The notes: generated by a model from the letters alone, not told the origin. A DNA stretch of 64,000 nt from Phycisphaerales bacterium (GCA_014238205.1 JABABM010000003.1:62001-126000), one strand, 5' to 3'; shown: positions 1-64,000, counted from the first letter of the stretch. Numbers and translations are program-made.

Positions 1-2
1 CC

Positions 3-674
3 ATGGGTGATTGGCATGAGAGGGCCACAGACGTGGCAGCAGCCCTTGCTGATCTTCAGCGGGAAGAAAGCGAAAGCATGACGACGATGATCTCCTCGAG
101 CAAGGATCCCCAGGACATCGACATGGAGGTCGCAATGGAATCCATGAAGAAGATGCAGGACATATCAACGAGGCGTAATGCCCTGCGGGATGAACAACTG
201 CAACGAAACGAAGTCTCTCTCCGGGCCATCTGTGATGTTCTTCCGCCCGAGATGGAGGCACAGATGAACCTGGCATGGGACGAAGCTTCGTATCCAGCGG
301 TCTACATCGACCCTCGGGGCGTCGGAGACAAGCTCCTCGCCGCGATGGAACTCGATGGGTTGGATGAAACCGTCCGGGCTGATCTGCTCCTCCTGCAGCA
401 GGGCTACAGCGAGCAGTACAAGGAACAGTGCCTTGGACTTGTAGACATATTTGAAAGCATGCCTCCTCCCCCGGGGATGGGCAGTTTCAACCTGACGAAG
501 ATGGAGGATCGGGACAAGGCCATGAACCAGGCGGAACGTATCCGGTTCGAGCGTGACGATCTCTCCGACAAGACCCGTGATCGACTGCGTGCCATGCTGT
601 CCGAAGAACAGATCGAGATGATCGGTGGGCTGGATGTTTCGAAGAACACGACAATGCACTGGCCTAAATTCTGA
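3..674 (+). CDS. Hypothetical LTxxQ-type helical protein, probably cut at its 5' end
   Basis: I do not recognise a named family. The visible 223 residues are rich in Glu, Asp, Met, Gln and Arg and look almost entirely helical. They end in an LSEEQ motif (residues about 199-203) like the LTxxQ motif of Spy/CpxP-type periplasmic proteins. The first in-frame ATG lies 2 bases into the window and no signal peptide follows it, so the gene probably starts upstream. The minus-strand gene at 7713-8906 has a similar helical layout and ends with LTPGQ, so the two may be distant relatives. The stop is 14 bases before panB, so the two genes may be co-transcribed. Function unknown. Confidence 0.6.
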   Translation: MGDWHERATDVAAALADLQREESESMTTMISSSKDPQDIDMEVAMESMKKMQDISTRRNALRDEQLQRNEVSLRAICDVLPPEMEAQMNLAWDEASYPAVYIDPRGVGDKLLAAMELDGLDETVRADLLLLQQGYSEQYKEQCLGLVDIFESMPPPPGMGSFNLTKMEDRDKAMNQAERIRFERDDLSDKTRDRLRAMLSEEQIEMIGGLDVSKNTTMHWPKF

Positions 675-688
675 CGGGACCCACTGCC

Positions 689-1567
689 ATGAACATGAAC
701 CCGACTGATACAACACCAGCACCGTCGAATCCGGGCGTCACCCTGCAGACACTCCGGAAAGCTGCCGGGAATGGGGAACCTTTCGCCTGCCTGACCTGCT
801 ATGACGCCACCACGGCGCGTTGGCTTGAACGAGCAGGGATTCCCGTGCTGCTCGTTGGAGATACGGCAGCCGAGATGATTCTCGGGGAGCCGGGAACGAT
901 CCACGCTCCGCTTGATTTCATGCTCATGATTACCGCCGCGGTCAAGCGAGGAGCTCCCCACACGTTCGTAATGGGAGACATGCCCTTTGGTTCCTACCAG
1001 TGCGATGATGCCGAAGCGGTGCGGAATGCAATGCGATTCCTGACCGAGGGCCGAGCCGATGCCGTGAAGCTCGAGGTCGATATCGAGTGGGTCGGACTCG
1101 TTGCAAAACTCACCAAGGCCGGCGTGCCGGTCGTAGCCCACCTCGGATCTCGCCCACAATGTGCCAAGCAGGAAGGTGGTTATCGATCTGCTGGTCGCAC
1201 GCCAGCTGCCCTTGAGGTCATTGTCGACACCGCGATTGAAATGGAAGCAGCCGGTGCACGGATGATCCTGCTCGAGGCAGTACCCAACGAAGTCTCCCAG
1301 GCAGTCGTCAAGGCGACTTCGATTCCCGTCATCGGGTGCGGCGCAGGAACCGCCTGCCACGGCCAGATTGTGGTGACTCAGGACCTCTTGGGGCTCACGG
1401 ACTGGCAGCCGGCGTTCGCCCGCCCCATAGCCCGGCTCGGCGAGTCGCTCATGGAGGCCGCTGGAACCTGGCAGGCAAAGGTCGCCGCAGGCGACCTCGG
1501 TGAGCATCCCTACAGGATGAAGGGTGAACAAAGCCCTCAACCCGGAAAAACGACGGCACGAGACTGA
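689..1567 (+). CDS. panB: 3-methyl-2-oxobutanoate hydroxymethyltransferase (ketopantoate hydroxymethyltransferase)
   Basis: PanB transfers a hydroxymethyl group from methylene-tetrahydrofolate to 2-oxoisovalerate, the first step towards pantothenate and CoA, in the cytoplasm. The 292 residues form one TIM-barrel domain, slightly longer than the usual 260-270 because of short tails. Recognisable stretches are the metal-site Asp segments (LVGDTAAEMILG and VMGDMPFG), the Lys-Glu pair in AVKLEVD, the AHLGSRPQ loop and the IPVIGCGAG loop. The start is the first of two close ATGs (689 and 695). The N-terminal 20 residues are poorly conserved in this family, so either could be used. No panC or panD is adjacent. 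Confidence 0.93.
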   Translation: MNMNPTDTTPAPSNPGVTLQTLRKAAGNGEPFACLTCYDATTARWLERAGIPVLLVGDTAAEMILGEPGTIHAPLDFMLMITAAVKRGAPHTFVMGDMPFGSYQCDDAEAVRNAMRFLTEGRADAVKLEVDIEWVGLVAKLTKAGVPVVAHLGSRPQCAKQEGGYRSAGRTPAALEVIVDTAIEMEAAGARMILLEAVPNEVSQAVVKATSIPVIGCGAGTACHGQIVVTQDLLGLTDWQPAFARPIARLGESLMEAAGTWQAKVAAGDLGEHPYRMKGEQSPQPGKTTARD

Positions 1568-1653
1568 TCCTCCACATCCACGGATGTGAAACATGCATTG
1601 AAATAGATGCCCAGGGACTGCAACCGGCGTATGCTGAACCGGAGGCTCTTCCC

Positions 1654-3153
1654 GTGAAATCATCGGCACGCACATATCTTCCGGGCGTCTTGGCAATCCT
1701 GTTCTCCCTTGCGGTGATCTGCGCCCTTCTTGTTGCAGGCACAGCCTTCCTGAAGGAACAACGCCAGCGGGAAACCCGCTTGGCTGTTGAGCAAGCTGGA
1801 CTTCGCCTGGCCGCGGCAAGACCTCTTCAAATCGATGGAGAAGGGGCAGGAAGCGTGCTCGAGGAATGGTCGAGGGCCACCAGAGACCTGGCTGACTTCG
1901 TTCGACCCTCGGTCGTACATGTGAATGGAATACAGACTGTCAGGACCAGGGTAGGCGCACGCCCATTCAGCATGACAACCGGCAGCGGATGGATCTGGGA
2001 TTCAGCTGGGCACATCATCACCAATCATCATGTCGTTGATGGAACGGAGCGGGTTGAAGTACAGCTCTACGATGGACAGATCAGGAAAGCCCTCGTCGTA
2101 GGAAGCGATCCCTCCACAGACGTTGCAGTCCTTCGGATCGAGTCAGGCGGGTTGATTCCCGCGACCCGGCGGTCCCCGGGAGAGCCTGTTGAACAGGGGG
2201 AACTCTGCTTTGCATTCGGCTCCCCCTTCGACCTTCGTTTCTCCATGTCCACGGGAATAGTCTCTGGACTGGGCCGTGCAGTCTCGCTGCAGCCTGGTGG
2301 ATACGAGAACTTCATCCAGGTCGACGCATCGATCAACCCGGGAAACTCCGGAGGACCGTTGACTGACCATCTCGGACGCGTCATCGGAATGAATACGGCC
2401 ATTGCCACCAGCGAACCTGTCAGCCCCGACCAGCACGTAAACAGCATCGGCCTTGCCATCCCGTTGGACATGATCGAATCGGTTGCGGAGCAGGTCATTC
2501 AGCATGGGGAGGTTCGAAAGGGTTTCCTCGGAGTCGAGGTCATGAATCAGGAGGAGTACATCGGCACCTGGTTCCTTCGCAAGGGGTTCTCGGGGCGGGG
2601 TGTCGTCGTGGGTTTGATTCGACCCGACCATCCGACACGTGCCTCGGGACTTCGCACCGGGGACATCATCACCAGGTGCGATGGAAATCCCGTTTCCGGA
2701 CCGGATGTGCTGGACAGCCTCATTCTGGATGACGAGGACTCCACATCAATGCTTCGAATCTGGCGGAATGACCTGGACCTGTCCGCTCCTGCATGGCTGG
2801 ATATTGAGTGGGAACGTGAAGGCAACGCCCCAAGGGACGGGTTGGCCATCCATTCACTGAATGACAAGCTGGCCGAGTTTCACCGGGCACTGGGCTGCAG
2901 ACAACGTGGAGTCATCGTCTCGTTCACCCAGCCGGACATGCCAGCCGACCTGGCAGGTCTCCAGCCCGGCGACCTTGTAACCAGGGTCAACACGGACCCC
3001 GTTGCAAGCGTTCGACAACTTCAATCACGCATCTCGTCCATTGAGCCGGGTGAATCCGTCCTGCTTGAACTTTGGCGATTTGATCCCTCGGTCGGCGCCG
3101 GTGCCCTGGTACGGATCGAAGTGCCGCTGGGTCAGATTGACTTGGAGTACTGA
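1654..3153 (+). CDS. HtrA/DegP-like serine protease with one N-terminal membrane anchor and two PDZ domains
   Basis: Envelope protease or chaperone of the trypsin-like DegP/DegQ/DegS family, expected to act on misfolded exported proteins. Residues 10-31 form a membrane segment. The protease domain spans about 75-275, with catalytic His126 (in TNHHVVDG), Asp156 (in DPSTDVAVL) and Ser232 (in NPGNSGGP). Two PDZ domains follow (about 295-375 and 400-490). The first contains an atypical insert (LDDEDSTSMLRIW) in place of the usual end of the fold. The start is a GTG preceded by CCGGAGG about 10 bases upstream. The 3' end overlaps the convergent ABC ATPase gene by 22 bases. The retained anchor makes it closer to DegS/HhoB topology than to soluble DegP. 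Confidence 0.9.
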   Translation: MKSSARTYLPGVLAILFSLAVICALLVAGTAFLKEQRQRETRLAVEQAGLRLAAARPLQIDGEGAGSVLEEWSRATRDLADFVRPSVVHVNGIQTVRTRVGARPFSMTTGSGWIWDSAGHIITNHHVVDGTERVEVQLYDGQIRKALVVGSDPSTDVAVLRIESGGLIPATRRSPGEPVEQGELCFAFGSPFDLRFSMSTGIVSGLGRAVSLQPGGYENFIQVDASINPGNSGGPLTDHLGRVIGMNTAIATSEPVSPDQHVNSIGLAIPLDMIESVAEQVIQHGEVRKGFLGVEVMNQEEYIGTWFLRKGFSGRGVVVGLIRPDHPTRASGLRTGDIITRCDGNPVSGPDVLDSLILDDEDSTSMLRIWRNDLDLSAPAWLDIEWEREGNAPRDGLAIHSLNDKLAEFHRALGCRQRGVIVSFTQPDMPADLAGLQPGDLVTRVNTDPVASVRQLQSRISSIEPGESVLLELWRFDPSVGAGALVRIEVPLGQIDLEY

Positions 3154-3905
3154 GTTCGGGCCTCTTCAAGTACCTGTTCTACAGGACCATGTGACTTGAT
3201 CCGACCGGATTCCATCAGGGCAACCTCATCGCAGAGATGCCTTGCTACGGCCAGGTCATGCGTGATGAACAGGTAGGAAACCCCCGTTCTCTCCTGCAAA
3301 CTGGCCAGCAGGTTGATGATTGATGCCTGCACCGATACATCGAGCGCCGATGTGGGCTCGTCACAAACCACCAGGCTGGGCTCGGTTGATATGGCGCGGG
3401 CAATTGCAATCCGCTGCTTCTGCCCGCCAGAGAAGGCATGTGGATACCGGGATGCTGCGTCGGGCTCAAGACCACAGAGCTCCAGCAACTGCTCCACCCT
3501 TCGCCGAAGGGTCTCCCCCTTGGCCATGCCATGTACCAGGAGTGGCTCTCCCACGATCGTGCCTACGCGCATCCGGCTGTTCAGTGAACCCCCGGGATCC
3601 TGGAAGATGATCTGCATCCGCCGCCTCAACTGGCGAAGACGTCGCCTTGGGAGATCAAGAACGGCCTGCCCCTCGAAGAAAACCCGCCCGGCATGAGATG
3701 GAACCAGCCTGAGGATGGCACGGGCAAGCGTGGTTTTTCCACATCCACTTTCTCCGACGAGCCCCAGGGTGCGTCCCTGCTCCAGAGAGAGGTTCACTCC
3801 CTTGACCGGCTCAATCCAGTCGCCGCTTGACCGGTCCTTGAACCGGACGTGGAGGTTTTCAACTTGAAGAAGGGGATCCACCCGGACAAGAGTACCGGCT
3901 ACCAT
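3132..3905 (-). CDS. Oligopeptide/dipeptide ABC transporter ATP-binding protein (OppF/DppF-like), short C terminus
   Basis: ATP-hydrolysing subunit that would power a peptide (PepT-family) importer at the inner face of the membrane. From the chosen ATG it has 257 residues: Walker A GESGCGKT (51-58), Q-loop FQDP (101-104), signature FSGGQKQR (158-165), Walker [10 protein letters not shown] (181-189) and switch His216. The N terminus ([11 protein letters not shown]) is typical of OppF. Usual OppF proteins have about 320 residues, so the C-terminal oligopeptide-transporter extension is missing. The frame stays open upstream into thyA, but that part reads antisense to thyA and is not family-like. 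A GTG at 3881 is an equally good start. It stands alone here; peptide-transporter partners lie at 55.9-58.7 kb. Confidence 0.85.
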
Positions 3906-3911
3906 GGAACC

Positions 3912-4706
3912 ATGGAGCCCTACCTGGATCTGCTTCGTGATGTTCGGGACAACGGCACCCGAAAGGCCGACCGAACCGGCACTGGCACGCTCAGTGTCTT
4001 TGGTCGCCAGGTGCGATTCGACCTGGCTGCAGGGTTTCCGCTCGTCACGACGAAGAAGGTCCACCTGAAATCGATCATCCACGAACTCCTGTGGTTTCTT
4101 CGTGGTGAAACGAACGTCGGCCCGCTCCAGGAAGTAGGCGTGAGGATCTGGGACGAGTGGGCTGATGAGAACGGCGAACTTGGCCCCGTCTATGGCCACC
4201 AGTGGAGGTCATGGCCCAAGCCTGATGGGGATTCAGTCGACCAGGTTGCGGCCGTACTTGATGGCATTCGATCGAATCCCGACTCGAGGCGACTGATCAT
4301 CAGCGCCTGGAACGTCGCCGACATCGAGCACATGGCACTGCCCCCCTGCCACTCGCTCTTCCAGTTCTATGTTTCCGAGGGACGGCTTTCATGCCAGCTC
4401 TATCAGCGAAGTGCCGACCTGTTCCTGGGTGTCCCCTTCAACATCGCCTCGTATTCACTGCTCACGATGATGATTGCACAGGTCACCGGGCTGGAACCGG
4501 GAGAGTTCGTTCACACCTTCGGTGACGTCCACCTCTACGTGAACCATCTCGAACAGGTGGAGGAGCAGTTGTCACGTTCACCGAGGGCACTTCCAACCAT
4601 GCAGATGACGAAGGATGTCTCCTCGCTCTGGGACTTCCGATTTGAGGACTTTGAACTCCTTGAATACGACCCCCATCCTCGAATTGCCGCACCCGTGGCC
4701 GTCTGA
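3912..4706 (+). CDS. thyA: Thymidylate synthase
   Basis: Makes dTMP from dUMP using methylene-tetrahydrofolate, releasing dihydrofolate, in the cytoplasm. From this ATG the protein is 264 residues, the same length as E. coli ThyA, and the catalytic cysteine in [10 protein letters not shown] falls at residue 146, the same number as in E. coli. Other family signatures are [12 protein letters not shown] near the N terminus and the [17 protein letters not shown] segment. A longer frame opens at 3849 but the added residues are not family-like. folA follows after a 4-base gap, so the dihydrofolate product is recycled by its co-transcribed neighbour. The start codon lies only 6 bases from the start proposed for the divergent ABC ATPase gene. 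Confidence 0.97.
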
Positions 4707-4710
4707 CTCC

Positions 4711-5193
4711 ATGTCGATCACCCTCATCGTCGCTGCTGCGGAAAATCATGTCATCGGACGTGAGGGAGGGCTTCCGTGGCACCTGCCGGTCGACCTGCGC
4801 TACTTCAAGGAGACGACCATGGGGCATACCCTCATCATGGGTCGGCGGACCTGGGAGTCGTTCAGTGGCAGTTTGCCGGGTCGCCGTTCAATTGTTCTTT
4901 CAAGAAGTGATGCTCTTCTCCTTGAGGGCGCCGAGGTCGCCACCTCCCTGGACTCTGCATTGGAGATGGCAGGAGAAGGCGAAGTCTTCATCGCTGGTGG
5001 TGGTGAAATCTACTCCATGGCACTGCCCATTGCGGATCGCATTCTCATGACACGTGTTCATATCGAGGTTGAGGGAGACGCCAGCTTCCCCGAAATCGAT
5101 ACAGGTGACTGGTCAATGACCGAATCCAGACGGCAGGAATCGGATGCCGAAAACTGCCACGCCTGCACATTCCAGACATGGATGCGGCGCTGA
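4711..5193 (+). CDS. folA: Dihydrofolate reductase
   Basis: NADPH-dependent reduction of dihydrofolate to tetrahydrofolate, coupled to thymidylate synthesis. The 160 residues match the usual length of about 160. The N terminus (SITLIVAAAENHVIGREGGL) is typical, followed by the PWHLPVDLRYFK loop, where Asp28 is the counterpart of E. coli Asp27. The MGRRTWES and VFIAGGGEIY segments (NADPH site) are also present. An in-frame ATG at 4615 lies inside thyA and was not used. The 4-base gap after thyA indicates one transcript and probable translational coupling. Confidence 0.96.
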   Translation: MSITLIVAAAENHVIGREGGLPWHLPVDLRYFKETTMGHTLIMGRRTWESFSGSLPGRRSIVLSRSDALLLEGAEVATSLDSALEMAGEGEVFIAGGGEIYSMALPIADRILMTRVHIEVEGDASFPEIDTGDWSMTESRRQESDAENCHACTFQTWMRR

Positions 5194-5219
5194 GGCAGCC
5201 AGAAGAATTCAGGCAATTG

Positions 5220-5248
5220 TTGACGGTTTCATGGCACCGTGATGGGAT
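5220..5248 (+). promoter_or_regulatory. Possible sigma70-like promoter
   Basis: TTGACG (5220-5225) and TGGGAT (5243-5248) are separated by 17 bases, inside the 98-base gap between folA and the secreted-protein gene at 5292. The -35 box is close to consensus, but the -10 box matches at only three of six positions. Confidence 0.3.
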
Positions 5249-5291
5249 GCTTTGTCCTGCTGCCCGGCGCGTGCCCTGAAAGGAAATCGTA

Positions 5292-6098
5292 ATGGTGATG
5301 AATACCGTTCTGCTCCTGACCATTGTCGGTTGTTCAGCCCTGGTTCCCGGTCGATGCGAAGCGGAGGATGTCCACGGAAGCGGGTTTGGACTCGGAGGAA
5401 GCGCAAGGAGGGTTGCCATACTGCAACCCCTGTATGACTACGACTGCGTCGAAAGCGTCGTATGTGGATTCAAGCTGGACGGTCACCTGTACCAGGTCAT
5501 TGATCTGCACTGTGACAGGAGAATCGACTACGTACTGCGTGATGACGGGCTTGTTCTCATGGTTCTACCTCCCATTGAACATGAGCGGCATTCGACTCGT
5601 CCCGGGCCTGGTGAAGCAGATTGGCTTCATTTCAATCCCGAGACGGACATTCTCTGGAACGCGATCATTGATGATGGAAGGCCTTCTCCATTTCAATGGA
5701 TCAATCCCCATCGATGGCTTCATGAACAGGGGCTGCTTGAACTCCATGAGGGTGACCTGTTGGAGCAGGTCATTTACATAGATGAATACTCGATCGATGC
5801 TTGGACAGCTGATGTCACGGTCATGAGTTCATCAAGGCTGATACTCCCCGAGATCAAGCCGTTGGAAATGAGTTACCAGTGGCACTCCAGGGTGGATGCT
5901 GAAACCGGGATCGATTGCTGGAGCATCCGTATTCGCGGGGATCTCACATCAGTCAGTCGATGGCTTGCAGAAGCTGGATTCTTCGAACTTCACGTTGCGA
6001 TCGGCGGAATCGACTGCATGTGCAAGCTTGTCCCGAACCGGAACATTGTCGAGATCTACATGGGATCGAATCTCGCGGCAACCGTGCCTCTCGATTGA
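5292..6098 (+). CDS. Hypothetical secreted protein
   Basis: I do not recognise this 268-residue protein. It begins with a short hydrophobic signal-like stretch (NTVLLLTIVGCSALVPG) containing a cysteine. The Cys context does not clearly fit a lipobox, so either a Sec signal peptide or a lipoprotein is possible. The rest is a mixed beta-rich acidic domain with scattered Trp and Cys (five Cys in the mature part: DYDCVESVVC, HCDRR, DCWS and DCMC), which would suit disulfides in an exported protein. The start has an AAGGAAA Shine-Dalgarno about 9 bases upstream. It converges on the lipoprotein gene at 6103 with a gap of only 4 bases. Confidence 0.7.
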   Translation: MVMNTVLLLTIVGCSALVPGRCEAEDVHGSGFGLGGSARRVAILQPLYDYDCVESVVCGFKLDGHLYQVIDLHCDRRIDYVLRDDGLVLMVLPPIEHERHSTRPGPGEADWLHFNPETDILWNAIIDDGRPSPFQWINPHRWLHEQGLLELHEGDLLEQVIYIDEYSIDAWTADVTVMSSSRLILPEIKPLEMSYQWHSRVDAETGIDCWSIRIRGDLTSVSRWLAEAGFFELHVAIGGIDCMCKLVPNRNIVEIYMGSNLAATVPLD

Positions 6099-6102
6099 CC
6101 GC

Positions 6103-6534
6103 CTATTCCCGGACGCTTCCGCCGATGGCAATGAAGCCGACAAGAGGTTGCCCCTCTCCACTCTGGATCTCCACGAGAGCCAGCTCGGTCGGTTGCCGGA
6201 GTCGGAAGAAGCCGCCAGCGTTGAACTGCTGCCCGATGTCATCACGAAAGCTCTTCAAATCCAGCACGGCGCGGTCCCCTGCCTTGAGAGCTGGCAACGG
6301 ATGGCTGAACTGCTGGTTCAACCAGACAGTGGCGCCTTCCCAGTGTTGGTCGGTCGAGTTGACGATCTCCATGGAAGTTCCATCCCGGAATACCTGGACT
6401 GGAAACGTCTTGGTCGTGTGCAACTCGAATGGATAGGGTTTATTCGCCTTCGCTGGATCAAAGTTCTGGTGATTGCATGCCCCCAGGAGAAGGGCCAGGA
6501 GAAGGCATGGGGCATGGATCGGTGGAAATGACAT
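6103..6534 (-). CDS. Putative lipoprotein of unknown function
   Basis: A 143-residue protein starting MSFPPIHAP, then a hydrophobic run and the lipobox LLGAC, so it is probably exported, cut before the Cys and lipid-anchored. The mature part is a small beta-rich domain (TFPVQVFRDGTSMEIVNST, then ATVWLNQQF) resembling small immunoglobulin-like folds in planctomycete lipoproteins, but no function can be named. The n-region lacks a Lys or Arg, which is unusual. No better in-frame start exists. An extension of the frame to 6624 runs through the divergent dus gene. The ATG overlaps the proposed dus ATG in a single CATG. Confidence 0.65.
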   Translation of the reverse strand: MSFPPIHAPCLLLALLLGACNHQNFDPAKANKPYPFELHTTKTFPVQVFRDGTSMEIVNSTDQHWEGATVWLNQQFSHPLPALKAGDRAVLDLKSFRDDIGQQFNAGGFFRLRQPTELALVEIQSGEGQPLVGFIAIGGSVRE

Positions 6535-7726
6535 GACCGGTATTGTACGAGTTGATCCCTCGTGGGACACTGAACCCCTGATGTCTGTTGAAATGGAATC
6601 ATCGGTCCTTCCAGAAAGATCCACTGAGAGGACAACAGCGGAGATCGCTCGTGCGACGCGTGTCGATCCAAGGCTCCCGGAGACGGTGCCGGGCTTTGAT
6701 GCGCCCTTCTTTCAGGCCGGCCTGGCCGGTTATTCGGATGGGGCAATGCGACTCATCGCTCGACGCCACGGGTGTCCCTACTGCATCACCGAAGCGCTGC
6801 TTGACCAGACACTCATCAATGGTGGCAAGGGCCGTGTCCGGGAGGACCCCGATCTCCTGGCATCAGAGTGTGGCCTCGGGGATCCCGAAGCAAACCGCCT
6901 TGCCGGCCTCGATGACCACCCCATTGCCGGACAGGTGATGGGAACCGACCCCGAGGAGATGGCGATTGCATCCTCGATGCTCGTGGACATGAACTATGAC
7001 GTCATCGACATCAACCTCGCCTGTCCCGTGAAGAAGATCAGGCGTCGAAAGCGTGGCGGCCACCTTCTCGTGGATCCGGACGCGGCGCTGGCCGTCGTGT
7101 CGGCCGTTCGGGATGCCGTGCCGGATTCGATCCCCGTCACGGTCAAGATGCGGCGAAGTTTCGATGATTCAAGGGAAATGACATCCAGCTTTGATCGCAT
7201 CTTCGAGGGGATATATGAACTTGGTTGCGCCTGGGCGACGGTTCATTGCCGAACGGTTCAACAGAAATACAAGGGGCCGGGGCGGTGGTCATTTCTCGAG
7301 GAACTCATGAAGCGATACCCTGATCGGCCCGTCCTGGGCAGTGGTGACGTATGGACTGTCGATGACATCTTCCTCATGCTTGAAATCACGGGCGTACATG
7401 GAGTTTCAGTGGCAAGGGGATGCATCGGAAATCCATGGATCTTCAGGCAGGCACGGGAGTTGATGGAGGGAAGGGAGCCAACTGCGCCAACACTTCTCGA
7501 GCAACGCAATGCGTTGCTCGAGCACTACACGCTTTCCGTCACTCTGCATGGAGAACGGCCAGCCTCCAGAATGATGCGGAAATTCGGAATCAAGTTTTCC
7601 TCACATCACCCCACGCCCGAGAAGGTTCGGAGCCGCTTCATACAAGCGTCGACCATCGATGAATGGCATGGCGTACTCGATGAGTACTACCCCACTGATG
7701 AGGAATCACCGATCAGCGTTCCCTGA
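6533..7726 (+). CDS. tRNA-dihydrouridine synthase family protein
   Basis: FMN-dependent reduction of uridine to dihydrouridine in tRNA, in the cytoplasm. Domain order is a TIM barrel (from about residue 55), then a C-terminal helical RNA-binding domain (about 310-390). Visible marks are the LAGYSDGAMRLIARRHG segment, EALLDQTL, and the active-site cysteine loop NLACPVKKIRRRKRGG, where the Cys is the proton donor. The phosphate-binding GSGDVWT and ARGCIGNPWIF motifs near the end of the barrel are also present. I used the ATG at 6533, which has GGTGG 7 bases upstream. An ATG at 6581, with no clear Shine-Dalgarno, would give 381 residues and remove the overlap with the lipoprotein start. The 3' end overlaps the convergent gene at 7713 by 14 bases. 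Confidence 0.88.
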   Translation: MTGIVRVDPSWDTEPLMSVEMESSVLPERSTERTTAEIARATRVDPRLPETVPGFDAPFFQAGLAGYSDGAMRLIARRHGCPYCITEALLDQTLINGGKGRVREDPDLLASECGLGDPEANRLAGLDDHPIAGQVMGTDPEEMAIASSMLVDMNYDVIDINLACPVKKIRRRKRGGHLLVDPDAALAVVSAVRDAVPDSIPVTVKMRRSFDDSREMTSSFDRIFEGIYELGCAWATVHCRTVQQKYKGPGRWSFLEELMKRYPDRPVLGSGDVWTVDDIFLMLEITGVHGVSVARGCIGNPWIFRQARELMEGREPTAPTLLEQRNALLEHYTLSVTLHGERPASRMMRKFGIKFSSHHPTPEKVRSRFIQASTIDEWHGVLDEYYPTDEESPISVP

Positions 7727-8906
7727 TCGATCGCCAGGCTGCCGCACGCTGGCCTGGTGTCAGGAGTGCCTCGATCCTGCCACTGGTCCGTTCCTTGAGA
7801 GACTCAAGCTCTCCAGACAACTGGAGCCACTTTCGGCGGGACTCTGCTGCCTCCGGATCCTGTTCGGCCAATCTTGAGCCAAGCACGATGCCGTCGTTCA
7901 GCCTCGTCGTAATCAGCAGATCCTCCGCCCGACGGCGGACTTCATCACGTTCTTCAAGGTAGGAATCGAGGATATCTGCAACCTTGGCCTTCTGTTCAGC
8001 CTGGCCGTTCTTCGAAGCCCAGAGGCCGATCAATTCAGCTGAATCCTGTTCATGAAGCCAAGGAAAGAGAGCGGCGCGAATCCTGTTCTTCCATGCAAGC
8101 TCAGCCGCTGAATCACCCTCTGGACCTGAAAAGAATGATGCAATCGATCCAGAGGCCCACTGGTTGAGTTCATGCAGTGATCTCCACCTGGCAACCTGTT
8201 CCTGCATCAATCGACCGGCATCATCACCGCTGCCGGCAATTGAAGCAGCTCGTCGCTCCAGGGCCGCCTTCCGTGAGTTCGCAGCATGCAAGGCAATAAT
8301 TTCAACCGCCCGCTCTCTCCAGGTCTGGATGATTGGTTCGAGCATGCGAGTCCGAACCCCAGCCAGCAGAGAATCCTTCTCGCTCTCGACAAGGAAGGCC
8401 ATGTCGACGCCCTCCCCTGCATAACCGGGATCTGATGATCGGTGTCGAGCATGTTCCAAGACCACTCTCCGACGAAAATCGTCGGCTGGGCTTGGGCTGG
8501 AGTCACTTGTCGCGTCGCGAGCAAGAGACTCCGTTCCGTCTATGAGGTTTTCCAAATGGCGATCAGCTGCCTGCCAGTTCGCTTCGCGTGTCCGCAAGAC
8601 GGCGAGCCGAAGTTCTGAAAGCTGCATTGGAGACATCGAACCCAGACCCTGCAGCACGGCATCAAGTTGTTCTGATCCAGCCGCCTCGGCTCGCTCCGTT
8701 GAGTTCGCCTGGATGTCAAGGAGACCGTCGATGTAATCCTCGTAGAGGAAATCGGCAATCTGGATCTGCTCGGACTGGACTCCAATGCTGCGACAGAAAT
8801 CCATGTACGCGTCCCTGGTTGCAACAGGTTCGATTCGATGCGACGGATCGAGGGGCAGTTGCATTGCCGTAACCAGGAGCAAAATTGCCGTATTCAAGGT
8901 GAACAT
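7713..8906 (-). CDS. Hypothetical secreted helical protein ending in an LTPGQ motif
   Basis: A 397-residue protein not recognised by name. A signal-like N terminus (MFTLNTAILLLVTAMQLPLD) is followed by a long, almost wholly alpha-helical and charged region with coiled-coil potential (Arg, Glu, Ala and Gln rich). It ends with LTPGQRAAAW (LTPGQ about residues 382-386), as in the LTxxQ proteins. It resembles the incomplete protein at 3-674 in style and in C-terminal motif. It lies 57 bases downstream of xerD on the same strand. Its 3' end overlaps dus by 14 bases. It could be a periplasmic stress or scaffold protein, but no function is established. Confidence 0.7.
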   Translation of the reverse strand: MFTLNTAILLLVTAMQLPLDPSHRIEPVATRDAYMDFCRSIGVQSEQIQIADFLYEDYIDGLLDIQANSTERAEAAGSEQLDAVLQGLGSMSPMQLSELRLAVLRTREANWQAADRHLENLIDGTESLARDATSDSSPSPADDFRRRVVLEHARHRSSDPGYAGEGVDMAFLVESEKDSLLAGVRTRMLEPIIQTWRERAVEIIALHAANSRKAALERRAASIAGSGDDAGRLMQEQVARWRSLHELNQWASGSIASFFSGPEGDSAAELAWKNRIRAALFPWLHEQDSAELIGLWASKNGQAEQKAKVADILDSYLEERDEVRRRAEDLLITTRLNDGIVLGSRLAEQDPEAAESRRKWLQLSGELESLKERTSGRIEALLTPGQRAAAWRSIRER

Positions 8907-8963
8907 GGAGCGAACAGCCTACCAAGGAGGAGGGCGGCATGTTCATGCACTTGCACTTTCTCT

Positions 8964-9872
8964 TCAGGCGCGGGGGTGATGGGTCATGACCACGTCCCGG
9001 AGCCGTGCCTGGTCGACATGGGTATAGATCTGGGTCGTTCCAATGTCCGCGTGACCAAGAAGTTCCTGAACGACACGCAGATCTGCGCCGCCAGTAAGCA
9101 TATGCGTTGCAAAACTGTGCCGAAGCATGTGTGGATGCACATCGGGCATGCCGGCACGATCGGCCAGTCGACGCACGATCTGCCAGACCGCCACTCGTTC
9201 AAGAGGTCGACCCGTATTGGAGAGGAGAATCCTGCCTGCATCACGAGCATCATCGAACCTGGCCAGGGTCGGCCGCAGTTCATCGAGATAGACTCGAACT
9301 GCTCGTTGCGCAGGTTCCCCGACCGGGACAAGTCGCTCCCGTTCACCCTTGCCAAGCACTCGAAGAATACCTATTCGTTCGTCGTATCCAGCGAGCAGAA
9401 GACCGGCGACCTCTGATGCACGAAGCCCCGCTGCATACATGAGCTCAAGCAACGCTCGATCACGTTGCCAGAGTCGGCCGGAGGTGGGGCCGGCCGCTTC
9501 CATGAGCTTCTTCATCTGGTTGGGCGAGAGCACACCGGGCAACCTGCGCCATCGTGTAGGAGTAATCAACGGGGTCGTCGGATTCGTCTCAATGCTTCCA
9601 GAAGCTTCCAGGAACCGGAAGAACATTCGCATCGTTGAAAGGTGCCGGGCAATCGAACTTGGCTGCAACCCCTTGACCCTGTGGAGTTGCTGAACATGCT
9701 CTGCAAGCTGGCGAGCCTCGACCTTTACCGGATCCTTCACTCCCTGCTGTTGCAGAAATGTCGCCATGGTCCGCAGGTCCGATTCGTAGGCGGACAGCGT
9801 TGCAGATGACAGACCTGCTTCAACACGCAGGTAGGCAAGAAACTCACGAAAAGGTTGGTCGTAGTTCTTCAT
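8964..9872 (-). CDS. xerD: Site-specific tyrosine recombinase XerD-like
   Basis: Strand exchange at dif sites to resolve chromosome dimers, normally as a XerC/XerD heterotetramer with FtsK. At 302 residues it has the usual length. An N-terminal SAM-like core-binding domain (about 5-90) precedes the catalytic domain. The full active-site set is visible: Arg151 (LRASEVAGL), Lys175 (LGKGERERLVP), His248 and Arg251 (HPHMLRHSF), His274 (LLGHADIGTTQIYTH) and Tyr283. XerC and XerD are hard to separate by eye; the ending HVDQARLRDVV and the N terminus favour XerD. No phage or integron genes are adjacent, which supports a housekeeping role. Upstream lies the longest gene-free stretch of the window. 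Confidence 0.9.
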   Translation of the reverse strand: MKNYDQPFREFLAYLRVEAGLSSATLSAYESDLRTMATFLQQQGVKDPVKVEARQLAEHVQQLHRVKGLQPSSIARHLSTMRMFFRFLEASGSIETNPTTPLITPTRWRRLPGVLSPNQMKKLMEAAGPTSGRLWQRDRALLELMYAAGLRASEVAGLLLAGYDERIGILRVLGKGERERLVPVGEPAQRAVRVYLDELRPTLARFDDARDAGRILLSNTGRPLERVAVWQIVRRLADRAGMPDVHPHMLRHSFATHMLTGGADLRVVQELLGHADIGTTQIYTHVDQARLRDVVMTHHPRA

Positions 9873-10338
9873 GCGTGTGGGACCGACGGAGAGTAATGAC
9901 TATGAATGCTCCGACGGACTCGGCCTTCTTCCCTTCACTGGACAACCGGGCATGGAGGGGGCACGATCCGAACGTTCCGAAACAGGTATCCATCATCCGA
10001 CCGAGCTGGCCGATCTTGAACGCGTCCCGGCAGCAATTGAGATTCCTGTCAACAAAGGGGCATGCCCCGGGTTCTGTGGAAGCCGCTGGGTATGTTGATT
10101 GAATACCTGACCGGGATTCTCGAACCATCCTTGGTTCCTCCATGTCAATCCTTGCATTCGATATCGGTCTTCTCGAACGTTTGGTGCCATATTCGCCCTT
10201 TCATGGGCCGGAATGATCCGTAATTCCTGCGCCAGAAGGCGGCATCATGCCAAAATCGACTTCTGAAGTTCCCCGGAAGCCTCAAGAACGTGGCACGCGG
10301 GTTGCACCAATCAGCGGGTGCTTCAAGGAGGCTCGAAC
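9873..10338. other. Longest gene-free stretch; no supported feature
   Basis: These 466 bases hold only weak frames. A plus frame at 9896-10102 (68 codons, preceded by GGAGAGTA) has an unconvincing composition. A 24-codon frame begins near 10141 and a roughly 49-codon frame near 10247. A small hairpin (CGCC-AGAA-GGCG) sits near 10232-10243. The xerD promoter should lie at the left end and the promoter of the small gene at 10339 at the right end, but no convincing boxes are visible. A structured RNA is possible; I cannot identify one. Confidence 0.4.
10325..10331 (+). promoter_or_regulatory. Strong Shine-Dalgarno for a small GTG-start gene
   Basis: AAGGAGG is an almost perfect match to the anti-Shine-Dalgarno and lies 7 bases before GTG at 10339. 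It is among the strongest ribosome-binding sites in the window and is the main reason to call the short frame behind it a gene. Confidence 0.5.
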
Positions 10339-10503
10339 GTGTTCAACAGGAACAGTGAGTTTCAATCACGAACCGCAGAGGCTCGATCGAGCCAGGTGAA
10401 GAGTGTCGGGGTGGAACTTGGAGAAGCCATTCTCCGCCAGGCAAGAATCGCGGCAGCACTCCACCTTGCCTTGTCCGCCAGGAGAGTTCGGCAGGAGAAG
10501 TAG
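10339..10503 (+). CDS. Small basic protein, 54 residues, unknown function
   Basis: Not recognised. The frame starts with GTG after a near-perfect ribosome-binding site. It encodes an Arg-, Ala- and Gln-rich peptide whose second half (GEAILRQARIAAALHLAL) should form an amphipathic helix, ending with RRVRQEK. There is no signal peptide. It is isolated: the stop lies 12 bases from the end of convergent trpS. It could be a small ribosome- or nucleic-acid-associated protein (inference from its basic charge), or a chance frame. A GTG at 10318 in the same frame is less well placed. Confidence 0.4.
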   Translation: MFNRNSEFQSRTAEARSSQVKSVGVELGEAILRQARIAAALHLALSARRVRQEK

Positions 10504-10515
10504 GGCTCCAGTGAA

Positions 10516-11604
10516 TCAGAGCCCCTGCAGGGAAATGGTTCGGTTGAAGAACTTGAGACTGGCCGCCTCCTTGGCCAGGGCCAGAGTTTCCTCTGCGATG
10601 GAGTTCGCCCGCCCCGTTCCCTCCCGAAGAATATCGATGACATCATCGTCGGATGAGAACTGTTCGCGTCGTTCCTGCATCGGGCCGAGAAGGTGATTGA
10701 TCGCATCCGAAACAGCAACCTTCACCTCGCCATCTCCGATGTTCGCGCCTCGTGAATACCGATCACGGAAATCCGAAACCAGGTCCTCGTCATCGATGAA
10801 GGTCTCGACGTATTGAAAGAGTGGATTCTTCTCTGGATCAATCTCGCCGGGTTCATCGGGCTGCCGGCTGTCGTGGCCCGTGTAGATGCGGCCGATCTTC
10901 TTCTTGACCTGCTTGGCCGTGTCACGGATGTAGATGGCGTTGCCCAGTGATTTGCTCATCTTCTGCACACCATCGATGCCTGAAAGGCGGCCGACCCGTC
11001 CCACGTCTGCAACTGGAAGTGGAAACACGCCACCGAGAGATTCGTGTTCTTCGTCCGGCGCCTTGGCAGGAACGCCGCAGTACATCTTGTTGAAACGCCT
11101 TGCCACTTCTCGTGTCAGTTCGATATGAGGAACCTGATCCTCTCCTACGGGAACAGCATGAGCGCGGAATGCCAGGATGTCGGCGGTCTGCCCGACCGTG
11201 TACAGAGGGAATCCAAAGGAATGATTGTCCTCCATCCCCTTGATCTTCAACTCATCCTTCAAGGTCGGGTTGCGCATGACCCGGTTGTATGGAAGGAGCA
11301 TTGAAAAGAGGTAGGTCAATTCCGATATTGCAGGAACCTCCGTCTGCAGGAAGATGGAGCACCTCGAGGGGTCGATTCCCATTGCCAGTGCATCTCGAAC
11401 ACACTCGATGCAATCCGCGCGTATTTCCTCGGGTTCATCCGCCCTCGTGGTAAAGGCATGCATGTTCGCGAGGAGGAAGTAGCACTCATGCGTATCCTGC
11501 ATCTCGACCCGCCGCCTGACTGAACCTACCCAGTGTCCAAGGTGGAGATTCCCTGTCGGCGTATCCCCCGTCAGTACTCGCATTCGATCCGTCGACGTCG
11601 TCAT
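10516..11604 (-). CDS. trpS: Tryptophanyl-tRNA synthetase
   Basis: Class I aminoacyl-tRNA synthetase charging tRNA-Trp. The 362 residues are slightly longer than the usual 330-340. The Rossmann catalytic core has the HIGH-type motif within TGNLHLGHWVG and the KMSKS loop (GVQKMSKSLGN). The segments LPYNRVMRNPTLKDE and GFPLYTVGQTADIL are typical. The frame opens farther upstream at 11742, but those residues run antisense through the CPBP protease gene and are not conserved. Both ATG 11604 and ATG 11583 are possible starts. The CPBP protease gene ends 35 bases upstream on the same strand, so the two may be co-transcribed. Confidence 0.94.
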   Translation of the reverse strand: MTTSTDRMRVLTGDTPTGNLHLGHWVGSVRRRVEMQDTHECYFLLANMHAFTTRADEPEEIRADCIECVRDALAMGIDPSRCSIFLQTEVPAISELTYLFSMLLPYNRVMRNPTLKDELKIKGMEDNHSFGFPLYTVGQTADILAFRAHAVPVGEDQVPHIELTREVARRFNKMYCGVPAKAPDEEHESLGGVFPLPVADVGRVGRLSGIDGVQKMSKSLGNAIYIRDTAKQVKKKIGRIYTGHDSRQPDEPGEIDPEKNPLFQYVETFIDDEDLVSDFRDRYSRGANIGDGEVKVAVSDAINHLLGPMQERREQFSSDDDVIDILREGTGRANSIAEETLALAKEAASLKFFNRTISLQGL

Positions 11605-11639
11605 GGGTGGCAGTGTAACGGGGCTGGAGGCCGGCTTTG

Positions 11640-12596
11640 TCAGGACTCGACGATCTGAAGCATCATGATGATGTTCAAACCATTGAACAGGATGTGCATC
11701 GTGACCGCCGAGGCAAGCCTGCCTGTTCGTGCGAATGCCCATCCAAAGCCCATTGAAAGGACGAAGAGCCCGGGAAGGCCCTCAAGGGAAGTTGAACCGA
11801 TGTGCATGGCCGTGAAGAGGATGCTTGCACCGATGATCGAGCCCCAGGGGGATCCCCCCATCAGGAGTCGATGCCGGCGAAGTGATTCCTGAAGAAGGCC
11901 CCTGTAGAGCATTTCCTCTACCAGTGGAACGCCCATCACCACCAGCAGGGTCGTCGGCCAGAACCAGGAAGAGTCCCTGCCCAGGTTGAGCATCTGGAGA
12001 GTCTGGTGACCGATCTCCATCACTTCTTCCCCGGTAACACCAGCAACAAGCCGACTGCTGACCAGGTTCACGGTAAAGACGATCGGCAGCACGCAGGCAA
12101 ACGCAAACATGCCCAGCCCTATCGAGGAGGCCGTAGATGGTCGCCGGTCAGATTGCCCGGGCGCGGGTCCCTGTCGCCAACCAGGCATGAGGAACAGAAC
12201 GACTCCCTGGAGAAGCAGGCTTGCAAAGAGGACGATTGATGTCACCCTCAGGCCCGCATCAGCAGTACCGGGACTGGTGACCTCGGCTGGAGGCGGGCCT
12301 GACAACCAAAGTCCAATCGAAGAGCCGACGGCCCCCGCTACCAGAGCAAAAATGAAGAAGGCCAGTCCAGTCCCCGGTCGAAAGGTCCACGGAAACCTCG
12401 GCAGCCGCCTCAGGTCGAGCATGGACCGTGCCAGGAGCAGGTAGAGAATGAGGGCTGCAACAGGAAGCGGCCACCATGCCGCCAGGCTGCTGTTGGATTC
12501 CACCGGTGCTGGAACCTGGGCAACTTGAATCGAATCGGCGGCTAGGATGGGCTCGGTGGTGAAGAGGACCGATACGAGGAGGACAAGCAGGATCAT
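11640..12596 (-). CDS. CPBP-family intramembrane glutamic protease (CAAX protease/bacteriocin-processing type)
   Basis: Polytopic membrane protein of 318 residues from ATG 12596. It starts with a hydrophobic stretch (VLLVSVLFTT), then several membrane segments (about 42-57, 77-98, 117-137, 160-180, 212-228, 252-268, 275-292 and 298-312). The family motifs are present: EEMLYRG (Glu227, Glu228, Arg232), His265 in FTAMHIGS and His301 in HILFNGLN. Members cleave prenylated or bacteriocin-type substrates or act as orphan membrane proteases; the substrate here is unknown. The ATG shares a CATG with the start of trpC on the other strand. A GTG at 12605 is an alternative and would lengthen that overlap. 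Confidence 0.82.
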   Translation of the reverse strand: MILLVLLVSVLFTTEPILAADSIQVAQVPAPVESNSSLAAWWPLPVAALILYLLLARSMLDLRRLPRFPWTFRPGTGLAFFIFALVAGAVGSSIGLWLSGPPPAEVTSPGTADAGLRVTSIVLFASLLLQGVVLFLMPGWRQGPAPGQSDRRPSTASSIGLGMFAFACVLPIVFTVNLVSSRLVAGVTGEEVMEIGHQTLQMLNLGRDSSWFWPTTLLVVMGVPLVEEMLYRGLLQESLRRHRLLMGGSPWGSIIGASILFTAMHIGSTSLEGLPGLFVLSMGFGWAFARTGRLASAVTMHILFNGLNIIMMLQIVES

Positions 12597-13416
12597 GCCC
12601 GTCACGCTTGATGAAATTGTTGCCAGGACACGCGAGACGATCGCCGTCAACAAGGAAGCAACTCCTCTCGAGCTCCTCCGGGAGCAGGTTGCCAATGCGC
12701 CGCCACCCAGGAACTTCTTCTCGGCCGTAGTCAATGGGCATGGACCCGGAGGAATGAATGTCATCGCCGAGTTCAAGCGGCGAAGTCCTTCTGCTGGAGT
12801 GATCAGGGAAGACGTTGATCCGGTGGACATTGCTTCACGATACGAGAATGCCGGGGCTGTTGCGATCTCCTGCCTGACCAATGGTCCATACTTCGGTGGG
12901 TCAATGGAGGATCTGGCGGCAATCCGAGGAGGCACAGGCCTCCCAGTACTCAGGAAGGACTTCCTGGTAGATCCCTACCAGGTGTGGGAGGCCCGGGTTG
13001 CCGGGGCGGACGCGGTACTGCTGATCGCGGAACTGCTGTCTGAAGGCCAGCTCATGGATATGCTGATTCTTGCCCATGAACTGGGCATGACCTCACTCCT
13101 GGAGGTTCATGACGTGGATAACCTGCTCCGTGTTCAACCCCACCTGGGCTTTCCTCACCCAGGCTATTGCCTCCTGGGCGTGAACAACAGGAACCTGGCA
13201 ACGATGGAAACCGATCCTTCCCATGTGCTTCGAATGCTTGACCTCATTGGAGAACATATCGATGTACTTGTCTGTGAATCCGGCATTCGTACACGCGAGG
13301 ACCTGGAGCGACTTTGTTCACACGGAATACGACGCTTTCTCATAGGGGAATCCCTTCTCATTCACGAAGATCCCGGAGTCGCACTTCGCGAACTACTGGA
13401 CACACCATGGAGGTAG
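12595..13416 (+). CDS. trpC: Indole-3-glycerol phosphate synthase
   Basis: Converts carboxyphenylamino-deoxyribulose-5-phosphate to indole-3-glycerol phosphate in tryptophan synthesis. The 273-residue single-domain TIM barrel has the family N terminus (LDEIVARTRE). The catalytic Glu and Lys lie in VIAEFKRRSPSAG, and VLRKDFLVDPYQ (general acid Lys), LLGVNNRNLATM and VCESGIRTREDLE are typical. Homology begins right at this ATG, so the start is secure. No other trp biosynthesis gene is adjacent; trpS is nearby but on the opposite strand and functionally separate. It is head to head with the CPBP protease gene, the two start codons overlapping. Confidence 0.95.
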   Translation: MPVTLDEIVARTRETIAVNKEATPLELLREQVANAPPPRNFFSAVVNGHGPGGMNVIAEFKRRSPSAGVIREDVDPVDIASRYENAGAVAISCLTNGPYFGGSMEDLAAIRGGTGLPVLRKDFLVDPYQVWEARVAGADAVLLIAELLSEGQLMDMLILAHELGMTSLLEVHDVDNLLRVQPHLGFPHPGYCLLGVNNRNLATMETDPSHVLRMLDLIGEHIDVLVCESGIRTREDLERLCSHGIRRFLIGESLLIHEDPGVALRELLDTPWR

Positions 13417-13450
13417 GAGGAGGCATACTCCTGCCCGAAGGGCTCACAAC

Positions 13451-14173
13451 ATGGTGAGTGGAACAGGAAGACACCGAAGCGCGCTTGGTCGACTGAAGTA
13501 CCTGGCACGGTTCATATTCGGACCAGTCGGAGTTCCCTCATCAACCTGGGCACGGATCTCCGACCTGGCCCTCTTTGCAACACTGATACTTGCCCTCCTC
13601 CTGCAGTGGTATGCGGCCGAGCATGTCTGCCGACATGTGCTCCTTGCCGGTGGGCAGGAAAACATCGGCCGGGTTGATGGGCAACTCATCCTGGCCGGAA
13701 ACGGCAGCGGCATCGGCAGCCTGACGTGGGAGTTGCGAAGACAGGAGTGCGGCTGGCCTTACTTCATTACAACCACGCTGGATCCGATCCGAGCCAACTG
13801 GGTCATGGATGGCGAAGGCAGTTCCGGGAGGATTGATGTTGTTCCGGACGAGCACCCCATCGGCCCGTTGATTCAGCAAATCGTCTCGAACCACGGAAAT
13901 GCGGCTGTTTCCAAGGCAAGCCTTTCCCCGGGCCGAACCTCGGTGTACTGGACAAGTCTCCTTTTCGGCACATCACTGTGCTGGCTCGGGCTGTTTCTTG
14001 CCATTCGGGTGATCATGGTGTTCAGCCGGGTGGGCTTCCTCCTGCAACGGGGGTACGCGGGTTCGATGAAAGCTCGCCGTTCCCTGCAGGGCCGATGCCC
14101 CTCGTGTGGATACAACCTCGATGGGCTCGACTTCGCAGCCAAATGCCCGGAGTGTGGTGCACTTCTCTGGTAG
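13451..14173 (+). CDS. Membrane protein with C-terminal zinc ribbon, unknown function
   Basis: A 240-residue protein with two predicted membrane helices (about 37-57 and 165-193) flanking an extracytoplasmic domain of about 105 residues. A cytoplasmic tail ends in the zinc ribbon CPSCGYNLDGLDFAAKCPEC. Tails of this CPxCGY(N/D)LxG type are frequent in Planctomycetota membrane proteins of unknown function, a useful taxonomic hint. No enzyme signature is visible. It lies 34 bases after trpC and 10 bases before the hydratase gene at 14184, so it may be transcribed with both. Confidence 0.72.
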   Translation: MVSGTGRHRSALGRLKYLARFIFGPVGVPSSTWARISDLALFATLILALLLQWYAAEHVCRHVLLAGGQENIGRVDGQLILAGNGSGIGSLTWELRRQECGWPYFITTTLDPIRANWVMDGEGSSGRIDVVPDEHPIGPLIQQIVSNHGNAAVSKASLSPGRTSVYWTSLLFGTSLCWLGLFLAIRVIMVFSRVGFLLQRGYAGSMKARRSLQGRCPSCGYNLDGLDFAAKCPECGALLW

Positions 14174-14183
14174 CCTTGTGGCA

Positions 14184-14930
14184 ATGAAGGACCTCGTCCT
14201 CTGTACATGCACTGATGGTGTCGCCACGCTTGAACTGAACAGGCCACGGAAGCGCAATGCGCTTTCGCCCGAACTGATCACGGCCTTGAACGACGCACTG
14301 GGAGTTCTTGAAACGGATGCTTCTCTCCGCGTCCTCATTCTCGGTGGACGGGGCGAATCATTCTGTGCCGGCATGGATCTGCGTGAAGTTCTCAGCGATC
14401 CCGAGGCCATGGCCGGAATGCTTCGCGGACTGTCACTGGCCATGCGCAGGATTCGTCGCCTTCCCGTACCCGTGATTGCCCGGGTCAATGGCGCTGCAAT
14501 AGGTGGAGGGTGTGGCCTCTGTGTCGTAGCTGATGTCGCCTTGACACACCCCGATGCAAAACTCGGCTACCCGGAGGTAGGACTCGGCGTCTGTCCAGCC
14601 GTCGTTGCTCCATGGCTGATCCAGAAGATAGGTGCAGGAAAGGCCCGTTCACTCCTGATTCGAGGTGGAACGATGAATGGACAGGAGGCGAAGCAACTGG
14701 GCCTCGTCGATGAACTGCATCCAGCGGAATCGCTTGAAACCAGGGCAACTGCATTGGCTCATCAACTCTGCAAAGGTGGGCGACAGGCGATTGCCGTCAC
14801 CAAGCATTGGCTGAATGAACTTGATGGATCCTGTGAGGATGCAGCCTGTGAAAAAGCTGCTGAACTCTCGGCGGAGGTGATCGCAGGGCAGGAAGCGCAG
14901 GAGCGGCTGAGGGCCCTTTACAGGGATTGA
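14184..14930 (+). CDS. Enoyl-CoA hydratase/isomerase family protein, LiuC (3-methylglutaconyl-CoA hydratase)-like
   Basis: Crotonase-fold protein of 248 residues. The oxyanion-hole segment FCAGMDLREV and the AAIGGGCG loop are present. In the first catalytic-Glu position (GGGCE in many hydratases) it has Gly, but the second Glu is kept in YPEVGLGVCPAVVAPWLI. To my knowledge that combination, with PAVVAPWL in place of PGGGGTQRL, is typical of LiuC/AUH-like methylglutaconyl-CoA hydratases of leucine breakdown. This fits the leucine dehydrogenase and 2-oxoacid dehydrogenase genes downstream. The start is chosen where family homology begins; an in-frame ATG at 14106 lies inside the previous gene. 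Confidence 0.82.
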   Translation: MKDLVLCTCTDGVATLELNRPRKRNALSPELITALNDALGVLETDASLRVLILGGRGESFCAGMDLREVLSDPEAMAGMLRGLSLAMRRIRRLPVPVIARVNGAAIGGGCGLCVVADVALTHPDAKLGYPEVGLGVCPAVVAPWLIQKIGAGKARSLLIRGGTMNGQEAKQLGLVDELHPAESLETRATALAHQLCKGGRQAIAVTKHWLNELDGSCEDAACEKAAELSAEVIAGQEAQERLRALYRD

Positions 14931-15208
14931 AAGCAGTTTCTCCCCTGCTGCAAGTGCTGCAGATCAAGACCTCATGGACTAGAATGGTGGGCGTCACGAC
15001 TGGCCGGACGAATACGGGACTCCGGATACGCCGGCCACCGCGAGCGGAGTGTGTCCTTGATGGGCACCCCCCTGCGGCCAGGACAAGGCAGGATGGTGGC
15101 CTTCGCCGACAGGTGGTGGGCATCCATCCCTACTCATTCATCTGCCCCAGGTTCTCGCAAGACTGGATGGCACTGAACAGACCACGGAGCAAACGAAGCG
15201 ATCCAGCC

Positions 15209-16111
15209 ATGACCACCGCCCTCGAGACCACCCCACTGACCTGTAGGAGATCCGAGGACGGAATTGTTTCCGTGGAGTTGTCGAGCCCAGACAGACCTCT
15301 GGTCATCCTTGACCGGGATCTTCTCTCTCGACTGGAAGCAACAATGGGTGCCATTCACGAAACTGCCGCGTCAGGTGGCCTGAATGGATTTCTCCTTCGA
15401 AGTGCGTGCAGCAAGGTCTTCGTTGCCGGCGCCGATCTCCGTGAAATCGACGCACTCGATGATGAGGCTCTCCTGGACTACCTCGCCGAAGGTTCCCGGG
15501 TGCTTGGCCTGATTTCATCGCTTCCTTGCCCGACAGTCGCCCTGATCGATGGAGCGGCACTCGGCGGTGGCCTGGAAATCGCCCTGCACTGTGATGCCCT
15601 CATCTGCACACGGACTTCTCCCTCCGGCAAGCCATACCCGATCGGATTGCCTGAGTGCAGCCTCGGCCTGCTGCCTGGATGGGGTGGTACGCAGATGCTT
15701 CCGGCACGGATAGATCCAACCACGGCACTGGGAATGATCATCCAGGGCAAGCCCGCCATGAGCAATGACCTGCCCGCAGGACTTGTCGAGGCAACTGTTG
15801 AAACTCCAGGTGAACTTGAAGATGCAGCTTCGGCATGGGTATCTGGACATCTGGATTCAACACGTGATGACGCTCACCCACGGTGCCTTGAGGAAAAACA
15901 TCCCGGAGTCATCCAGGGAGCTGTTGATCGGCTGCGAAGCGAAGGCGGGAGCAGCCAGGAATCCATTGCCGTACTCGATGCCGTTGAAACCGGCCTTCAG
16001 AACGACTGGGCTGCTGCCGTTGCCCGGGAGCAGCAGCACCTGGTGAATCTTCGAAATTCGGAAAGTACCAGGGCTCGCCTCGAAGCCTTCTTCCAGAAGC
16101 AAGGCTCATGA
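15209..16111 (+). CDS. Enoyl-CoA hydratase/isomerase family protein (FadB/FadJ N-domain-like)
   Basis: Crotonase-fold hydratase of 300 residues acting on 2-enoyl-CoA. It has VFVAGADLREI (oxyanion hole) and both catalytic-Glu contexts, LGGGLEIALHCD and GLPECSLGLLPGWGGTQML. The last resembles the hydratase half of FadB/FadJ, but the dehydrogenase half is absent. The C-terminal 80 residues are more divergent and helical. The frame is open from 14927, but the first 94 codons are not crotonase-like, so ATG 15209 is used. A 278-base gap precedes it, the largest in this gene run, so an internal promoter may lie there. The acyl-CoA dehydrogenase gene follows after 30 bases. Confidence 0.85.
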   Translation: MTTALETTPLTCRRSEDGIVSVELSSPDRPLVILDRDLLSRLEATMGAIHETAASGGLNGFLLRSACSKVFVAGADLREIDALDDEALLDYLAEGSRVLGLISSLPCPTVALIDGAALGGGLEIALHCDALICTRTSPSGKPYPIGLPECSLGLLPGWGGTQMLPARIDPTTALGMIIQGKPAMSNDLPAGLVEATVETPGELEDAASAWVSGHLDSTRDDAHPRCLEEKHPGVIQGAVDRLRSEGGSSQESIAVLDAVETGLQNDWAAAVAREQQHLVNLRNSESTRARLEAFFQKQGS

Positions 16112-16141
16112 GAAGCAGTACCACCAACGGAGTCTCACCCC

Positions 16142-18130
16142 GTGTCACAGAATGATCTCGTCGACAAGTTGAAGAACGTCTCCGAAAAGGATCGCCAGCA
16201 GATTCAGCAGGCGCAGGAGATGCTTGGGCCCGATCCTTCGACCATGGGTTTCATCAAGAATCTCTTCTGGGGTCGATTCCGCGAAGAACTGGTCTTCCCC
16301 TTCCCCGTTGAAGAGCAGGATGAACGGGGGCGTTGCGACGCGCTCCTGGACTCTCTCGATTCCTATCTTCGAAATGAACATCCGGCTATCGAGATCGATC
16401 AGGAACAGTACATTCCGGATTGGGTGATCGTGCGGTTGTTCAAGATGGGCGTGATGGGAATGATCATCCCCCAGGAGTATGGCGGGGGCGGATTCAGTGT
16501 CACCAGCTACAACCGCGTCCTTGAACGAATCGGTCAGACCTGCGGCTCCACCGCTGTCATGGTGAGCGCTCACCAGTCCATCGGGTGCGGAGCCATCAAC
16601 CTCTTCGGGACATCTGAGCAGAAATCCCACTGGCTGCCTCGCATGGCGGAGGGCATGCTCAGCGCCTTCTGTCTCTCGGAGCCGAATGTAGGTTGCGATG
16701 CAGGTGGGCAGGAAACCTACTGCACCATGTCGGAGTGCGGAAACTACTACCTCATCAACGGTGAAAAGAAGTGGGCAACTTCAGGCGCACTCTCCGGAAT
16801 GTTTACGGTCATGTGCAAACATGATCTGGCGGATCCCGATACGGGGAAATCCCGAAGCAAGGTGACCGCCCTGATCTGTACTCCAGACATGGATGGAATC
16901 GACATCTTCAGTCGGAACAGGGCCAAGTGCGGCATCCGAGGCACCTGGCAGGCAAGGGTTCGGTTTACGAACGTACGTGTGCCGAAGGAGAACCTCCTTC
17001 ACGAGGAGGGCCGAGGACTCAATGTCGCCTTGACATGTTTGAACTGGGGTCGCTGCACTCTCTCGGCCGGCATGGTCGGGGCTGGGCAGACCGCCTACCT
17101 GCAAGCCTTGAAATGGGCGGAAACAAGGCACCAGTTCGATCGTCCGATTGGTGAGTTCGAACTTGTTCGAGAGAAGCTCGCAAGCATGGCTTCCTACTGC
17201 TATGCCATGGACTCGATGCTCTACATGACCACTGGAATAGTCGACCGCAATGATGAAGACATCATGCTCGAAACTGCAGTCTGCAAGGTCTTCTGTTCGG
17301 AAATGGGCTACCGATGTACGAACACCGCAATGCAGGTCATGGGCGGTGAGGGATACATGACCGAGAATGAACTGGAGCGACTGTGGAGAGATTCGAGGAT
17401 CAATACGATCGTCGAAGGAGCCAACGAGGTCATGCATGCCTTCGTGTTTGCATATGGCTCGAAGCAGCTGGGTGAACACATGCTTGCAATCCGTGCAAAG
17501 CCGTGGAAGAAGCCCGGGGCCGCACTGAAACTGGCTGCCCAGTTGTTCCTTGGTGTTCGACCCGCCGGCCCCAGGATTTCTTCACTTGATGAATCTCTTC
17601 GGGAACACGCGATTGCCCTCGCTGCAATGACCCGTGAGTTCAGCCACCAGGTCAAACGGATGTTCAAGATTCACGAGGAATCCCTGATCACCAACCAGAT
17701 GATCCAGTACCGACTGAGTTCAATGTGCATCTGGATACACGCAATGACATGCAGCCTTTCCCGGTTCAACCTGTCCATCGCGGGTGGGCTTGATGAGAAG
17801 CAACTGAAGCGGGATCGCGACATCCTCAACCACATCTGCAGCCTCGCCCAGTACAACTTTCACGAGGCTATAAGGCACCTGGACAACAATACCGATGTCA
17901 CCATGCGGATTGCAGCTGATGCCGCCTGGTCGCTCAGGGAATCTCTTCCGAATTCGGACTACAGTATTCCCGAAAAGACACCCGACCTTTCCGCCCAGGG
18001 CCAAGGTCGAGTGCCTGACCAGACCCATATTCAACAGTTTGGATCCGGTTCACTTTCCAAGGATGCGTGGGATTCAACTGAACCCAGGAACATCGAGTCG
18101 AAGGCTGAAAGAGAGAAGGATCTCGCATGA
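16142..18130 (+). CDS. Acyl-CoA dehydrogenase with a long C-terminal extension
   Basis: FAD enzyme introducing the alpha-beta double bond into acyl-CoA. At 662 residues it is longer than the usual 380-390. An N-terminal extension (1-85) is followed by the N, middle and C domains (about 85-455) and about 200 extra helical residues, as in very-long-chain and some planctomycete acyl-CoA dehydrogenases. Marks are MGMIIPQEYGGGG, FCLSEPNVGCDAG, the loop KCGIRGTWQARVRFTNVRVP, and the C-terminal QVMGGEGYMTENELERLWRD followed by the catalytic-Glu region VEGANEVM. Start is GTG. It overlaps leucine dehydrogenase by 4 bases (ATGA), so the two are translationally coupled. Substrate chain is undetermined; context favours branched acyl-CoA. 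Confidence 0.88.
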   Translation: MSQNDLVDKLKNVSEKDRQQIQQAQEMLGPDPSTMGFIKNLFWGRFREELVFPFPVEEQDERGRCDALLDSLDSYLRNEHPAIEIDQEQYIPDWVIVRLFKMGVMGMIIPQEYGGGGFSVTSYNRVLERIGQTCGSTAVMVSAHQSIGCGAINLFGTSEQKSHWLPRMAEGMLSAFCLSEPNVGCDAGGQETYCTMSECGNYYLINGEKKWATSGALSGMFTVMCKHDLADPDTGKSRSKVTALICTPDMDGIDIFSRNRAKCGIRGTWQARVRFTNVRVPKENLLHEEGRGLNVALTCLNWGRCTLSAGMVGAGQTAYLQALKWAETRHQFDRPIGEFELVREKLASMASYCYAMDSMLYMTTGIVDRNDEDIMLETAVCKVFCSEMGYRCTNTAMQVMGGEGYMTENELERLWRDSRINTIVEGANEVMHAFVFAYGSKQLGEHMLAIRAKPWKKPGAALKLAAQLFLGVRPAGPRISSLDESLREHAIALAAMTREFSHQVKRMFKIHEESLITNQMIQYRLSSMCIWIHAMTCSLSRFNLSIAGGLDEKQLKRDRDILNHICSLAQYNFHEAIRHLDNNTDVTMRIAADAAWSLRESLPNSDYSIPEKTPDLSAQGQGRVPDQTHIQQFGSGSLSKDAWDSTEPRNIESKAEREKDLA

Positions 18131-19194
18131 AGACGCTTGAACTGATGTCACAGCTCGGACATGAACGCGTCTGCTTCTGGCATGATGCTGAAACCGGCAT
18201 GCGTGCAATCATCGCTCTCCATTCCACCGCACTCGGCAATGCCCTCGGCGGAACTCGCAGGTGGCACTACGGCGATGAGCACGATGCCCTGCATGATGTG
18301 CTCCGCCTGTCCGAGGGCATGACCTACAAAGCTGCCTGTGCGGGCCTGCCCATGGGTGGAGCAAAGAGTGTTGTGCTCCTGCCTGAACGTGGCATGGAAG
18401 GTACGGAAGCCGAAGCCAGGGCCATGGGTCGATTTGTGAACACCTTCAATGGTCAGTACATCGCGGCTGAGGATGTGGGCGTCAACGAGCAGTACATCGA
18501 CTGGATGAACCTGGAAACCGAACATGTCCAGGGGGGCACTGGGAGTGGACAGGGCGGCGATCCTTCGCCCCATACCGCACTGGGCGTCCTCCGCGGCATG
18601 CAGGCCTGTCTTCGTCATATCGGTGTTGATCAATTCGCAGGTCTGACCGTCGCCATACAGGGTGTTGGAAGTGTTGGTGCACACCTCGCCAAACTCCTGC
18701 ATGAACATGGCGCCGATCTGGTCGTAGCCGACATCAACAAGGACCTTGTCCAGGAACTCGTTGAGTCATGTGGAGCCAAGGCGGCGAATGTCGATGAAAT
18801 TCTGCTGCATCCATGCGACATTCTTGCTCCATGTGCGCTTGGTGGGATTCTCGACAGTGACATCATCGGCAGGATCCAGGCCAGGATCGTCTGCGGTGCA
18901 GCGAACAACCAGCTTGACAAGCCGTCGATCGACGGGAAGTTGCTCATGGACCGAGGCATCCTGTACGCGCCTGACTTCATCGTGAATGCGGGTGGACTCA
19001 TCCATCTTGCGGGAACGTACCTTGAGATGTCGGAGTCCGAGCTTGAAGGAAAAATCAATGAGATCGAGGAGACAACCTCCCACATTCTTGAAATCAGCGC
19101 TGATCGCCTGATTGCCGGCAACAAGGCCGCAACTGAACTTGCCCTGCACCGAATCCGGACGGGCTCCGTCAAGGAACGTCTCCATGCCGGTTGA
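18127..19194 (+). CDS. Leucine dehydrogenase (Glu/Leu/Phe/Val dehydrogenase family)
   Basis: NAD-dependent oxidative deamination of branched-chain amino acids to 2-oxoacids, the entry step for the 2-oxoacid dehydrogenase encoded next. The 355 residues fit the family. The substrate domain has GGTRRW, then GMTYKAACAGLPMGGAKSVV, holding the two active-site Lys, and AEDVGVN with the catalytic Asp. The NAD-binding Rossmann domain has VAIQGVGSVGAHLA and VVADINKD. The domain around LHEHGAD and APCALGG is closer to leucine dehydrogenase than to glutamate dehydrogenase. It overlaps the upstream acyl-CoA dehydrogenase gene by 4 bases and the downstream E1-alpha gene by 11. Confidence 0.88.
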   Translation: MKTLELMSQLGHERVCFWHDAETGMRAIIALHSTALGNALGGTRRWHYGDEHDALHDVLRLSEGMTYKAACAGLPMGGAKSVVLLPERGMEGTEAEARAMGRFVNTFNGQYIAAEDVGVNEQYIDWMNLETEHVQGGTGSGQGGDPSPHTALGVLRGMQACLRHIGVDQFAGLTVAIQGVGSVGAHLAKLLHEHGADLVVADINKDLVQELVESCGAKAANVDEILLHPCDILAPCALGGILDSDIIGRIQARIVCGAANNQLDKPSIDGKLLMDRGILYAPDFIVNAGGLIHLAGTYLEMSESELEGKINEIEETTSHILEISADRLIAGNKAATELALHRIRTGSVKERLHAG

Positions 19195-20296
19195 AACCGT
19201 CTTTGAAACCACGATAAAACGAGTTTCGATCCTTGACGAGCACGGTCGGTTCGACGAGGAGCTGGGAGCAGATCTCATCCCGGATGCAGACCTGATCAAG
19301 CTCTACTCGCACCTGGTGACCTGCAGGCATTTTGATGAGATCGCCTTCAAACTCCAGCGAAGTGGACGAATGGGCACCTACCCGGAGAACCGGGGGCAGG
19401 AGGCTACTTCTCTTGGAGCTGCCTATGCATTACGAAAGACCGACTGGCTTGTTCCCTGCTACCGGGAGAATGCCGGCCTGTTCTGGCATGGGCTCCCCAT
19501 GGAATACGTGCTTCTTCACTGGATGGGCGATGAGCGTGGAAACGAGATTCCAGACGGCGTCAATGTGACTCCTCTTGCCATCCCCATCGGCACACAGATG
19601 CTTCACGCGGCCGGGTTGGCCTGGTCGCACAAGTATCGTGGTGATGACACTATCGCATGCACCTTCTTTGGAGATGGGGCAACCAGCGAAGGTGACTTCC
19701 ACGAAGCCATGAATTTCTCTGCGAACCTTGAACTTCCAGTGCTCTTCTTCTGCCAGAACAACTCGTGGGCGATCTCAGTACCCACCAGGATTCAGTGCTC
19801 TGCTCCGACAATCGCCCAGCGTGGGGTCGGCTATGGAATGGAATGCATCCAGGTCGATGGCAATGATCTCTTTGCTGTCGTGAAGGTTGTCCGTGATGCG
19901 GCTGAACGAGCACGCACGACGAACAAGCCGACGTTCATCGAGGCCATTACCTATCGACTCGGGGACCATACGACAGCGGATGACGCACGTCGCTATCGCG
20001 ATCAGGAAGAAGTAGAGATGTGGGAACTCCGAGATCCACTCATCCGGCTTCGGAACCATCTTGATGCCAAGGGCCTGTGGGATGAAACAAGGCAGGCTGC
20101 GCTGCTTGAACAGGCGGAAGCCCATGTCGTCGATGTAGTCAAGAATGCTGAAGAAATCGAACCACTCCCGGCAACCGACATGTTTGCCCACATGTACAAG
20201 GACATGCCGGCGGGACTGGAAGAACAGGCTCGTGCCATGAGGACATGCAGCCTTGGACGGCTTCCTGGTGAAACCATCGACCAGGCTGCAACATAG
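19184..20296 (+). CDS. 2-oxoacid (branched-chain type) dehydrogenase E1 component, alpha subunit
   Basis: Thiamine-diphosphate subunit that decarboxylates 2-oxoacids and passes the acyl group to the E2 lipoyl arm. The 370 residues include the TPP-binding run GDGATSEGDFHEAMNFSANL ending in FFCQNN, and the phosphorylation-loop-like region ITYRLGDHTTADDARRYRD typical of branched-chain or acetoin-type E1-alpha. The start at 19184 matches where homology begins. An in-frame ATG at 19112 lies inside the leucine dehydrogenase gene. It is followed 20 bases later by E1-beta. Pyruvate specificity is not excluded, but neighbouring leucine dehydrogenase and acyl-CoA genes favour a branched-chain substrate. 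Confidence 0.9.
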   Translation: MPVETVFETTIKRVSILDEHGRFDEELGADLIPDADLIKLYSHLVTCRHFDEIAFKLQRSGRMGTYPENRGQEATSLGAAYALRKTDWLVPCYRENAGLFWHGLPMEYVLLHWMGDERGNEIPDGVNVTPLAIPIGTQMLHAAGLAWSHKYRGDDTIACTFFGDGATSEGDFHEAMNFSANLELPVLFFCQNNSWAISVPTRIQCSAPTIAQRGVGYGMECIQVDGNDLFAVVKVVRDAAERARTTNKPTFIEAITYRLGDHTTADDARRYRDQEEVEMWELRDPLIRLRNHLDAKGLWDETRQAALLEQAEAHVVDVVKNAEEIEPLPATDMFAHMYKDMPAGLEEQARAMRTCSLGRLPGETIDQAAT

Positions 20297-20316
20297 GGAA
20301 GGATGAACGAGGGACC

Positions 20317-21285
20317 ATGGCGAATCTAACACTTGTACAAGCAATCAACCTGGCCTTGATCCAGGAAATGGAACGCGATGATCGCGTCCTCATCCTTGGA
20401 GAGGATGTGGGTCTCAATGGAGGTGTGTTCCGCGTTACGGAGGGACTGCACAAGAGATTCGGTGCAGATCGGGTCGTCGACTCCCCACTTGCCGAATCCG
20501 GCATCATCGGAGCTTCCATCGGCCTGGCCATGGGAGGCCTGCGACCGATCCCTGAAATCCAGTTTGAAGGCTTTCTTGGTCCGGCATATGACCAACTCTG
20601 TACCCACGCGGCGAGAATGCGAACACGAACCCGGGGAGCGTTGACCGTTCCACTTACGGTGAGAGTGCCCGTCGGTGGTGGGATCCATGCCCCCGAGTTG
20701 CACAGTGACAGTCCCGAGGCCATCTACACGCATATTCCGGGGATCAAGGTTGTCATGCCAAGTTCCCCCTACGACGCCAAGGGGCTGCTTGTAAGTGCCA
20801 TCCGTGACCCTGATCCCGTCATCTTCTTCGAACCCAAGCGGATCTACAGGGCGTTCCGAGAAGAGGTGCCTGAAGACGAATACACGATTCCCATCGGCGA
20901 AGCTCGCATCGTCCGTGAAGGTGACGAGCTGACCATGGTTTCCTGGGGAGCCTCCGTCATCCAGTGCATGAACGCAATCGAGTCATCTGGGCGAGACATC
21001 GAGCTCATCGATCTACGCAGCATCAGCCCGATTGACATGGCTCGAATAGCAACGTCGGTCCAGAAGACAGGCAGGGCCGTTGTCGTGCATGAAGCTCCGA
21101 TGACCTGTGGAGTCGGAGCCGAAATCGCAACTCGAATCATGGAAGAGTGCTTTCTTCATCTTGAAGCCCCTGTTCAAAGAGTTACAGGATTCGACTGCAC
21201 CATGCCGTACTACAAGCTTGAACTTGACTACCTGCCCGATGCGGCCAGGATCGAGCAGGCTGTTGCGGATGTCTTCGCGTATTAA
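20317..21285 (+). CDS. 2-oxoacid (branched-chain type) dehydrogenase E1 component, beta subunit
   Basis: Forms the alpha2beta2 E1 with the upstream product. The 322 residues show the classic transketolase-like pyrimidine-binding domain: MANLTLVQAINLALIQEM, LGEDVGLNGGVFRVTEGL with the conserved Glu, DSPLAESGIIGASIGLAM and MPSSPYDAKGLL. A C-terminal transketolase domain (about 190-320) follows. The length is standard. It is part of an ordered E1-alpha, E1-beta, E2 run; the gap to E2 is 21 bases. Confidence 0.92.
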   Translation: MANLTLVQAINLALIQEMERDDRVLILGEDVGLNGGVFRVTEGLHKRFGADRVVDSPLAESGIIGASIGLAMGGLRPIPEIQFEGFLGPAYDQLCTHAARMRTRTRGALTVPLTVRVPVGGGIHAPELHSDSPEAIYTHIPGIKVVMPSSPYDAKGLLVSAIRDPDPVIFFEPKRIYRAFREEVPEDEYTIPIGEARIVREGDELTMVSWGASVIQCMNAIESSGRDIELIDLRSISPIDMARIATSVQKTGRAVVVHEAPMTCGVGAEIATRIMEECFLHLEAPVQRVTGFDCTMPYYKLELDYLPDAARIEQAVADVFAY

Positions 21286-21306
21286 ACACCAGGCTCGACG
21301 AATACC

Positions 21307-22620
21307 ATGGTCATCAAGCAACCAAATGACAAATCGCACTTCATACTTCCCGATCTCGGGGAAGGTGTGCATGAAGCCGAAATCGTCCGGTGGTGTGTTG
21401 CTCCGGGCGACCCGGTCAAGGAGCACCAGACCCTGGCGGAAATGGAAACAGACAAGGCCCTGGTTGAAGTGCCCAGCCCATGGAGCGGTGTCATCAAGGA
21501 ACTCCACGGCAAGGAAGGCGACATCGTCAACGTAGGCAACACGCTCGTGTCCTATGCCACGCAGGTGGAGCCGGACAGCCCTCCACCAAGAACACCTGAA
21601 CATGTTGAACCGGATGAAAGTGATGATGCCGGGACCGTAGTAGGAACGGTTGATTCGAACTTGACCGTTCCCGCATCATTTTCAAGGCAGGCCCCGGCCA
21701 CTCCACAGGATGATGTCGAAAAGGCACGAGCCACACCAGCCGTCCGGAGAATAGCTCGAGACCTTGAAATCGACATCAACGCCGTCAGTGGGACCGGGCG
21801 AGGTGGGCGTGTTACTGCAAGTGATGTCCATGAGCGTTCCATTGTTGCTGGCACGCCTCTGCCGACGCAGGCTGATGAGGTGAATGCTCCAACACCCCTG
21901 GCAACGCCTGTTTCTTTGCCCCTGGAAGGGGTTGCACAGCGGATACCGTTCAAGGGCATTCGCCGGAAAATAGCGCAATCCCTGCTTCACTCCGTCCAAA
22001 CCGCCGTTCATTTCACCGTGGTGGACGAAGCCGATGTTACGGAGCTGGAAAAGAGACGAAGTGGCCTTGAGGCTTTCCTTGGCCGACGATTGAGTCTTCT
22101 CCCCTTCATCATGTCCGCTGTCTGCAAGGGTCTCCAGAAGCATCCCATGCTCAATGCGAACGTCGATGACTTCATCGAAGAGATTCAGGTCATGAAGCAC
22201 GTCAACCTCGGTTGTGCCGTCGACACGGACCATGGGTTGATGGTGCCGGTCATCAACAATGCGGATTCGTTGACGATCGTTCAACTGGCTGACCAGATTG
22301 CTCAACTGGCTTCCGGATGCAGGGACAGGACGATTGAACGTGAACTCCTTGCGGGTGGAACATTCACGATTTCCAATGTCGGTTCCGCCGGAGGAGCATT
22401 CGCAACTCCGATCATCAACTATCCGGAAGTTGGAATTCTTGCCACCGGGCGTACCCGGGAACGTGTACTGACGAAGGACGGCACCTTCTATGCCGGATCA
22501 GTTCTTCCGCTGAGTCTCAGTTGTGATCATCGCGTCGTCGATGGGGCTGAAGGTGCACGATTCCTTCAGACAGTGAAGGACCTGCTTCAGAACCCGACTG
22601 AGCTGCTCCCTGAAGCCTGA
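21307..22620 (+). CDS. Dihydrolipoamide acyltransferase, E2 component of a 2-oxoacid dehydrogenase
   Basis: Swings acyl groups from E1 to CoA through a lipoylated lysine. The 437 residues run as one lipoyl domain (8-85, lipoyl Lys50 in METDKALVEVPSPW), an acidic and Pro-rich linker, a peripheral-subunit-binding domain (about 140-175: ATPAVRRIARDLEIDINAVS) and the acyltransferase core (about 205-435), with catalytic His in SCDHRVVDGAEGARF near the end. A single lipoyl domain and this spacing suit branched-chain E2. No E3 (lipoamide dehydrogenase) gene follows; the run ends here, 7 bases before a convergent gene, so E3 must be supplied from elsewhere. Confidence 0.92.
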   Translation: MVIKQPNDKSHFILPDLGEGVHEAEIVRWCVAPGDPVKEHQTLAEMETDKALVEVPSPWSGVIKELHGKEGDIVNVGNTLVSYATQVEPDSPPPRTPEHVEPDESDDAGTVVGTVDSNLTVPASFSRQAPATPQDDVEKARATPAVRRIARDLEIDINAVSGTGRGGRVTASDVHERSIVAGTPLPTQADEVNAPTPLATPVSLPLEGVAQRIPFKGIRRKIAQSLLHSVQTAVHFTVVDEADVTELEKRRSGLEAFLGRRLSLLPFIMSAVCKGLQKHPMLNANVDDFIEEIQVMKHVNLGCAVDTDHGLMVPVINNADSLTIVQLADQIAQLASGCRDRTIERELLAGGTFTISNVGSAGGAFATPIINYPEVGILATGRTRERVLTKDGTFYAGSVLPLSLSCDHRVVDGAEGARFLQTVKDLLQNPTELLPEA

Positions 22621-22627
22621 AGAATGT

Positions 22628-24955
22628 TCAAAGGCCACTCAGTGCTGCAACCTGTGCAGCCAGCCAGACAGTGAGATCCTCTTCGCTGTTGACGTTGTCA
22701 GGCCAGGAGGAAGGGTCTGCAGCCGTCACGTTGGCAGTCAACCACCCGATCATGGCAATGGAATTCGTGATGCCGTCAGGCCATGTCGCGGGGTTGTTTG
22801 GATCGAACTGGTTGATGTCATACCCACTCTGCCCACCGCCCCCATCATCAGCACCTGCCCCGTAGGTATCGACATTCGACAACTGATAGGTGGCTCCCCG
22901 CATGCCGACGTTGTATACGGCTGCAACGTCGCTGAGGCTCTGGCTCGTTGATGACGGGGATCCGAATCCGGAGAGCAAGCCGCTGAACGAACCAAGGTCG
23001 CTGCTGCTGCTGGATTGACTCTGCAATGACCATATGTAGGAAATGTTCGCCCCGCCGCATTGCCAGAACACGCTGGCGACATCGACCCCGGTTCCCGGCC
23101 CTCCATCCGCATCGATCTCGTACTGGCCGACTCCCACCGGCTCCCAGGCGATGATCGGGTCGCCATCACCTTGGTAGGTGACAATGTTCACTTCCGAAAC
23201 AACCTCGTCATCCATGATCCAGATGGCTATTCGCCCATCATCGACATTCTGCCAGAGCATGTCGTCGCGGAGGCCGTCTCCATCAAAATCGCCGTTGATC
23301 TTCGGAAAGAAACCCGGTCCTGCAAGCACCTGGTTTCCGTCAGTATCAATCAGCAGACGCACCCAATACACATTCCCCGGGTTGTTCGGGTTTCGCTTGC
23401 GAATCGCGCTTGCCTTCTGTACATGGTTGTACCAGAACACGGAAGCGCCTGGATTCGCAACTGAAGATTCGATCATCGAGATCGGTTGCCAATTCGAATC
23501 AGGAACTCCCTGCGTCGAAACCGTGCCGGGACCTATCCACTGGCCGGATTCTCCCGGAACATGGTTGATGTTCCAGGTGGTGGTTATCCCGTTGACCTCG
23601 TTGAACCAGAGCAACTCGTCCGCACCGTCATTGTCGAAATCCTCCGTGCCGACGACTCTCCATCCGGAACCAACCTCGATGTCCAGTGGTCCATGCTCAA
23701 GGATTTCGCCATTTTCCATGAACCAGACGAAGGATGGATTTTTCCTGGGGTGGCGGAAATAGATGTCTGTATCTCCATCACCATCAAAGTCCCCGAGGTA
23801 CGCCTTGACATTCAACCAACTCATCTTGCCCGGCTCTGATGATGCGGCAATCTTGACCGGCTTCGTCCCGTTCCGATTCAGAACCGGCTCGAGCTTCCCG
23901 CCGATGCCCGGTCCGTTGATCGACAGCCTTGGAAGGTGAGAGAAGTTCCTGCCTGGATCGACGATCTCGACATTCGTGATCGGGCCGGGACCTCGAACGA
24001 TCTCGAACTTTGCGCCCGTTCCATCCGGCCCGGGATCGATGAACTCGAGGTCCGGATCTTCCCTGTAACCAAGACCGCCACTGATCAAGGGCGGTTCGCC
24101 GACATCATCACCGAGAAATCCATTGATGCCGCCGAAGAGAAATGCCTGGAAGACGGCACCTGAACCATCGCCTGGATCCGAGAGAAACTCCCACTCGGGT
24201 GTCTCCGTGAAATCGGAGCCGTTCTGGATGACGGTCGGTGGTCCCAGGCCTCCTGAAAGGATCGTTCCTGTTTCATCAGCCCAGACAGTTGCAAAGGCTG
24301 CCTTGGACAGATCTCTTGAGGGGTGAGGGGCAATGAGGGCCAGGGGACGAGGGGCTCCAGGATCACCTGCGGGGTACCCACTGCCTCCATCGAATACCTG
24401 GATCTCCGCGACTTCACCGGAAGAAGCGCCTCCTCCAGCGAGCGTGTACGTGTAGAAGAAACCCGTACCACCCGATGCCTCCGGGTCGCCGTCGATCAAA
24501 CGCATGTCAAGGATACCGCCAGGTGGCGTGCTGTAATCCCGACCTGGATCGACGATCATCACTTCAGACACCGGGCCAACCACGTTCAATCGGGCATCAA
24601 GCTGGCCTCCTCCGCTTGAAGGATTGTCAGCAACGATCCTGTTGTCCGTGAAGTAGCCGGAACCCCTGGCGGCGACGGCAATCCGGTCGATCGAACCGAT
24701 CCTGTTACGTACCCGTATTCCTTCCTCATCGATGTACTGGATGAAGATCTGTCCCGAAGGAAACTCGAGCCACAACAGGTCATGAAACCCGTCCGGGTCG
24801 TCATTCATCGCCTTCATCGAGCCGAAGTCGCCTATCGCGAGAATGCGGTTCGTGGCTTCTCCCGCTGCAGGTGAAGTCAACGACAGCGTGGCCACTGCAA
24901 GCGTGCCTGCAATGGCGTGGACTGCCGTCGATTTCACTCGTTCGGTGAAGATCAT
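22628..24955 (-). CDS. Large secreted repeat protein with FG-GAP/VCBS-like motifs
   Basis: A 775-residue exported protein with a Sec signal (residues about 1-33, ending SPAAGEA). The N-terminal half contains four repeats around a core such as VMIVDPGRDYS and VEIVDPGRNFSHLP (also IQVFDGGSGYP and AVAARGSGYF), suggesting a beta-rich array. The middle carries three calcium-binding-like FG-GAP units: DFDGDGDTDIYF, DFDNDGADELLWF and DFDGDGLRDDMLW. A Ser-Gln-rich stretch and two short tandem repeats built on WPDGITNS and WPDNVNSE close the protein. It is probably a surface or extracellular structural or adhesion protein. It is the last gene of the minus-strand glycan run, separated by 260 bases, so it may have its own promoter. 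Confidence 0.75.
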   Translation of the reverse strand: MIFTERVKSTAVHAIAGTLAVATLSLTSPAAGEATNRILAIGDFGSMKAMNDDPDGFHDLLWLEFPSGQIFIQYIDEEGIRVRNRIGSIDRIAVAARGSGYFTDNRIVADNPSSGGGQLDARLNVVGPVSEVMIVDPGRDYSTPPGGILDMRLIDGDPEASGGTGFFYTYTLAGGGASSGEVAEIQVFDGGSGYPAGDPGAPRPLALIAPHPSRDLSKAAFATVWADETGTILSGGLGPPTVIQNGSDFTETPEWEFLSDPGDGSGAVFQAFLFGGINGFLGDDVGEPPLISGGLGYREDPDLEFIDPGPDGTGAKFEIVRGPGPITNVEIVDPGRNFSHLPRLSINGPGIGGKLEPVLNRNGTKPVKIAASSEPGKMSWLNVKAYLGDFDGDGDTDIYFRHPRKNPSFVWFMENGEILEHGPLDIEVGSGWRVVGTEDFDNDGADELLWFNEVNGITTTWNINHVPGESGQWIGPGTVSTQGVPDSNWQPISMIESSVANPGASVFWYNHVQKASAIRKRNPNNPGNVYWVRLLIDTDGNQVLAGPGFFPKINGDFDGDGLRDDMLWQNVDDGRIAIWIMDDEVVSEVNIVTYQGDGDPIIAWEPVGVGQYEIDADGGPGTGVDVASVFWQCGGANISYIWSLQSQSSSSSDLGSFSGLLSGFGSPSSTSQSLSDVAAVYNVGMRGATYQLSNVDTYGAGADDGGGGQSGYDINQFDPNNPATWPDGITNSIAMIGWLTANVTAADPSSWPDNVNSEEDLTVWLAAQVAALSGL

Positions 24956-25215
24956 GAACTCATGTTCCCGGGATGCCCGAGTTGTCCCACGAAACCCCTT
25001 CCTGAAGTCTCATACGATGGGATTCTCTCCTGGTTCATCCTACTCCTGCAGGTGCACCCTCAAGCCTGTAAATCACCTCTCTACACACAAATCGGCCTGC
25101 ATACCCCCCCTGTTCCACACAGAATGGGAGATCGTGGAAAGCCGCATTACCGGACCGATAGAACGCATCCTGCGACCACTTGATTGCAACTGGATTCAAG
25201 GTCTCCCGGTGGAAG

Positions 25216-26655
25216 CTACGAATTCCGAGCCCTATTCACGGCCCTGCCCGTGATTCTCCTGGAGCCCAGCAGGGCGAATGCCAGCAGGACACCGAGCATG
25301 CTCAACTTGCTCCCACCGATCTGCAGGGAGTCCGCGAAGCCGGCAATTGTCCATGCGACGATGCCGAGGAATGTCGCGGCGACCAGTGTCCGATCCCGCA
25401 GGAGTCGCCAAGACGACACCAGGCCCGCGACCAGCATGCTGCAGAAGAACAGGAGCCCGGGAAGCCCGAGCGTCGCCAGCGACTGGATATACGTTGAATG
25501 CAGGTTGAGACGATCCGGTGATTCGCCCTTGAATGCATCTGGGTTCTGAAGGTCTTCAAACCTCGAATCCCATTCATATGGAGAGCCGTTGATCATCAGC
25601 GCCCCTCCCGCTTTCTCATTGGGCAGATGTCGGCCTGCGTTCCCTGGGCCCGTTCCGAGCAGTGGCTGCGCCTTGAAGCATGCAAGGCCATACTCCGCCA
25701 TCAACACCCTCTTGCCAACACTCGAAGTGGGATCCTCGTAGCGCTCATTCCACTGCTGGATGACCTGATCGAACCTGTTGCCCAGATATTCAAACTTCCA
25801 TGCAACAAGTGGAACAAGCAATACGCACCCGACAAGCCCGATGACGAGTACTCGTTTACGCAGGGATCGTTCAAGGGTCAGCGGCAGCAGGAAGGAAAGA
25901 ATACCCGCTGCGACACCTGCAACGATCGGACCCCGTGACCCTGCAAGCAGCCAGCCGACAAGGCACAATGCAAGGAACGGGACCAGCCACCACCATCGGC
26001 GGGCAACAAGAAGCCAACGTATCCAGAAGCAGATCGCTATGGACAGGAAGAGCCCCGTGACGATCTCGTTGTTGAAAGCGCCCGCACGTCCGGTCTTCTC
26101 GAAGGACCGCCACTCGATCCATCCCGGCCATTCCTGCCACTCGAACAACTGGATCGCATTGACTGCGACTGTGCCGGCAAGGAATGCGACGACCAGGATT
26201 CGAGCATGGCCGAGAACCGGCATGAGCAACAGGGGAAGAAGAAGCATCCTGTGACTGATGAGCTCTTGCAGCCCCAGGGACGTTGAAGGTGAAGCCCAGA
26301 GCAGTCCGAGAGCCAACCAACCGAGATACAGCAGGATCGTGATGATGACCGGCTGCCTGAAAACCGATGTGAATACATCTGCCGGCAGCCCTGACACCTC
26401 GAGCCTCCCGCCGGACACGAGCCTGCAGAATCTCCTTGTCCCCTCGAATCCACAGGCAAGTCGAAGAATCATCACGGATGCGAGCGCGATGAAACCTGCG
26501 GTACTCGCTCCAGATCCGATCGGGTTGAGAAAGAGGAAGGTGGCGGCGACACACAGGTGCAGTCGATCTCCAAGCGGGTCGATGGACGCAGCATGGATCG
26601 ATGCTTCGAGTGGAGATCCTGGTCGACTTCCTGGTTGCATTGCATCGGTCGTCAT
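25216..26655 (-). CDS. O-antigen polymerase/ligase-like membrane protein (Wzy/WaaL family)
   Basis: A 479-residue polytopic protein with about 11-12 hydrophobic segments. A large periplasmic loop (about 290-385) contains GTGPGNAGRHLP and a HSTYIQSLATLGLPGLL stretch, the pattern of the Wzy_C (O-antigen ligase) family. Such proteins join or polymerise undecaprenyl-linked glycans. Wzy and WaaL cannot be separated by eye. Location at the end of a nucleotide-sugar and glycosyltransferase cluster supports the role. The ATG at 26655 is used; an in-frame ATG at 26679 is also possible. It lies 42 bases after the wbpA-like gene. Confidence 0.8.
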   Translation of the reverse strand: MTTDAMQPGSRPGSPLEASIHAASIDPLGDRLHLCVAATFLFLNPIGSGASTAGFIALASVMILRLACGFEGTRRFCRLVSGGRLEVSGLPADVFTSVFRQPVIITILLYLGWLALGLLWASPSTSLGLQELISHRMLLLPLLLMPVLGHARILVVAFLAGTVAVNAIQLFEWQEWPGWIEWRSFEKTGRAGAFNNEIVTGLFLSIAICFWIRWLLVARRWWWLVPFLALCLVGWLLAGSRGPIVAGVAAGILSFLLPLTLERSLRKRVLVIGLVGCVLLVPLVAWKFEYLGNRFDQVIQQWNERYEDPTSSVGKRVLMAEYGLACFKAQPLLGTGPGNAGRHLPNEKAGGALMINGSPYEWDSRFEDLQNPDAFKGESPDRLNLHSTYIQSLATLGLPGLLFFCSMLVAGLVSSWRLLRDRTLVAATFLGIVAWTIAGFADSLQIGGSKLSMLGVLLAFALLGSRRITGRAVNRARNS

Positions 26656-26697
26656 GCATGACCCGCCGTCATCGGGCACATAGTGCGTGGGCCTTGA

Positions 26698-28056
26698 TCA
26701 GGCCTTCACGATCCTGGCCTTGACTTCCAGACCTTCCATGGCGTTCCGTGAATCCACGACAAGACTGGATTCTGCACCGACGAAGGCGTAGTCGACGGAA
26801 GAATGATCCGTGATGATCAGGACACAGTCTGCATTCCTGAGAACAGTCGCATCAAGATCGACGGAATGCATGTCGATATCGTGGTGACGCATCTCCGGGA
26901 AATCCGGACAATGTGGGTCGTGGTAGGACACTTCGGCTCCACGCTCGATCAGAAGATCGATGATCGTTGCTGCCGGAGATTCACGTACGTCATCCACATC
27001 GGGCTTGTAGGCGATGCCGAGGACCAGGATTTTTGAAGCCTGGAGGGGCTTCCCATCCGTGTTCAGCGCTTCGGCAACTCGGTTGACGACGTGCAACGGC
27101 ATGTGTGCGTTGACTTCACCTGCCAACTCGATGAACCGAGTCGTGTACCCAAGTTCACGCGCCTTCCAAGTCAGGTAGAAAGGATCGATTGGAATACAGT
27201 GCCCTCCAAGGCCGGGGCCGGGATAGAAAGCCTGGAATCCGAAGGGCTTGGTGGCAGCAGCATTGATGACTTCCCAGATGTCGATGTCCATCCGATCGAG
27301 GATCACCTTCAACTCGTTGACGAGCGCGATGTTCACTGCTCGATAGACGTTCTCAAGGATCTTCGCCGACTCGGCAATTTCGGCCGAGGAGACCCTGTGC
27401 GCTTCGGCTACGACCTGTTCATACAACAGCATTGCAAGATCCGTACTGACCTTGTCTACGCCGCCTACCAGTTTCGGTATTGCCTTCGTGGTAACTCCCT
27501 TTCGACCTGGATCTTCCCGCTCGGGGCTGTATGCCAGGAAGTAATCCTCCCCACAGGCAAGGCCTGAGGCGGCGAGGATGGGAAGCATCTCTTCCCGGGT
27601 TGTTCCGGGATATGTGGTTGATTCAAGCACGACCAACTGCCCGGGTCGAAGCGTTGAAGCGGCAAGCTTCGTAGTGTCAAGGACGTAGCTCAGGTCCGGC
27701 TCGTTGTGAACACCCAGTGGAGTCGGGACGCACAGGACGATGACGTCAGCAACTTCGAGTCGAGATGGATCGGATGTCGCTGCGAACCTGTCCGATTCAG
27801 CAAGCTCCAGGTGCATCGCTTCGCCGAGATGGTGAAGGTAGGTTTCCCCTGTCTCGAGTTTCGTGATCTTGCGTTCATCGACATCGAATCCGAGCACATT
27901 GAAGCCCGCCTCGAGGACCGCATGCGCCAAGGGCATTCCCACGTAGCCCATTCCCACGACTGCGATGGTCGCTGTCTGCGTCTTCAATCGCTCCTCGAGC
28001 AACTGGGCCGGGGTCGCCTTCACGGCACCTGTCTGTCCTGGATCACTGGTAGTCAT
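26698..28056 (-). CDS. wbpA: Nucleotide-sugar dehydrogenase, UDP-GlcNAc 6-dehydrogenase (WbpA)-like
   Basis: NAD-dependent two-step oxidation of a UDP-hexosamine to the uronic acid; in the WbpA pathway, UDP-GlcNAc to UDP-GlcNAcA. The 452 residues show the Rossmann motif VVGMGYVGMPLA (near residue 35), the family run LAYSPEREDPGRKG and the active-site cysteine in GPGLGGHCIPIDPFYL. The C-terminal UDP-binding domain has LGIAYKPDVDDVRESP. The SPEREDPG run favours the N-acetylhexosamine branch over plain UDP-glucose dehydrogenase. The neighbouring homologues of WbpE, WbpD, WbpB and WbpI complete the same pathway. ATG 28056 is chosen over an in-frame ATG at 28092 inside the upstream gene. It lies 13 bases after wbpE. 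Confidence 0.86.
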   Translation of the reverse strand: MTTSDPGQTGAVKATPAQLLEERLKTQTATIAVVGMGYVGMPLAHAVLEAGFNVLGFDVDERKITKLETGETYLHHLGEAMHLELAESDRFAATSDPSRLEVADVIVLCVPTPLGVHNEPDLSYVLDTTKLAASTLRPGQLVVLESTTYPGTTREEMLPILAASGLACGEDYFLAYSPEREDPGRKGVTTKAIPKLVGGVDKVSTDLAMLLYEQVVAEAHRVSSAEIAESAKILENVYRAVNIALVNELKVILDRMDIDIWEVINAAATKPFGFQAFYPGPGLGGHCIPIDPFYLTWKARELGYTTRFIELAGEVNAHMPLHVVNRVAEALNTDGKPLQASKILVLGIAYKPDVDDVRESPAATIIDLLIERGAEVSYHDPHCPDFPEMRHHDIDMHSVDLDATVLRNADCVLIITDHSSVDYAFVGAESSLVVDSRNAMEGLEVKARIVKA

Positions 28057-28069
28057 GTCGGAACGATCC

Positions 28070-29275
28070 TCACTGCTGCATGCATGCTGCATGCTGGTTC
28101 ATGAAACTGACCACGGTGTTCGCAACATGCGAACGCTGCTCGCCGGTCAAGTCCGGATAGATCGGCAGGGCTATCGTTTCCAGGGCGGCACGAAGTGACT
28201 CCGGAAGATCCTCGGGGGCATACCCCAGGTCTGCGAAGCATTCCTGCATGTGGAGCGGGACCGGGTAGTAGATCTCGCTTCCAATCCCTTCTTCGGACAG
28301 GTGTGAACGAAGTTCGTCTCGAAGTTCTCCGGGCACGCGGATCACGTACTGGTTGTAGATGTGCCGGGCGGGAGCTGGGTTTGCATGCGGAGTTCGAAGT
28401 GGGAAGCCACCTTTCGACAACGGGGTCATTGACGTTGAAGCCCCGGCCTCGGCAAATGCCGCGTCATAGAAGGATGCATTGTCGATGCGTGCCGCGTGCC
28501 ACTCTTCCAGGTGCCTGAGCTTCACCTTCAACACCGCGGCCTGGAGTGCGTCCAGCCTGGAGTTGATGCCCACTTCCTGGTGGTAGTACTTCGGCTCCAT
28601 TCCATGAACCCTGAGAATGCGTATTCGTTCGGCGAGGTCCGGATCTTCGGTCGTACAAAGGCCGCCATCTCCGAAGCCGCCGAGATTCTTGCTTGGGAAG
28701 AAACTCCACGTTCCAACAGCTCCCCTGCTTCCCACCATTGTTCCATGGGAATCCCGGGTACCAAGAGCCTGGGCGGCATCCTCGATGACCGGAACTCCAT
28801 GGCGTTCCCCTGTTTCCAGGATCGCATCGATGTCGCATGCCTGGCCATAGAGATGGACAGGCATGATCGCGAGAAGGTTGTCGCATTCTTCAGCAAGGGC
28901 CGCCGTGTGCTCGGGACACATGTTGTAGGTAACTGGATCGATGTCGGCGAATACCGGTGTCAAGCCGATCCGGGAAATTGCCCCCCCGGTTGCAAAGAAC
29001 GTATAGGACGGGCAGATGACCTGGCCCCTGACATGGGGGACGCCTGGAAGAAGTGCCATCAACGCAAGGAGCAGGGCATCGGATCCCGAAGCGCAGCCCA
29101 GTGCATGCGGAACCTCACAGTAGTCCCTGCAGTCACTTTCAAAGTCACTGACAGTGGGACCGAGAATGAAGTACTGGCTGTCAACCACGGCCTGGATTGC
29201 AGCATCGATCTCGGCCTTCAGGGCCAGATACTGGGGTTTCAGATCAAGAAGAGGGACATTCGGACCTTCAGCCAC
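28070..29275 (-). CDS. wbpE: Sugar aminotransferase (DegT/DnrJ/EryC1/StrS family), WbpE-like
   Basis: PLP enzyme that aminates a keto-sugar nucleotide; WbpE makes UDP-GlcNAc(3NH2)A from the 3-keto intermediate. The 401 residues include VPLLDLKPQYLALK, PSYTFFATGGAISRIG, VIEDAAQALG and the PLP-lysine segment SFFPSKNLGGFGDGG. The run YYHQEVGINSRLDALQAAVL closely resembles my memory of P. aeruginosa WbpE. The start is GTG at 29275 with AAAGGAG 7 bases upstream; the longer frame to 29320 lacks homology. It could alternatively act as PglE-type for the PglF product. It is the only aminotransferase in the cluster. Confidence 0.86.
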   Translation of the reverse strand: MAEGPNVPLLDLKPQYLALKAEIDAAIQAVVDSQYFILGPTVSDFESDCRDYCEVPHALGCASGSDALLLALMALLPGVPHVRGQVICPSYTFFATGGAISRIGLTPVFADIDPVTYNMCPEHTAALAEECDNLLAIMPVHLYGQACDIDAILETGERHGVPVIEDAAQALGTRDSHGTMVGSRGAVGTWSFFPSKNLGGFGDGGLCTTEDPDLAERIRILRVHGMEPKYYHQEVGINSRLDALQAAVLKVKLRHLEEWHAARIDNASFYDAAFAEAGASTSMTPLSKGGFPLRTPHANPAPARHIYNQYVIRVPGELRDELRSHLSEEGIGSEIYYPVPLHMQECFADLGYAPEDLPESLRAALETIALPIYPDLTGEQRSHVANTVVSFMNQHAACMQQ

Positions 29276-29352
29276 TGTGGAACTCCTTTGTGCCCGGAAA
29301 GTAGGCATTCTACACGGCAAACTCGGGTCGTGGCATGAAGTCCCCTGTTGGC

Positions 29353-31437
29353 TCAGGACACCCTGTCCTGAACCCTGGAGGCTCCAGTGGAAAGTGTAGG
29401 AATCGACTCGATATGCGGTGATGCAGTTGTCGAACCTGGCTGGTCGCCCCCAGCAGTTGGTTCATATCCCTTTACACATTCCACGAGCAGGGCCCTGATG
29501 CCCGCTCCATCGTGTGCATCGGAAGCGTCACGAAGTTTGCCGAGAATCCGCTCGACTTCCTTCCATGGCAAGTCCTCTTCAACCGCACGTGAAATCTGGG
29601 GATGCGTGGTTGCGTTCGTGTTCTCTCCGAGAATCAACTCCTCGTAGAGCTTCTCTCCTGCACGCAACCCGATGTACTCGATCTCGATCTCGCCCCCGGG
29701 GTTTTCAGGTGTTCTCTCTTCGTATCCAGCCAGTCGAATCATCGTCTTGGCGAGATCGGCAATCTGAATCGATGGGCCCATGTCGAGGACGAAGACGCCT
29801 CCCTGTTCTCCCATTGATCCTGCCTGGATGACCAGTTGGGCCGCCTCGGGAATTGTCATGAAGTACCGGGTGACTTCTGGATGCGTAACCGTCACCGGGC
29901 CGCCGGCCTGGATCTGTTCCCTGAACAGAGGAACGACCGAGCCCGAGGAATCAAGAACATTCCCGAACCTGACCATGCAGAACTTCGTTGAACAACCACG
30001 CTCGGAGATGCCCTGAAGGATCATCTCCGCGAAACGTTTCGTAGCTCCCATCATGTTGGTCGGACGAACCGCCTTGTCGGTCGATATGAGAACGAATCGC
30101 TCCACTCCCTCTGCAACAGCTGCTTCCGCGAGCTGCAGGGTGCCGAACACGTTGTTCCTTGCTCCCTCGACGATGTTGTGCTCGACGATCGGGACATGCT
30201 TGTAGGCAGCGGCGTGGTAGATGGTCTGGGTGCCATGTTCCCTGATGAGTTGACGCATCAGGTCTCCATCCTTCACATCTCCCAGCTTGCCGATGACCTC
30301 GACATCCAGTCCCTCTGATGCGGCCAACTGGGCAAGAGACTTCTCAATGCCATAGAGATTGAACTCGGAATGGTCGAGGAGGACCAGTCGTGTCGGCTGA
30401 AGGTGGATGAGTTGGCGACAGAGTTCCGAGCCGATCGATCCGCCGGCTCCACTGACGAGAATCGATTTGCCGGTTGCACACGCATGAAGCAGATGTGCAT
30501 CGGGTTCGACCGGTTCACGGCCGAGCAGATCCTCGATGAGGATCGGGCGAAGTTCATCAAAGCGTGCCGAACCGGCAACAAGTTCCTCGAGTCCTGGAAT
30601 CGTGAACACCTTGACAGGAAATGTCTTGAGCTGGTCGACGATTTCGAGGCGGCGAGGGCGATTGGCCGAGGGTAGGGCAAGAAATATGTTTGTTACGTTC
30701 TTTCGTCGGATGAGGCGGGCCAGTTCAGTCGGCGGGCAGATTGGTATGTCACGAAGCGTATTGCCCCAGAGTTCACGATCATCATCGATGAGGGCAACGG
30801 GCTGGTACTCCACTCCGTGGACCAGGGCCGAAACCAGCCTTGCTCCCGCCTGCCCGGCACCGTAGATGATGACGGGATCACGGTGAACCACGCTTCGAGA
30901 TCGGAAATAACCTCGGATCAGGAGCCTGCCACCGCCGACGAACATGCAGAGGACGAGCCAGAAGTAGATTGGCGTTCGCCCGGGGAGATCGGCCTGGAAG
31001 CCTTCTGAAAGCAGATCATGTTCAAGGCCCTTTTCGATGAAGAAGTAGGTCCCGATCAGGACACCTGTCGAAAGCGATCCGGCGATGGTCAGGTCCAGGG
31101 CGAACTTCGGCCCGATGTACCTGACCAGCGTCCTGTAGAACTTGAGGAACCTGAAGATCACCACCGAGAGGAGGGGAACGATCAGGAGGACCCACCAGAC
31201 CCGGAGCAGTCCGTGGTCACCTGGCGTAAGGGCAAATGCGGCTGCGACTGCGAGTGCAACCGTGAGGGCATCAAGGCCGACGAAGATGATTCGCTTCGTG
31301 TATCTCGACAAGGGCTCGACATGACCCACCGCCCAATCAACAACCTTCATCAGTCGGGCACAGCCCTTCAGAATTGATCGCTTTACAGCTCGCCGGACCT
31401 GGTCGATGGTCTTGAACATGGGTGCGATTGTATCCAT
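29353..31437 (-). CDS. Membrane-bound nucleoside-diphosphate-sugar 4,6-dehydratase (WbpM/PglF/CapD-like)
   Basis: Converts UDP-GlcNAc to a 4-keto-6-deoxy sugar (PglF, WbpM) or epimerises related sugars, at the inner membrane. It has 694 residues: four membrane helices (about 45-150), a CoA/NAD-binding-like linker domain (about 175-290, VIIYGAGQAGARLVSAL), and a catalytic SDR domain from about 325 (ILVSGAGGSIGSELCRQL, then YHAAAYKHVPIVEHN and STDKAVRPTNMMGATKR). The STDKAV run in place of YxxxK is typical of PglF/WbpM. Both ATG 31437 and ATG 31419 are possible starts. The last about 90 residues extend beyond the SDR fold. Substrate assignment is inferred. Confidence 0.87.
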   Translation of the reverse strand: MDTIAPMFKTIDQVRRAVKRSILKGCARLMKVVDWAVGHVEPLSRYTKRIIFVGLDALTVALAVAAAFALTPGDHGLLRVWWVLLIVPLLSVVIFRFLKFYRTLVRYIGPKFALDLTIAGSLSTGVLIGTYFFIEKGLEHDLLSEGFQADLPGRTPIYFWLVLCMFVGGGRLLIRGYFRSRSVVHRDPVIIYGAGQAGARLVSALVHGVEYQPVALIDDDRELWGNTLRDIPICPPTELARLIRRKNVTNIFLALPSANRPRRLEIVDQLKTFPVKVFTIPGLEELVAGSARFDELRPILIEDLLGREPVEPDAHLLHACATGKSILVSGAGGSIGSELCRQLIHLQPTRLVLLDHSEFNLYGIEKSLAQLAASEGLDVEVIGKLGDVKDGDLMRQLIREHGTQTIYHAAAYKHVPIVEHNIVEGARNNVFGTLQLAEAAVAEGVERFVLISTDKAVRPTNMMGATKRFAEMILQGISERGCSTKFCMVRFGNVLDSSGSVVPLFREQIQAGGPVTVTHPEVTRYFMTIPEAAQLVIQAGSMGEQGGVFVLDMGPSIQIADLAKTMIRLAGYEERTPENPGGEIEIEYIGLRAGEKLYEELILGENTNATTHPQISRAVEEDLPWKEVERILGKLRDASDAHDGAGIRALLVECVKGYEPTAGGDQPGSTTASPHIESIPTLSTGASRVQDRVS

Positions 31438-31527
31438 CCGACTGCTTGAAACACCTCTGGAAATTACGATTCGCCGGTACCTGTATCGGCAAACCGCCGC
31501 TCCTGACCCGAGAAGCCGCTTTGTTCT

Positions 31528-32160
31528 TCAGATGCGACGATCCATCGGACGTGCAGGAACGCCTACGACTGTCGTCCCAGTCGCCACGTCCGAGACCACC
31601 GCTGCACCAGCGCCGATCATCACCCGGGCTCCGACGCGTGTACCGTGCCGGATGCTTGAGCCAATGCCGATCCAGGACAGGTCACCGACTGCCACATCGC
31701 CCCCGAGATGCGCACCGGGTGCAACATGCACACAGTCCCCAAGGACACAGTCATGATCAACGGTCGCTCCCGTATTTACGATGCAGCCTCGGCCAAGCAC
31801 GGATCCGATGTTGACCGCTCCCTGGGGAAGAATGACCGTTCCCGGGCCGAGTGCGGCATCTGAACTGATCGCTGCAGATGGATCGACTACGACCGCCAGC
31901 GGTGCCCCCTGCTCATCGACACGATCAAGCAGTGACCTTCTTTGCGCATTGTCTCCAATCGCCACGATGCATTCATCCCCCGGTCGGAGGCTCTGTGCAA
32001 GGTCATCGCATGATCCGAGAACAGGAAAGTCAGCCTCCGCCCTCGTTCGGTCAGGGGCATCATCGAGGAAGAGAATGTGTTCCCACTTCCCACACCGGCG
32101 TGCCGTGTCAGCAACAACCCTCCCATGCCCGCCGCCACCAAGCACGATCAGTCGACTCAT
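31528..32160 (-). CDS. Sugar O/N-acetyltransferase, PglD/NeuD-like
   Basis: Acetyl-CoA-dependent acetylation of an amino sugar nucleotide (PglD acetylates the 4-amino group of UDP-4-amino-sugar) or of sialic acid (NeuD). The 210 residues begin with the GGGGHGRVVADTARR nucleotide-sugar-binding domain. A left-handed beta-helix of hexapeptide repeats (about 95-200) follows, with the active-site His in GATVDHDCVLGD, and the protein ends VGVPARPM. The start overlaps the end of the pglC-like gene by 4 bases, a Pgl-type pairing of phosphoglycosyl transferase and acetyltransferase. Confidence 0.88.
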   Translation of the reverse strand: MSRLIVLGGGGHGRVVADTARRCGKWEHILFLDDAPDRTRAEADFPVLGSCDDLAQSLRPGDECIVAIGDNAQRRSLLDRVDEQGAPLAVVVDPSAAISSDAALGPGTVILPQGAVNIGSVLGRGCIVNTGATVDHDCVLGDCVHVAPGAHLGGDVAVGDLSWIGIGSSIRHGTRVGARVMIGAGAAVVSDVATGTTVVGVPARPMDRRI

Positions 32161-32750
32161 GGCTTCGACCCCCTGAACTTCTCCTGCGTCTGGTGACCAG
32201 GTGATCGGGTCTGGTTGATTCGAATGACCTGAAATATCGTCTTGAAGAGGATGAGCATGTCCAGGAGCATCGTCCTGTTGTCGACGTACCAGGCGTCAAG
32301 TTCGAATCTCTTTTCCCAGTCAACGGCATTCCGTCCATTGACCTGGGCCCAGCCCGTGATTCCCGGGCGAATGTCATGCCTCCTCGCCTGCTCCGGCGTG
32401 TACAGCGGCAGGTATTCCAACAACAGTGGGCGCGGTCCGACCAGGCTCATGTCGCCTCGCAGAACGTTCCAGAGTTCCGGAAGTTCATCAAGGCTGGATG
32501 CCCTCAGGATTCTTCCAAGCCGGGTCAATCTCATGCCATCGGTTTCCGTGTCAACCTCGTTGCTGGCGGTTGGAGTCATGGTCCTGAACTTGATCAGTCT
32601 GAAAGTACGTCCACCGAGTCCCGGCCGGTCCTGGAGAAACAGTACGGGCCGGCCTGAGGTCGCAAGGGTCAGGACCCCGACCACGATCAGGATTGGTGAC
32701 AACACGATCAAGGCCGTGCAGGAAATCAGTACGTCGATCGCTCGTTTCAT
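32157..32750 (-). CDS. Undecaprenyl-phosphate phosphoglycosyl transferase, PglC-like (monotopic, small)
   Basis: Transfers a phospho-sugar from a UDP-sugar to undecaprenyl phosphate, starting glycan assembly at the inner membrane. At 197 residues it matches minimal PglC, not the large WcaJ type. One N-terminal re-entrant hydrophobic helix (about 7-28) precedes the catalytic domain. That contains RPGLGGRTFRLIKFRTM, the Asp-Glu dyad in SLDELPELWNVLRGDMSLVG, and RPGITGWAQVNGRN. The frame opens as far as 33038, but those residues overlap the next gene and lack homology. A GTG at 32765 is an alternative start. Confidence 0.9.
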   Translation of the reverse strand: MKRAIDVLISCTALIVLSPILIVVGVLTLATSGRPVLFLQDRPGLGGRTFRLIKFRTMTPTASNEVDTETDGMRLTRLGRILRASSLDELPELWNVLRGDMSLVGPRPLLLEYLPLYTPEQARRHDIRPGITGWAQVNGRNAVDWEKRFELDAWYVDNRTMLLDMLILFKTIFQVIRINQTRSPGHQTQEKFRGSKP

Positions 32751-32794
32751 GTCTGAGTTCGCCACCTGTGCTGCCGACAGTGTACCGGTGGCCG

Positions 32795-33379
32795 TCAAGC
32801 TGGTTCCCGATGCAGCCGCCGGTGATCGAGGGTGTACACATCCCCGGTATGGGCACAGCTGCACGAACCTGAGCCCTCCAGGGGAAGATCGAGTTGCTCG
32901 CCGTACGCGCTCATCCAGCCGATCTGCCTCGCTGGAACGCCGACGACCAGTGCATGATCGGGAACATCCTTGTTGACTACCGCTCCAGCCCCGACGAAGG
33001 CGTTTCGGCCGATGGTGACCCCGCAGATGATCGTGCAATTCGCACCAAGCGTTGCCCCCTGCTTCACGACGGTATCGAGGTATTCATCCTTCCGCGTCAC
33101 GGCTGATCGCGGGTTGTAGACGTTCGTGAAGACCATGCTCGGTCCGCAGAAGACGTCATCCTCGAGAATCACGTTGTCATAGACCGACACATTGTTCTGG
33201 ATCTTCACGTTGTCGCCGATTGAAACCCTGTTTCCAATGAACACGTTCTGCCCCAGGGAACACCCTCGGCCGAGAACGGCTTCTGCACACACGTGAACAA
33301 AGTGCCAGATGCGGCAATCCTCTCCGATGGTTGCGCCATCATCGACAATCGCTGATTCATGAATGGAAGGGGCGGCCAT
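32795..33379 (-). CDS. wbpD: UDP-sugar N-acetyltransferase, WbpD-like
   Basis: Acetylates the 3-amino group to give UDP-GlcNAc(3NAc)A. This 194-residue left-handed beta-helix protein matches WbpD closely from memory: [72 protein letters not shown] and [12 protein letters not shown] occur in order. The C-terminal 35 residues include a Cys pair ([12 protein letters not shown]) that may bind metal. The start is 9 bases after the wbpB gene. The strong match fixes the pathway assignment of the whole locus better than any other member. Confidence 0.92.
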
Positions 33380-33388
33380 GGTGAATCC

Positions 33389-34435
33389 TCAACGTTTCAA
33401 TGGAAGGTGTACCGTCTCGCCGGTCTCCGCCGACCTGTACGCTGCAATGAGAAGTTCAAGGCTGTTGAGACCCTGTTGTCCATCCGTCATCGCCTCGGAT
33501 TCTCCGCGAAGCACTTCGATGACATTCCTGTAGTAGGGAGGGTGTCCGAACCCGTAGACCGAACCCGTTTCATAGGATGCCTCGCGAATCGAAGCATCGT
33601 CCGGGTGTTCATCGGCAAACGACCATTCCTGTATCTCGTTGACCGCGACTCCACCCACCCGTACGGATCCAGTCTGGCCGAGAATCGTGATCGAACCCTC
33701 GAGGTTCTTCGGGTAGGTCAGCATCGTCACGTTGACGCTGCCCACTCCTCCATCCTTCCATCGCACGTTGAGAACTCCCGTGTCCTCGGTCTCGATGTCA
33801 CGCTCTCGCGTTGCCATCATCGCGTGAATGGAGTCGATGGGACCGATGAGCCAGTCAAGCAGATCGATGTAGTGGCTTGCCTGGTTCATGAATGCGCCGC
33901 CGTCGAGATCACGGGTTCCTCGCCAGTCAGCCGCGTCGTAATACTCCTGGGGCCTCGTCCAGAACACATTGATATTGACCATGTCGATCCGACCGAATCG
34001 GCCTGATTCAACCGCTCTCTTGAGCAGCTGAAGTGTTGCGTTGAGCCGATTCTGTTTGACGACGAACATCCGGACTCCAGCGTCATCGCAGGCTTTCACC
34101 ATGTTCAGGCCATCCTGCCAATGCGTCGCCATCGGCTTCTCTGACATGACGTGAACTCCAGCCTTTGCGCAGCGGATGGCGTGATCCGGATGCAGGCCAC
34201 TTGGGGTGCAGATGGTCACGATGTCCGGGGATGTCTCCTCGATCATGGTCTCCAGGCAGTCGTATGTGGGTGTACCCTCGGGAAGAGCAGCCGATGCGAG
34301 AGCCGCTTCGTTCGTGTCGCAGGCTCCTACGAGATCGAGATCATCAGCATGTACCGCGATCGCTTCCAGGTGCTTGCCGGAAATGCGGCCCGTGCCGAGA
34401 ATCGCGATTCTGATTGGTCGATCAGTAATGGTCAT
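33389..34435 (-). CDS. wbpB: Gfo/Idh/MocA oxidoreductase, WbpB-like UDP-sugar 3-dehydrogenase
   Basis: NAD(P)-dependent oxidation of the 3-OH of UDP-GlcNAcA to supply the 3-keto substrate of WbpE. The 348 residues have the N-terminal Rossmann domain (IAILGTGRISGKHLEAIA), the family motif MSEKPMATHWQDG with the conserved Lys, and the C-terminal alpha/beta domain with GGAFMNQASHYIDLLDWL holding the catalytic-type His. The placement between the WbpD-like and glycosyltransferase genes, 9 bases before wbpD, supports WbpB over other members of this broad family, which by motif alone could not be distinguished. Confidence 0.85.
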   Translation of the reverse strand: MTITDRPIRIAILGTGRISGKHLEAIAVHADDLDLVGACDTNEAALASAALPEGTPTYDCLETMIEETSPDIVTICTPSGLHPDHAIRCAKAGVHVMSEKPMATHWQDGLNMVKACDDAGVRMFVVKQNRLNATLQLLKRAVESGRFGRIDMVNINVFWTRPQEYYDAADWRGTRDLDGGAFMNQASHYIDLLDWLIGPIDSIHAMMATRERDIETEDTGVLNVRWKDGGVGSVNVTMLTYPKNLEGSITILGQTGSVRVGGVAVNEIQEWSFADEHPDDASIREASYETGSVYGFGHPPYYRNVIEVLRGESEAMTDGQQGLNSLELLIAAYRSAETGETVHLPLKR

Positions 34436-34502
34436 TCAACTCTGCCCCCGAATCCCGTGCTGAAGAGCGAGAAGGATATCCGGGCAGCTCCGACGATGCA
34501 CA

Positions 34503-35720
34503 TCAGGCTTCAACGACCCCACGGAGAGCCCCCGCAACGCATACTGAAAGTTCATCGAGATTGAAGTGCTCCATGGCCTGTGCCCTGCCACGTTCGCCCA
34601 TCTCGATCCGCTTATCCGCAGGAAGAGCAGCCATGGCCCCGATGGCCGATGCAAGTGCCGAAGGATCACCGGGGGGAATGGAAACACCAGCAGCCGCATC
34701 CACGACTGGATTGACCGGGGTATCGACCGCGGTGATGACCGGGCGACCAGCAGCCATGTAATCAAACATCTTGTTCGGAGATATTCCATGACGGAATACG
34801 CTGCCCGGCTTCAAAGGGAGGATGCAGGCGTTTGCCTTCTGCAGAATCGAATAGATGTCCTTCTTGGCAACTGAGTCATGAAACTCGACTAGTTGGAGCG
34901 ACTCCTCTTCCACTCGCTTGCGAAGGAAATGCTTGCGTGGACCGTCTCCGATGAGCACGAATCGGAACTCGTCCAGGCCAGTCTCGTCCTGGAGAATCCT
35001 GCTTGCATCAAGCACGGTGTCCAGGTTGTTGGCAATACCGTGAGCTCCCGCGTACATCAATGTGAATGGACCAGCTTCTGGAGGAATGGAAGCGGGCGGT
35101 ACCAGTTTTGGATCAACTCCATTGGGTACCCAGATGATGGAACCCTCACGGCCTCCCCTTGCAAGAATGTGGTTCTCGGATCCTGGCAGGAGTGTGAAGA
35201 TCCGTGAAGAAGCCCGATAGATTCGACGCTCAAGCATGGCCATGTGCACGACAACGGGATTCCACCTTGATGCCCCCGCCATGTCCACCAGGGACTCGGG
35301 CCAGATATCCCTAATCTCGCAGCAGAATGGAACATGAAGCCGACCTGCCAGTCGCCGCGCAGCCTCCGCTGCATAGAGATGCGGAGAAGAACCCACGATC
35401 ACATCCGGTTGGGGGATGGAGAGATCCGGGGATGCCGAGGAAAGATGGTTGGCAAATGATCGCATGTTCCGCAACCTGGCAATCGGGTGATCTGCATAGG
35501 CACGTGTTCGAATCCACGCATAGCGAACACCATCCCGAAGTTCGACACGTGTCTGCTCGCCCGGATCCAGACGTTCTTGCAGGTTCGTGTAGTGGAAACT
35601 CGACGCAAGGAGGGTGACGTCGATTCCAAGTTCGCCAAGCCGCTTCGCCAGGGCATGGTGCCTGGTGCCACCAGGTTCATCGGACGGACACGCGTAGTGG
35701 TTGACCCACCAGCAGTTCAT
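34503..35720 (-). CDS. Glycosyltransferase family 4 (WbuB-like)
   Basis: GT-B fold transferase adding a sugar to a lipid-linked glycan on the cytoplasmic side of the membrane. The 405 residues start with NCWWVNHYACPSDEPGGTRH, the acceptor-side domain common in WbuB-like N-acetylfucosamine transferases. The C-terminal GT4 domain (about 215-400) has MYAGAHGIANNLDTVLDA, the EFHDSVAKKDIYSILQKANA stretch, and the donor-site Glu-like region in SPNKMFDYMAAGRPVITAV. It overlaps the epimerase gene by 4 bases upstream. Donor and acceptor are not determined; a ManNAc(3NAc)A or deoxy-amino-sugar donor would fit the locus. Confidence 0.85.
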   Translation of the reverse strand: MNCWWVNHYACPSDEPGGTRHHALAKRLGELGIDVTLLASSFHYTNLQERLDPGEQTRVELRDGVRYAWIRTRAYADHPIARLRNMRSFANHLSSASPDLSIPQPDVIVGSSPHLYAAEAARRLAGRLHVPFCCEIRDIWPESLVDMAGASRWNPVVVHMAMLERRIYRASSRIFTLLPGSENHILARGGREGSIIWVPNGVDPKLVPPASIPPEAGPFTLMYAGAHGIANNLDTVLDASRILQDETGLDEFRFVLIGDGPRKHFLRKRVEEESLQLVEFHDSVAKKDIYSILQKANACILPLKPGSVFRHGISPNKMFDYMAAGRPVITAVDTPVNPVVDAAAGVSIPPGDPSALASAIGAMAALPADKRIEMGERGRAQAMEHFNLDELSVCVAGALRGVVEA

Positions 35721-36829
35721 GCGAGAACGCCGCCGCGAGTACTCGCAAGTGCATCAAGGATCCGGACCGCTGCATCCCCGCTTCCATATGGTTTGATCGA
35801 ATCACCTGTCGTACCGACCGCCTCGAGTATGCCCTGCATGATCGCTGCCGGGTCGTTCGGGGGCACGATCGTATTCCATCCGGACTCGACCAGTTCCACC
35901 CACTCGGTTTCATCGCGAAGGGTCACGCAGGGCGTGCCGTGGAAGAACGCTTCCTTCTGTACGCCACCGGAATCGGTGACGACAAGCACAGCTTCACGTT
36001 CAAGCGTGATCATTTCAAGGTACCCCATCGGTTCGCGAAGGATGACTGATGCTTCCAGCCGCTCCAGGCCGTCCGTCTTCTCAAGTGCTGCTCTGGTTCG
36101 TGGATGCAGTGGCAGAACAATTGAATGCTCACTGCCGAGACCCTCGAATGCCTCGACCACGGAGGCCAGTCGGGAGGGGTCGTCGGTATTCTCGGCACGA
36201 TGCAGTGTTGCGAGAATGAAACCACCCGGCTCAACCCCCAGTCCAGAGAGCAGTTCACAGGGATCGCCCGTCTTGTCTGAATAGAATCGAGCGGCGTCGT
36301 ACATGACATCCCCGACCTGGAGAACACGGTTGCCCTCGATGCCCTCCGCCTTGAGGTTCGCGGTAGCTGTATCAGTCGATGTCAGGTTCAAGGTTGAAAC
36401 ATGATCCGACAGGACTCGATTCAACTCTTCCGGCATGAGGCGGTTGAATGATCGCATTCCCGCCTCTACGTGAGCCACCGGCACATGGAGCTTTGCAGCG
36501 GCCAGCGCACCGGCGATCGTCGAGTTGGTATCTCCGTAGACCAGAACCCAATCCGGCTTCTCCTTGACAATGATTCCCTCGATCGCCTCGAGCATTGCTC
36601 CCGTCTGGGCCCCGTGCGGACCTGATCCGATGCCCAGATGATGATCAGGCTCTGGAATCGAAAGTTCTTCGAAGAAGGAAGAAGACATGTTCGCGTCGTA
36701 ATGCTGCCCCGTGTGGACAAGGATCTCGTTGACTCCGTCCTCCTGGGCCGCAAGACGTGACACCACGGCCGCCTTGATGAACTGTGGACGGGCTCCGACG
36801 ACTGTCAGGATGGTGAGTGGTTCTGCCAT
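35717..36829 (-). CDS. wbpI: UDP-N-acetylglucosamine 2-epimerase family, WbpI-like
   Basis: 2-Epimerisation, here expected to turn UDP-GlcNAc(3NAc)A into UDP-ManNAc(3NAc)A (WbpI); the WecB reaction on plain UDP-GlcNAc is the alternative. The 370 residues begin LTILTVVGARPQFIKAA and contain TGQHYDANMS, LVYGDTNSTIAGALAA, HVEAGMRSFNRLMPEELNRV with catalytic-type acidic residues, and a C-terminal VTDSGGVQKEA. The start at 36829 is where homology begins. It is the promoter-proximal gene of the whole minus-strand glycan run, 143 bases from the divergent NHLP-like gene, so the main promoter should lie at 36830-36972. Confidence 0.87.
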   Translation of the reverse strand: MAEPLTILTVVGARPQFIKAAVVSRLAAQEDGVNEILVHTGQHYDANMSSSFFEELSIPEPDHHLGIGSGPHGAQTGAMLEAIEGIIVKEKPDWVLVYGDTNSTIAGALAAAKLHVPVAHVEAGMRSFNRLMPEELNRVLSDHVSTLNLTSTDTATANLKAEGIEGNRVLQVGDVMYDAARFYSDKTGDPCELLSGLGVEPGGFILATLHRAENTDDPSRLASVVEAFEGLGSEHSIVLPLHPRTRAALEKTDGLERLEASVILREPMGYLEMITLEREAVLVVTDSGGVQKEAFFHGTPCVTLRDETEWVELVESGWNTIVPPNDPAAIMQGILEAVGTTGDSIKPYGSGDAAVRILDALASTRGGVLA

Positions 36830-36972
36830 GACGCTGCGAATAACCCCATTGTACCGGCGGCCTGCTCCAGTGACGAACATGGGGGTCTCACCTTCCATTG
36901 CGTCGGTTAGGATGAAGTTTCATGCCCCCGTGTGGCATTCCAGGCACCCTGTACGCCCAGGAAGGAGAAGAA

Positions 36973-37224
36973 ATGACGACCAGAGAGATACCCAGCTTCA
37001 GCGAAGTATTCGATCGGTACTGGAGTGATGACGTGTTCCGGCACAAGTTCCTCTCCGATCCTTCCGGCATGCTGAGGGAGAACAGGTTGATGAATGTCGA
37101 GGGCATGGAGATGGAAATAGTGGATCACAAGGAGAACATGATCCACCTGATCTTCCACTCGGACTCTCCTGACAAGATCCACCTCGTCTCGCATCGGCAT
37201 CCTCGTCTTTCTGATCGCGGGTAA
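36973..37224 (+). CDS. Small protein resembling the NHLP (nitrile-hydratase-like leader) RiPP precursor family
   Basis: An 83-residue protein with a strong Shine-Dalgarno (GGAG, 36964-36967). Residues 11-62 follow the NHLP leader pattern, derived from the nitrile hydratase alpha subunit. A short N-terminal stretch leads into YWSDDVFRHKFLSDPSGML (17-34), NVEGMEMEIVDHKENMIHLI follows (41-60), and the domain ends in a beta strand. The tail (63-83) has no Gly-Gly or Ala-Gly cleavage site and no Cys. It is His-rich (His52, 58, 62, 70, 74 and 76) and contains an imperfect repeat, MIHLIFHS and KIHLVSHR. No maturation enzyme or peptidase-transporter is nearby. Its stop overlaps the next start (TAATG), so it is translationally coupled to a c-haem protein gene. 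Family call rests on pattern memory; function unknown. Confidence 0.65.
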   Translation: MTTREIPSFSEVFDRYWSDDVFRHKFLSDPSGMLRENRLMNVEGMEMEIVDHKENMIHLIFHSDSPDKIHLVSHRHPRLSDRG

Positions 37225-39596
37225 TGACAGGCCTGCTGATACAACTGCTTCCTGTCTGCATGCTGCTCCAGCCGGTGGATCACATCTCGGTTCCTCCCGG
37301 ATTCGTCATAGAGCGAGTCGTCGAAGCCGCTGATGAACATGGGTCATGGGTATGCATGGACTTCGACTCCAGCGGCCGCCTGGTCATCGCACCGGAGCGA
37401 GGCCGATTGCTTCGGCTGACATTCTCAGGAGGCGAAGTGGCAACAGAGCGTTTCGATGCGCCTGTCGAACGTGCGCAGGGCCTTCTCCACCACGGCAACA
37501 GCCTGTACTGCAATGTAAATGCTCCACTGGATGAAGGTGGTGGCCTCCATCGACTCCGGGATCTTGACGAAGACGGTTCATTTGAAACCCATGAACAACT
37601 TGCAAGGTGGGATTGGGGTGGAGAGCACGGTGCACATGCAATCGTGCTTTCACCGGGCGGTGATTCTCTCTACCTCGTACATGGAAACCATGTGCGACCG
37701 CCCGAAGGCATCCTGGATACATCACCGCTTCGTAACTGGGACGAGGATATTCTCCTTGAACGACTCTGGGATCCGCGTGGTCACGCCGTAGGTCGCATGG
37801 CTCCAGCCGGATTCGTGATGGAAACCGACTTCGACGGTGATTCCTTCCGGTTGATCGCCGGTGGGCTTCGCAATGCCTATGACATTGCATTCAATGAAGA
37901 GGGGGAGTTGTTTACCTATGACGCCGACATGGAGTGGGACATTGGAACGGGGTGGTACAGGTTCCCCCGCATCGTGCACGTAGTCTCCGGTGGGGAAACG
38001 GGATGGCGAGGAGGCAGCGCAAAATGGTCCGATGCATGGCCGGATGTAAACCCCCCCGTGGTCGAGACTGATGTCGGTTCGCCAACAGGCATTCGCTTCG
38101 CCCATGACACCTCCTTCCCGGAGCCCTGGCGATCTGCTCTGCTCGTTGGCGACTGGTCCTGGGGCCGCGTGCTTGCAGTCCACCTGCAGCAGGATGGTGC
38201 GGGGTGGAAAGGGACCATCGAGCCGTTCATCAAGGGACGTCCGTTCAATATCACGGATCTTGATGTTGGTCCGGATGGGCACCTCTACTGCATCACGGGT
38301 GGTCGTGGAACCTCCAGCGCTCTCTACCGTGTCAGGTGGGTCGGGAATCAATCCACGGCAAGCAATCCCGTTGTACCTAGCGACAATCTCGAACTGCGGT
38401 ACAGGCGGATAATTGAATCATGGCATGGGGATGCTGATCCCGATCGCCTTGATGACATGTACATCGCGCTGGGGCATGATGACCGGTCAATCCGCTTTGC
38501 AGCACGAGTTGCGCTTGAACGACTGGACCCCGACTCCTGGTCACAGATGGCCTTGCAGGAAACTGAACATCGTCTCGCAATTGAGCTCCTTGTTGCACTC
38601 GCGAGGGTCGGCAGTGACCTGCAGAGAGCTCGTGTCGTGGAGCGTGTTGAGACTCTGCTTCGGGATTCGGTGACGCCCAAGCAGGAAATCGGTCTGCTGC
38701 GCGCAGCCATGATCGCGATGTCTCGGGCTGATACCGCCGACGAAGAGGCCCTTGGCCGGCTTGGCGAGATTCTCGTGCAGGACTATCCCACGGGCTTGCC
38801 GGAACTTGATCGCCTTCGTGAAACACTCCTGGTCGCCATGGATCATCCCGATGTGGTCCCGTTGACTCTTGATGCCATTGACAACACGTCCTCGCACGCT
38901 GCACAGCTTCAGTACGCTCTTCCCCTTCGACTGGCAACGCACTGGAGTGAACTGGACCGTGCCCGATTCCTCGAGTGGACGCAGGCTGCGAGACGTTTCG
39001 AGGGTGGCCTGAGTATCCAGGGGTTCGTCGAGGGAATTGCCCGACCGATTCTTGGAGATGACCTCCCGCCACTTCCAGCAGGCAAGGCCGCTGATGAGGA
39101 ACCCCTTCCCTCCCTGCATGCCTGGACCATGCAGGAGGTCCGACCGCACCTTCCCAGGCTTGACGAACCATCGAGATCAATCGAGCGTGGCCGGGTCGCC
39201 TACGAGGAGGCCCTGTGCAGTCGATGTCATCGCTTCGGTTCCAGCGGAGGTGACCTCGGGCCGGATCTCACGGCCGCTGCCGCCAGGTTTTCGCGTCATG
39301 ACCTGCTTGAAGCGATCCTGAAACCTTCTGCTCACATTACCGATCAGTATGCAACGACCCGGATTCAACTCGTTGATGGAACATCGCTCACCGGGCGAAT
39401 CATGGAAAGAGATGAACAGTACATCCAGCTGCTCATCGATCCGTATGGAATGGAGAAGGTGCCTGTCCGGATTGCCGACATTGCCGATGAGACGCCGGGT
39501 GAAGCATCCTTCATGCCGGCTGGTCTGGTCAACGGCCTGACACTTGAGCAGCTGCTCGATCTCCTGCACTACATGGAACATGAGCAGACGCCCTGA
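37224..39596 (+). CDS. Secreted PQQ/sorbosone-dehydrogenase-like protein with HEAT-like middle and C-terminal c-type haem domain
   Basis: A 790-residue exported protein of the type common in Planctomycetota and Verrucomicrobiota. A short signal (1-17) is followed by a six-bladed-propeller-like domain (about 20-385: VPPGFVIERVVEA, GGLRNAYDIAFNEEGELF, LDVGPDGHLYCITGG), which in relatives binds PQQ or sugar. An alpha-helical HEAT-like region (about 400-640) and a haem domain follow, with CSRCH (Cys665, Cys668, His669), DLGPDLTAAA, ILKPSAHITDQY and a likely axial Met764 in FMPAGL. It is probably a periplasmic electron-transfer dehydrogenase; the substrate is unknown. Coupling to the NHLP-like gene is unusual. 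Confidence 0.82.
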   Translation: MTGLLIQLLPVCMLLQPVDHISVPPGFVIERVVEAADEHGSWVCMDFDSSGRLVIAPERGRLLRLTFSGGEVATERFDAPVERAQGLLHHGNSLYCNVNAPLDEGGGLHRLRDLDEDGSFETHEQLARWDWGGEHGAHAIVLSPGGDSLYLVHGNHVRPPEGILDTSPLRNWDEDILLERLWDPRGHAVGRMAPAGFVMETDFDGDSFRLIAGGLRNAYDIAFNEEGELFTYDADMEWDIGTGWYRFPRIVHVVSGGETGWRGGSAKWSDAWPDVNPPVVETDVGSPTGIRFAHDTSFPEPWRSALLVGDWSWGRVLAVHLQQDGAGWKGTIEPFIKGRPFNITDLDVGPDGHLYCITGGRGTSSALYRVRWVGNQSTASNPVVPSDNLELRYRRIIESWHGDADPDRLDDMYIALGHDDRSIRFAARVALERLDPDSWSQMALQETEHRLAIELLVALARVGSDLQRARVVERVETLLRDSVTPKQEIGLLRAAMIAMSRADTADEEALGRLGEILVQDYPTGLPELDRLRETLLVAMDHPDVVPLTLDAIDNTSSHAAQLQYALPLRLATHWSELDRARFLEWTQAARRFEGGLSIQGFVEGIARPILGDDLPPLPAGKAADEEPLPSLHAWTMQEVRPHLPRLDEPSRSIERGRVAYEEALCSRCHRFGSSGGDLGPDLTAAAARFSRHDLLEAILKPSAHITDQYATTRIQLVDGTSLTGRIMERDEQYIQLLIDPYGMEKVPVRIADIADETPGEASFMPAGLVNGLTLEQLLDLLHYMEHEQTP

Positions 39597-39614
39597 TCAA
39601 CCCGGGCCGAACCT

Positions 39615-42600
39615 TCAGGGCGTTGCCCTGATGGGGCCTGTTTCCTGAATCCGGGTTCCATCGGCATCGTAGAACTGGATGATGTATGGACCGACGCCAG
39701 GAACCCCGATCGGCACAGACTCCCCCCACAATGGTCTCGCAAGGACTGCCTCTCCAGTCCGAGCATCGAGTACACGCACGCGTGACGTTGCCGCGGGGAT
39801 GTCCTTGATGAAGTGTGACTCATGGTTGCCGTTTTCCAGCAGGTCGAATGCCACAGGCCAGCCCGGGTACTGCTCTGCACCCTCCCGGGATGGGTCCTCC
39901 CATCGAGGCCAGCACTCAAAAAGCACGTCGCCCTCGTCAAGGTTCACCCGAATGATCCCGTACCCGGGCATCCGATCGTGCAAGTTGGTTGGTTCACGAC
40001 CCGAGCGAGCTGGGTTCGCAACGGCCGCGACCGAGAGCAGGTTTCCGAATCCGTCTTCGAAGTCTCCCGTGTATCCCGGGTCGCCGGGCTTCCTGTTGTC
40101 GCCCTGCTTCGGTGGATACCAGCGACGAGGCCACGTGTTGGCGATGGCGGGAACACAGAATGCCCATCCCGCATCCTGGTGTTCCTCGATCCCGTACTGC
40201 ACGGTTGATCCCAGGTGCTGATCTCCACAGACATGGAAGGCGAAGCCCTTCCGCATGGAACGAAGTGCATCATCTCTTGGACTTTGAGGCCAGCCATTGG
40301 AATCTCCGTCCATCGCCAGGGACCAGTTGGTTGGCAGATCATCGGGATCAGGAAATGCTCCCCTGGCGGAAGCGCTCCCGGAGCTGCCTCCAGGCGGCAG
40401 GGTGTTCAGGTTTCCAAACAAGGTCTGTGAAAGAACCCCCTTGGCACGAATACCCGGCTTCCATTCGGTCGCCCACTCCTCGAAGAATGCTTCCTGCCGT
40501 TCGCCAAGGAGTTCCGCGCCTTCCACATCAGCATCCTGTCCCTTGAATCCCTCCGCCTGCGGCCAACCATTCCTGAAGTTGCCTGCAGGAACAGCGACCG
40601 TGGGAGATGACTTGAACATCCTGTCTGCGAGGATCGCGAAACTGACCCCTCCCCAGTCAAGGCTCGTGTAATAGACGCTGATGTCCTGCTCGATGGGTGT
40701 TGGATCGACGGGATCGGGAAGGTGACTGGTCTGTGTCCGGTGAACGGCGTTGACGAATTGAGGCGGCATCCTGTACCCGCCACTGTCCTGTGCCGTAATG
40801 TCGCCTGTCTTCACTGCACGCTTTCCGCCCGCTCCCCAGATGTTCCCGTGGTAGACGTCGTGGTCATCCGGAATCGTCACCGTCGGCCGATCCCTGGTGA
40901 GTTCACCAAAGGACCAGCAGAAGCGATACCACTTGTAGAGGTAATCCAGGATTGCGATCTCGGTGCTTCGATTGTCGACGGGAACCAGGTCACCCTCGTA
41001 GATCTGGTCACCTGCGAAGAAGAGCATGTCAGGATCATGCCACTCGACGGATTCGACCGTCTCCTTGTGCGGCATCCATATCCCGGTGTGATTCCACTTC
41101 AAATCACCCGTGAATACCTTCTGGCAGTTCATGGCTCCCAGCACCAACTCGTCATCATCCGGCTCGGCCCGAAGCAGCCCTTCGTACGGGGCCGCATCAC
41201 CAAGAAGCACCCTGTATAGAGCCTCAACGTCGGGATCACGCCCCTCCACCCGGAATCGAAGCGTGCATGCGTCTGGATCCATCCGAGCTGTTGCAACCTC
41301 GATCCAGTCGCTGCTGCCAGCCTCCATGATCTCCAGGGTGCCAACTCGTTCATCTTCCACACCTAGCGGTGGAAGTTGGGCGGTCAGGTTCAGTACACCA
41401 TCATCGATGGTGTACTGGGTCATGAGCACCGGGCCCCAGGCCCGCTCGGGATATGGAAGCAGCAATCCTCCCTGGAGTTGGAGATCATCGAACCAGTGCC
41501 CTGTCGAGGAACCAGGTGGCCCCCTGTGAGAAACGAGCGCAATCCCACCCTCTATGAGACCTGGGTCAACTTGATCGGCCTCGGCCTCGTCGACCACTTC
41601 TCCATCAAGATCGAATGCCCGTACCTTCAGTTGACACGGTCCTTCATTGCAGTCGATCGTGATTTCCAGAGTGCCCTCGAACGGTGTTTTGAGCCTTGGC
41701 GGCTTGCCTTGACGGGTGGCCGTCTCCAGGGCCGGAAGGTGCGCCTTCTCCACCTTCACGCCGATTGCCCAGGATGACTGTGAGCGAAGGGGCTTGTCGT
41801 TTCTCCGAATGTGAACCTGGCCGGTTTCATCAACAAGGCAGAGAAGTCCTCCATCCTCAGCCGGCACGTGGTGCGTCTGGGCTGTCAGTCGATGATCGAC
41901 ATGCCGACCACCTGCGCCGATGAGCAGGCCCGACCAGGCTCCCGGGATCGGCGTTCCAGCAGAATCAACCGCCCCGGTCCGAACCGAGAGTCGTCCTCCG
42001 AGGGACGCGTCCGACAGGGTGTGTGTCAGGACGTGGCATGTCCTTTGTGGTCGAGCAGCCGCCTGTTCAATGCACTCGATGCGCCCCCCCTTTGCCTGCC
42101 AGTCCTGCAGGCGATTGGCCCAGAAAGATGGACCGATCCAGGTTCGATCCGGCGTTGCATTCCAGTCCCATGTGGCCTCAGGACTTTTCCTTCGATGCAT
42201 TTCCCGCTGGATGCATGCCGATGCCACATCATCACAGGCCTTGGCGGCGGCATCACCTCCCTGATTACAGGCAACGAGAACAGCCATGTCTCTTGCTGGC
42301 GCAATCCACGTCACGCAAAACCATGTCGTATTACTACCCGCATGAGTCAGGGCTGTCCCACCCGCCCAGCCTCGCTCTGCATTTATCCAGCCGAACCCGT
42401 AGGACGCATCGTCGCCTGGAGCCGGAGACTGCAGGGTCTTGAATGTATCCGTTGAAAGAAGGTCATGACGACCTTGCCCACCCCTGAGGTGTGCTGCAAT
42501 GAACCTGCTCCAATCCTCAATCGTGCAGTGAACACGGCCCGCGGGAGTTATCGCGGGAGGATTGTCTGCCTCGGGTGACGAGGGAGTCCCATCCTTCTCG

Positions 42601-43280
42601 TGGCCGTTTGGGTGCGCAGGCCCTTTTGACAAAGGCGCAGCATATCCTGCGGTCGTCATGCCCAGCGGTCCAAAGATCTCCTTCTGCATGAGTCGGTCAT
42701 ACGACCCGTTTCCCGCAACTGCGCACATGTGTCCTGCAACGGTGAACCCGGAGTTGGAATACTCGTATTCTCCGGCCGGACATGCTGGCTCCAGCAACAG
42801 AACTTCCTCTACGTAGGCTTGTATCTGCGTGGACTGTGTTCCATCTCGCGACCATGCCTTTCTCCATGCCTCCCTGGGAGACTGCTTTGGCATACCTCCC
42901 CGATTTGTCAACAACTGCGCAAGTGTGACGTCGCGCCAGCCATCGTGCATCTCCACGTCCTGGAGCACCTGGGAGATAGTGCTGTCCCAGGAAAGAATTC
43001 CCTGCTCGACCAATCTCGCAGCAAGGGTGGCCGTCATCGCCTTCGTGCAGGAACCAAGGTGCCAGTAGTCGTCAAGCGTGACCTGCTCGTTGCCTCCGCG
43101 AACACGAACGCCCGCGGCAGCCACCTCGATGATGCGATCGCCTCGAAGCGTGAGTGCCGCCATGGCGGGGATGTCATGCTTGTCGATGGCAGCCTGAATC
43201 ACTTCTTCAAGCGACTGTCCAGAAGCCTGGAATGTCGCAAGAAGCGGCAGCATCATGATCAGGGATATGGAGAATCGCAT
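39615..43280 (-). CDS. Fusion of a serine beta-lactamase-like hydrolase and a PhoD-like phosphatase
   Basis: A 1221-residue exported protein (signal about 1-22). Domain 1 (about 23-365) is a class C beta-lactamase/esterase fold with Ser77-x-x-Lys80 (SCTK), Tyr174-x-Asn176 (YSN) and the HAG triad (313-315). Domain 2 (about 370-610) is a concanavalin-like beta region (PDRTWIGPSFWANRLQDW to GHWFDDLQLQG). Domain 3 (about 700-1180) is PhoD-like, with metal-site motifs FFAGDQIYEGD (755-765), IPDDHDVYHGNIWG (803-816) and HVCGDQHLG later. PhoD proteins are secreted Ca/Fe phosphodiesterases. The two enzyme halves are continuous, with no stop or frame change. tRNA-Leu lies 50 bases upstream on the same strand. 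Confidence 0.85.
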   Translation of the reverse strand: MRFSISLIMMLPLLATFQASGQSLEEVIQAAIDKHDIPAMAALTLRGDRIIEVAAAGVRVRGGNEQVTLDDYWHLGSCTKAMTATLAARLVEQGILSWDSTISQVLQDVEMHDGWRDVTLAQLLTNRGGMPKQSPREAWRKAWSRDGTQSTQIQAYVEEVLLLEPACPAGEYEYSNSGFTVAGHMCAVAGNGSYDRLMQKEIFGPLGMTTAGYAAPLSKGPAHPNGHEKDGTPSSPEADNPPAITPAGRVHCTIEDWSRFIAAHLRGGQGRHDLLSTDTFKTLQSPAPGDDASYGFGWINAERGWAGGTALTHAGSNTTWFCVTWIAPARDMAVLVACNQGGDAAAKACDDVASACIQREMHRRKSPEATWDWNATPDRTWIGPSFWANRLQDWQAKGGRIECIEQAAARPQRTCHVLTHTLSDASLGGRLSVRTGAVDSAGTPIPGAWSGLLIGAGGRHVDHRLTAQTHHVPAEDGGLLCLVDETGQVHIRRNDKPLRSQSSWAIGVKVEKAHLPALETATRQGKPPRLKTPFEGTLEITIDCNEGPCQLKVRAFDLDGEVVDEAEADQVDPGLIEGGIALVSHRGPPGSSTGHWFDDLQLQGGLLLPYPERAWGPVLMTQYTIDDGVLNLTAQLPPLGVEDERVGTLEIMEAGSSDWIEVATARMDPDACTLRFRVEGRDPDVEALYRVLLGDAAPYEGLLRAEPDDDELVLGAMNCQKVFTGDLKWNHTGIWMPHKETVESVEWHDPDMLFFAGDQIYEGDLVPVDNRSTEIAILDYLYKWYRFCWSFGELTRDRPTVTIPDDHDVYHGNIWGAGGKRAVKTGDITAQDSGGYRMPPQFVNAVHRTQTSHLPDPVDPTPIEQDISVYYTSLDWGGVSFAILADRMFKSSPTVAVPAGNFRNGWPQAEGFKGQDADVEGAELLGERQEAFFEEWATEWKPGIRAKGVLSQTLFGNLNTLPPGGSSGSASARGAFPDPDDLPTNWSLAMDGDSNGWPQSPRDDALRSMRKGFAFHVCGDQHLGSTVQYGIEEHQDAGWAFCVPAIANTWPRRWYPPKQGDNRKPGDPGYTGDFEDGFGNLLSVAAVANPARSGREPTNLHDRMPGYGIIRVNLDEGDVLFECWPRWEDPSREGAEQYPGWPVAFDLLENGNHESHFIKDIPAATSRVRVLDARTGEAVLARPLWGESVPIGVPGVGPYIIQFYDADGTRIQETGPIRATP

Positions 43281-43330
43281 TCATCCATGATTGTACGATT
43301 TGCTGATCACTGCGCATCGCATGAGGTAAA

Positions 43331-43414
43331 TGGGCCTGCTGGGACTCGAACCCAGATGAGGTTGCCCTCAGCGAATTTTAAGTCCGCCGCGTATGCCAAT
43401 TCCGCCACAGGCCC
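43331..43414 (-). tRNA. tRNA-Leu (anticodon TAA)
   Basis: On the minus strand, an 84-base tRNA with a 7-bp acceptor stem (GGGCCTG with CAGGCCC), discriminator A, a variable arm of the long class II type (TGAGGGCAACCTCA), anticodon TAA in GGACTTAAAATTC and T-arm CTGGGTTCGAGTCCCAG. CCA is not encoded. A TACAAT box (43420-43425) sits just upstream as a likely -10 element. The gene for the PhoD fusion starts 50 bases downstream on the same strand. Confidence 0.95.
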
Positions 43415-43497
43415 GCCTCATTGTAGCCCTGAAGGCTCAAGGACTCAGTCGAAGTCCCGGCCACACCATCAACTCGTGTTCCCCTTATAGTTGATCC

Positions 43498-44361
43498 GTG
43501 GTTTCCCGCAGCCCAACCCCCCTGATTGCAACACTTGTTGGACTCCTTCTCCTGGGTGGCCTTGGGTCCAGCGTCGTTCTATCGCGTTCACTGCAGGGCA
43601 TTCCGCCAGGTGAACCACCTGTTTCCCCGGAGGAGAAACCGGCACCCGCTGCTCCCGCCGAGGAAGAGGCGACATCGCCTGTTGTCGATGAGCCGGATCC
43701 TGGTGACGCGGAGGAGGGCCAGAAAACGGTTGTCCTGTTCCAGTCGCTCACAGGTGACCTGCTCCGGAGGAAGCTCCACGAGTATTCAAAGCAAGATCAT
43801 TTGGAACTCACGTACCGGCAAGCCAGGGAAATCATGTACTGGAAGTCGGACAATGATGATGGTGTCGTCACCACGATCTATGCTCGTCGTCCGACATCGC
43901 TGCCACCGGGTGAATGGCCGGATCCACAGGTGCTCAATTGTGAACATCTCTGGCCGCAATCCAAAGGCGCAAAACGCGTACCCATGCGAACGGACCTGTA
44001 CCACCTGAGGCCCGCCGTACCACGGGTGAACTCGATCAGAAGCAATCATCCTTTCGGTGACCCCGTGCCCCCATACCGTCACGATGATGGATGGCGGGCA
44101 GGTCGGGATTCGACCGATTCCATGTGCTTCCAGCCTCCTCCCACGGTGCGAGGCGACGTGTCCAGATCACTTTTCTACTTCTCAATACGCTATGAGGCTT
44201 CGATCGAAGACTCCCAGGAGCTCATTCTCCGGAAATGGGATGAGGAAGACCCGGTCGACGACATTGAACGACGACGCGCTGAAGTGATCGAAGAGGAGCA
44301 GGGCAACAGAAACCCGTTCATCATCGACTCGACGATCGTTGACCGCATCGAGGATTTCTGA
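43498..44361 (+). CDS. EndA/NucM-type endonuclease I, exported or membrane-anchored
   Basis: A 287-residue nuclease expected to degrade extracellular or periplasmic DNA. An N-terminal hydrophobic helix (about 9-27) serves as signal or anchor. A Pro- and Glu-rich linker (about 38-75) leads to the endonuclease I domain (about 80-285). Its marks are the metal-site run LNCEHLWPQSKG (His-Leu-Trp-Pro-Gln, beta-beta-alpha-metal type), MRTDLYHLRPAVPRVNSIRS and NHPFGDP. The start is GTG. The substantial acidic linker is unusual for EndA. It could provide phosphate or nucleosides together with the PhoD-like phosphatase and the phosphate-type porin nearby. Confidence 0.85.
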   Translation: MVSRSPTPLIATLVGLLLLGGLGSSVVLSRSLQGIPPGEPPVSPEEKPAPAAPAEEEATSPVVDEPDPGDAEEGQKTVVLFQSLTGDLLRRKLHEYSKQDHLELTYRQAREIMYWKSDNDDGVVTTIYARRPTSLPPGEWPDPQVLNCEHLWPQSKGAKRVPMRTDLYHLRPAVPRVNSIRSNHPFGDPVPPYRHDDGWRAGRDSTDSMCFQPPPTVRGDVSRSLFYFSIRYEASIEDSQELILRKWDEEDPVDDIERRRAEVIEEEQGNRNPFIIDSTIVDRIEDF

Positions 44362-44446
44362 CACCGATTCGACCTGTGATAGCATGCGACTGTCAATGAC
44401 CATGCATGGTCTTCTCGCTGACCCCCCATTCCTGGAGATGAAGTAG

Positions 44447-46051
44447 ATGGAATTTGCAACTGTACTGGTCAATTGGGTGGTTCGGCTCTCCCTGTTCGTA
44501 TTCATAGCCCTCGGAGTCATCTTCTCACCATGGTTCCTCCTGGGCGCTGCAGTGGCGGCTCCCCTTGCTGCGATCTCGGTCTGGGATCGGATCCAGACCC
44601 GCCACAGCATCCTCCGGAATTACCCACTCCTCGGGCACCTGCGATTCTTCTTCGAAAGCATTCGCCCTGAGATGATGCAGTACTTCGTCGAGACTGATAC
44701 GGCCGGTCGCCCATTCAACCGGAATGAACGAACTGTCGTATACGAGCGTGCGAAGGACCTGCTTGACGACAAGCCGTTTGGTACGGAACTCGATGCCTAC
44801 AGCACGGAATACGAGTGGCTCAATCATTCCATTGCGCCTTCCGAGAAATCGAAGGATCCATTCCGAATTGACGTCGGGGGCCCCCAATGCTCAAAGCCCT
44901 ACTCTGCGTCCGTCTACAACATTTCCGCAATGAGCTTCGGCGCTCTCAGCGGGCACGCCATCATGGCTCTCAACAAGGGAGCGAAGAAGGGTGGGTTCTT
45001 CCATGACACGGGGGAAGGAAGCATCAGCCCCTACCACAGGAAGTATGGCGGCGACCTGGTCTGGGAACTTGGCAGCGGCTACTTCGGCTGCCGAACAGAG
45101 GATGGCAACTTCAGTCCTGATCTGTTTGCAGAGCAGGCCGTTGAAGAGCAGGTGAAGATGGTGGAGATCAAGGTCTCCCAAGGCGCCAAGGCCGGCCACG
45201 GCGGTGTTCTACCCGCAGCGAAGATCTCGAAGGAGATCGCGGAAACCCGCCATATTCCAATGGGCCAAGACTGCATCTCGCCCGCCTACCACAAGGCATT
45301 TTCAACCCCGATCGAATTGATGGAGTTCGTTGCACAGCTTCGCGAACTCTCGGGGGGCAAGCCCGCAGGGTTCAAACTCTGCATTGGACGACCAAGTGAG
45401 TTCATGGGCATCTGCAAGGCCATGATTGAAACCGAGATATATCCCGACTTCATCGTCATAGACGGTGGTGAAGGCGGAACCGGCGCAGGACCGATCGAGT
45501 TCCTTGATCACATGGGTACCCCTTTGACCGAAGGACTGCTCTTTGCCCACAACGTGCTTGTCGGCACCGGCCTTCGGGACAAGATACGCATCGGCTGCAG
45601 CGCCAAGGTGGTGACCGCATTCGGAATAGCCTCGAAGATGGCCATCGGAGCCGACTGGTGCAACTCGGCACGTGGATTCATGTTCGCTGTCGGGTGCATC
45701 CAGGCACAGCGTTGCCACACGAATGCCTGCCCGGTCGGAGTAGCTACCCAGGACAAGAGGAGGCAGAAGGCGATCGTGGTTCCCGACAAGGCCGAACGTG
45801 TCTACAACTTCCACAGAAATACGCTGGATGCCCTGGCCCAGGTTGTTGCAGCAACGGGCCTGGATCACCCGAACCAGTTCAAGCCCGTCCACATCTCAAG
45901 GCGCGTCTCGCCGACTTCCGTTCTGTCCTATGAGGATCTGTACCACCACCTCAAGCCCGGCGAACTGTTCTCGGGAACCGAGAATCCACTGTATCGAAAG
46001 TATTGGGAACGGGCGGATTCGAAACAGTTTGCCAAGCCCTGCAAGGCCTGA
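44447..46051 (+). CDS. FMN-binding glutamate-synthase-like protein, membrane-anchored
   Basis: A 534-residue protein with one or two N-terminal hydrophobic segments (about 4-43) and a GltB-like TIM-barrel FMN domain (about 80-510). Present are the FMN-loop region NISAMSFGALSGHAI, GGEGGTGAGPIEFLDHMG, and the cysteine cluster CIQAQRCHTNACPVGVATQD that binds the 3Fe-4S centre in glutamate synthases. The glutaminase and GXGXG domains of GltB are absent. Archaeal-type and FMN-binding glutamate synthase family proteins of this size exist but their in vivo reaction is mostly unproven. The nearby Ni-SOD suggests a possible oxidative-stress link, but this is speculative. Start has GGAG about 12 bases upstream. 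Confidence 0.83.
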   Translation: MEFATVLVNWVVRLSLFVFIALGVIFSPWFLLGAAVAAPLAAISVWDRIQTRHSILRNYPLLGHLRFFFESIRPEMMQYFVETDTAGRPFNRNERTVVYERAKDLLDDKPFGTELDAYSTEYEWLNHSIAPSEKSKDPFRIDVGGPQCSKPYSASVYNISAMSFGALSGHAIMALNKGAKKGGFFHDTGEGSISPYHRKYGGDLVWELGSGYFGCRTEDGNFSPDLFAEQAVEEQVKMVEIKVSQGAKAGHGGVLPAAKISKEIAETRHIPMGQDCISPAYHKAFSTPIELMEFVAQLRELSGGKPAGFKLCIGRPSEFMGICKAMIETEIYPDFIVIDGGEGGTGAGPIEFLDHMGTPLTEGLLFAHNVLVGTGLRDKIRIGCSAKVVTAFGIASKMAIGADWCNSARGFMFAVGCIQAQRCHTNACPVGVATQDKRRQKAIVVPDKAERVYNFHRNTLDALAQVVAATGLDHPNQFKPVHISRRVSPTSVLSYEDLYHHLKPGELFSGTENPLYRKYWERADSKQFAKPCKA

Positions 46052-46099
46052 TTTCGCCAGACGTTCCATTGAACCATCAACCCGGAGAAGGATCATCCC

Positions 46100-46594
46100 A
46101 TGCGCAGCACCGTCTTCCTTGCAGCTATTGCCGCTGCATCAATCGGTTTCATTGCCGGACAGTTCCAAACTGCCGCCCTCGCTCACTGCCAGGTCCCCTG
46201 TGGCATCTATGACGACCCCATGCGCATCACGATGCTTCGCGAAGATGCAACCACCATTCGAAAGGCCGTTGCAAGCATGGAAGAGCTGATGCAGAATGAG
46301 GGACATCCCCTGCAGGGGTTCAACCAGGGAGTCCGCTGGATCAGTGAAAAGGATGAAACAGCGACGAACATCCAACGTGTCGTTTCAGACTACTTCCTCA
46401 CACAGCGGGTCAAGGCGGTGCCACAGGGAAGTCCTGGACATGATGCCTACCTGGAACAGTTGACACGCATGCATGCCATCCTCGTAGCGGCCATGAAATG
46501 CAAGCAGAATGCCGGCATGGAACATGTCGATGCCCTTGATGCCGCCATCGAAGCCATTGCCGGTTACTACCCTCCTTCGACGGAAGGTGGTTGA
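46100..46594 (+). CDS. sodN: Nickel superoxide dismutase (exported)
   Basis: Destroys superoxide with a Ni ion held by the N-terminal nickel hook. The 164 residues begin with a Sec-type signal (residues 1-28, core VFLAAIAAASIGFIAG, ending TAALA) followed directly by HCQVPCGIYDD. After cleavage at Ala28, His29 becomes residue 1 with Cys30 and Cys34, the exact hook His1-Cys2-x-x-Pro-Cys6. The remainder is a four-helix-bundle pattern. In actinobacteria the pro-peptide is removed by SodX; here signal peptidase would do the job, so no sodX gene is needed or seen. Mature length is 136 residues. Shine-Dalgarno GGAGAAGGA lies just upstream. Confidence 0.92.
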   Translation: MRSTVFLAAIAAASIGFIAGQFQTAALAHCQVPCGIYDDPMRITMLREDATTIRKAVASMEELMQNEGHPLQGFNQGVRWISEKDETATNIQRVVSDYFLTQRVKAVPQGSPGHDAYLEQLTRMHAILVAAMKCKQNAGMEHVDALDAAIEAIAGYYPPSTEGG

Positions 46595-46618
46595 AACAAC
46601 CGACCATGAAAACCAGGC

Positions 46619-46643
46619 CGGCCGTCCCGGGAAGGGACGGCCG
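46619..46643 (-). terminator. Hairpin terminator between convergent sodN and porin genes
   Basis: A perfect 10-bp stem (CGGCCGTCCC with GGGACGGCCG) and loop of five bases lies in the 78-base gap between the two stop codons. Reading towards lower coordinates it is followed by CTGGTTTTC, a short U-run, so it best serves the minus-strand porin gene. It may also stop sodN transcripts, though the T-run on that side is weak. Confidence 0.7.
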
Positions 46644-46672
46644 ACTGCGTTTCCGGGACAGTGCACGAGCAC

Positions 46673-48100
46673 TCAGAAGATGAGCTGCATCTGGGCTCGA
46701 AGAAGCCATTGGCCATCAGCATTTCCACTGGAGTCGGGTCGCCAGCCGGTACCTGACGAGGTGTAGTCGGCCGAGGTCGGGGCGCCGCCACCATCCGTGA
46801 CGGTGTCGAAGGCATAGCCCCAGTCCATGGTGAACTTGACATTGCTGTTCACGAAATAGTTGGCGCCGATCGTCAAGACGCCGAGGTTGTTCCCGGCCCC
46901 GCCTGGGCCGGCAAAGTTCGTGCCTGTGAAGTTGGCATCCTCGATGTCACCGTAGGAGTACCGGGTGAAGAGTTCGAGATCGTCCTGCATGAGGTAGCCA
47001 CCCTGGACCACGACGCCCAGGGAATTCTGGTCAGTCTCGGCATTCGGGGCATTGACCGTCTGGAGGTAGCGATCCTTGCCCCAGGCCCAGGCGAGGTACG
47101 ACATCAGCGTCCAACCATCGCCCACGAGGCTGGCGTCGATCGTGAAGGCCAGAGACCTCGCGACATCACCGTTTCCATACTCGGGCAAAGGTTGATCGTT
47201 GTTGGTATTGAACCATCCAAATGCACCGCCGACCATGAAACCGGTCCTGCCATTGGTGTTCCTGGCGTTGAGCCCTTTGAACATCGACCAGTCTGAACCA
47301 TCGCCCATGAGCACCTCTGCCCGGGCAGTAATGCCGTTGGTCGATGGACTTCCCGCGATCTGCGTGTTCAGGTCGTTCGGGCCGTTGTTGTACATGGCCT
47401 CGATCTTCCAGGAGTCATCCCCATAGCCGAGCATGATGCCCTGTGAACGACCCCAGGTGAAGGCGTTGTTGATCACGGAACGATCAACTGCAAGCTGGCG
47501 AGTGCTGGAAACGAGTTCTTCACGAAGGAATGGAGCCTTGAACTGGCCCATGCGTACATACATTCCGTTGTCAAGCTTCTTGGTTATGTACGCGTCCTCG
47601 ATGAACACGTTGGCCGGGGTGTTGAGGCCTGCCTGTCGATTTGAAGCGACCGACACCTTGTACTCCCAGCTCGGATCGATGACGTGGCCTGAGAACCTCA
47701 GCTTCGCACGCCGAATCTCGAAACCGTGGGCGTTCGACTGGGCGGGGGCATCGTTGAAGTGCCAGCGAACCTGGACCTGGGAAGTGATCTTCACAAGCCA
47801 GTTGCCGTCATCCGAACTGATGAAGAAACCCTTGTTGTAGCCCGAAGTCATGCCCGAGCCCTGGAGTGCGGACCGGGTATCCGCATCAGCAAGCACATCC
47901 GAGACAAGGCCCCGGATCTTCTCTGCTCGCTGCTCGGTCAGCCAATTTGAGTCCTGTTCGGATCGGAGGGCGTCGACTTCACTCTTCAGCTCGAACACCA
48001 GATCTCGCAGATCCTGGTCGGACATCGTGTCGATGTCGGGTGTTGCCAGAACCATGCTGCAGCCAAGGCCGATGGCAAGGGCTCCGAGTGCAATCTTCAT
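46673..48100 (-). CDS. Phosphate-selective porin (OprO/OprP-like)
   Basis: Outer-membrane beta-barrel of 475 residues. A Sec signal (about 1-20) is followed by a coiled-coil trimer-forming stretch (DQDLRDLVFELKSEVDALRS and beyond, about 28-75). The barrel starts at GYNKGFFISSDDGNWLVKI and uses repeated beta strands such as VQVRWHFND, YVRMGQFKAPFLREELV and FTRYSYGDI. The last residue is Phe, after LRAQMQLI, the C-terminal signature for outer-membrane insertion. The FKAPF(L)REE run is family-typical. AGGAG lies 7 bases before the ATG. Substrate specificity for phosphate, pyrophosphate or other anions cannot be told from sequence alone. Confidence 0.88.
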   Translation of the reverse strand: MKIALGALAIGLGCSMVLATPDIDTMSDQDLRDLVFELKSEVDALRSEQDSNWLTEQRAEKIRGLVSDVLADADTRSALQGSGMTSGYNKGFFISSDDGNWLVKITSQVQVRWHFNDAPAQSNAHGFEIRRAKLRFSGHVIDPSWEYKVSVASNRQAGLNTPANVFIEDAYITKKLDNGMYVRMGQFKAPFLREELVSSTRQLAVDRSVINNAFTWGRSQGIMLGYGDDSWKIEAMYNNGPNDLNTQIAGSPSTNGITARAEVLMGDGSDWSMFKGLNARNTNGRTGFMVGGAFGWFNTNNDQPLPEYGNGDVARSLAFTIDASLVGDGWTLMSYLAWAWGKDRYLQTVNAPNAETDQNSLGVVVQGGYLMQDDLELFTRYSYGDIEDANFTGTNFAGPGGAGNNLGVLTIGANYFVNSNVKFTMDWGYAFDTVTDGGGAPTSADYTSSGTGWRPDSSGNADGQWLLRAQMQLIF

Positions 48101-48272
48101 TTCATTACTCCTAAGGATTGGTCTGGGGTGGATACCCCGCCGTATGGGATCAATTACCGGCAAGGTACGGAGTTATTCCGGGATGTGTTGATACCCGATG
48201 GAATACATGTGAATCAAACAGGCGATGAACACAACCTGAACCAGTCCGGAGGCGGACTGCATCGCCCTGGTT

Positions 48273-48300
48273 TTGCCCCAGCATCGACTGGGAGTTATCC
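48273..48300 (+). promoter_or_regulatory. Likely promoter of tRNA-Cys
   Basis: TTGCCC (48273-48278) and TTATCC (48295-48300) are separated by 16 bases and end 16 bases before the tRNA. Spacing suits a sigma70-like promoter; both boxes deviate from consensus. Confidence 0.35.
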
Positions 48301-48316
48301 TGATCTGCTGTTCGAT

Positions 48317-48390
48317 GGCCGTGTACCCAAGTGGTCTAAGGGGACGGATTGCAAATCCGTTAGTCGTGGGTTCGAATCCCACCGCGGCCT
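48317..48390 (+). tRNA. tRNA-Cys (anticodon GCA)
   Basis: A 74-base cloverleaf. The acceptor stem is GGCCGTG with CGCGGCC (one T-G pair), anticodon arm ACGGATTGCAAATCCGT with GCA at positions 34-36, and T-arm GTGGGTTCGAATCCCAC. Discriminator base U73 is the known identity base for cysteine. CCA is not encoded. A secreted-protein gene starts 40 bases downstream on the same strand. Confidence 0.95.
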
Positions 48391-48430
48391 TTGTCTTTGA
48401 GTCGGTCCAATACAGGTTTCTGGAGATCTC

Positions 48431-49294
48431 ATGCGGATGCTCGCACTGATATCCCTGCTCCTGCTCCCTGCGGGATCCGTGGCTGCCCAGGATAGCTCTG
48501 AAGCGACTGGTCCCAATTCCGCTTCCCGGGAAACACCCTTTGCGCCATTGCTCAGAAGCGGGAGTTTCATCAGGGAAGCACATGGCACCCTTGCCCGGAA
48601 GAACCCGGCAAAGCCGTGGATCTTCACCATCATGGGGGGAACCGAAGAGAAGCCCCTCAGGCAGGAGTTCACTCTTCTGCCTTCACACCTGCTCGAGGAG
48701 GTTGAGCTCGAGATCATGGAGAACACTTCACAGACAGTTGACTTTGTGCTGTCTGGACAAGTGCTCCTCTACAGAAATCGAAATTACCTCATCCTTGAAC
48801 ACGTGGAAATGGAAGCGGGGCATGGGCAGCGACCCGGTACTGCTCCGGAAGACATTCCCGCACCCGAAACAGTGTCCGAAGTTGATGAAGATGGATTCGA
48901 CTTCCAGGACCAGGGGGACAGCATCGCTGCAATTGTCTCACAGCTTCAGAAGGACGTTGGCCCCCTGAAGAGAAGTGTGGACCGAAGTGGTGAGTTGACT
49001 CCAGGCCCAGAAGGATTCGAAGAAGGCATGCTGCTCGTGTCCAGGAGGGGGCGGTTGGTCCGTGGAAATCATGGAGCATGGATCTTCATCTTCGATGCCG
49101 ACTCACGGGGACTCCTTGAGCCTCCCATGATCCTCATGCCATCCTCGACCCTGGAAAAACTTGAAACCTGGGCACGAAAAACAGGCATGAATTCTCCGCT
49201 GTTGATAAGCGGACAGGTCTACTCGTACAGGGGGCGGCATTTCATGCTGCCGACAGCCTGGCGTGTGCCCATTGAACGACCAAATCTGAAATGA
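48431..49294 (+). CDS. Hypothetical secreted protein with an internally duplicated domain
   Basis: Not recognised. The 287 residues have a signal peptide (1-19, LLPAGSVAAQ). Two similar halves follow. One runs from SGSFIREAHGTLARKN to LSGQVLLYRNRNYLILEHV (about 42-130), the other from LLVSRRGRLVRGNHGAWIFI to ISGQVYSYRGRHFMLPTAW (about 198-279). An acidic linker of about 65 residues joins them. Each half shows W-hydrophobic-F, LLPSHLLEE or LMPSSTLEKLE, then SGQVxxYRxRxxx. Possibly a small beta-barrel or ligand-binding domain duplicated in tandem. The gene follows tRNA-Cys by 40 bases and so may lie in the tRNA transcript. Confidence 0.7.
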   Translation: MRMLALISLLLLPAGSVAAQDSSEATGPNSASRETPFAPLLRSGSFIREAHGTLARKNPAKPWIFTIMGGTEEKPLRQEFTLLPSHLLEEVELEIMENTSQTVDFVLSGQVLLYRNRNYLILEHVEMEAGHGQRPGTAPEDIPAPETVSEVDEDGFDFQDQGDSIAAIVSQLQKDVGPLKRSVDRSGELTPGPEGFEEGMLLVSRRGRLVRGNHGAWIFIFDADSRGLLEPPMILMPSSTLEKLETWARKTGMNSPLLISGQVYSYRGRHFMLPTAWRVPIERPNLK

Positions 49295-49321
49295 TCCCCC
49301 GGCATGCACCGCCACGGATTC

Positions 49322-49807
49322 CTATGAAACCGTGGGGTCTTCCATTGCCACGGATGTCATCGAGATCGGCTCAACGGGACAGTCGCCCGAGTCCGTCTGG
49401 GCTGCGCCTATTGCCCTGACGACATCAAGCCCATCAACCACCTGTCCAAATGCCGTGTATTGATTGTCCAGGTGCCTGCAATGCTCCCGGCCAAGACACA
49501 CGAAGAATTGGCTCCCTGCTGAATCCGGATCGCCGGAGCGAGCCATCGACAATGTTCCTTCGACATGTTCACGATCATTGAACTCGTTCTTGACGTTCCA
49601 GCCTGGTCCACCCATTCCGGTGCCATCAGGACACCCGCCCTGAATAACGAACCCGGGAATGATCCGGTGGAAGATCAAGCCATCGTAGAATCCTTCAGTT
49701 GCAAGCTTGCTGAAATTCTCGACGTGTCCAGGGGCAACGTCATTCCAGAGTTCCACGACAAGATCTCCCATCGACGTTGCAATCGTAGCTTTTGGATAAT
49801 TGGTCAT
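49322..49807 (-). CDS. Cyclophilin-type peptidyl-prolyl cis-trans isomerase
   Basis: Catalyses proline isomerisation during protein folding. The 161-residue single domain shows VENFSKLATEGFYDGLIFHR (catalytic Arg in FHRIIPGFVIQGG), GTLSMARSGDPDSAGSQFF, and LDNQYTAFGQVVDGLDVV. There is no signal peptide, so a cytoplasmic form (PpiB-like) is likely. It is minus strand, 28 bases downstream of gatB, with which it may share a transcript. Confidence 0.92.
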   Translation of the reverse strand: MTNYPKATIATSMGDLVVELWNDVAPGHVENFSKLATEGFYDGLIFHRIIPGFVIQGGCPDGTGMGGPGWNVKNEFNDREHVEGTLSMARSGDPDSAGSQFFVCLGREHCRHLDNQYTAFGQVVDGLDVVRAIGAAQTDSGDCPVEPISMTSVAMEDPTVS

Positions 49808-49835
49808 TGTGTCTTCCTTATTTCGTTATTTGGAT

Positions 49836-51341
49836 TCACTGGCTTCTGAGTTTGTCTACCAGGCACTGCCGCACTGCCGCCGCATCCGCCTGCCCTCCAC
49901 TTGCCTTCATGACGTGTCCGACCAGTCGACCAATGGCCGCGTCCTTTCCGTCTGCAAAGTCCTTTGCCGCCTCCGGCTGCGCCTGGATTGCTTCTTCAAC
50001 CCACCCCGAAAGCGCGCCTGGATCATCTACCTGGAGCAAGCCGGCTGATTCGGCGACTGCATCGGCCGAATCTTCGGTGTCGCAGAGCAGTTCAAAGAGT
50101 TCGTTGGCAGCGCTGGATCCTATGGATCCGCTTGAACGGAGTTGAATGATTCCGGCCAGTTGGAGTGGTGCAACTCCAAGATCCTGGATCTCCACGCCAC
50201 GCTCATTGGCGACTCTTGATCCGGCATTGAGCAGCCACTTGGCGATCTCCGCCCCCGAGCCATCACCGGGCATCGCCTCAATGCAGGATTCAAAATACTT
50301 GCAGAGATCTCGCTCGTCGACGATGGCACGTGCGTCCTTCTCAGGAAGACCATGCTCATCCTGGTACCTGCTCCGCAGTTGGATGGGGAGTTCCGGGATA
50401 CGCTCCGCTACGCGGCTCTTCCACTCCTCATCGACGGCAACTGGAATCAGGTCTGGCTCCGGAAAGTACCTGTAATCGTGTGCGTCTTCCTTCGTTCTCT
50501 GGAGAAACGTCATGTCCTTCTGATCATCCCACCCTCTCGTCGATTTCATGCCTGCGCCCATCTCGACTCCATCTTCCTTCCAGGCTTCGAGTTGCCGCTT
50601 GACTTCGAAGTTGATTGCTCCCTGGACAGCGCGGAAGGAGTTCAGGTTCTTTATTTCTGCAATCGGGGTTGCCACCTCCCGTCCATCATCAAGCTTGATG
50701 ATGACATTGATATTCGGTTCGAATCTCATGTGCCCCCGTTGCATCACTCCCTCCGTGACACCAAGAAAGCGGCAGATGTTTCTCAGCTCCTTCCCGAAAG
50801 TCACGGCATCCTCGGCGCACGACAGGTCTGGTTCAGTAACTATTTCCAGGAGCGGTACGCCTGCCCGGTTGTAGTCCACGAGGGACCCTTCATACTTCTT
50901 TCCCCCGGGAAGTTCATGGCCCGTCTTCCCCGTGTCCTCTTCAAGATGTGCACGAGTGATTCCAACGACCACCGTCCCTCCCGGGACCGAGGGGATTTCC
51001 AGTGATCCCCCGACGCAAAGTGGGAAGTCGTACTGGCTGATCTGGTATCCCTTGGGAAGGTCGGGATAGAAATAGTTTTTTCTATCCCACTTGCTGAACG
51101 AGGAGACGCTTCCGCCAAGGGCCATTCCGACCATCATCGACATTTCGACGGCCTCCATGTTCATGGCCGGCAACGCGCCTGGAAGAGCAAGAACAACAGG
51201 ATCACAGAGGCTGTTGGGCAACGCGTCCCAGTTGTCTGGATGGGCGATGTTTGCAGAGCGGGAGAACATCTTCGACCGCGTGGCCAACTCCACATGGATC
51301 TCCATGCCGATCTTCGGGGTTGTTGAAACGATCTCAGCCAT
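49836..51341 (-). CDS. gatB: Aspartyl/glutamyl-tRNA(Asn/Gln) amidotransferase subunit B
   Basis: Kinase-like subunit of the GatCAB complex that converts misacylated Glu-tRNA-Gln (or Asp-tRNA-Asn) to the correct form. At 501 residues it has full length. It contains the cradle domain with GMEIHVELATRSKMFS, YNRAGVPLLEIVTEPD and KNYFYPDLPKGYQ, the helical domain, and the C-terminal YqeY-like tail with VGHVMKASGGQADAAAV. gatA and gatC are not in the window. The start is the natural N terminus; the gene faces divergent pyrE across 73 bases. Confidence 0.96.
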   Translation of the reverse strand: MAEIVSTTPKIGMEIHVELATRSKMFSRSANIAHPDNWDALPNSLCDPVVLALPGALPAMNMEAVEMSMMVGMALGGSVSSFSKWDRKNYFYPDLPKGYQISQYDFPLCVGGSLEIPSVPGGTVVVGITRAHLEEDTGKTGHELPGGKKYEGSLVDYNRAGVPLLEIVTEPDLSCAEDAVTFGKELRNICRFLGVTEGVMQRGHMRFEPNINVIIKLDDGREVATPIAEIKNLNSFRAVQGAINFEVKRQLEAWKEDGVEMGAGMKSTRGWDDQKDMTFLQRTKEDAHDYRYFPEPDLIPVAVDEEWKSRVAERIPELPIQLRSRYQDEHGLPEKDARAIVDERDLCKYFESCIEAMPGDGSGAEIAKWLLNAGSRVANERGVEIQDLGVAPLQLAGIIQLRSSGSIGSSAANELFELLCDTEDSADAVAESAGLLQVDDPGALSGWVEEAIQAQPEAAKDFADGKDAAIGRLVGHVMKASGGQADAAAVRQCLVDKLRSQ

Positions 51342-51414
51342 TCGAACACGCCTTGGTCACCTGGATCCACATGATGGAACGGACGTCACTGGTCACACAG
51401 GGTACCATCCCGGC

Positions 51415-51948
51415 ATGCTTGATCGAACGAGTGTTGCCGAGCGTATCTCCGAGGTTGCCGTACTGCATGGCACGTTCACCCTCAGGAGCGGGAGAACCAG
51501 CACCTACTACATCGACAAGTATCGCTTCTCCACCCAGCCGGACATCCTCGAGGCCCTGGGCAACTTGTTTGCTGAACGCATTCCTGCAAATACGACTCTC
51601 CTTGCCGGAGCAGAGCTCGGGGGAATACCGCTTGTCACGGTTGCCTCCATGGCTTCCAAGCTGCCCTGCCTGTTCATCCGAAATTCCAGGAAGGAATACG
51701 GAACAGAGAAGATCCATGAAGGAGTCATCTCGGATGGCGACCGTGTCGTCATTCTTGAAGACGTCGCAACGACCGGGGGACAGGTGCTGGAAGCTGCCGG
51801 GGATATAGAGGCATCCGGGGCGGTTGTCACTGCGATCATCGCCGTAGTCGATCGGGAAGAGGGTGCGAGGAAGGCCGTGGAAGATGCCGGCTACACCTTC
51901 GATGCGCTCTTCACGGTATCCGACCTGGGCATAGGCTCCGCGAATTGA
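51415..51948 (+). CDS. pyrE: Orotate phosphoribosyltransferase
   Basis: Adds phosphoribosyl from PRPP to orotate to give OMP in UMP synthesis. The 178 residues carry FTLRSGRTSTYYIDKYRF near the N terminus. The substrate loop is KEYGTEKIHEGVI and the PRPP motif is VVILEDVATTGGQVLEAA. This is the short form related to archaeal and actinobacterial enzymes. The frame is open from 51091 but earlier residues overlap gatB antisense. The start chosen is ATG at 51415, where family homology begins. The 3' end converges on the TPR-like gene with a 15-base gap. Confidence 0.93.
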   Translation: MLDRTSVAERISEVAVLHGTFTLRSGRTSTYYIDKYRFSTQPDILEALGNLFAERIPANTTLLAGAELGGIPLVTVASMASKLPCLFIRNSRKEYGTEKIHEGVISDGDRVVILEDVATTGGQVLEAAGDIEASGAVVTAIIAVVDREEGARKAVEDAGYTFDALFTVSDLGIGSAN

Positions 51949-51962
51949 TGCAAATGCATCAA
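51945..51962. repeat. Short inverted repeat at convergent gene ends
   Basis: TTGATGCA and TGCATCAA form a perfect 8-bp palindrome around two A bases, starting at the pyrE stop codon and ending just before the stop of the convergent gene. It could act as a weak bidirectional terminator (6-bp stem with a six-base loop), or it is chance. Confidence 0.3.
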
Positions 51963-51963
51963 A

Positions 51964-54471
51964 TCAACCGGGTGGATTGCTGTCCGAAGCAAGTTCCCGT
52001 TCGAGCAGGTCTTCCGCACGCCGCTTGACCCACCTGGCAAGAGACTCCACGGCTGGATCTGTGGAGTTGAATGCATTTACAAGAGTTGGACTTTCGAGAA
52101 TGAGGAGGTTGTCAGACTCCTCCAGGAGGCGGATCAACATGATCATGGACACGAGCCGCTCCTGGGCATCCATGGCTTGCTCCTGTATCGAGCGGATTTG
52201 CTTTGAACTGTTCATGACAGACAGGAACCACGCCTTCTGAACAGTGTCCATCCGGGCAAATGAATCGATAATCGCCTGTATGCCTCCATCGAGGATGTTC
52301 TGTGTAATCGGATAGGTCACATCCATCCTGGCGTTGTCCTGAACCACGCTGGCCAGGAGCGCAAGCTCGATGATATTCTCCGACTTGAGCCTGTCTGTAT
52401 CCGAAGAAGAAATGATCTGGGAAACCCACTGATCATCAACTCGGACCCCGTCGACTCTTGCGGGAGTACCTGAAACCTCCGTGCCAAGCAGGCCTGGATA
52501 GAAGACCGTCTTTCTGCTGACGTTGTTGTTCCGAGCCTTGAAGTTGATGGTCCCCGTGGTAAGAATACTTCCACCGGACAATGGGAAGATGTTCAACATC
52601 CGTCCAACCCATGTTGCTCGAAGATCAACGGTCATCGTAACCCGTTCATGTCCCTCCAGCCGCAGTTGACGACCAACATCGATGACGAGGGGGCCGAACT
52701 TGATGTTGTCCATGCCGGCAATGCGTAGTTCCGGTTGCAGGAGAATCAGCTTGCGAATGGGGCCCTCGGGACTCATGGCCATGGGCAGCGGGGTGTTGTT
52801 GACAATCTCGATCTCGATCGTGACTGGCTCGTAGGGCTGCATGTCCATTTCGCTTGTTCTGATGGAGAAGGAGACTGCCAGTCTTGGATCGAGCGGATAC
52901 CTGTCCACAGCCTTTGGAATGGCGTTGACAAGTGCTGTCATTGCGGCGGATTCTTCCGTGGGGGGCAGCTGTGTGCCCAGCATGTCCTGGAGACGAATGG
53001 ATGACCAGATCCCAAGGAGGGTTCCCGGTGTTTCACGAGTTATTGAAAGGTAGCTCCTTGCAGCTTCCTGAAGCTGACCTTGTTCCTGGTACGCAACCGC
53101 CAATCCAAGCCGGGCTGCGAGGTCCGAGTCCGCAAGCGGCTCCAGAACTGTCAACGCATCCGCTGGAAATCCCTGTCGAAGGAGTAGCCATCCGTCAAAA
53201 CGAGCCCTTGCTTCTTCACTGAGTGGTGTAATTGACTGTGCTTTTTCAATATGTGCTTCAGCTTCATCGGTATGACTGCCAAGCCAGAGTTGCAGCCAGG
53301 CCAGTTCGAGGATGGCCGACGCCTTATCCTTCTCCTCACCTATGTCATTTGACTGGAGGATGGTGATTGCATTCAGATAGCTCTCTCTTGCTGAAGCCAT
53401 TCCATCAGCTGCAGTGTCCGCGTCGGAGTTGGATGAGATCACGGCGCGGACTGTTGCAAGGGTCGGCGTTATAGGCGCCTCAAGTCTTGCAAGTTCAAGG
53501 GGAGACAATCCCGGCTGCGACTGCTCGGTCATCGAACGGTACAACTCGTCAAGTTCATGCTGACGGACCTGAATCAATGCAAGGGCGGATTCCATGTCGC
53601 CGCTTGCCCACATCGAAACCGCGAGATCCGCAAGGAGATCGTTCGTCGGCGGCTGTTGGTTTGCGACAAGGTCGTCGATGGCAAGGGAATACATCCGCCG
53701 GGCAGCCTCGTAGGCTCCGTATTGCATCAGCATGTTTGCAAGAACTGCAGGGGTGCTCGTATCCGAAAGATCTGAAAGAAGCAGGCTGACAAGCAGTTCA
53801 ACGCTGGCCACTGGATCTGAGACCCGGGTCTGGAAATAACCAGCCCCGACAGCCATGGCCTCGGCATAGAAGGGGTCCAGGGTCATTGACTCGCCGAGAA
53901 GTCGAGCGAACCCGTCCCTGTTGCCTGTTTGCCTGTAGAGCATCGCGAGATTGAATGCCAGCCTCGATGAAATAACCGGTCCAAGTTCGTCCCTGTTGGA
54001 TGCCTGCAACAGGAACTCGTATGCCTGGATTCGCTCGTCTGCAACATTGAACTCATCGACAGCCATGACAAGTCGTCGCAGCTGGGCAACCTCGTTCCTG
54101 GGAGCCAACTCCAGCAGGTGGCGAACAGCCTTTTCGATGTGCTCTTCTTCCTCGGTAAGTATGGCGATGAGGAGCTGCTTGTGGGCGATCTCGGCATTGC
54201 CGGGATCCAACATGACCGCCTCCTTGATGAAGATGTCAGCAGCCTGAATGGCCTCGGTAGAGAGAGGTGGAACGGACAGGACATCCGATGCATACCGAAG
54301 CAGTTCTATTGAAAGCAGCTGCGCTGTCTTGGGATCCGAAGTCAACGGTCCTTCTGAAACAGTCTCGGCTTCGGTGGATGGCCTGGCGGGAGGATTCTCC
54401 TGGACCGCCAAGGCTGCCGACCCTGACATGGCCAGGGCGAGGACTCCGGGAATCAGTACTATTCCATGCAT
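51964..54471 (-). CDS. Large secreted TPR-like protein of unknown function
   Basis: An 835-residue exported protein with a signal peptide (about 1-25, LALAMSGSAALAVQ). Residues about 60-480 are helical with tetratricopeptide-like repeats (AEIAHKQLLIAILTEEEEHI; SRLAFNLAMLYRQTG; LAVAYQEQGQLQEAARSYL; AARMYSLAIDDL). A beta-rich domain follows (about 510-660: VSFSIRTSEMDMQPYEPVTI) and then a helical C-terminal region. No catalytic motif is visible. TPR architecture suggests protein-protein interaction in the periplasm or outer membrane. The ATG at 54471 has the signal in its correct place; longer frames start at 54726 but lack one. The divergent HEAT-like gene begins 230 bases away. Confidence 0.72.
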   Translation of the reverse strand: MHGIVLIPGVLALAMSGSAALAVQENPPARPSTEAETVSEGPLTSDPKTAQLLSIELLRYASDVLSVPPLSTEAIQAADIFIKEAVMLDPGNAEIAHKQLLIAILTEEEEHIEKAVRHLLELAPRNEVAQLRRLVMAVDEFNVADERIQAYEFLLQASNRDELGPVISSRLAFNLAMLYRQTGNRDGFARLLGESMTLDPFYAEAMAVGAGYFQTRVSDPVASVELLVSLLLSDLSDTSTPAVLANMLMQYGAYEAARRMYSLAIDDLVANQQPPTNDLLADLAVSMWASGDMESALALIQVRQHELDELYRSMTEQSQPGLSPLELARLEAPITPTLATVRAVISSNSDADTAADGMASARESYLNAITILQSNDIGEEKDKASAILELAWLQLWLGSHTDEAEAHIEKAQSITPLSEEARARFDGWLLLRQGFPADALTVLEPLADSDLAARLGLAVAYQEQGQLQEAARSYLSITRETPGTLLGIWSSIRLQDMLGTQLPPTEESAAMTALVNAIPKAVDRYPLDPRLAVSFSIRTSEMDMQPYEPVTIEIEIVNNTPLPMAMSPEGPIRKLILLQPELRIAGMDNIKFGPLVIDVGRQLRLEGHERVTMTVDLRATWVGRMLNIFPLSGGSILTTGTINFKARNNNVSRKTVFYPGLLGTEVSGTPARVDGVRVDDQWVSQIISSSDTDRLKSENIIELALLASVVQDNARMDVTYPITQNILDGGIQAIIDSFARMDTVQKAWFLSVMNSSKQIRSIQEQAMDAQERLVSMIMLIRLLEESDNLLILESPTLVNAFNSTDPAVESLARWVKRRAEDLLERELASDSNPPG

Positions 54472-54701
54472 GTGGAACTCGTGGAGGGATGAATATCGCA
54501 GCAGAAGCGTTCGTGGGAATAGTAGGCGGCCCTTCAGAGGCTGCCAACCGGCACCAGGCGACTCACTGCCTTTCATGGGGGCTGAAGAGCAAAGACCGCC
54601 AGATCGTTGACACCCTCCGAGGCGAGTGATACCGTTCCCTGTTCGATATCGACGGGATGTCAACGACCCCATTTCCTGCAATTTGGCGACGTACCCCAGG
54701 C

Positions 54702-55775
54702 ATGAATCGAAGAACTGCAATGACAATCAGCTGGCTCGTCTGCCTGGTGGCCCTTTCAGTCGGGGCCAACGGCGAGGTACCTGCTTCGCTTTCGGCCTTC
54801 GTTACCCAGTCGACGCTGGACGAGGGGGATAAATCGGAAATCAGTGAATACACGGTTCACTACCTCGGCCTGCTTGCCAATGGGGACTACGAAGATGTCG
54901 TGAAGGCTCGCACCAAGCTGGTGGAGCCGATGCTGAATGTCAGGGGGAAGGCGAGTTCGGCGTTTCGATCTGCCTATGCAGCAGACCTCATTCCATCTCT
55001 TGAGAATATTCTCGATGAGGGTGATGTCTACAGGGGTGTCAATGCAATTCAGGTTGCTGGCTTCCTGGGAACGGATTCCTCCATACGAATGCTCGGGCAT
55101 CTGTCCAGCAGTGCAGATGAACCCGACTCCTCGAAGAGACTCTGGGTTGCCATCGCGCTGCGGCAGTCAATGGCAACCGGTGAATTGTCGCTCCGCAGTT
55201 TCAATGCCGCGGTCCGGGCCCTTGCCGAGGCGGCTGAGACTGAAGATGACTGGCGTGTTCTGATGCGACAACTTGAAACCGTTTCAAGCGTCGCAAGAAG
55301 CCGTCGTTCGCAGGATGAGGGTGGCGAAGATCTTCGTTCAATCGGACGCAAGCTCCAGCTCAGAATGATCAGAAGCACGCTTGATCGAATACTTGCAAGC
55401 GAAGGCAGTGTTGAACTTGTCTATGCCCTTCGGCCAAGCATCTTCGATGTACAGCAGCAGTATCTTGATCCAGAATTGATCAGGTACAGGCGGGAAGTGG
55501 GCCTGAACATGGCTCCTCAGCTTGCGCGGGTCAATGATGTCGTACTGCTGCACTACGAAGCGCTTCAGGGCGATGATCTGCTCAAGTCCAGCAGTGGGCT
55601 TTCTCTCCGGCTCAGCGACGAGACGCTGAGGCTGATTGAATCCGACATGGGGAGTGGGCGGGCTCCGCAGTTCAACCCGGAAGACCTCTGGTTGAACAAG
55701 GAGAAGGACGCCCTCGAGAAGAACAGGAAGGCCTGGAATGCCCTCCTGGCCCAGCCCCCCTACGCCGGACGCTGA
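54702..55775 (+). CDS. Hypothetical secreted helical protein (HEAT-like repeats)
   Basis: A 357-residue protein starting MNRRTAMTISWLVCLVALSVGA, a clear signal peptide cut near residue 21-23. The rest is all-helical with HEAT- or ARM-like units (LIPSLENILDEGDVYRGVNA, then IRMLGHLSSSADEPDSSKRL, SFNAAVRALAEAAETEDDW). No enzyme motif. The start chosen has the Arg-Arg pair in the n-region. ATG 54657 and ATG 54720 are possible alternatives. Divergent from the TPR-like gene and 97 bases upstream of the peptide transporter operon. Function unknown. Confidence 0.68.
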   Translation: MNRRTAMTISWLVCLVALSVGANGEVPASLSAFVTQSTLDEGDKSEISEYTVHYLGLLANGDYEDVVKARTKLVEPMLNVRGKASSAFRSAYAADLIPSLENILDEGDVYRGVNAIQVAGFLGTDSSIRMLGHLSSSADEPDSSKRLWVAIALRQSMATGELSLRSFNAAVRALAEAAETEDDWRVLMRQLETVSSVARSRRSQDEGGEDLRSIGRKLQLRMIRSTLDRILASEGSVELVYALRPSIFDVQQQYLDPELIRYRREVGLNMAPQLARVNDVVLLHYEALQGDDLLKSSSGLSLRLSDETLRLIESDMGSGRAPQFNPEDLWLNKEKDALEKNRKAWNALLAQPPYAGR

Positions 55776-55872
55776 GTGACCCACCGGGCAACCGAAATGA
55801 ACGCTGGCCACCCACCTTGGTCGACGTACCATGTAGCCATACCTCCCGGAATGGATCCGGGAATGCGGTTCC

Positions 55873-57753
55873 ATGGATGGTGTGATGCTGCGGCTCCTTC
55901 TACCAGCTCTCCTGCTCCTGTCAACGATCCTTGTCGTTGCACGATGTGACGATCATGGTGATCGATCGGACCTTGTCATCGTTGGTGGAGGTGAGGTCTT
56001 CACGCTTGATCCTCAGCGAATGAGTTATCTTCGTGACATGCGAATGGGAGCCGCTCTGTACGAAGGGCTTGTCCGACTCGACCTGGACAATGGCGGCTTC
56101 AAGCCGGCTGCCGCCCGAAAGTGGGACGTAAGCAGCGATGGATTGACCTGGGTCTTTCACCTGAGACCTGAATCCATGTGGAGTGACGGGTCGCCTGTGA
56201 CCGCTCATGACTTTGCCTGGTCCTGGCTTCGCCTGCTGGCTCCTGATACGGCGGCAGACTATTCAAACCTCTTCTTCATGATCAAGGGTTCACGTGCCTT
56301 CTGGGACTGGAGGCAGGAACAACTCGATGAAGCCTGCGCAGGTGCTGAGGGTATTGACGGGCCCGCATTGTGGACGAAGGCGGAGGAGCGTTTCCGAGAT
56401 ACCGTTGGTATTGAAGTGCTTGATGACTACACGCTGCGACTCGAACTTGAGCACCCGGTTCCCTGGTTGCTCGATCTGCTTGCATTTACTCCCGCATCGC
56501 CGGTGCACCGGCCGACAGTCGAGGGATGGCCCAGAGAAGAGGTCCGTACGGGTGTCGGGTGGCATCAATTGGAACCACCACCTTGGAGCAGTCGGAGGTT
56601 TGTCGACTTCAATGCGAAATCGGGTCGACTTCAACAGGACCATCGATGGGCAAGGCCCGGAAGGCTGGTGGGCAATGGTCCGTACATCCTGGATGCATGG
56701 CGATATAAACGAGACATGCGACTGAAGCGTTCGCCGACCTGGCGAGATCCGGATGGTGTTCAGAACAACAGCATCACGACCCTTGCCATGGAAGATCCCA
56801 ATACTGCTGTTCTTGCCTATGAATCCGGATCGGTCGACTGGATCAATGGCGTGAATGTCGATTACCGAGCTGACCTTGTTGAAATGGCCCGGTCTGGAAA
56901 GCGGAATGATGTCCACATCATCCCGGCATTTGCGACGGATTTCTTTTCCTTCAACTGCAGGCCCGAACTGCCGGGGGGTGATCTGAATCCCTTTGCAGAT
57001 GCTCTCGTCAGACGAGCCTTTGCCAGGTCTGTTGATCGATCGGTCATAGTTGACAATGTAACGCGGCTGCACGAGCCGGCTATTGCCACACTCATACCCC
57101 CGGGGTCGATTCCCGGGTATGTCTCGCCCGACGGATTGCAGCATGACCCTGACCAGGCTCGCGCAGACCTGTCCGAGGCGGGGTGGATTGACAGGAATGG
57201 GGACGGAACTCTCGAGTCCGAGGATGGAACATCCTTTCCGGTCATCAGCCTGCTGTATACGACGAACACCCCTCGTTACAAGCGAATCGCCCTCGCGTTA
57301 CGCGAGCAATGGGAACGCGTACTCGGAGTCGAGGTGGAGCTCGTCGGACGAGACACGAAGTTCTACAAGAACGACCTCCGGGAAGGTGACTTCATGATTG
57401 CCCGTGGATCCTGGTACGGCGACTTCGGAGACCCGACTACGTTTCTTGAATTGTGTCGATCGACCGATGGGAACAACGACCGCGGGTTCGTGGATGAGCG
57501 TGTCGACCGGATACTCGATGCCGCGGCAATGGAAAGGGATCCGCAGGCTCGGATGTCGATGCTGTCGGAACTGGAACGATATCTCTTCGAGGAACAGGTC
57601 CCGATGATTCCTATCTGTCAGATCGTGGACATCCACATGTACGACCCTGAAAGCATCAGGGGAATTACACATCACCCGAGACAGGTCCAGTCACTCTGGA
57701 ACATCCAGCGTACGGACCGTCAAGAAGCGATGGCCCAGGTGACTTCACCATGA
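55873..57753 (+). CDS. Peptide ABC transporter substrate-binding protein (SBP family 5, OppA-like)
   Basis: Periplasmic binding protein of 626 residues with a hydrophobic N terminus (LRLLLPALLLLSTILVVARC, lipobox-like context not clear). The SBP_bac_5 fold is typical: GGEVFTLDPQRMSYLRDM, RMGAALYEGLVRLD, WDVSSDGLTWVFHLRPESMW and SDGSPVTAHDFAWSW at the start. At the end are GSWYGDFGDPTTFLELCRS, EEQVPMIPICQI and NIQRTDRQ. It is longer than E. coli OppA (543) by an insert of about 60 residues around 130-170. It overlaps the permease gene by 4 bases (ATGA), so the two are coupled. Confidence 0.92.
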   Translation: MDGVMLRLLLPALLLLSTILVVARCDDHGDRSDLVIVGGGEVFTLDPQRMSYLRDMRMGAALYEGLVRLDLDNGGFKPAAARKWDVSSDGLTWVFHLRPESMWSDGSPVTAHDFAWSWLRLLAPDTAADYSNLFFMIKGSRAFWDWRQEQLDEACAGAEGIDGPALWTKAEERFRDTVGIEVLDDYTLRLELEHPVPWLLDLLAFTPASPVHRPTVEGWPREEVRTGVGWHQLEPPPWSSRRFVDFNAKSGRLQQDHRWARPGRLVGNGPYILDAWRYKRDMRLKRSPTWRDPDGVQNNSITTLAMEDPNTAVLAYESGSVDWINGVNVDYRADLVEMARSGKRNDVHIIPAFATDFFSFNCRPELPGGDLNPFADALVRRAFARSVDRSVIVDNVTRLHEPAIATLIPPGSIPGYVSPDGLQHDPDQARADLSEAGWIDRNGDGTLESEDGTSFPVISLLYTTNTPRYKRIALALREQWERVLGVEVELVGRDTKFYKNDLREGDFMIARGSWYGDFGDPTTFLELCRSTDGNNDRGFVDERVDRILDAAAMERDPQARMSMLSELERYLFEEQVPMIPICQIVDIHMYDPESIRGITHHPRQVQSLWNIQRTDRQEAMAQVTSP

Positions 57754-58733
57754 AGCGGGGTGGACTGCCACGAATGATTGCCACTCGGCTGCTACAGTTG
57801 CCCTTGATCCTGCTGGCGATCTACACGATCACATTCATGCTCATCTGGATCATTCCAGGGAACCCCCTTGAGAAACCCGAGGGTCGGCGGCCACCTGCGG
57901 AAATTGTTGATGCAATGCAGGCTCGATACAACCTTGACGATCCGGTTGTCTTCTACGGGGACTACCTGTCGGGCGTGTCGGGGCTTGACTGGGTTCTTGG
58001 TGACCGGGAAGGACCGGTCATTGATTTCGGTCCAAGCCTCCGGCATGAAAACTGGACCGTCAATGAAATACTTGCCGCCCAGTTGCCTGTTTCAATCCTG
58101 CTGGGCCTGTCAGCAGTATCGCTCGCCTGCCTCATCGGCATCGGCGCCGGTGTTCTTGGAGCAGTGCGACCCGGGTCGTTGCTGGATCTGGGCTCACTCC
58201 TTCTGGCCCTGGTGGGAATCAGCCTGCCGGCGTTCGTGATAGGAACCCTGCTCCTTGTCATCTTTGCAGTCCACCTCGGATGGTTTCCTGTTGGCGGATG
58301 GGGCGAACCGGGGCACATCGTGCTTCCTGCCCTTGCCCTCAGCCTGCCATTCGCAGCGTACATTGCAAGGTTGACGCGTTCGGGGATGCTCGAGGAACTG
58401 CAATCCGATCATGTCCGCACGGCCCGGGCAAAGGGAATGCCTGAATACACGGTCGTTCTCAAGCATGCGTTGAAGAATGCCCTGCTTCCCGTTCTCAGCT
58501 ACCTGGGCCCGGCAACTGCAGCAGCCATGACGGGATCCTTTGTCGTTGAAAAGGTTTTCGCGGTGCCCGGGGTAGGGACCCATTTTGTTGATGCGGTTCT
58601 CGGAAAGGACATCACGCTGATCCTGGCCGTCGTGCTCGTGTACTCCGCCATGCTGGTCCTCCTGAACCTGTGTGTTGATGTCCTCTACAGGTGGATTGAT
58701 CCACGGATTGAGACCGCGGGATCAATGGCATGA
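57750..58733 (+). CDS. Peptide ABC transporter permease (OppB/DppB-like)
   Basis: Integral-membrane subunit of 327 residues with about six membrane helices (about 12-32, 105-128, 140-165, 180-200, 250-270 and 295-315). The EAA-type ATPase-contact loop lies near 225-240 (RTARAKGMPEYTVVLKHAL), and the N-terminal motif RLLQLPLILLAIYTITFML is family-typical. It overlaps the upstream binding-protein gene and the downstream hydrolase gene by 4 bases each. The usual OppC partner and the two ATPases are not next to it; the only matching ATPase in the window is at 3132-3905. Confidence 0.92.
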   Translation: MKRGGLPRMIATRLLQLPLILLAIYTITFMLIWIIPGNPLEKPEGRRPPAEIVDAMQARYNLDDPVVFYGDYLSGVSGLDWVLGDREGPVIDFGPSLRHENWTVNEILAAQLPVSILLGLSAVSLACLIGIGAGVLGAVRPGSLLDLGSLLLALVGISLPAFVIGTLLLVIFAVHLGWFPVGGWGEPGHIVLPALALSLPFAAYIARLTRSGMLEELQSDHVRTARAKGMPEYTVVLKHALKNALLPVLSYLGPATAAAMTGSFVVEKVFAVPGVGTHFVDAVLGKDITLILAVVLVYSAMLVLLNLCVDVLYRWIDPRIETAGSMA

Positions 58734-59590
58734 ACAGTTGCAACCGGACACATGGGAAAACGAGGAACAGAAGCCTGCTCGGTTCCATCCTCTTCATCCT
58801 TGTCATCGCTTGTCTCTCGTGGTGGGTACTTGTTTCCTACTTCCAGGAGCGATTCATCTTTCCAAGGTTCCTGGTCAATGCAGATGTAGCGACAGCTGCG
58901 CCGGATGATGTCGAGGTTCTCCTCGTCGGGGAGAATGTGGATGTAGAAGTCTTTCTGCTCCCGGGTCTCGGATCCTCCGAATCCAAGCCGGCGCCGATGA
59001 TCGTCATACTTCACGGCAACGCCGAGTTGGTCGATGATCGCGTGGACATGGCACGGAGGTTCGCGAGTCTTGGATATGCCGTGCTTCTCCCCGAGTACCG
59101 GGGGTATGGCAGGTCCGGAGGATCTCCAGGCCAGGATGTCATCCGTGAAGACGTTCTCGAAGCCATTGATCGGGCATCTGCCAGGAGCGACATCGATGGT
59201 GATCGTGTCGGGTACTACGGGATCTCCATCGGCACGGCGATTGCTGCCGATGTGGCTCTTCGCAGAAGACCCACCTGCATGGTGTTCGTTGTTCCACCGG
59301 CAAGCATCAGCGGATTTGCCTGGAGCTTCGGGGCCCCGCCATTCCTGATCAGGCACCCCTTCCGAACGGACGAAGCCTTGCCGAAGCTGACTGTACCCCT
59401 CCTGATCTGCTCCAACGCGCAGGATGAAGTCGTACCCCCGGAGCAGGCCAGGATGCTTCATGCACTTGCAGGCAACTCCGTCTTCCTCGAGTTTGAGGGA
59501 AGGCACAACTTCCTCTTTGATGAAAGCGAGGAAGAGAGGCGGCGAAGTGCCATCGAAGATTTCTGTTCAGAGCATCTCATCGCACGATGA
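58730..59590 (+). CDS. Membrane-anchored alpha/beta hydrolase (BEM46/ABHD13-like)
   Basis: A 286-residue serine hydrolase with an N-terminal membrane helix (about 15-40). It has the oxyanion-type motif LHGNAELVDDR, LLPEYRGYGRSGG, the nucleophile elbow YYGISIGTAIA with Ser, the acid in CSNAQDEVVP and the His in FEGRHNFLF. The active site is probably on the periplasmic side. The gene is translationally coupled to the peptide permease gene, which suggests a role in peptide or ester processing near the transporter, but no substrate is known. Confidence 0.82.
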   Translation: MNSCNRTHGKTRNRSLLGSILFILVIACLSWWVLVSYFQERFIFPRFLVNADVATAAPDDVEVLLVGENVDVEVFLLPGLGSSESKPAPMIVILHGNAELVDDRVDMARRFASLGYAVLLPEYRGYGRSGGSPGQDVIREDVLEAIDRASARSDIDGDRVGYYGISIGTAIAADVALRRRPTCMVFVVPPASISGFAWSFGAPPFLIRHPFRTDEALPKLTVPLLICSNAQDEVVPPEQARMLHALAGNSVFLEFEGRHNFLFDESEEERRRSAIEDFCSEHLIAR

Positions 59591-59598
59591 GTCGCCGG

Positions 59599-60924
<1,326 letters not shown>

Positions 60925-60964
60925 TCATTCTAGCCCCGCCGAGGCTGATGCTCCATTGATCGTG

Positions 60965-61891
60965 TCATTCGACACCCAAGTGCCTTGCCAGGTCCTTCAC
61001 GACACTGCTCATGTCTGCAAGGGCCTTCCTGGTTCGAGCCCCCACATGCGGAAGCAGGGTCGCGTTTGACAGACCCAGCAGGGGATATGTGCTCAGGATG
61101 GGTTCTTCTTCATGAACATCGAGGACGGCATGCATCGCGGGAAACGCCATCAGGCTTTCCAGCAGTGCACTCGTGTCGATGACGAATCCTCTTGATGTAT
61201 TGACCAGGAGGGCATCCTTCTTCAGAAAAGCCAGCTCCTCGCTTCCCAGCAAGCCGCGGTTGGCATCGCGACCATCGACATGAATCGAAAGAACGTCTGA
61301 TGCGGAGAGGAGTTCCTCGATGCCGACCGGTCGTGCACCGTGCCTTGCCGATTCCGGGATATCCACCAGGTCGGTGTAGATCGTCTCGAAGCCGATCGCC
61401 CTCGCGATCCTGCCGACACGGCTCCCGATCCTTCCAAATCCAAGAATCCCGAGACAGAGGGTGTCCATCTGCCTTGCAGCATGCGTACCCGATCGCAGGG
61501 CTGACCATGTTTCCAAGTCAACAGCCTCGGTTACCGGTATTCGCGGCCTGAGTTCATTCGTGATGATTGCAATGACATACTCGACTACAGCCTGGGTATT
61601 TGCTTCGGGTGTCGAAAGGACCTCGATGTTCCGGGCTCGGCATGCTTCGACATCGATGTTGTCCAGGCCGACTCCTGCACGTGCCACAACCCGCAGGTTC
61701 GGAGCGGAACTCAGCATGGTTTCATCTACTTGAGTCGATGTACGAACGACCATGCCGACCGCCTGCGAAAGCTGGTTGGCAAACTCGTCATCCCCGGGGG
61801 AACATGACACGAGTTGCACACGACTTCCGAGCCACGATTCAGCTTCGGCTTCGATTGGTTCCGCCAGGATGACAAGGGGCCTGTCTGCCAT
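60965..61891 (-). CDS. D-2-hydroxyacid dehydrogenase, D-3-phosphoglycerate dehydrogenase-like, no ACT domain
   Basis: A 308-residue NAD-dependent dehydrogenase without the ACT or ASB domains of long SerA. Catalytic domain motifs are VARAGVGLDNIDVEACRARN, the Rossmann LGILGFGRIGSRVGRIA, catalytic Arg in NTSRGFVIDT, Glu in DVHEEEPI and His in LPHVGART. Short types like this are used in serine synthesis or for glyoxylate or hydroxypyruvate. Same strand as enolase and 73 bases upstream, so both may be coupled around the 2-PG/3-PG node (inference). ATG 61891 is the first position with homology; an in-frame ATG at 61930 lies in the divergent region. Confidence 0.86.
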   Translation of the reverse strand: MADRPLVILAEPIEAEAESWLGSRVQLVSCSPGDDEFANQLSQAVGMVVRTSTQVDETMLSSAPNLRVVARAGVGLDNIDVEACRARNIEVLSTPEANTQAVVEYVIAIITNELRPRIPVTEAVDLETWSALRSGTHAARQMDTLCLGILGFGRIGSRVGRIARAIGFETIYTDLVDIPESARHGARPVGIEELLSASDVLSIHVDGRDANRGLLGSEELAFLKKDALLVNTSRGFVIDTSALLESLMAFPAMHAVLDVHEEEPILSTYPLLGLSNATLLPHVGARTRKALADMSSVVKDLARHLGVE

Positions 61892-61986
61892 GACGGCATT
61901 ATGGCAGCATGGAGACACGGGGGCCTGCATCGGCTTCTGTTAAGATCAATGGTCCACAGCATGAGCGGGACCCGGAGCCTTCAGCA

Positions 61987-62598
61987 GTGACATCGAATCA
62001 TGCCCTGATCCTGATCGGCTTCCAGAATGACTACTTTGGTCCGGATGGCGTTCTTCGCGGAGTCATGGAGAATGAAGAGCGGAACGACAGGGTCGTCTCG
62101 CGTACGGTTGCCCTCGTCAAATCTCTCATGGATTCCAACGTGACAATCCTCGGTGCCCCGATCGTCTTTACGGATGACTACAAGGAGCTGAGGCAGGCAG
62201 ATGGCCTCCTGGCGGCCATCAAGGATTCCGGAGCGTTGCGGGATGGGCAGGAAGGAACAAGAACGATCGATGAACTTCTTGGGTTCAGTGACAGGATCAT
62301 CGAGATTCCCGGAAAACGAGGACTGAATGCATTCTCGAATACAACGCTCGCCCGGGAACTGATCAGCCGTGATATCACCGATGTGGCAATCGCCGGTGCT
62401 TCAACCTCGATCTGGATCGATTCAACGGGCCGCACGGCATACGAGATGGGCTTCAGGGTGTCCGTGTTGGTAGATTGCATTTCTGCACGAACTGACATGG
62501 AGCAGGACATATTCTGCTCCAAGGTGTTTCCGACGTATGCAACAGTCACGGACTCGGTGACATACCTGCAGCACGTCGACCAGGACGCAGGCAATTGA
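61987..62598 (+). CDS. Isochorismatase-fold protein lacking the catalytic cysteine (Cys to Trp)
   Basis: Cysteine-hydrolase superfamily fold, 203 residues from GTG 61987. The Asp of the triad is in IGFQNDYFGPDG (Asp15) and the Lys in IPGKRGLNAFS (Lys110). The expected Cys in the AGxxTxxCV segment is replaced: the sequence reads AGASTSIWIDSTGRTA, with Trp143 (TGG) at that site. If read correctly the protein is not a canonical hydrolase and may be a pseudo-enzyme, a binding protein, or a sequencing or assembly error. An ATG at 61909 in frame would add 26 residues that are not family-like. It is divergent from the serA-like gene and followed 40 bases later by a Ser/Thr kinase gene. Confidence 0.75.
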   Translation: MTSNHALILIGFQNDYFGPDGVLRGVMENEERNDRVVSRTVALVKSLMDSNVTILGAPIVFTDDYKELRQADGLLAAIKDSGALRDGQEGTRTIDELLGFSDRIIEIPGKRGLNAFSNTTLARELISRDITDVAIAGASTSIWIDSTGRTAYEMGFRVSVLVDCISARTDMEQDIFCSKVFPTYATVTDSVTYLQHVDQDAGN

Positions 62599-62638
62599 TT
62601 CCCGGGTCCAGGAATCACAAGGGGCATTTTCCAAGGCA

Positions 62639-64000
62639 ATGAGCAAACGAAAGTACACGCCGGAGGAATTAGCGTCCACGATTCCTCCCGACCACCTTCC
62701 GACCCAGTCAGTCAGGCCACATTCGGGGCCGGATGTCTCGTGGCTGGTGAAAGGAACCGAGAAGAAGAGTGATCACACGACACTTCCAGAACTTCGCGTG
62801 GGCCCCAGCGGCAACAATCTGGACCTTGTTCTCGAGTTCACGGTTGGAGAAGGTGGGCTTGGAACGGTTTCACTTGCCCGACAGTCCTGTCTCAACAGGA
62901 ATGTTGCTGTCAAGCAGTCGAGGTCCGATCGCCGCAGCGGTGATGCTGAACTTCAGCTGAGAAGGGAGGCGGAACTCATGGGCCAGCTTGAGCATCCATC
63001 TATTCCGCCTATCCATGTCTTTGGAAATGATTCAGAAGGCCACGCCGTCCTGGTGATGAAGTTTGTTTCCGGAGATTCATGGGGAGATGTGCTGGACAAG
63101 GACATGACGCTGACCGAGGACAGGGAAGCGGAACGACTGCATCTACGGAAACACCTGGATATTCTCTGCCGAATTGGTGAAGCCCTCTCCTTCGCGCATG
63201 GGCGACGGATCATCCACAGGGACATCAAGCCCGACAATGTCGTCGTCGGTGAATATGGTGAGGTCTACCTGATCGACTGGGGAATCGCTGCCGAGGTGAA
63301 GGAGGATGGCACCTACAAGCCCGCGGGGTTTGCTGGAACACCCTCCTATTCCGCTCCGGAGATGCTTGATCGGAATGCGAGTCTCGATGAACGGACCGAT
63401 GTCTATCTCCTTGGGGGCACCCTCTACCAGCTCGCAACCGGAGATGCTCCTCATCCGGGAAGCACTGTTTCGGAGGTGTTTGATCACGTCCTGTCCAAGC
63501 CAACACCCGATTCGATTGAACAAATCCCCCTTCCGTTGGCCGAGATCTGCCTGAAGGCGATGGCTGCGGATCCGGCGGATCGATTTCAGAGCATCAAGGA
63601 GATGCTTGAGTCGATTCGTCACTTCATGGATCACGGTGATACGGCTGAACTCTTCGTTCGCAGCAGTGAAACGATGAAGGCGTTGAGAAAACTCGTTTCA
63701 TCCCAGAGAGTCGATCCGGACCAGGTCGATACGCTTGGCCAGCGTTGTCGGTACGACCTGGAACGTGTGCACCATGCATGGCCTGAAAATGAACAGGTGA
63801 CCGAAATGCTTGCCGAGTGCGTGCTGCTGCTCTGCGATCACGCCATCGAGCAGAATCGGATCGGAGCCGCACGCATGTTGCTGACACAGTACAAGCAGTT
63901 CGAGCTGAAGAACTCGGGTGATGTCTACAGGCGTCAGGATGACATCGAGGATCTTGTCGACCAGATGATCTCCCGGAACGATGAGTTGTCCGTGGGAATC
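62639..64000 (+). CDS. Serine/threonine protein kinase, cut by window end
   Basis: Pkn-type kinase, 454 codons visible with no stop before 64000. After a 65-residue N-terminal stretch the kinase domain spans about 66-340. It has Gly-rich loop VGEGGLGTVSLA (69-80), Lys92 in VAVKQS, Glu110, HRDIKPDN (His193 to Asn200, catalytic Asp195) and an atypical DWG (213-215) in place of DFG. The activation end is GTPSYSAPEM. A C-terminal helical part continues past the window. DWG occurs in some bacterial kinases. Its substrates and regulation are unknown; the preceding isochorismatase-fold gene may be co-transcribed (40 bases apart). Confidence 0.9.
   Translation, partial: MSKRKYTPEELASTIPPDHLPTQSVRPHSGPDVSWLVKGTEKKSDHTTLPELRVGPSGNNLDLVLEFTVGEGGLGTVSLARQSCLNRNVAVKQSRSDRRSGDAELQLRREAELMGQLEHPSIPPIHVFGNDSEGHAVLVMKFVSGDSWGDVLDKDMTLTEDREAERLHLRKHLDILCRIGEALSFAHGRRIIHRDIKPDNVVVGEYGEVYLIDWGIAAEVKEDGTYKPAGFAGTPSYSAPEMLDRNASLDERTDVYLLGGTLYQLATGDAPHPGSTVSEVFDHVLSKPTPDSIEQIPLPLAEICLKAMAADPADRFQSIKEMLESIRHFMDHGDTAELFVRSSETMKALRKLVSSQRVDPDQVDTLGQRCRYDLERVHHAWPENEQVTEMLAECVLLLCDHAIEQNRIGAARMLLTQYKQFELKNSGDVYRRQDDIEDLVDQMISRNDELSVGI

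Follow-up and report, generated by a model that had tools for sequence, protein, structure and literature searches.

Is a small gene for an NHLP-like protein, whose stop codon overlaps the start of a gene for a secreted c-type haem protein, the gene of a natural-product precursor, of a partner of the haem protein, or of something else? The question is raised by a locus in a 64,000-nucleotide stretch of a Phycisphaerales bacterium genome (GCA_014238205.1 JABABM010000003.1:62001-126000), which was analysed as a whole and is hereafter called the window. NHLP proteins are treated as RiPP precursors, by automatic genome mining as well. A first-pass annotation of the window had instead read the small protein as a repurposed NHLP domain serving the haem protein encoded downstream. 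The features on which the following argument draws are these (positions are those of the window):

36973..37224, plus strand: gene for an 83-residue small protein of the NHLP clan, without signal peptide, Cys or Gly-Gly (open reading frame, profile homology, six orthologues, purifying selection, model)
37003..37155, plus strand: region homologous to NHLPs and nitrile hydratase (NHase) alpha, residues 11-61, three helices and two strands (TIGR03793, hhalign, model)
37144..37206, plus strand: His-rich C-terminal segment, residues 58-78 (HLIFHSDSPDKIHLVSHRHPR) (conservation in six species; model strand 68-74)
37129..37158, plus strand: stretch without synonymous change, codons 53, 55 and 57-62 (codon comparison of four diverged species)
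37222..37226, plus strand: TAATG stop/start overlap, translational coupling (sequence; similar overlaps in relatives)
37224..39596, plus strand: gene for a 790-residue, predicted secreted, PVC-type CxxCH c-haem protein (TIGR02603, TIGR02604, PF00034, low-confidence model)

The small gene begins with an ATG at 36973 behind GGAAGGAG and ends with a TAA at 37222-37224, and the haem gene begins with the ATG at 37224; the two genes share one base. The 83-residue frame, its start, its stop and the TAATG overlap are all as the first-pass annotation had described them, and the start methionine is aligned in all six orthologues of the small protein. Its six histidines in residues 52-76 were also recovered, at positions 52, 58, 62, 70, 74 and 76. 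Those at 58, 62, 70 and 76 are invariant across the six species, and those at 52 and 74 are not. The 83 residues contain no Cys, and no signal peptide was seen by inspection. Near the overlap of the two genes, there was no Rfam match of note, and promoter and terminator signals did not exceed those of shuffled sequence. The gene convergent with the haem gene (39615-43280, minus strand) codes for a 1221-residue secreted protein with beta-lactamase-type and PhoD-like phosphatase domains, and a counterpart of this protein (1221/1220 residues) is encoded near the gene pair in two relatives, G184 and G001.

Membership of the small protein in the NHLP clan had been proposed from a residue pattern, with an HMM search as the recommended check. 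Taken alone, the window protein scored 21 bits against TIGR03793 (E=2.3e-4, residues 11-61), and the cut-off of 50.9 bits was not reached. Its matches to the Os1348 family, TIGR04509 and NHase alpha were all weak and fell in the same region: the Os1348 family of the NHLP clan (NF038399) gave 16.8 bits over residues 11-37, short of the 40-bit cut-off, and residues 11-60 aligned to positions 43-92 of the NHase alpha profiles (PF02979, TIGR01323). The orthologues, however, all matched TIGR03793 (6/6; best E=6.3e-7). A profile built from the six members and compared with a PDB sequence set recovered NHase alpha 1v29 (E=4.2e-7) and the proteusin precursor 8tb1 (E=1e-6). Alignment of this profile by hhalign to 39 canonical NHLPs from this bacterial family, of which almost every one has Gly-Gly, gave a probability of 99.1% over 61 columns (3-63). 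The six orthologues scored 37-49 bits against the canonical-NHLP family profile, where the best of 1000 shuffles reached 9.8. With the orthologue set in place of the single sequence, homology to the NHLPs is firm. Judged by profile, the small protein is a member of the NHLP/NHase-alpha clan. A functional NHase fragment was considered and rejected, given that the protein has no CxxCSC motif (no Cys) and that the match goes no further than position 92 of the 189 in the profile.

An AlphaFold2 model of the small protein (pLDDT 78.5, from an alignment of four sequences) contains helices at residues 9-18, 20-28 and 30-36, strands at 46-53 and 56-62, and an extra strand at 68-74. When this model was searched with Foldseek, 8tb1 ranked first (probability 0.89, rmsd 2.4 over 53 columns, E 0.36), and VIA-align of the model with 8tb1 gave Z 3.4, a value tied with unrelated chains and not above background. 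With E and Z at these levels, the fold match supports homology only alongside the sequence profiles, and structure-only confirmation of the NHLP fold was set aside.

The small gene is under selection at the level of its protein. Its dN/dS is ~0.1-0.4 where dS is measurable, and dN in its C-terminal part is 0.05-0.28 between species with high or saturated dS. This indicates that the small gene is not a chance ORF. The same pattern bears on the idea that the ORF is a mere translational-coupling leader, or a decaying former NHLP, with no function of its own. Such an idea would fit the overlap of the two genes and the one copy, in relative G008, that adjoins an eroded gene; strong purifying selection and the 23 residues that are invariant in six species contradict it, and we regard it as the least probable of the readings considered here. 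Chance ORF and plain coupling leader were both rejected on the substitution pattern.

If the small protein were a RiPP precursor, the features that follow the leader fold should be recognizable. Gly-Gly and a hypervariable core are the mark of NHLPs (Haft et al. 2010, PMC2887384), and the order in proteusins is strand 2, a proline-rich region, an LXXXXL helix and a double glycine (Nat Commun 2024, PMC10858898; MprE7 structure 8tb1). Canonical NHLPs in the same bacterial family read ...VHITLPAPPSGHxDLSDEELSNAAGG, then a variable core. In the small protein, strand 2 continues straight into HSDSPDKIHLVSHRHPR. A Gly-Gly leader/core boundary and an LXXXXL after strand 2 are absent in all six orthologues, the Gly-Gly of G001 being only its last two residues. 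Nor was a hypervariable core seen; residues 58-78 are the best-conserved part of the protein, with 12 of 21 positions invariant in six species as compared to 11 of 57 in residues 1-57, and in every species pair dN of the C-terminal segment is below that of the rest of the small gene. The first-pass description of a protein with no Gly-Gly or Cys core is thus borne out.

The annotation had noted no maturase, and LanM and YcaO are missing from the genome as a whole, not just from the neighbourhood. We searched the six genomes carrying the small protein and four control relatives with canonical Gly-Gly NHLPs (G007, G034, G029 and G165). Neither LanM nor an NHLM peptidase-transporter was identified genome-wide in any of the six, where generic ABC transporters scored at most 330 bits and were without the N-terminal peptidase part; YcaO was identified in none of the ten genomes. 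The four controls encode LanM (514-576 bits) and full-length NHLM_micro_ABC1 (TIGR03796; 747-833 bits, from profile position 1-2). The maturase search covered LanM and YcaO, and completeness is at least 95% for four of the six genomes, including the window's, and 65-70% for G001 and G002. The window's genome contains no second NHLP-like match. An ordinary RiPP precursor served by a remote maturase was rejected on the absence of LanM, YcaO and the transporter in the six and the presence of LanM and the transporter in the controls.

The control genomes are also rich in canonical NHLP lanthipeptide precursors with Gly-Gly (L032, L033, L030, L102 and others), with 14 matches in G007, and many of these precursors lie far from the enzymes.

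As read from its sequence and genomic setting, the small protein is not a working RiPP precursor. A cryptic one would require an unusual, conserved His/Ser/Asp-rich core processed by an unrecognised maturase. NHLP-clan proteins are usually RiPP precursors, and a number of NHLPs come from species in which no TOMM or lanthionine enzyme has been recognised (PMC2887384); Os1348, which is also without the usual motifs, has been linked to antibiotic activity in Pseudomonas (PMC7726476). Set against these precedents are a C-terminus that is conserved instead of variable, the missing Gly-Gly and LXXXXL, the absence of LanM, YcaO and the NHLM peptidase-transporter from all six genomes, and neighbours that are secreted enzymes, not maturases. 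We therefore consider a cryptic precursor improbable.

What, then, of the haem protein? The second gene had been described as encoding a signal peptide, a propeller-like domain, HEAT-like repeats and a CxxCH haem domain. The haem domain stands: TIGR02603 matched residues 653-786 with 95.9 bits (E=1.9e-27; cut-off 68.15 bits), PF00034 scored above its cut-off, and the CxxCH motif is CSRCH at 665-669. The propeller and alpha repeats are on less certain ground. TIGR02604 matched residues 110-356 with 63.1 bits and its 122.2-bit cut-off was not reached, and a weak similarity to GSDH, together with a structure model of low confidence (pLDDT 53), suggests that the protein may combine a GSDH-like propeller with alpha repeats. 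A short hydrophobic, signal-like segment lies at the N-terminus, and secretion is predicted for this protein. In the window (37224-37290) and in the orthologues, these signal-like N-termini are very short and have no Lys or Arg ahead of the hydrophobic stretch. With secretion predicted for the haem protein and no signal peptide on the small one, a mature periplasmic complex of the two is unlikely.

To follow the pairing across species, we searched genomes from the same family (181), order (400), class (397) and phylum (392), these sets overlapping. The tail-bearing small protein was identified in six species only, namely those of the window, G001, G002 (genus g1), G008, G184 (genus g7) and G111; no further member was found in the order, class and phylum sets, in a genome contig scan or in one viral contig scan. 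The contig scan placed three of the small-protein genomes as Phycisphaerae/Phycisphaerales MAGs. The neighbourhood survey that the annotation had suggested did find the pairing in relatives: in four species the end of the small gene runs into the start codon of the CxxCH gene (TAATG in the window, TGATG in G001, GTGA in G002 and in G184). The four coupled haem proteins form one clade with 100/100 support and a long stem. Since they are monophyletic, the pairing of the small gene and the haem gene arose once.

These observations are what lend weight to a dedicated cytosolic chaperone or cofactor-handling partner that binds the nascent or pre-secretory CxxCH haem protein. The stop/start overlap has been kept in four species despite divergence of the haem proteins to 55% identity, and the coupled haem proteins, as a clade, lack the extra N-terminal region of most relatives. 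However, several genes flanking the pair are also syntenic, which suggests that some of the conservation of the pairing is inherited gene order, and haem-protein homologues in the bacterial family mostly do without the small gene.

Two loci also speak against such a dedicated partner. In G008 (L026, G008:C60, 264-760) the small gene is intact, with every invariant residue kept, but the haem gene is a remnant consisting of a GTG start, eight signal-like residues and a frame-shifted piece. The piece reads DPGRIVVASERGPLRRIEL, the counterpart of GRLVIAPERGRLLRL in the propeller, and no other homologue of the haem protein was detected in this genome at E 1e-20. The changed residues of the remnant argue for real decay over an error of MAG assembly, the other possible cause. 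In G111 (L098, G111:C17, 3213-4006) the gene for a 95-residue small protein overlaps the gene of an unrelated, secreted DUF6265 lipoprotein (ATGA), and a homologue of the haem protein (42%) is encoded elsewhere in the genome, uncoupled and without a small gene. A divergent amidase gene (PF01425) lies upstream of the small gene in G111.

A secreted-protein gene is overlapped in all five intact loci, with two different partners among them. The exceptions in G008 and G111 mean that the constant feature is coupling to a gene for a secreted protein and not to the haem protein as such. The annotation's proposal of a specific partner of the haem protein is not supported, given these two loci; as far as gene order can tell, a dedicated haem-protein partner is too narrow a reading, and we judge it unlikely, though less so than a cryptic precursor.

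Upstream of the small gene in genus g7 lies a gene for a secreted lactonase-DUF3500 protein. The G184 copy (L097, G184:C35, 8934-10877) codes for a secreted lactonase (SGL)-DUF3500 fusion and overlaps the small gene by ATGA. With the gene of the dehydrogenase-like haem protein this makes a three-gene operon, which hints at sugar oxidation combined with lactone hydrolysis.

One stretch of the small gene is conserved at the level of nucleotides. Codons 53, 55 and 57-62 do not differ by a single nucleotide among four diverged species (8/8 codons unchanged), as compared to 3/22 in the rest of the small gene; in the haem gene, taken as baseline, the longest run of identical codons is 3 in 339 conserved columns. 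The baseline product for the block is 1.1e-5, or ~2.5e-4 when corrected for start positions. A 19-mer within it, GATCCACCTGATCTTCCAC (37140-37158), is identical in five species, including G008, and does not occur in G111. No consistent RNA fold was found around the block. High expression with a strong codon preference could account for the block, as could an RNA or DNA element.

The position of this block, just upstream of the conserved C-terminal motif, would also accord with a regulatory nascent chain, in which the C-terminal SxRHPR stalls the ribosome before the overlapping start and tunes translation of the downstream gene, much as in SecM or arrest peptides of the RAPP type. The best conservation lies 5-17 codons ahead of a stop codon that shares bases with the start codon of a gene for a secreted protein, whichever gene follows, and the R-x-P motif recalls the RAGP/RAPP arrest motifs (PMC10951233, PMC7897499). 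Yet the downstream genes, for a CxxCH haem protein and a DUF6265 lipoprotein, do not encode components of protein localization, the signal or transmembrane segment of known monitors is missing from the small protein, its N-terminal part is conserved as a folded domain, and G008 keeps the small gene without its downstream gene. An arrest peptide is, on this sequence evidence, very unlikely.

The reading that we prefer, with a probability of roughly 0.55, is that a proteusin-type leader domain has been domesticated and serves, unmodified and in the cytosol, as an accessory or ligand-binding protein that is co-expressed with secreted enzymes. The lineage would have lost the proline linker, the LXXXXL helix, Gly-Gly, the variable core, the maturase and the exporter. 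In their place it carries a conserved His-rich segment, which in the model probably forms a third beta strand and a tail. The small protein would most likely stay in the cytoplasm, folded and unmodified, in an accessory role, and may bind a ligand, metal or protein through a putative surface of H58/H62/P66-D67-K68/H70/S73/R75-H76-P77-R78. It would be made from one mRNA with secreted enzymes: the c-haem dehydrogenase-like protein in the window, this protein plus the lactonase-DUF3500 protein in genus g7, or the DUF6265 lipoprotein in G111. Its most natural job may be to aid these products before export, or to sense a linked ligand. The persistence of the small gene without the haem gene in G008 suggests that help before export would not be the sole function, unless the loss is recent.

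Reuse of a leader in this manner is plausible given that NHLP leaders are structured protein-binding modules; recent work describes NHLPs as protein-protein engagement domains (PMC12455567). That a RiPP precursor came first and was domesticated later we infer from the rarity of the tail-bearing form, and not from a rooted tree.

NHLPs without a recognised maturase were on record as early as 2010 (PMC2887384), and an atypical small protein of the NHLP clan has a forerunner in Os1348 (PMC7726476). The novelty of the present family is that a conserved tail consistently stands in place of the RiPP tail, that the genomes lack the known pathway, and that the gene is translationally coupled to those of secreted enzymes. 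A literature search for NHLP together with cytochrome returned nothing of the kind. The small protein belongs to the NHLP clan and is not an NHLP RiPP precursor. Whether a RiPP leader domain has here become a stand-alone, unmodified protein with an NHLP fold and a His-rich tail, encoded beside secreted haem and sugar enzymes, we would put at even odds. If true, the NHLP clan would have a use that is neither RiPP-related nor enzymatic, of which we know of no described example.

The same bacterial family holds true lanthipeptide producers and a lineage that keeps the fold under selection without the known pathway. The small-protein family offers a clean way to ask if the leader fold is itself a useful binding module, in agreement with the engagement-domain view of NHLPs (PMC12455567). 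It also carries a warning that a match to NHLP need not mean a natural-product precursor.

Compared with known systems, the small protein is like the NHLP/proteusin precursors in a homology over residues 3-63 that takes in three helices and two strands, in an equal layout from the start to strand 2, and in the presence of canonical members in the same bacterial family. It differs from them in having none of the proline linker, LXXXXL helix, Gly-Gly and variable core, and in having a conserved His-rich tail instead. Unlike NHase alpha, it lacks the whole metal-site region (CxxCSC) and has no enzyme context. Its likeness to arrest peptides of the RAPP/SecM type is confined to the position of the motif and its R-x-P character. 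The haem protein resembles the PVC-type CxxCH proteins (TIGR02603/TIGR02604) in its C-terminal haem domain and in a weak N-terminal match to the propeller; most relatives in the bacterial family carry a long extra N-terminal region, whereas the coupled haem proteins are a short form that makes up the separate, long-stemmed clade. Os1348 of Pseudomonas sp. Os17 is, like the small protein, an NHLP-clan protein (~85 residues) without standard leader and core motifs that is structured alone, but its own neighbours, a predicted acetyltransferase, a peptidase, a SagB-type dehydrogenase and an efflux system, are unlike those found here.
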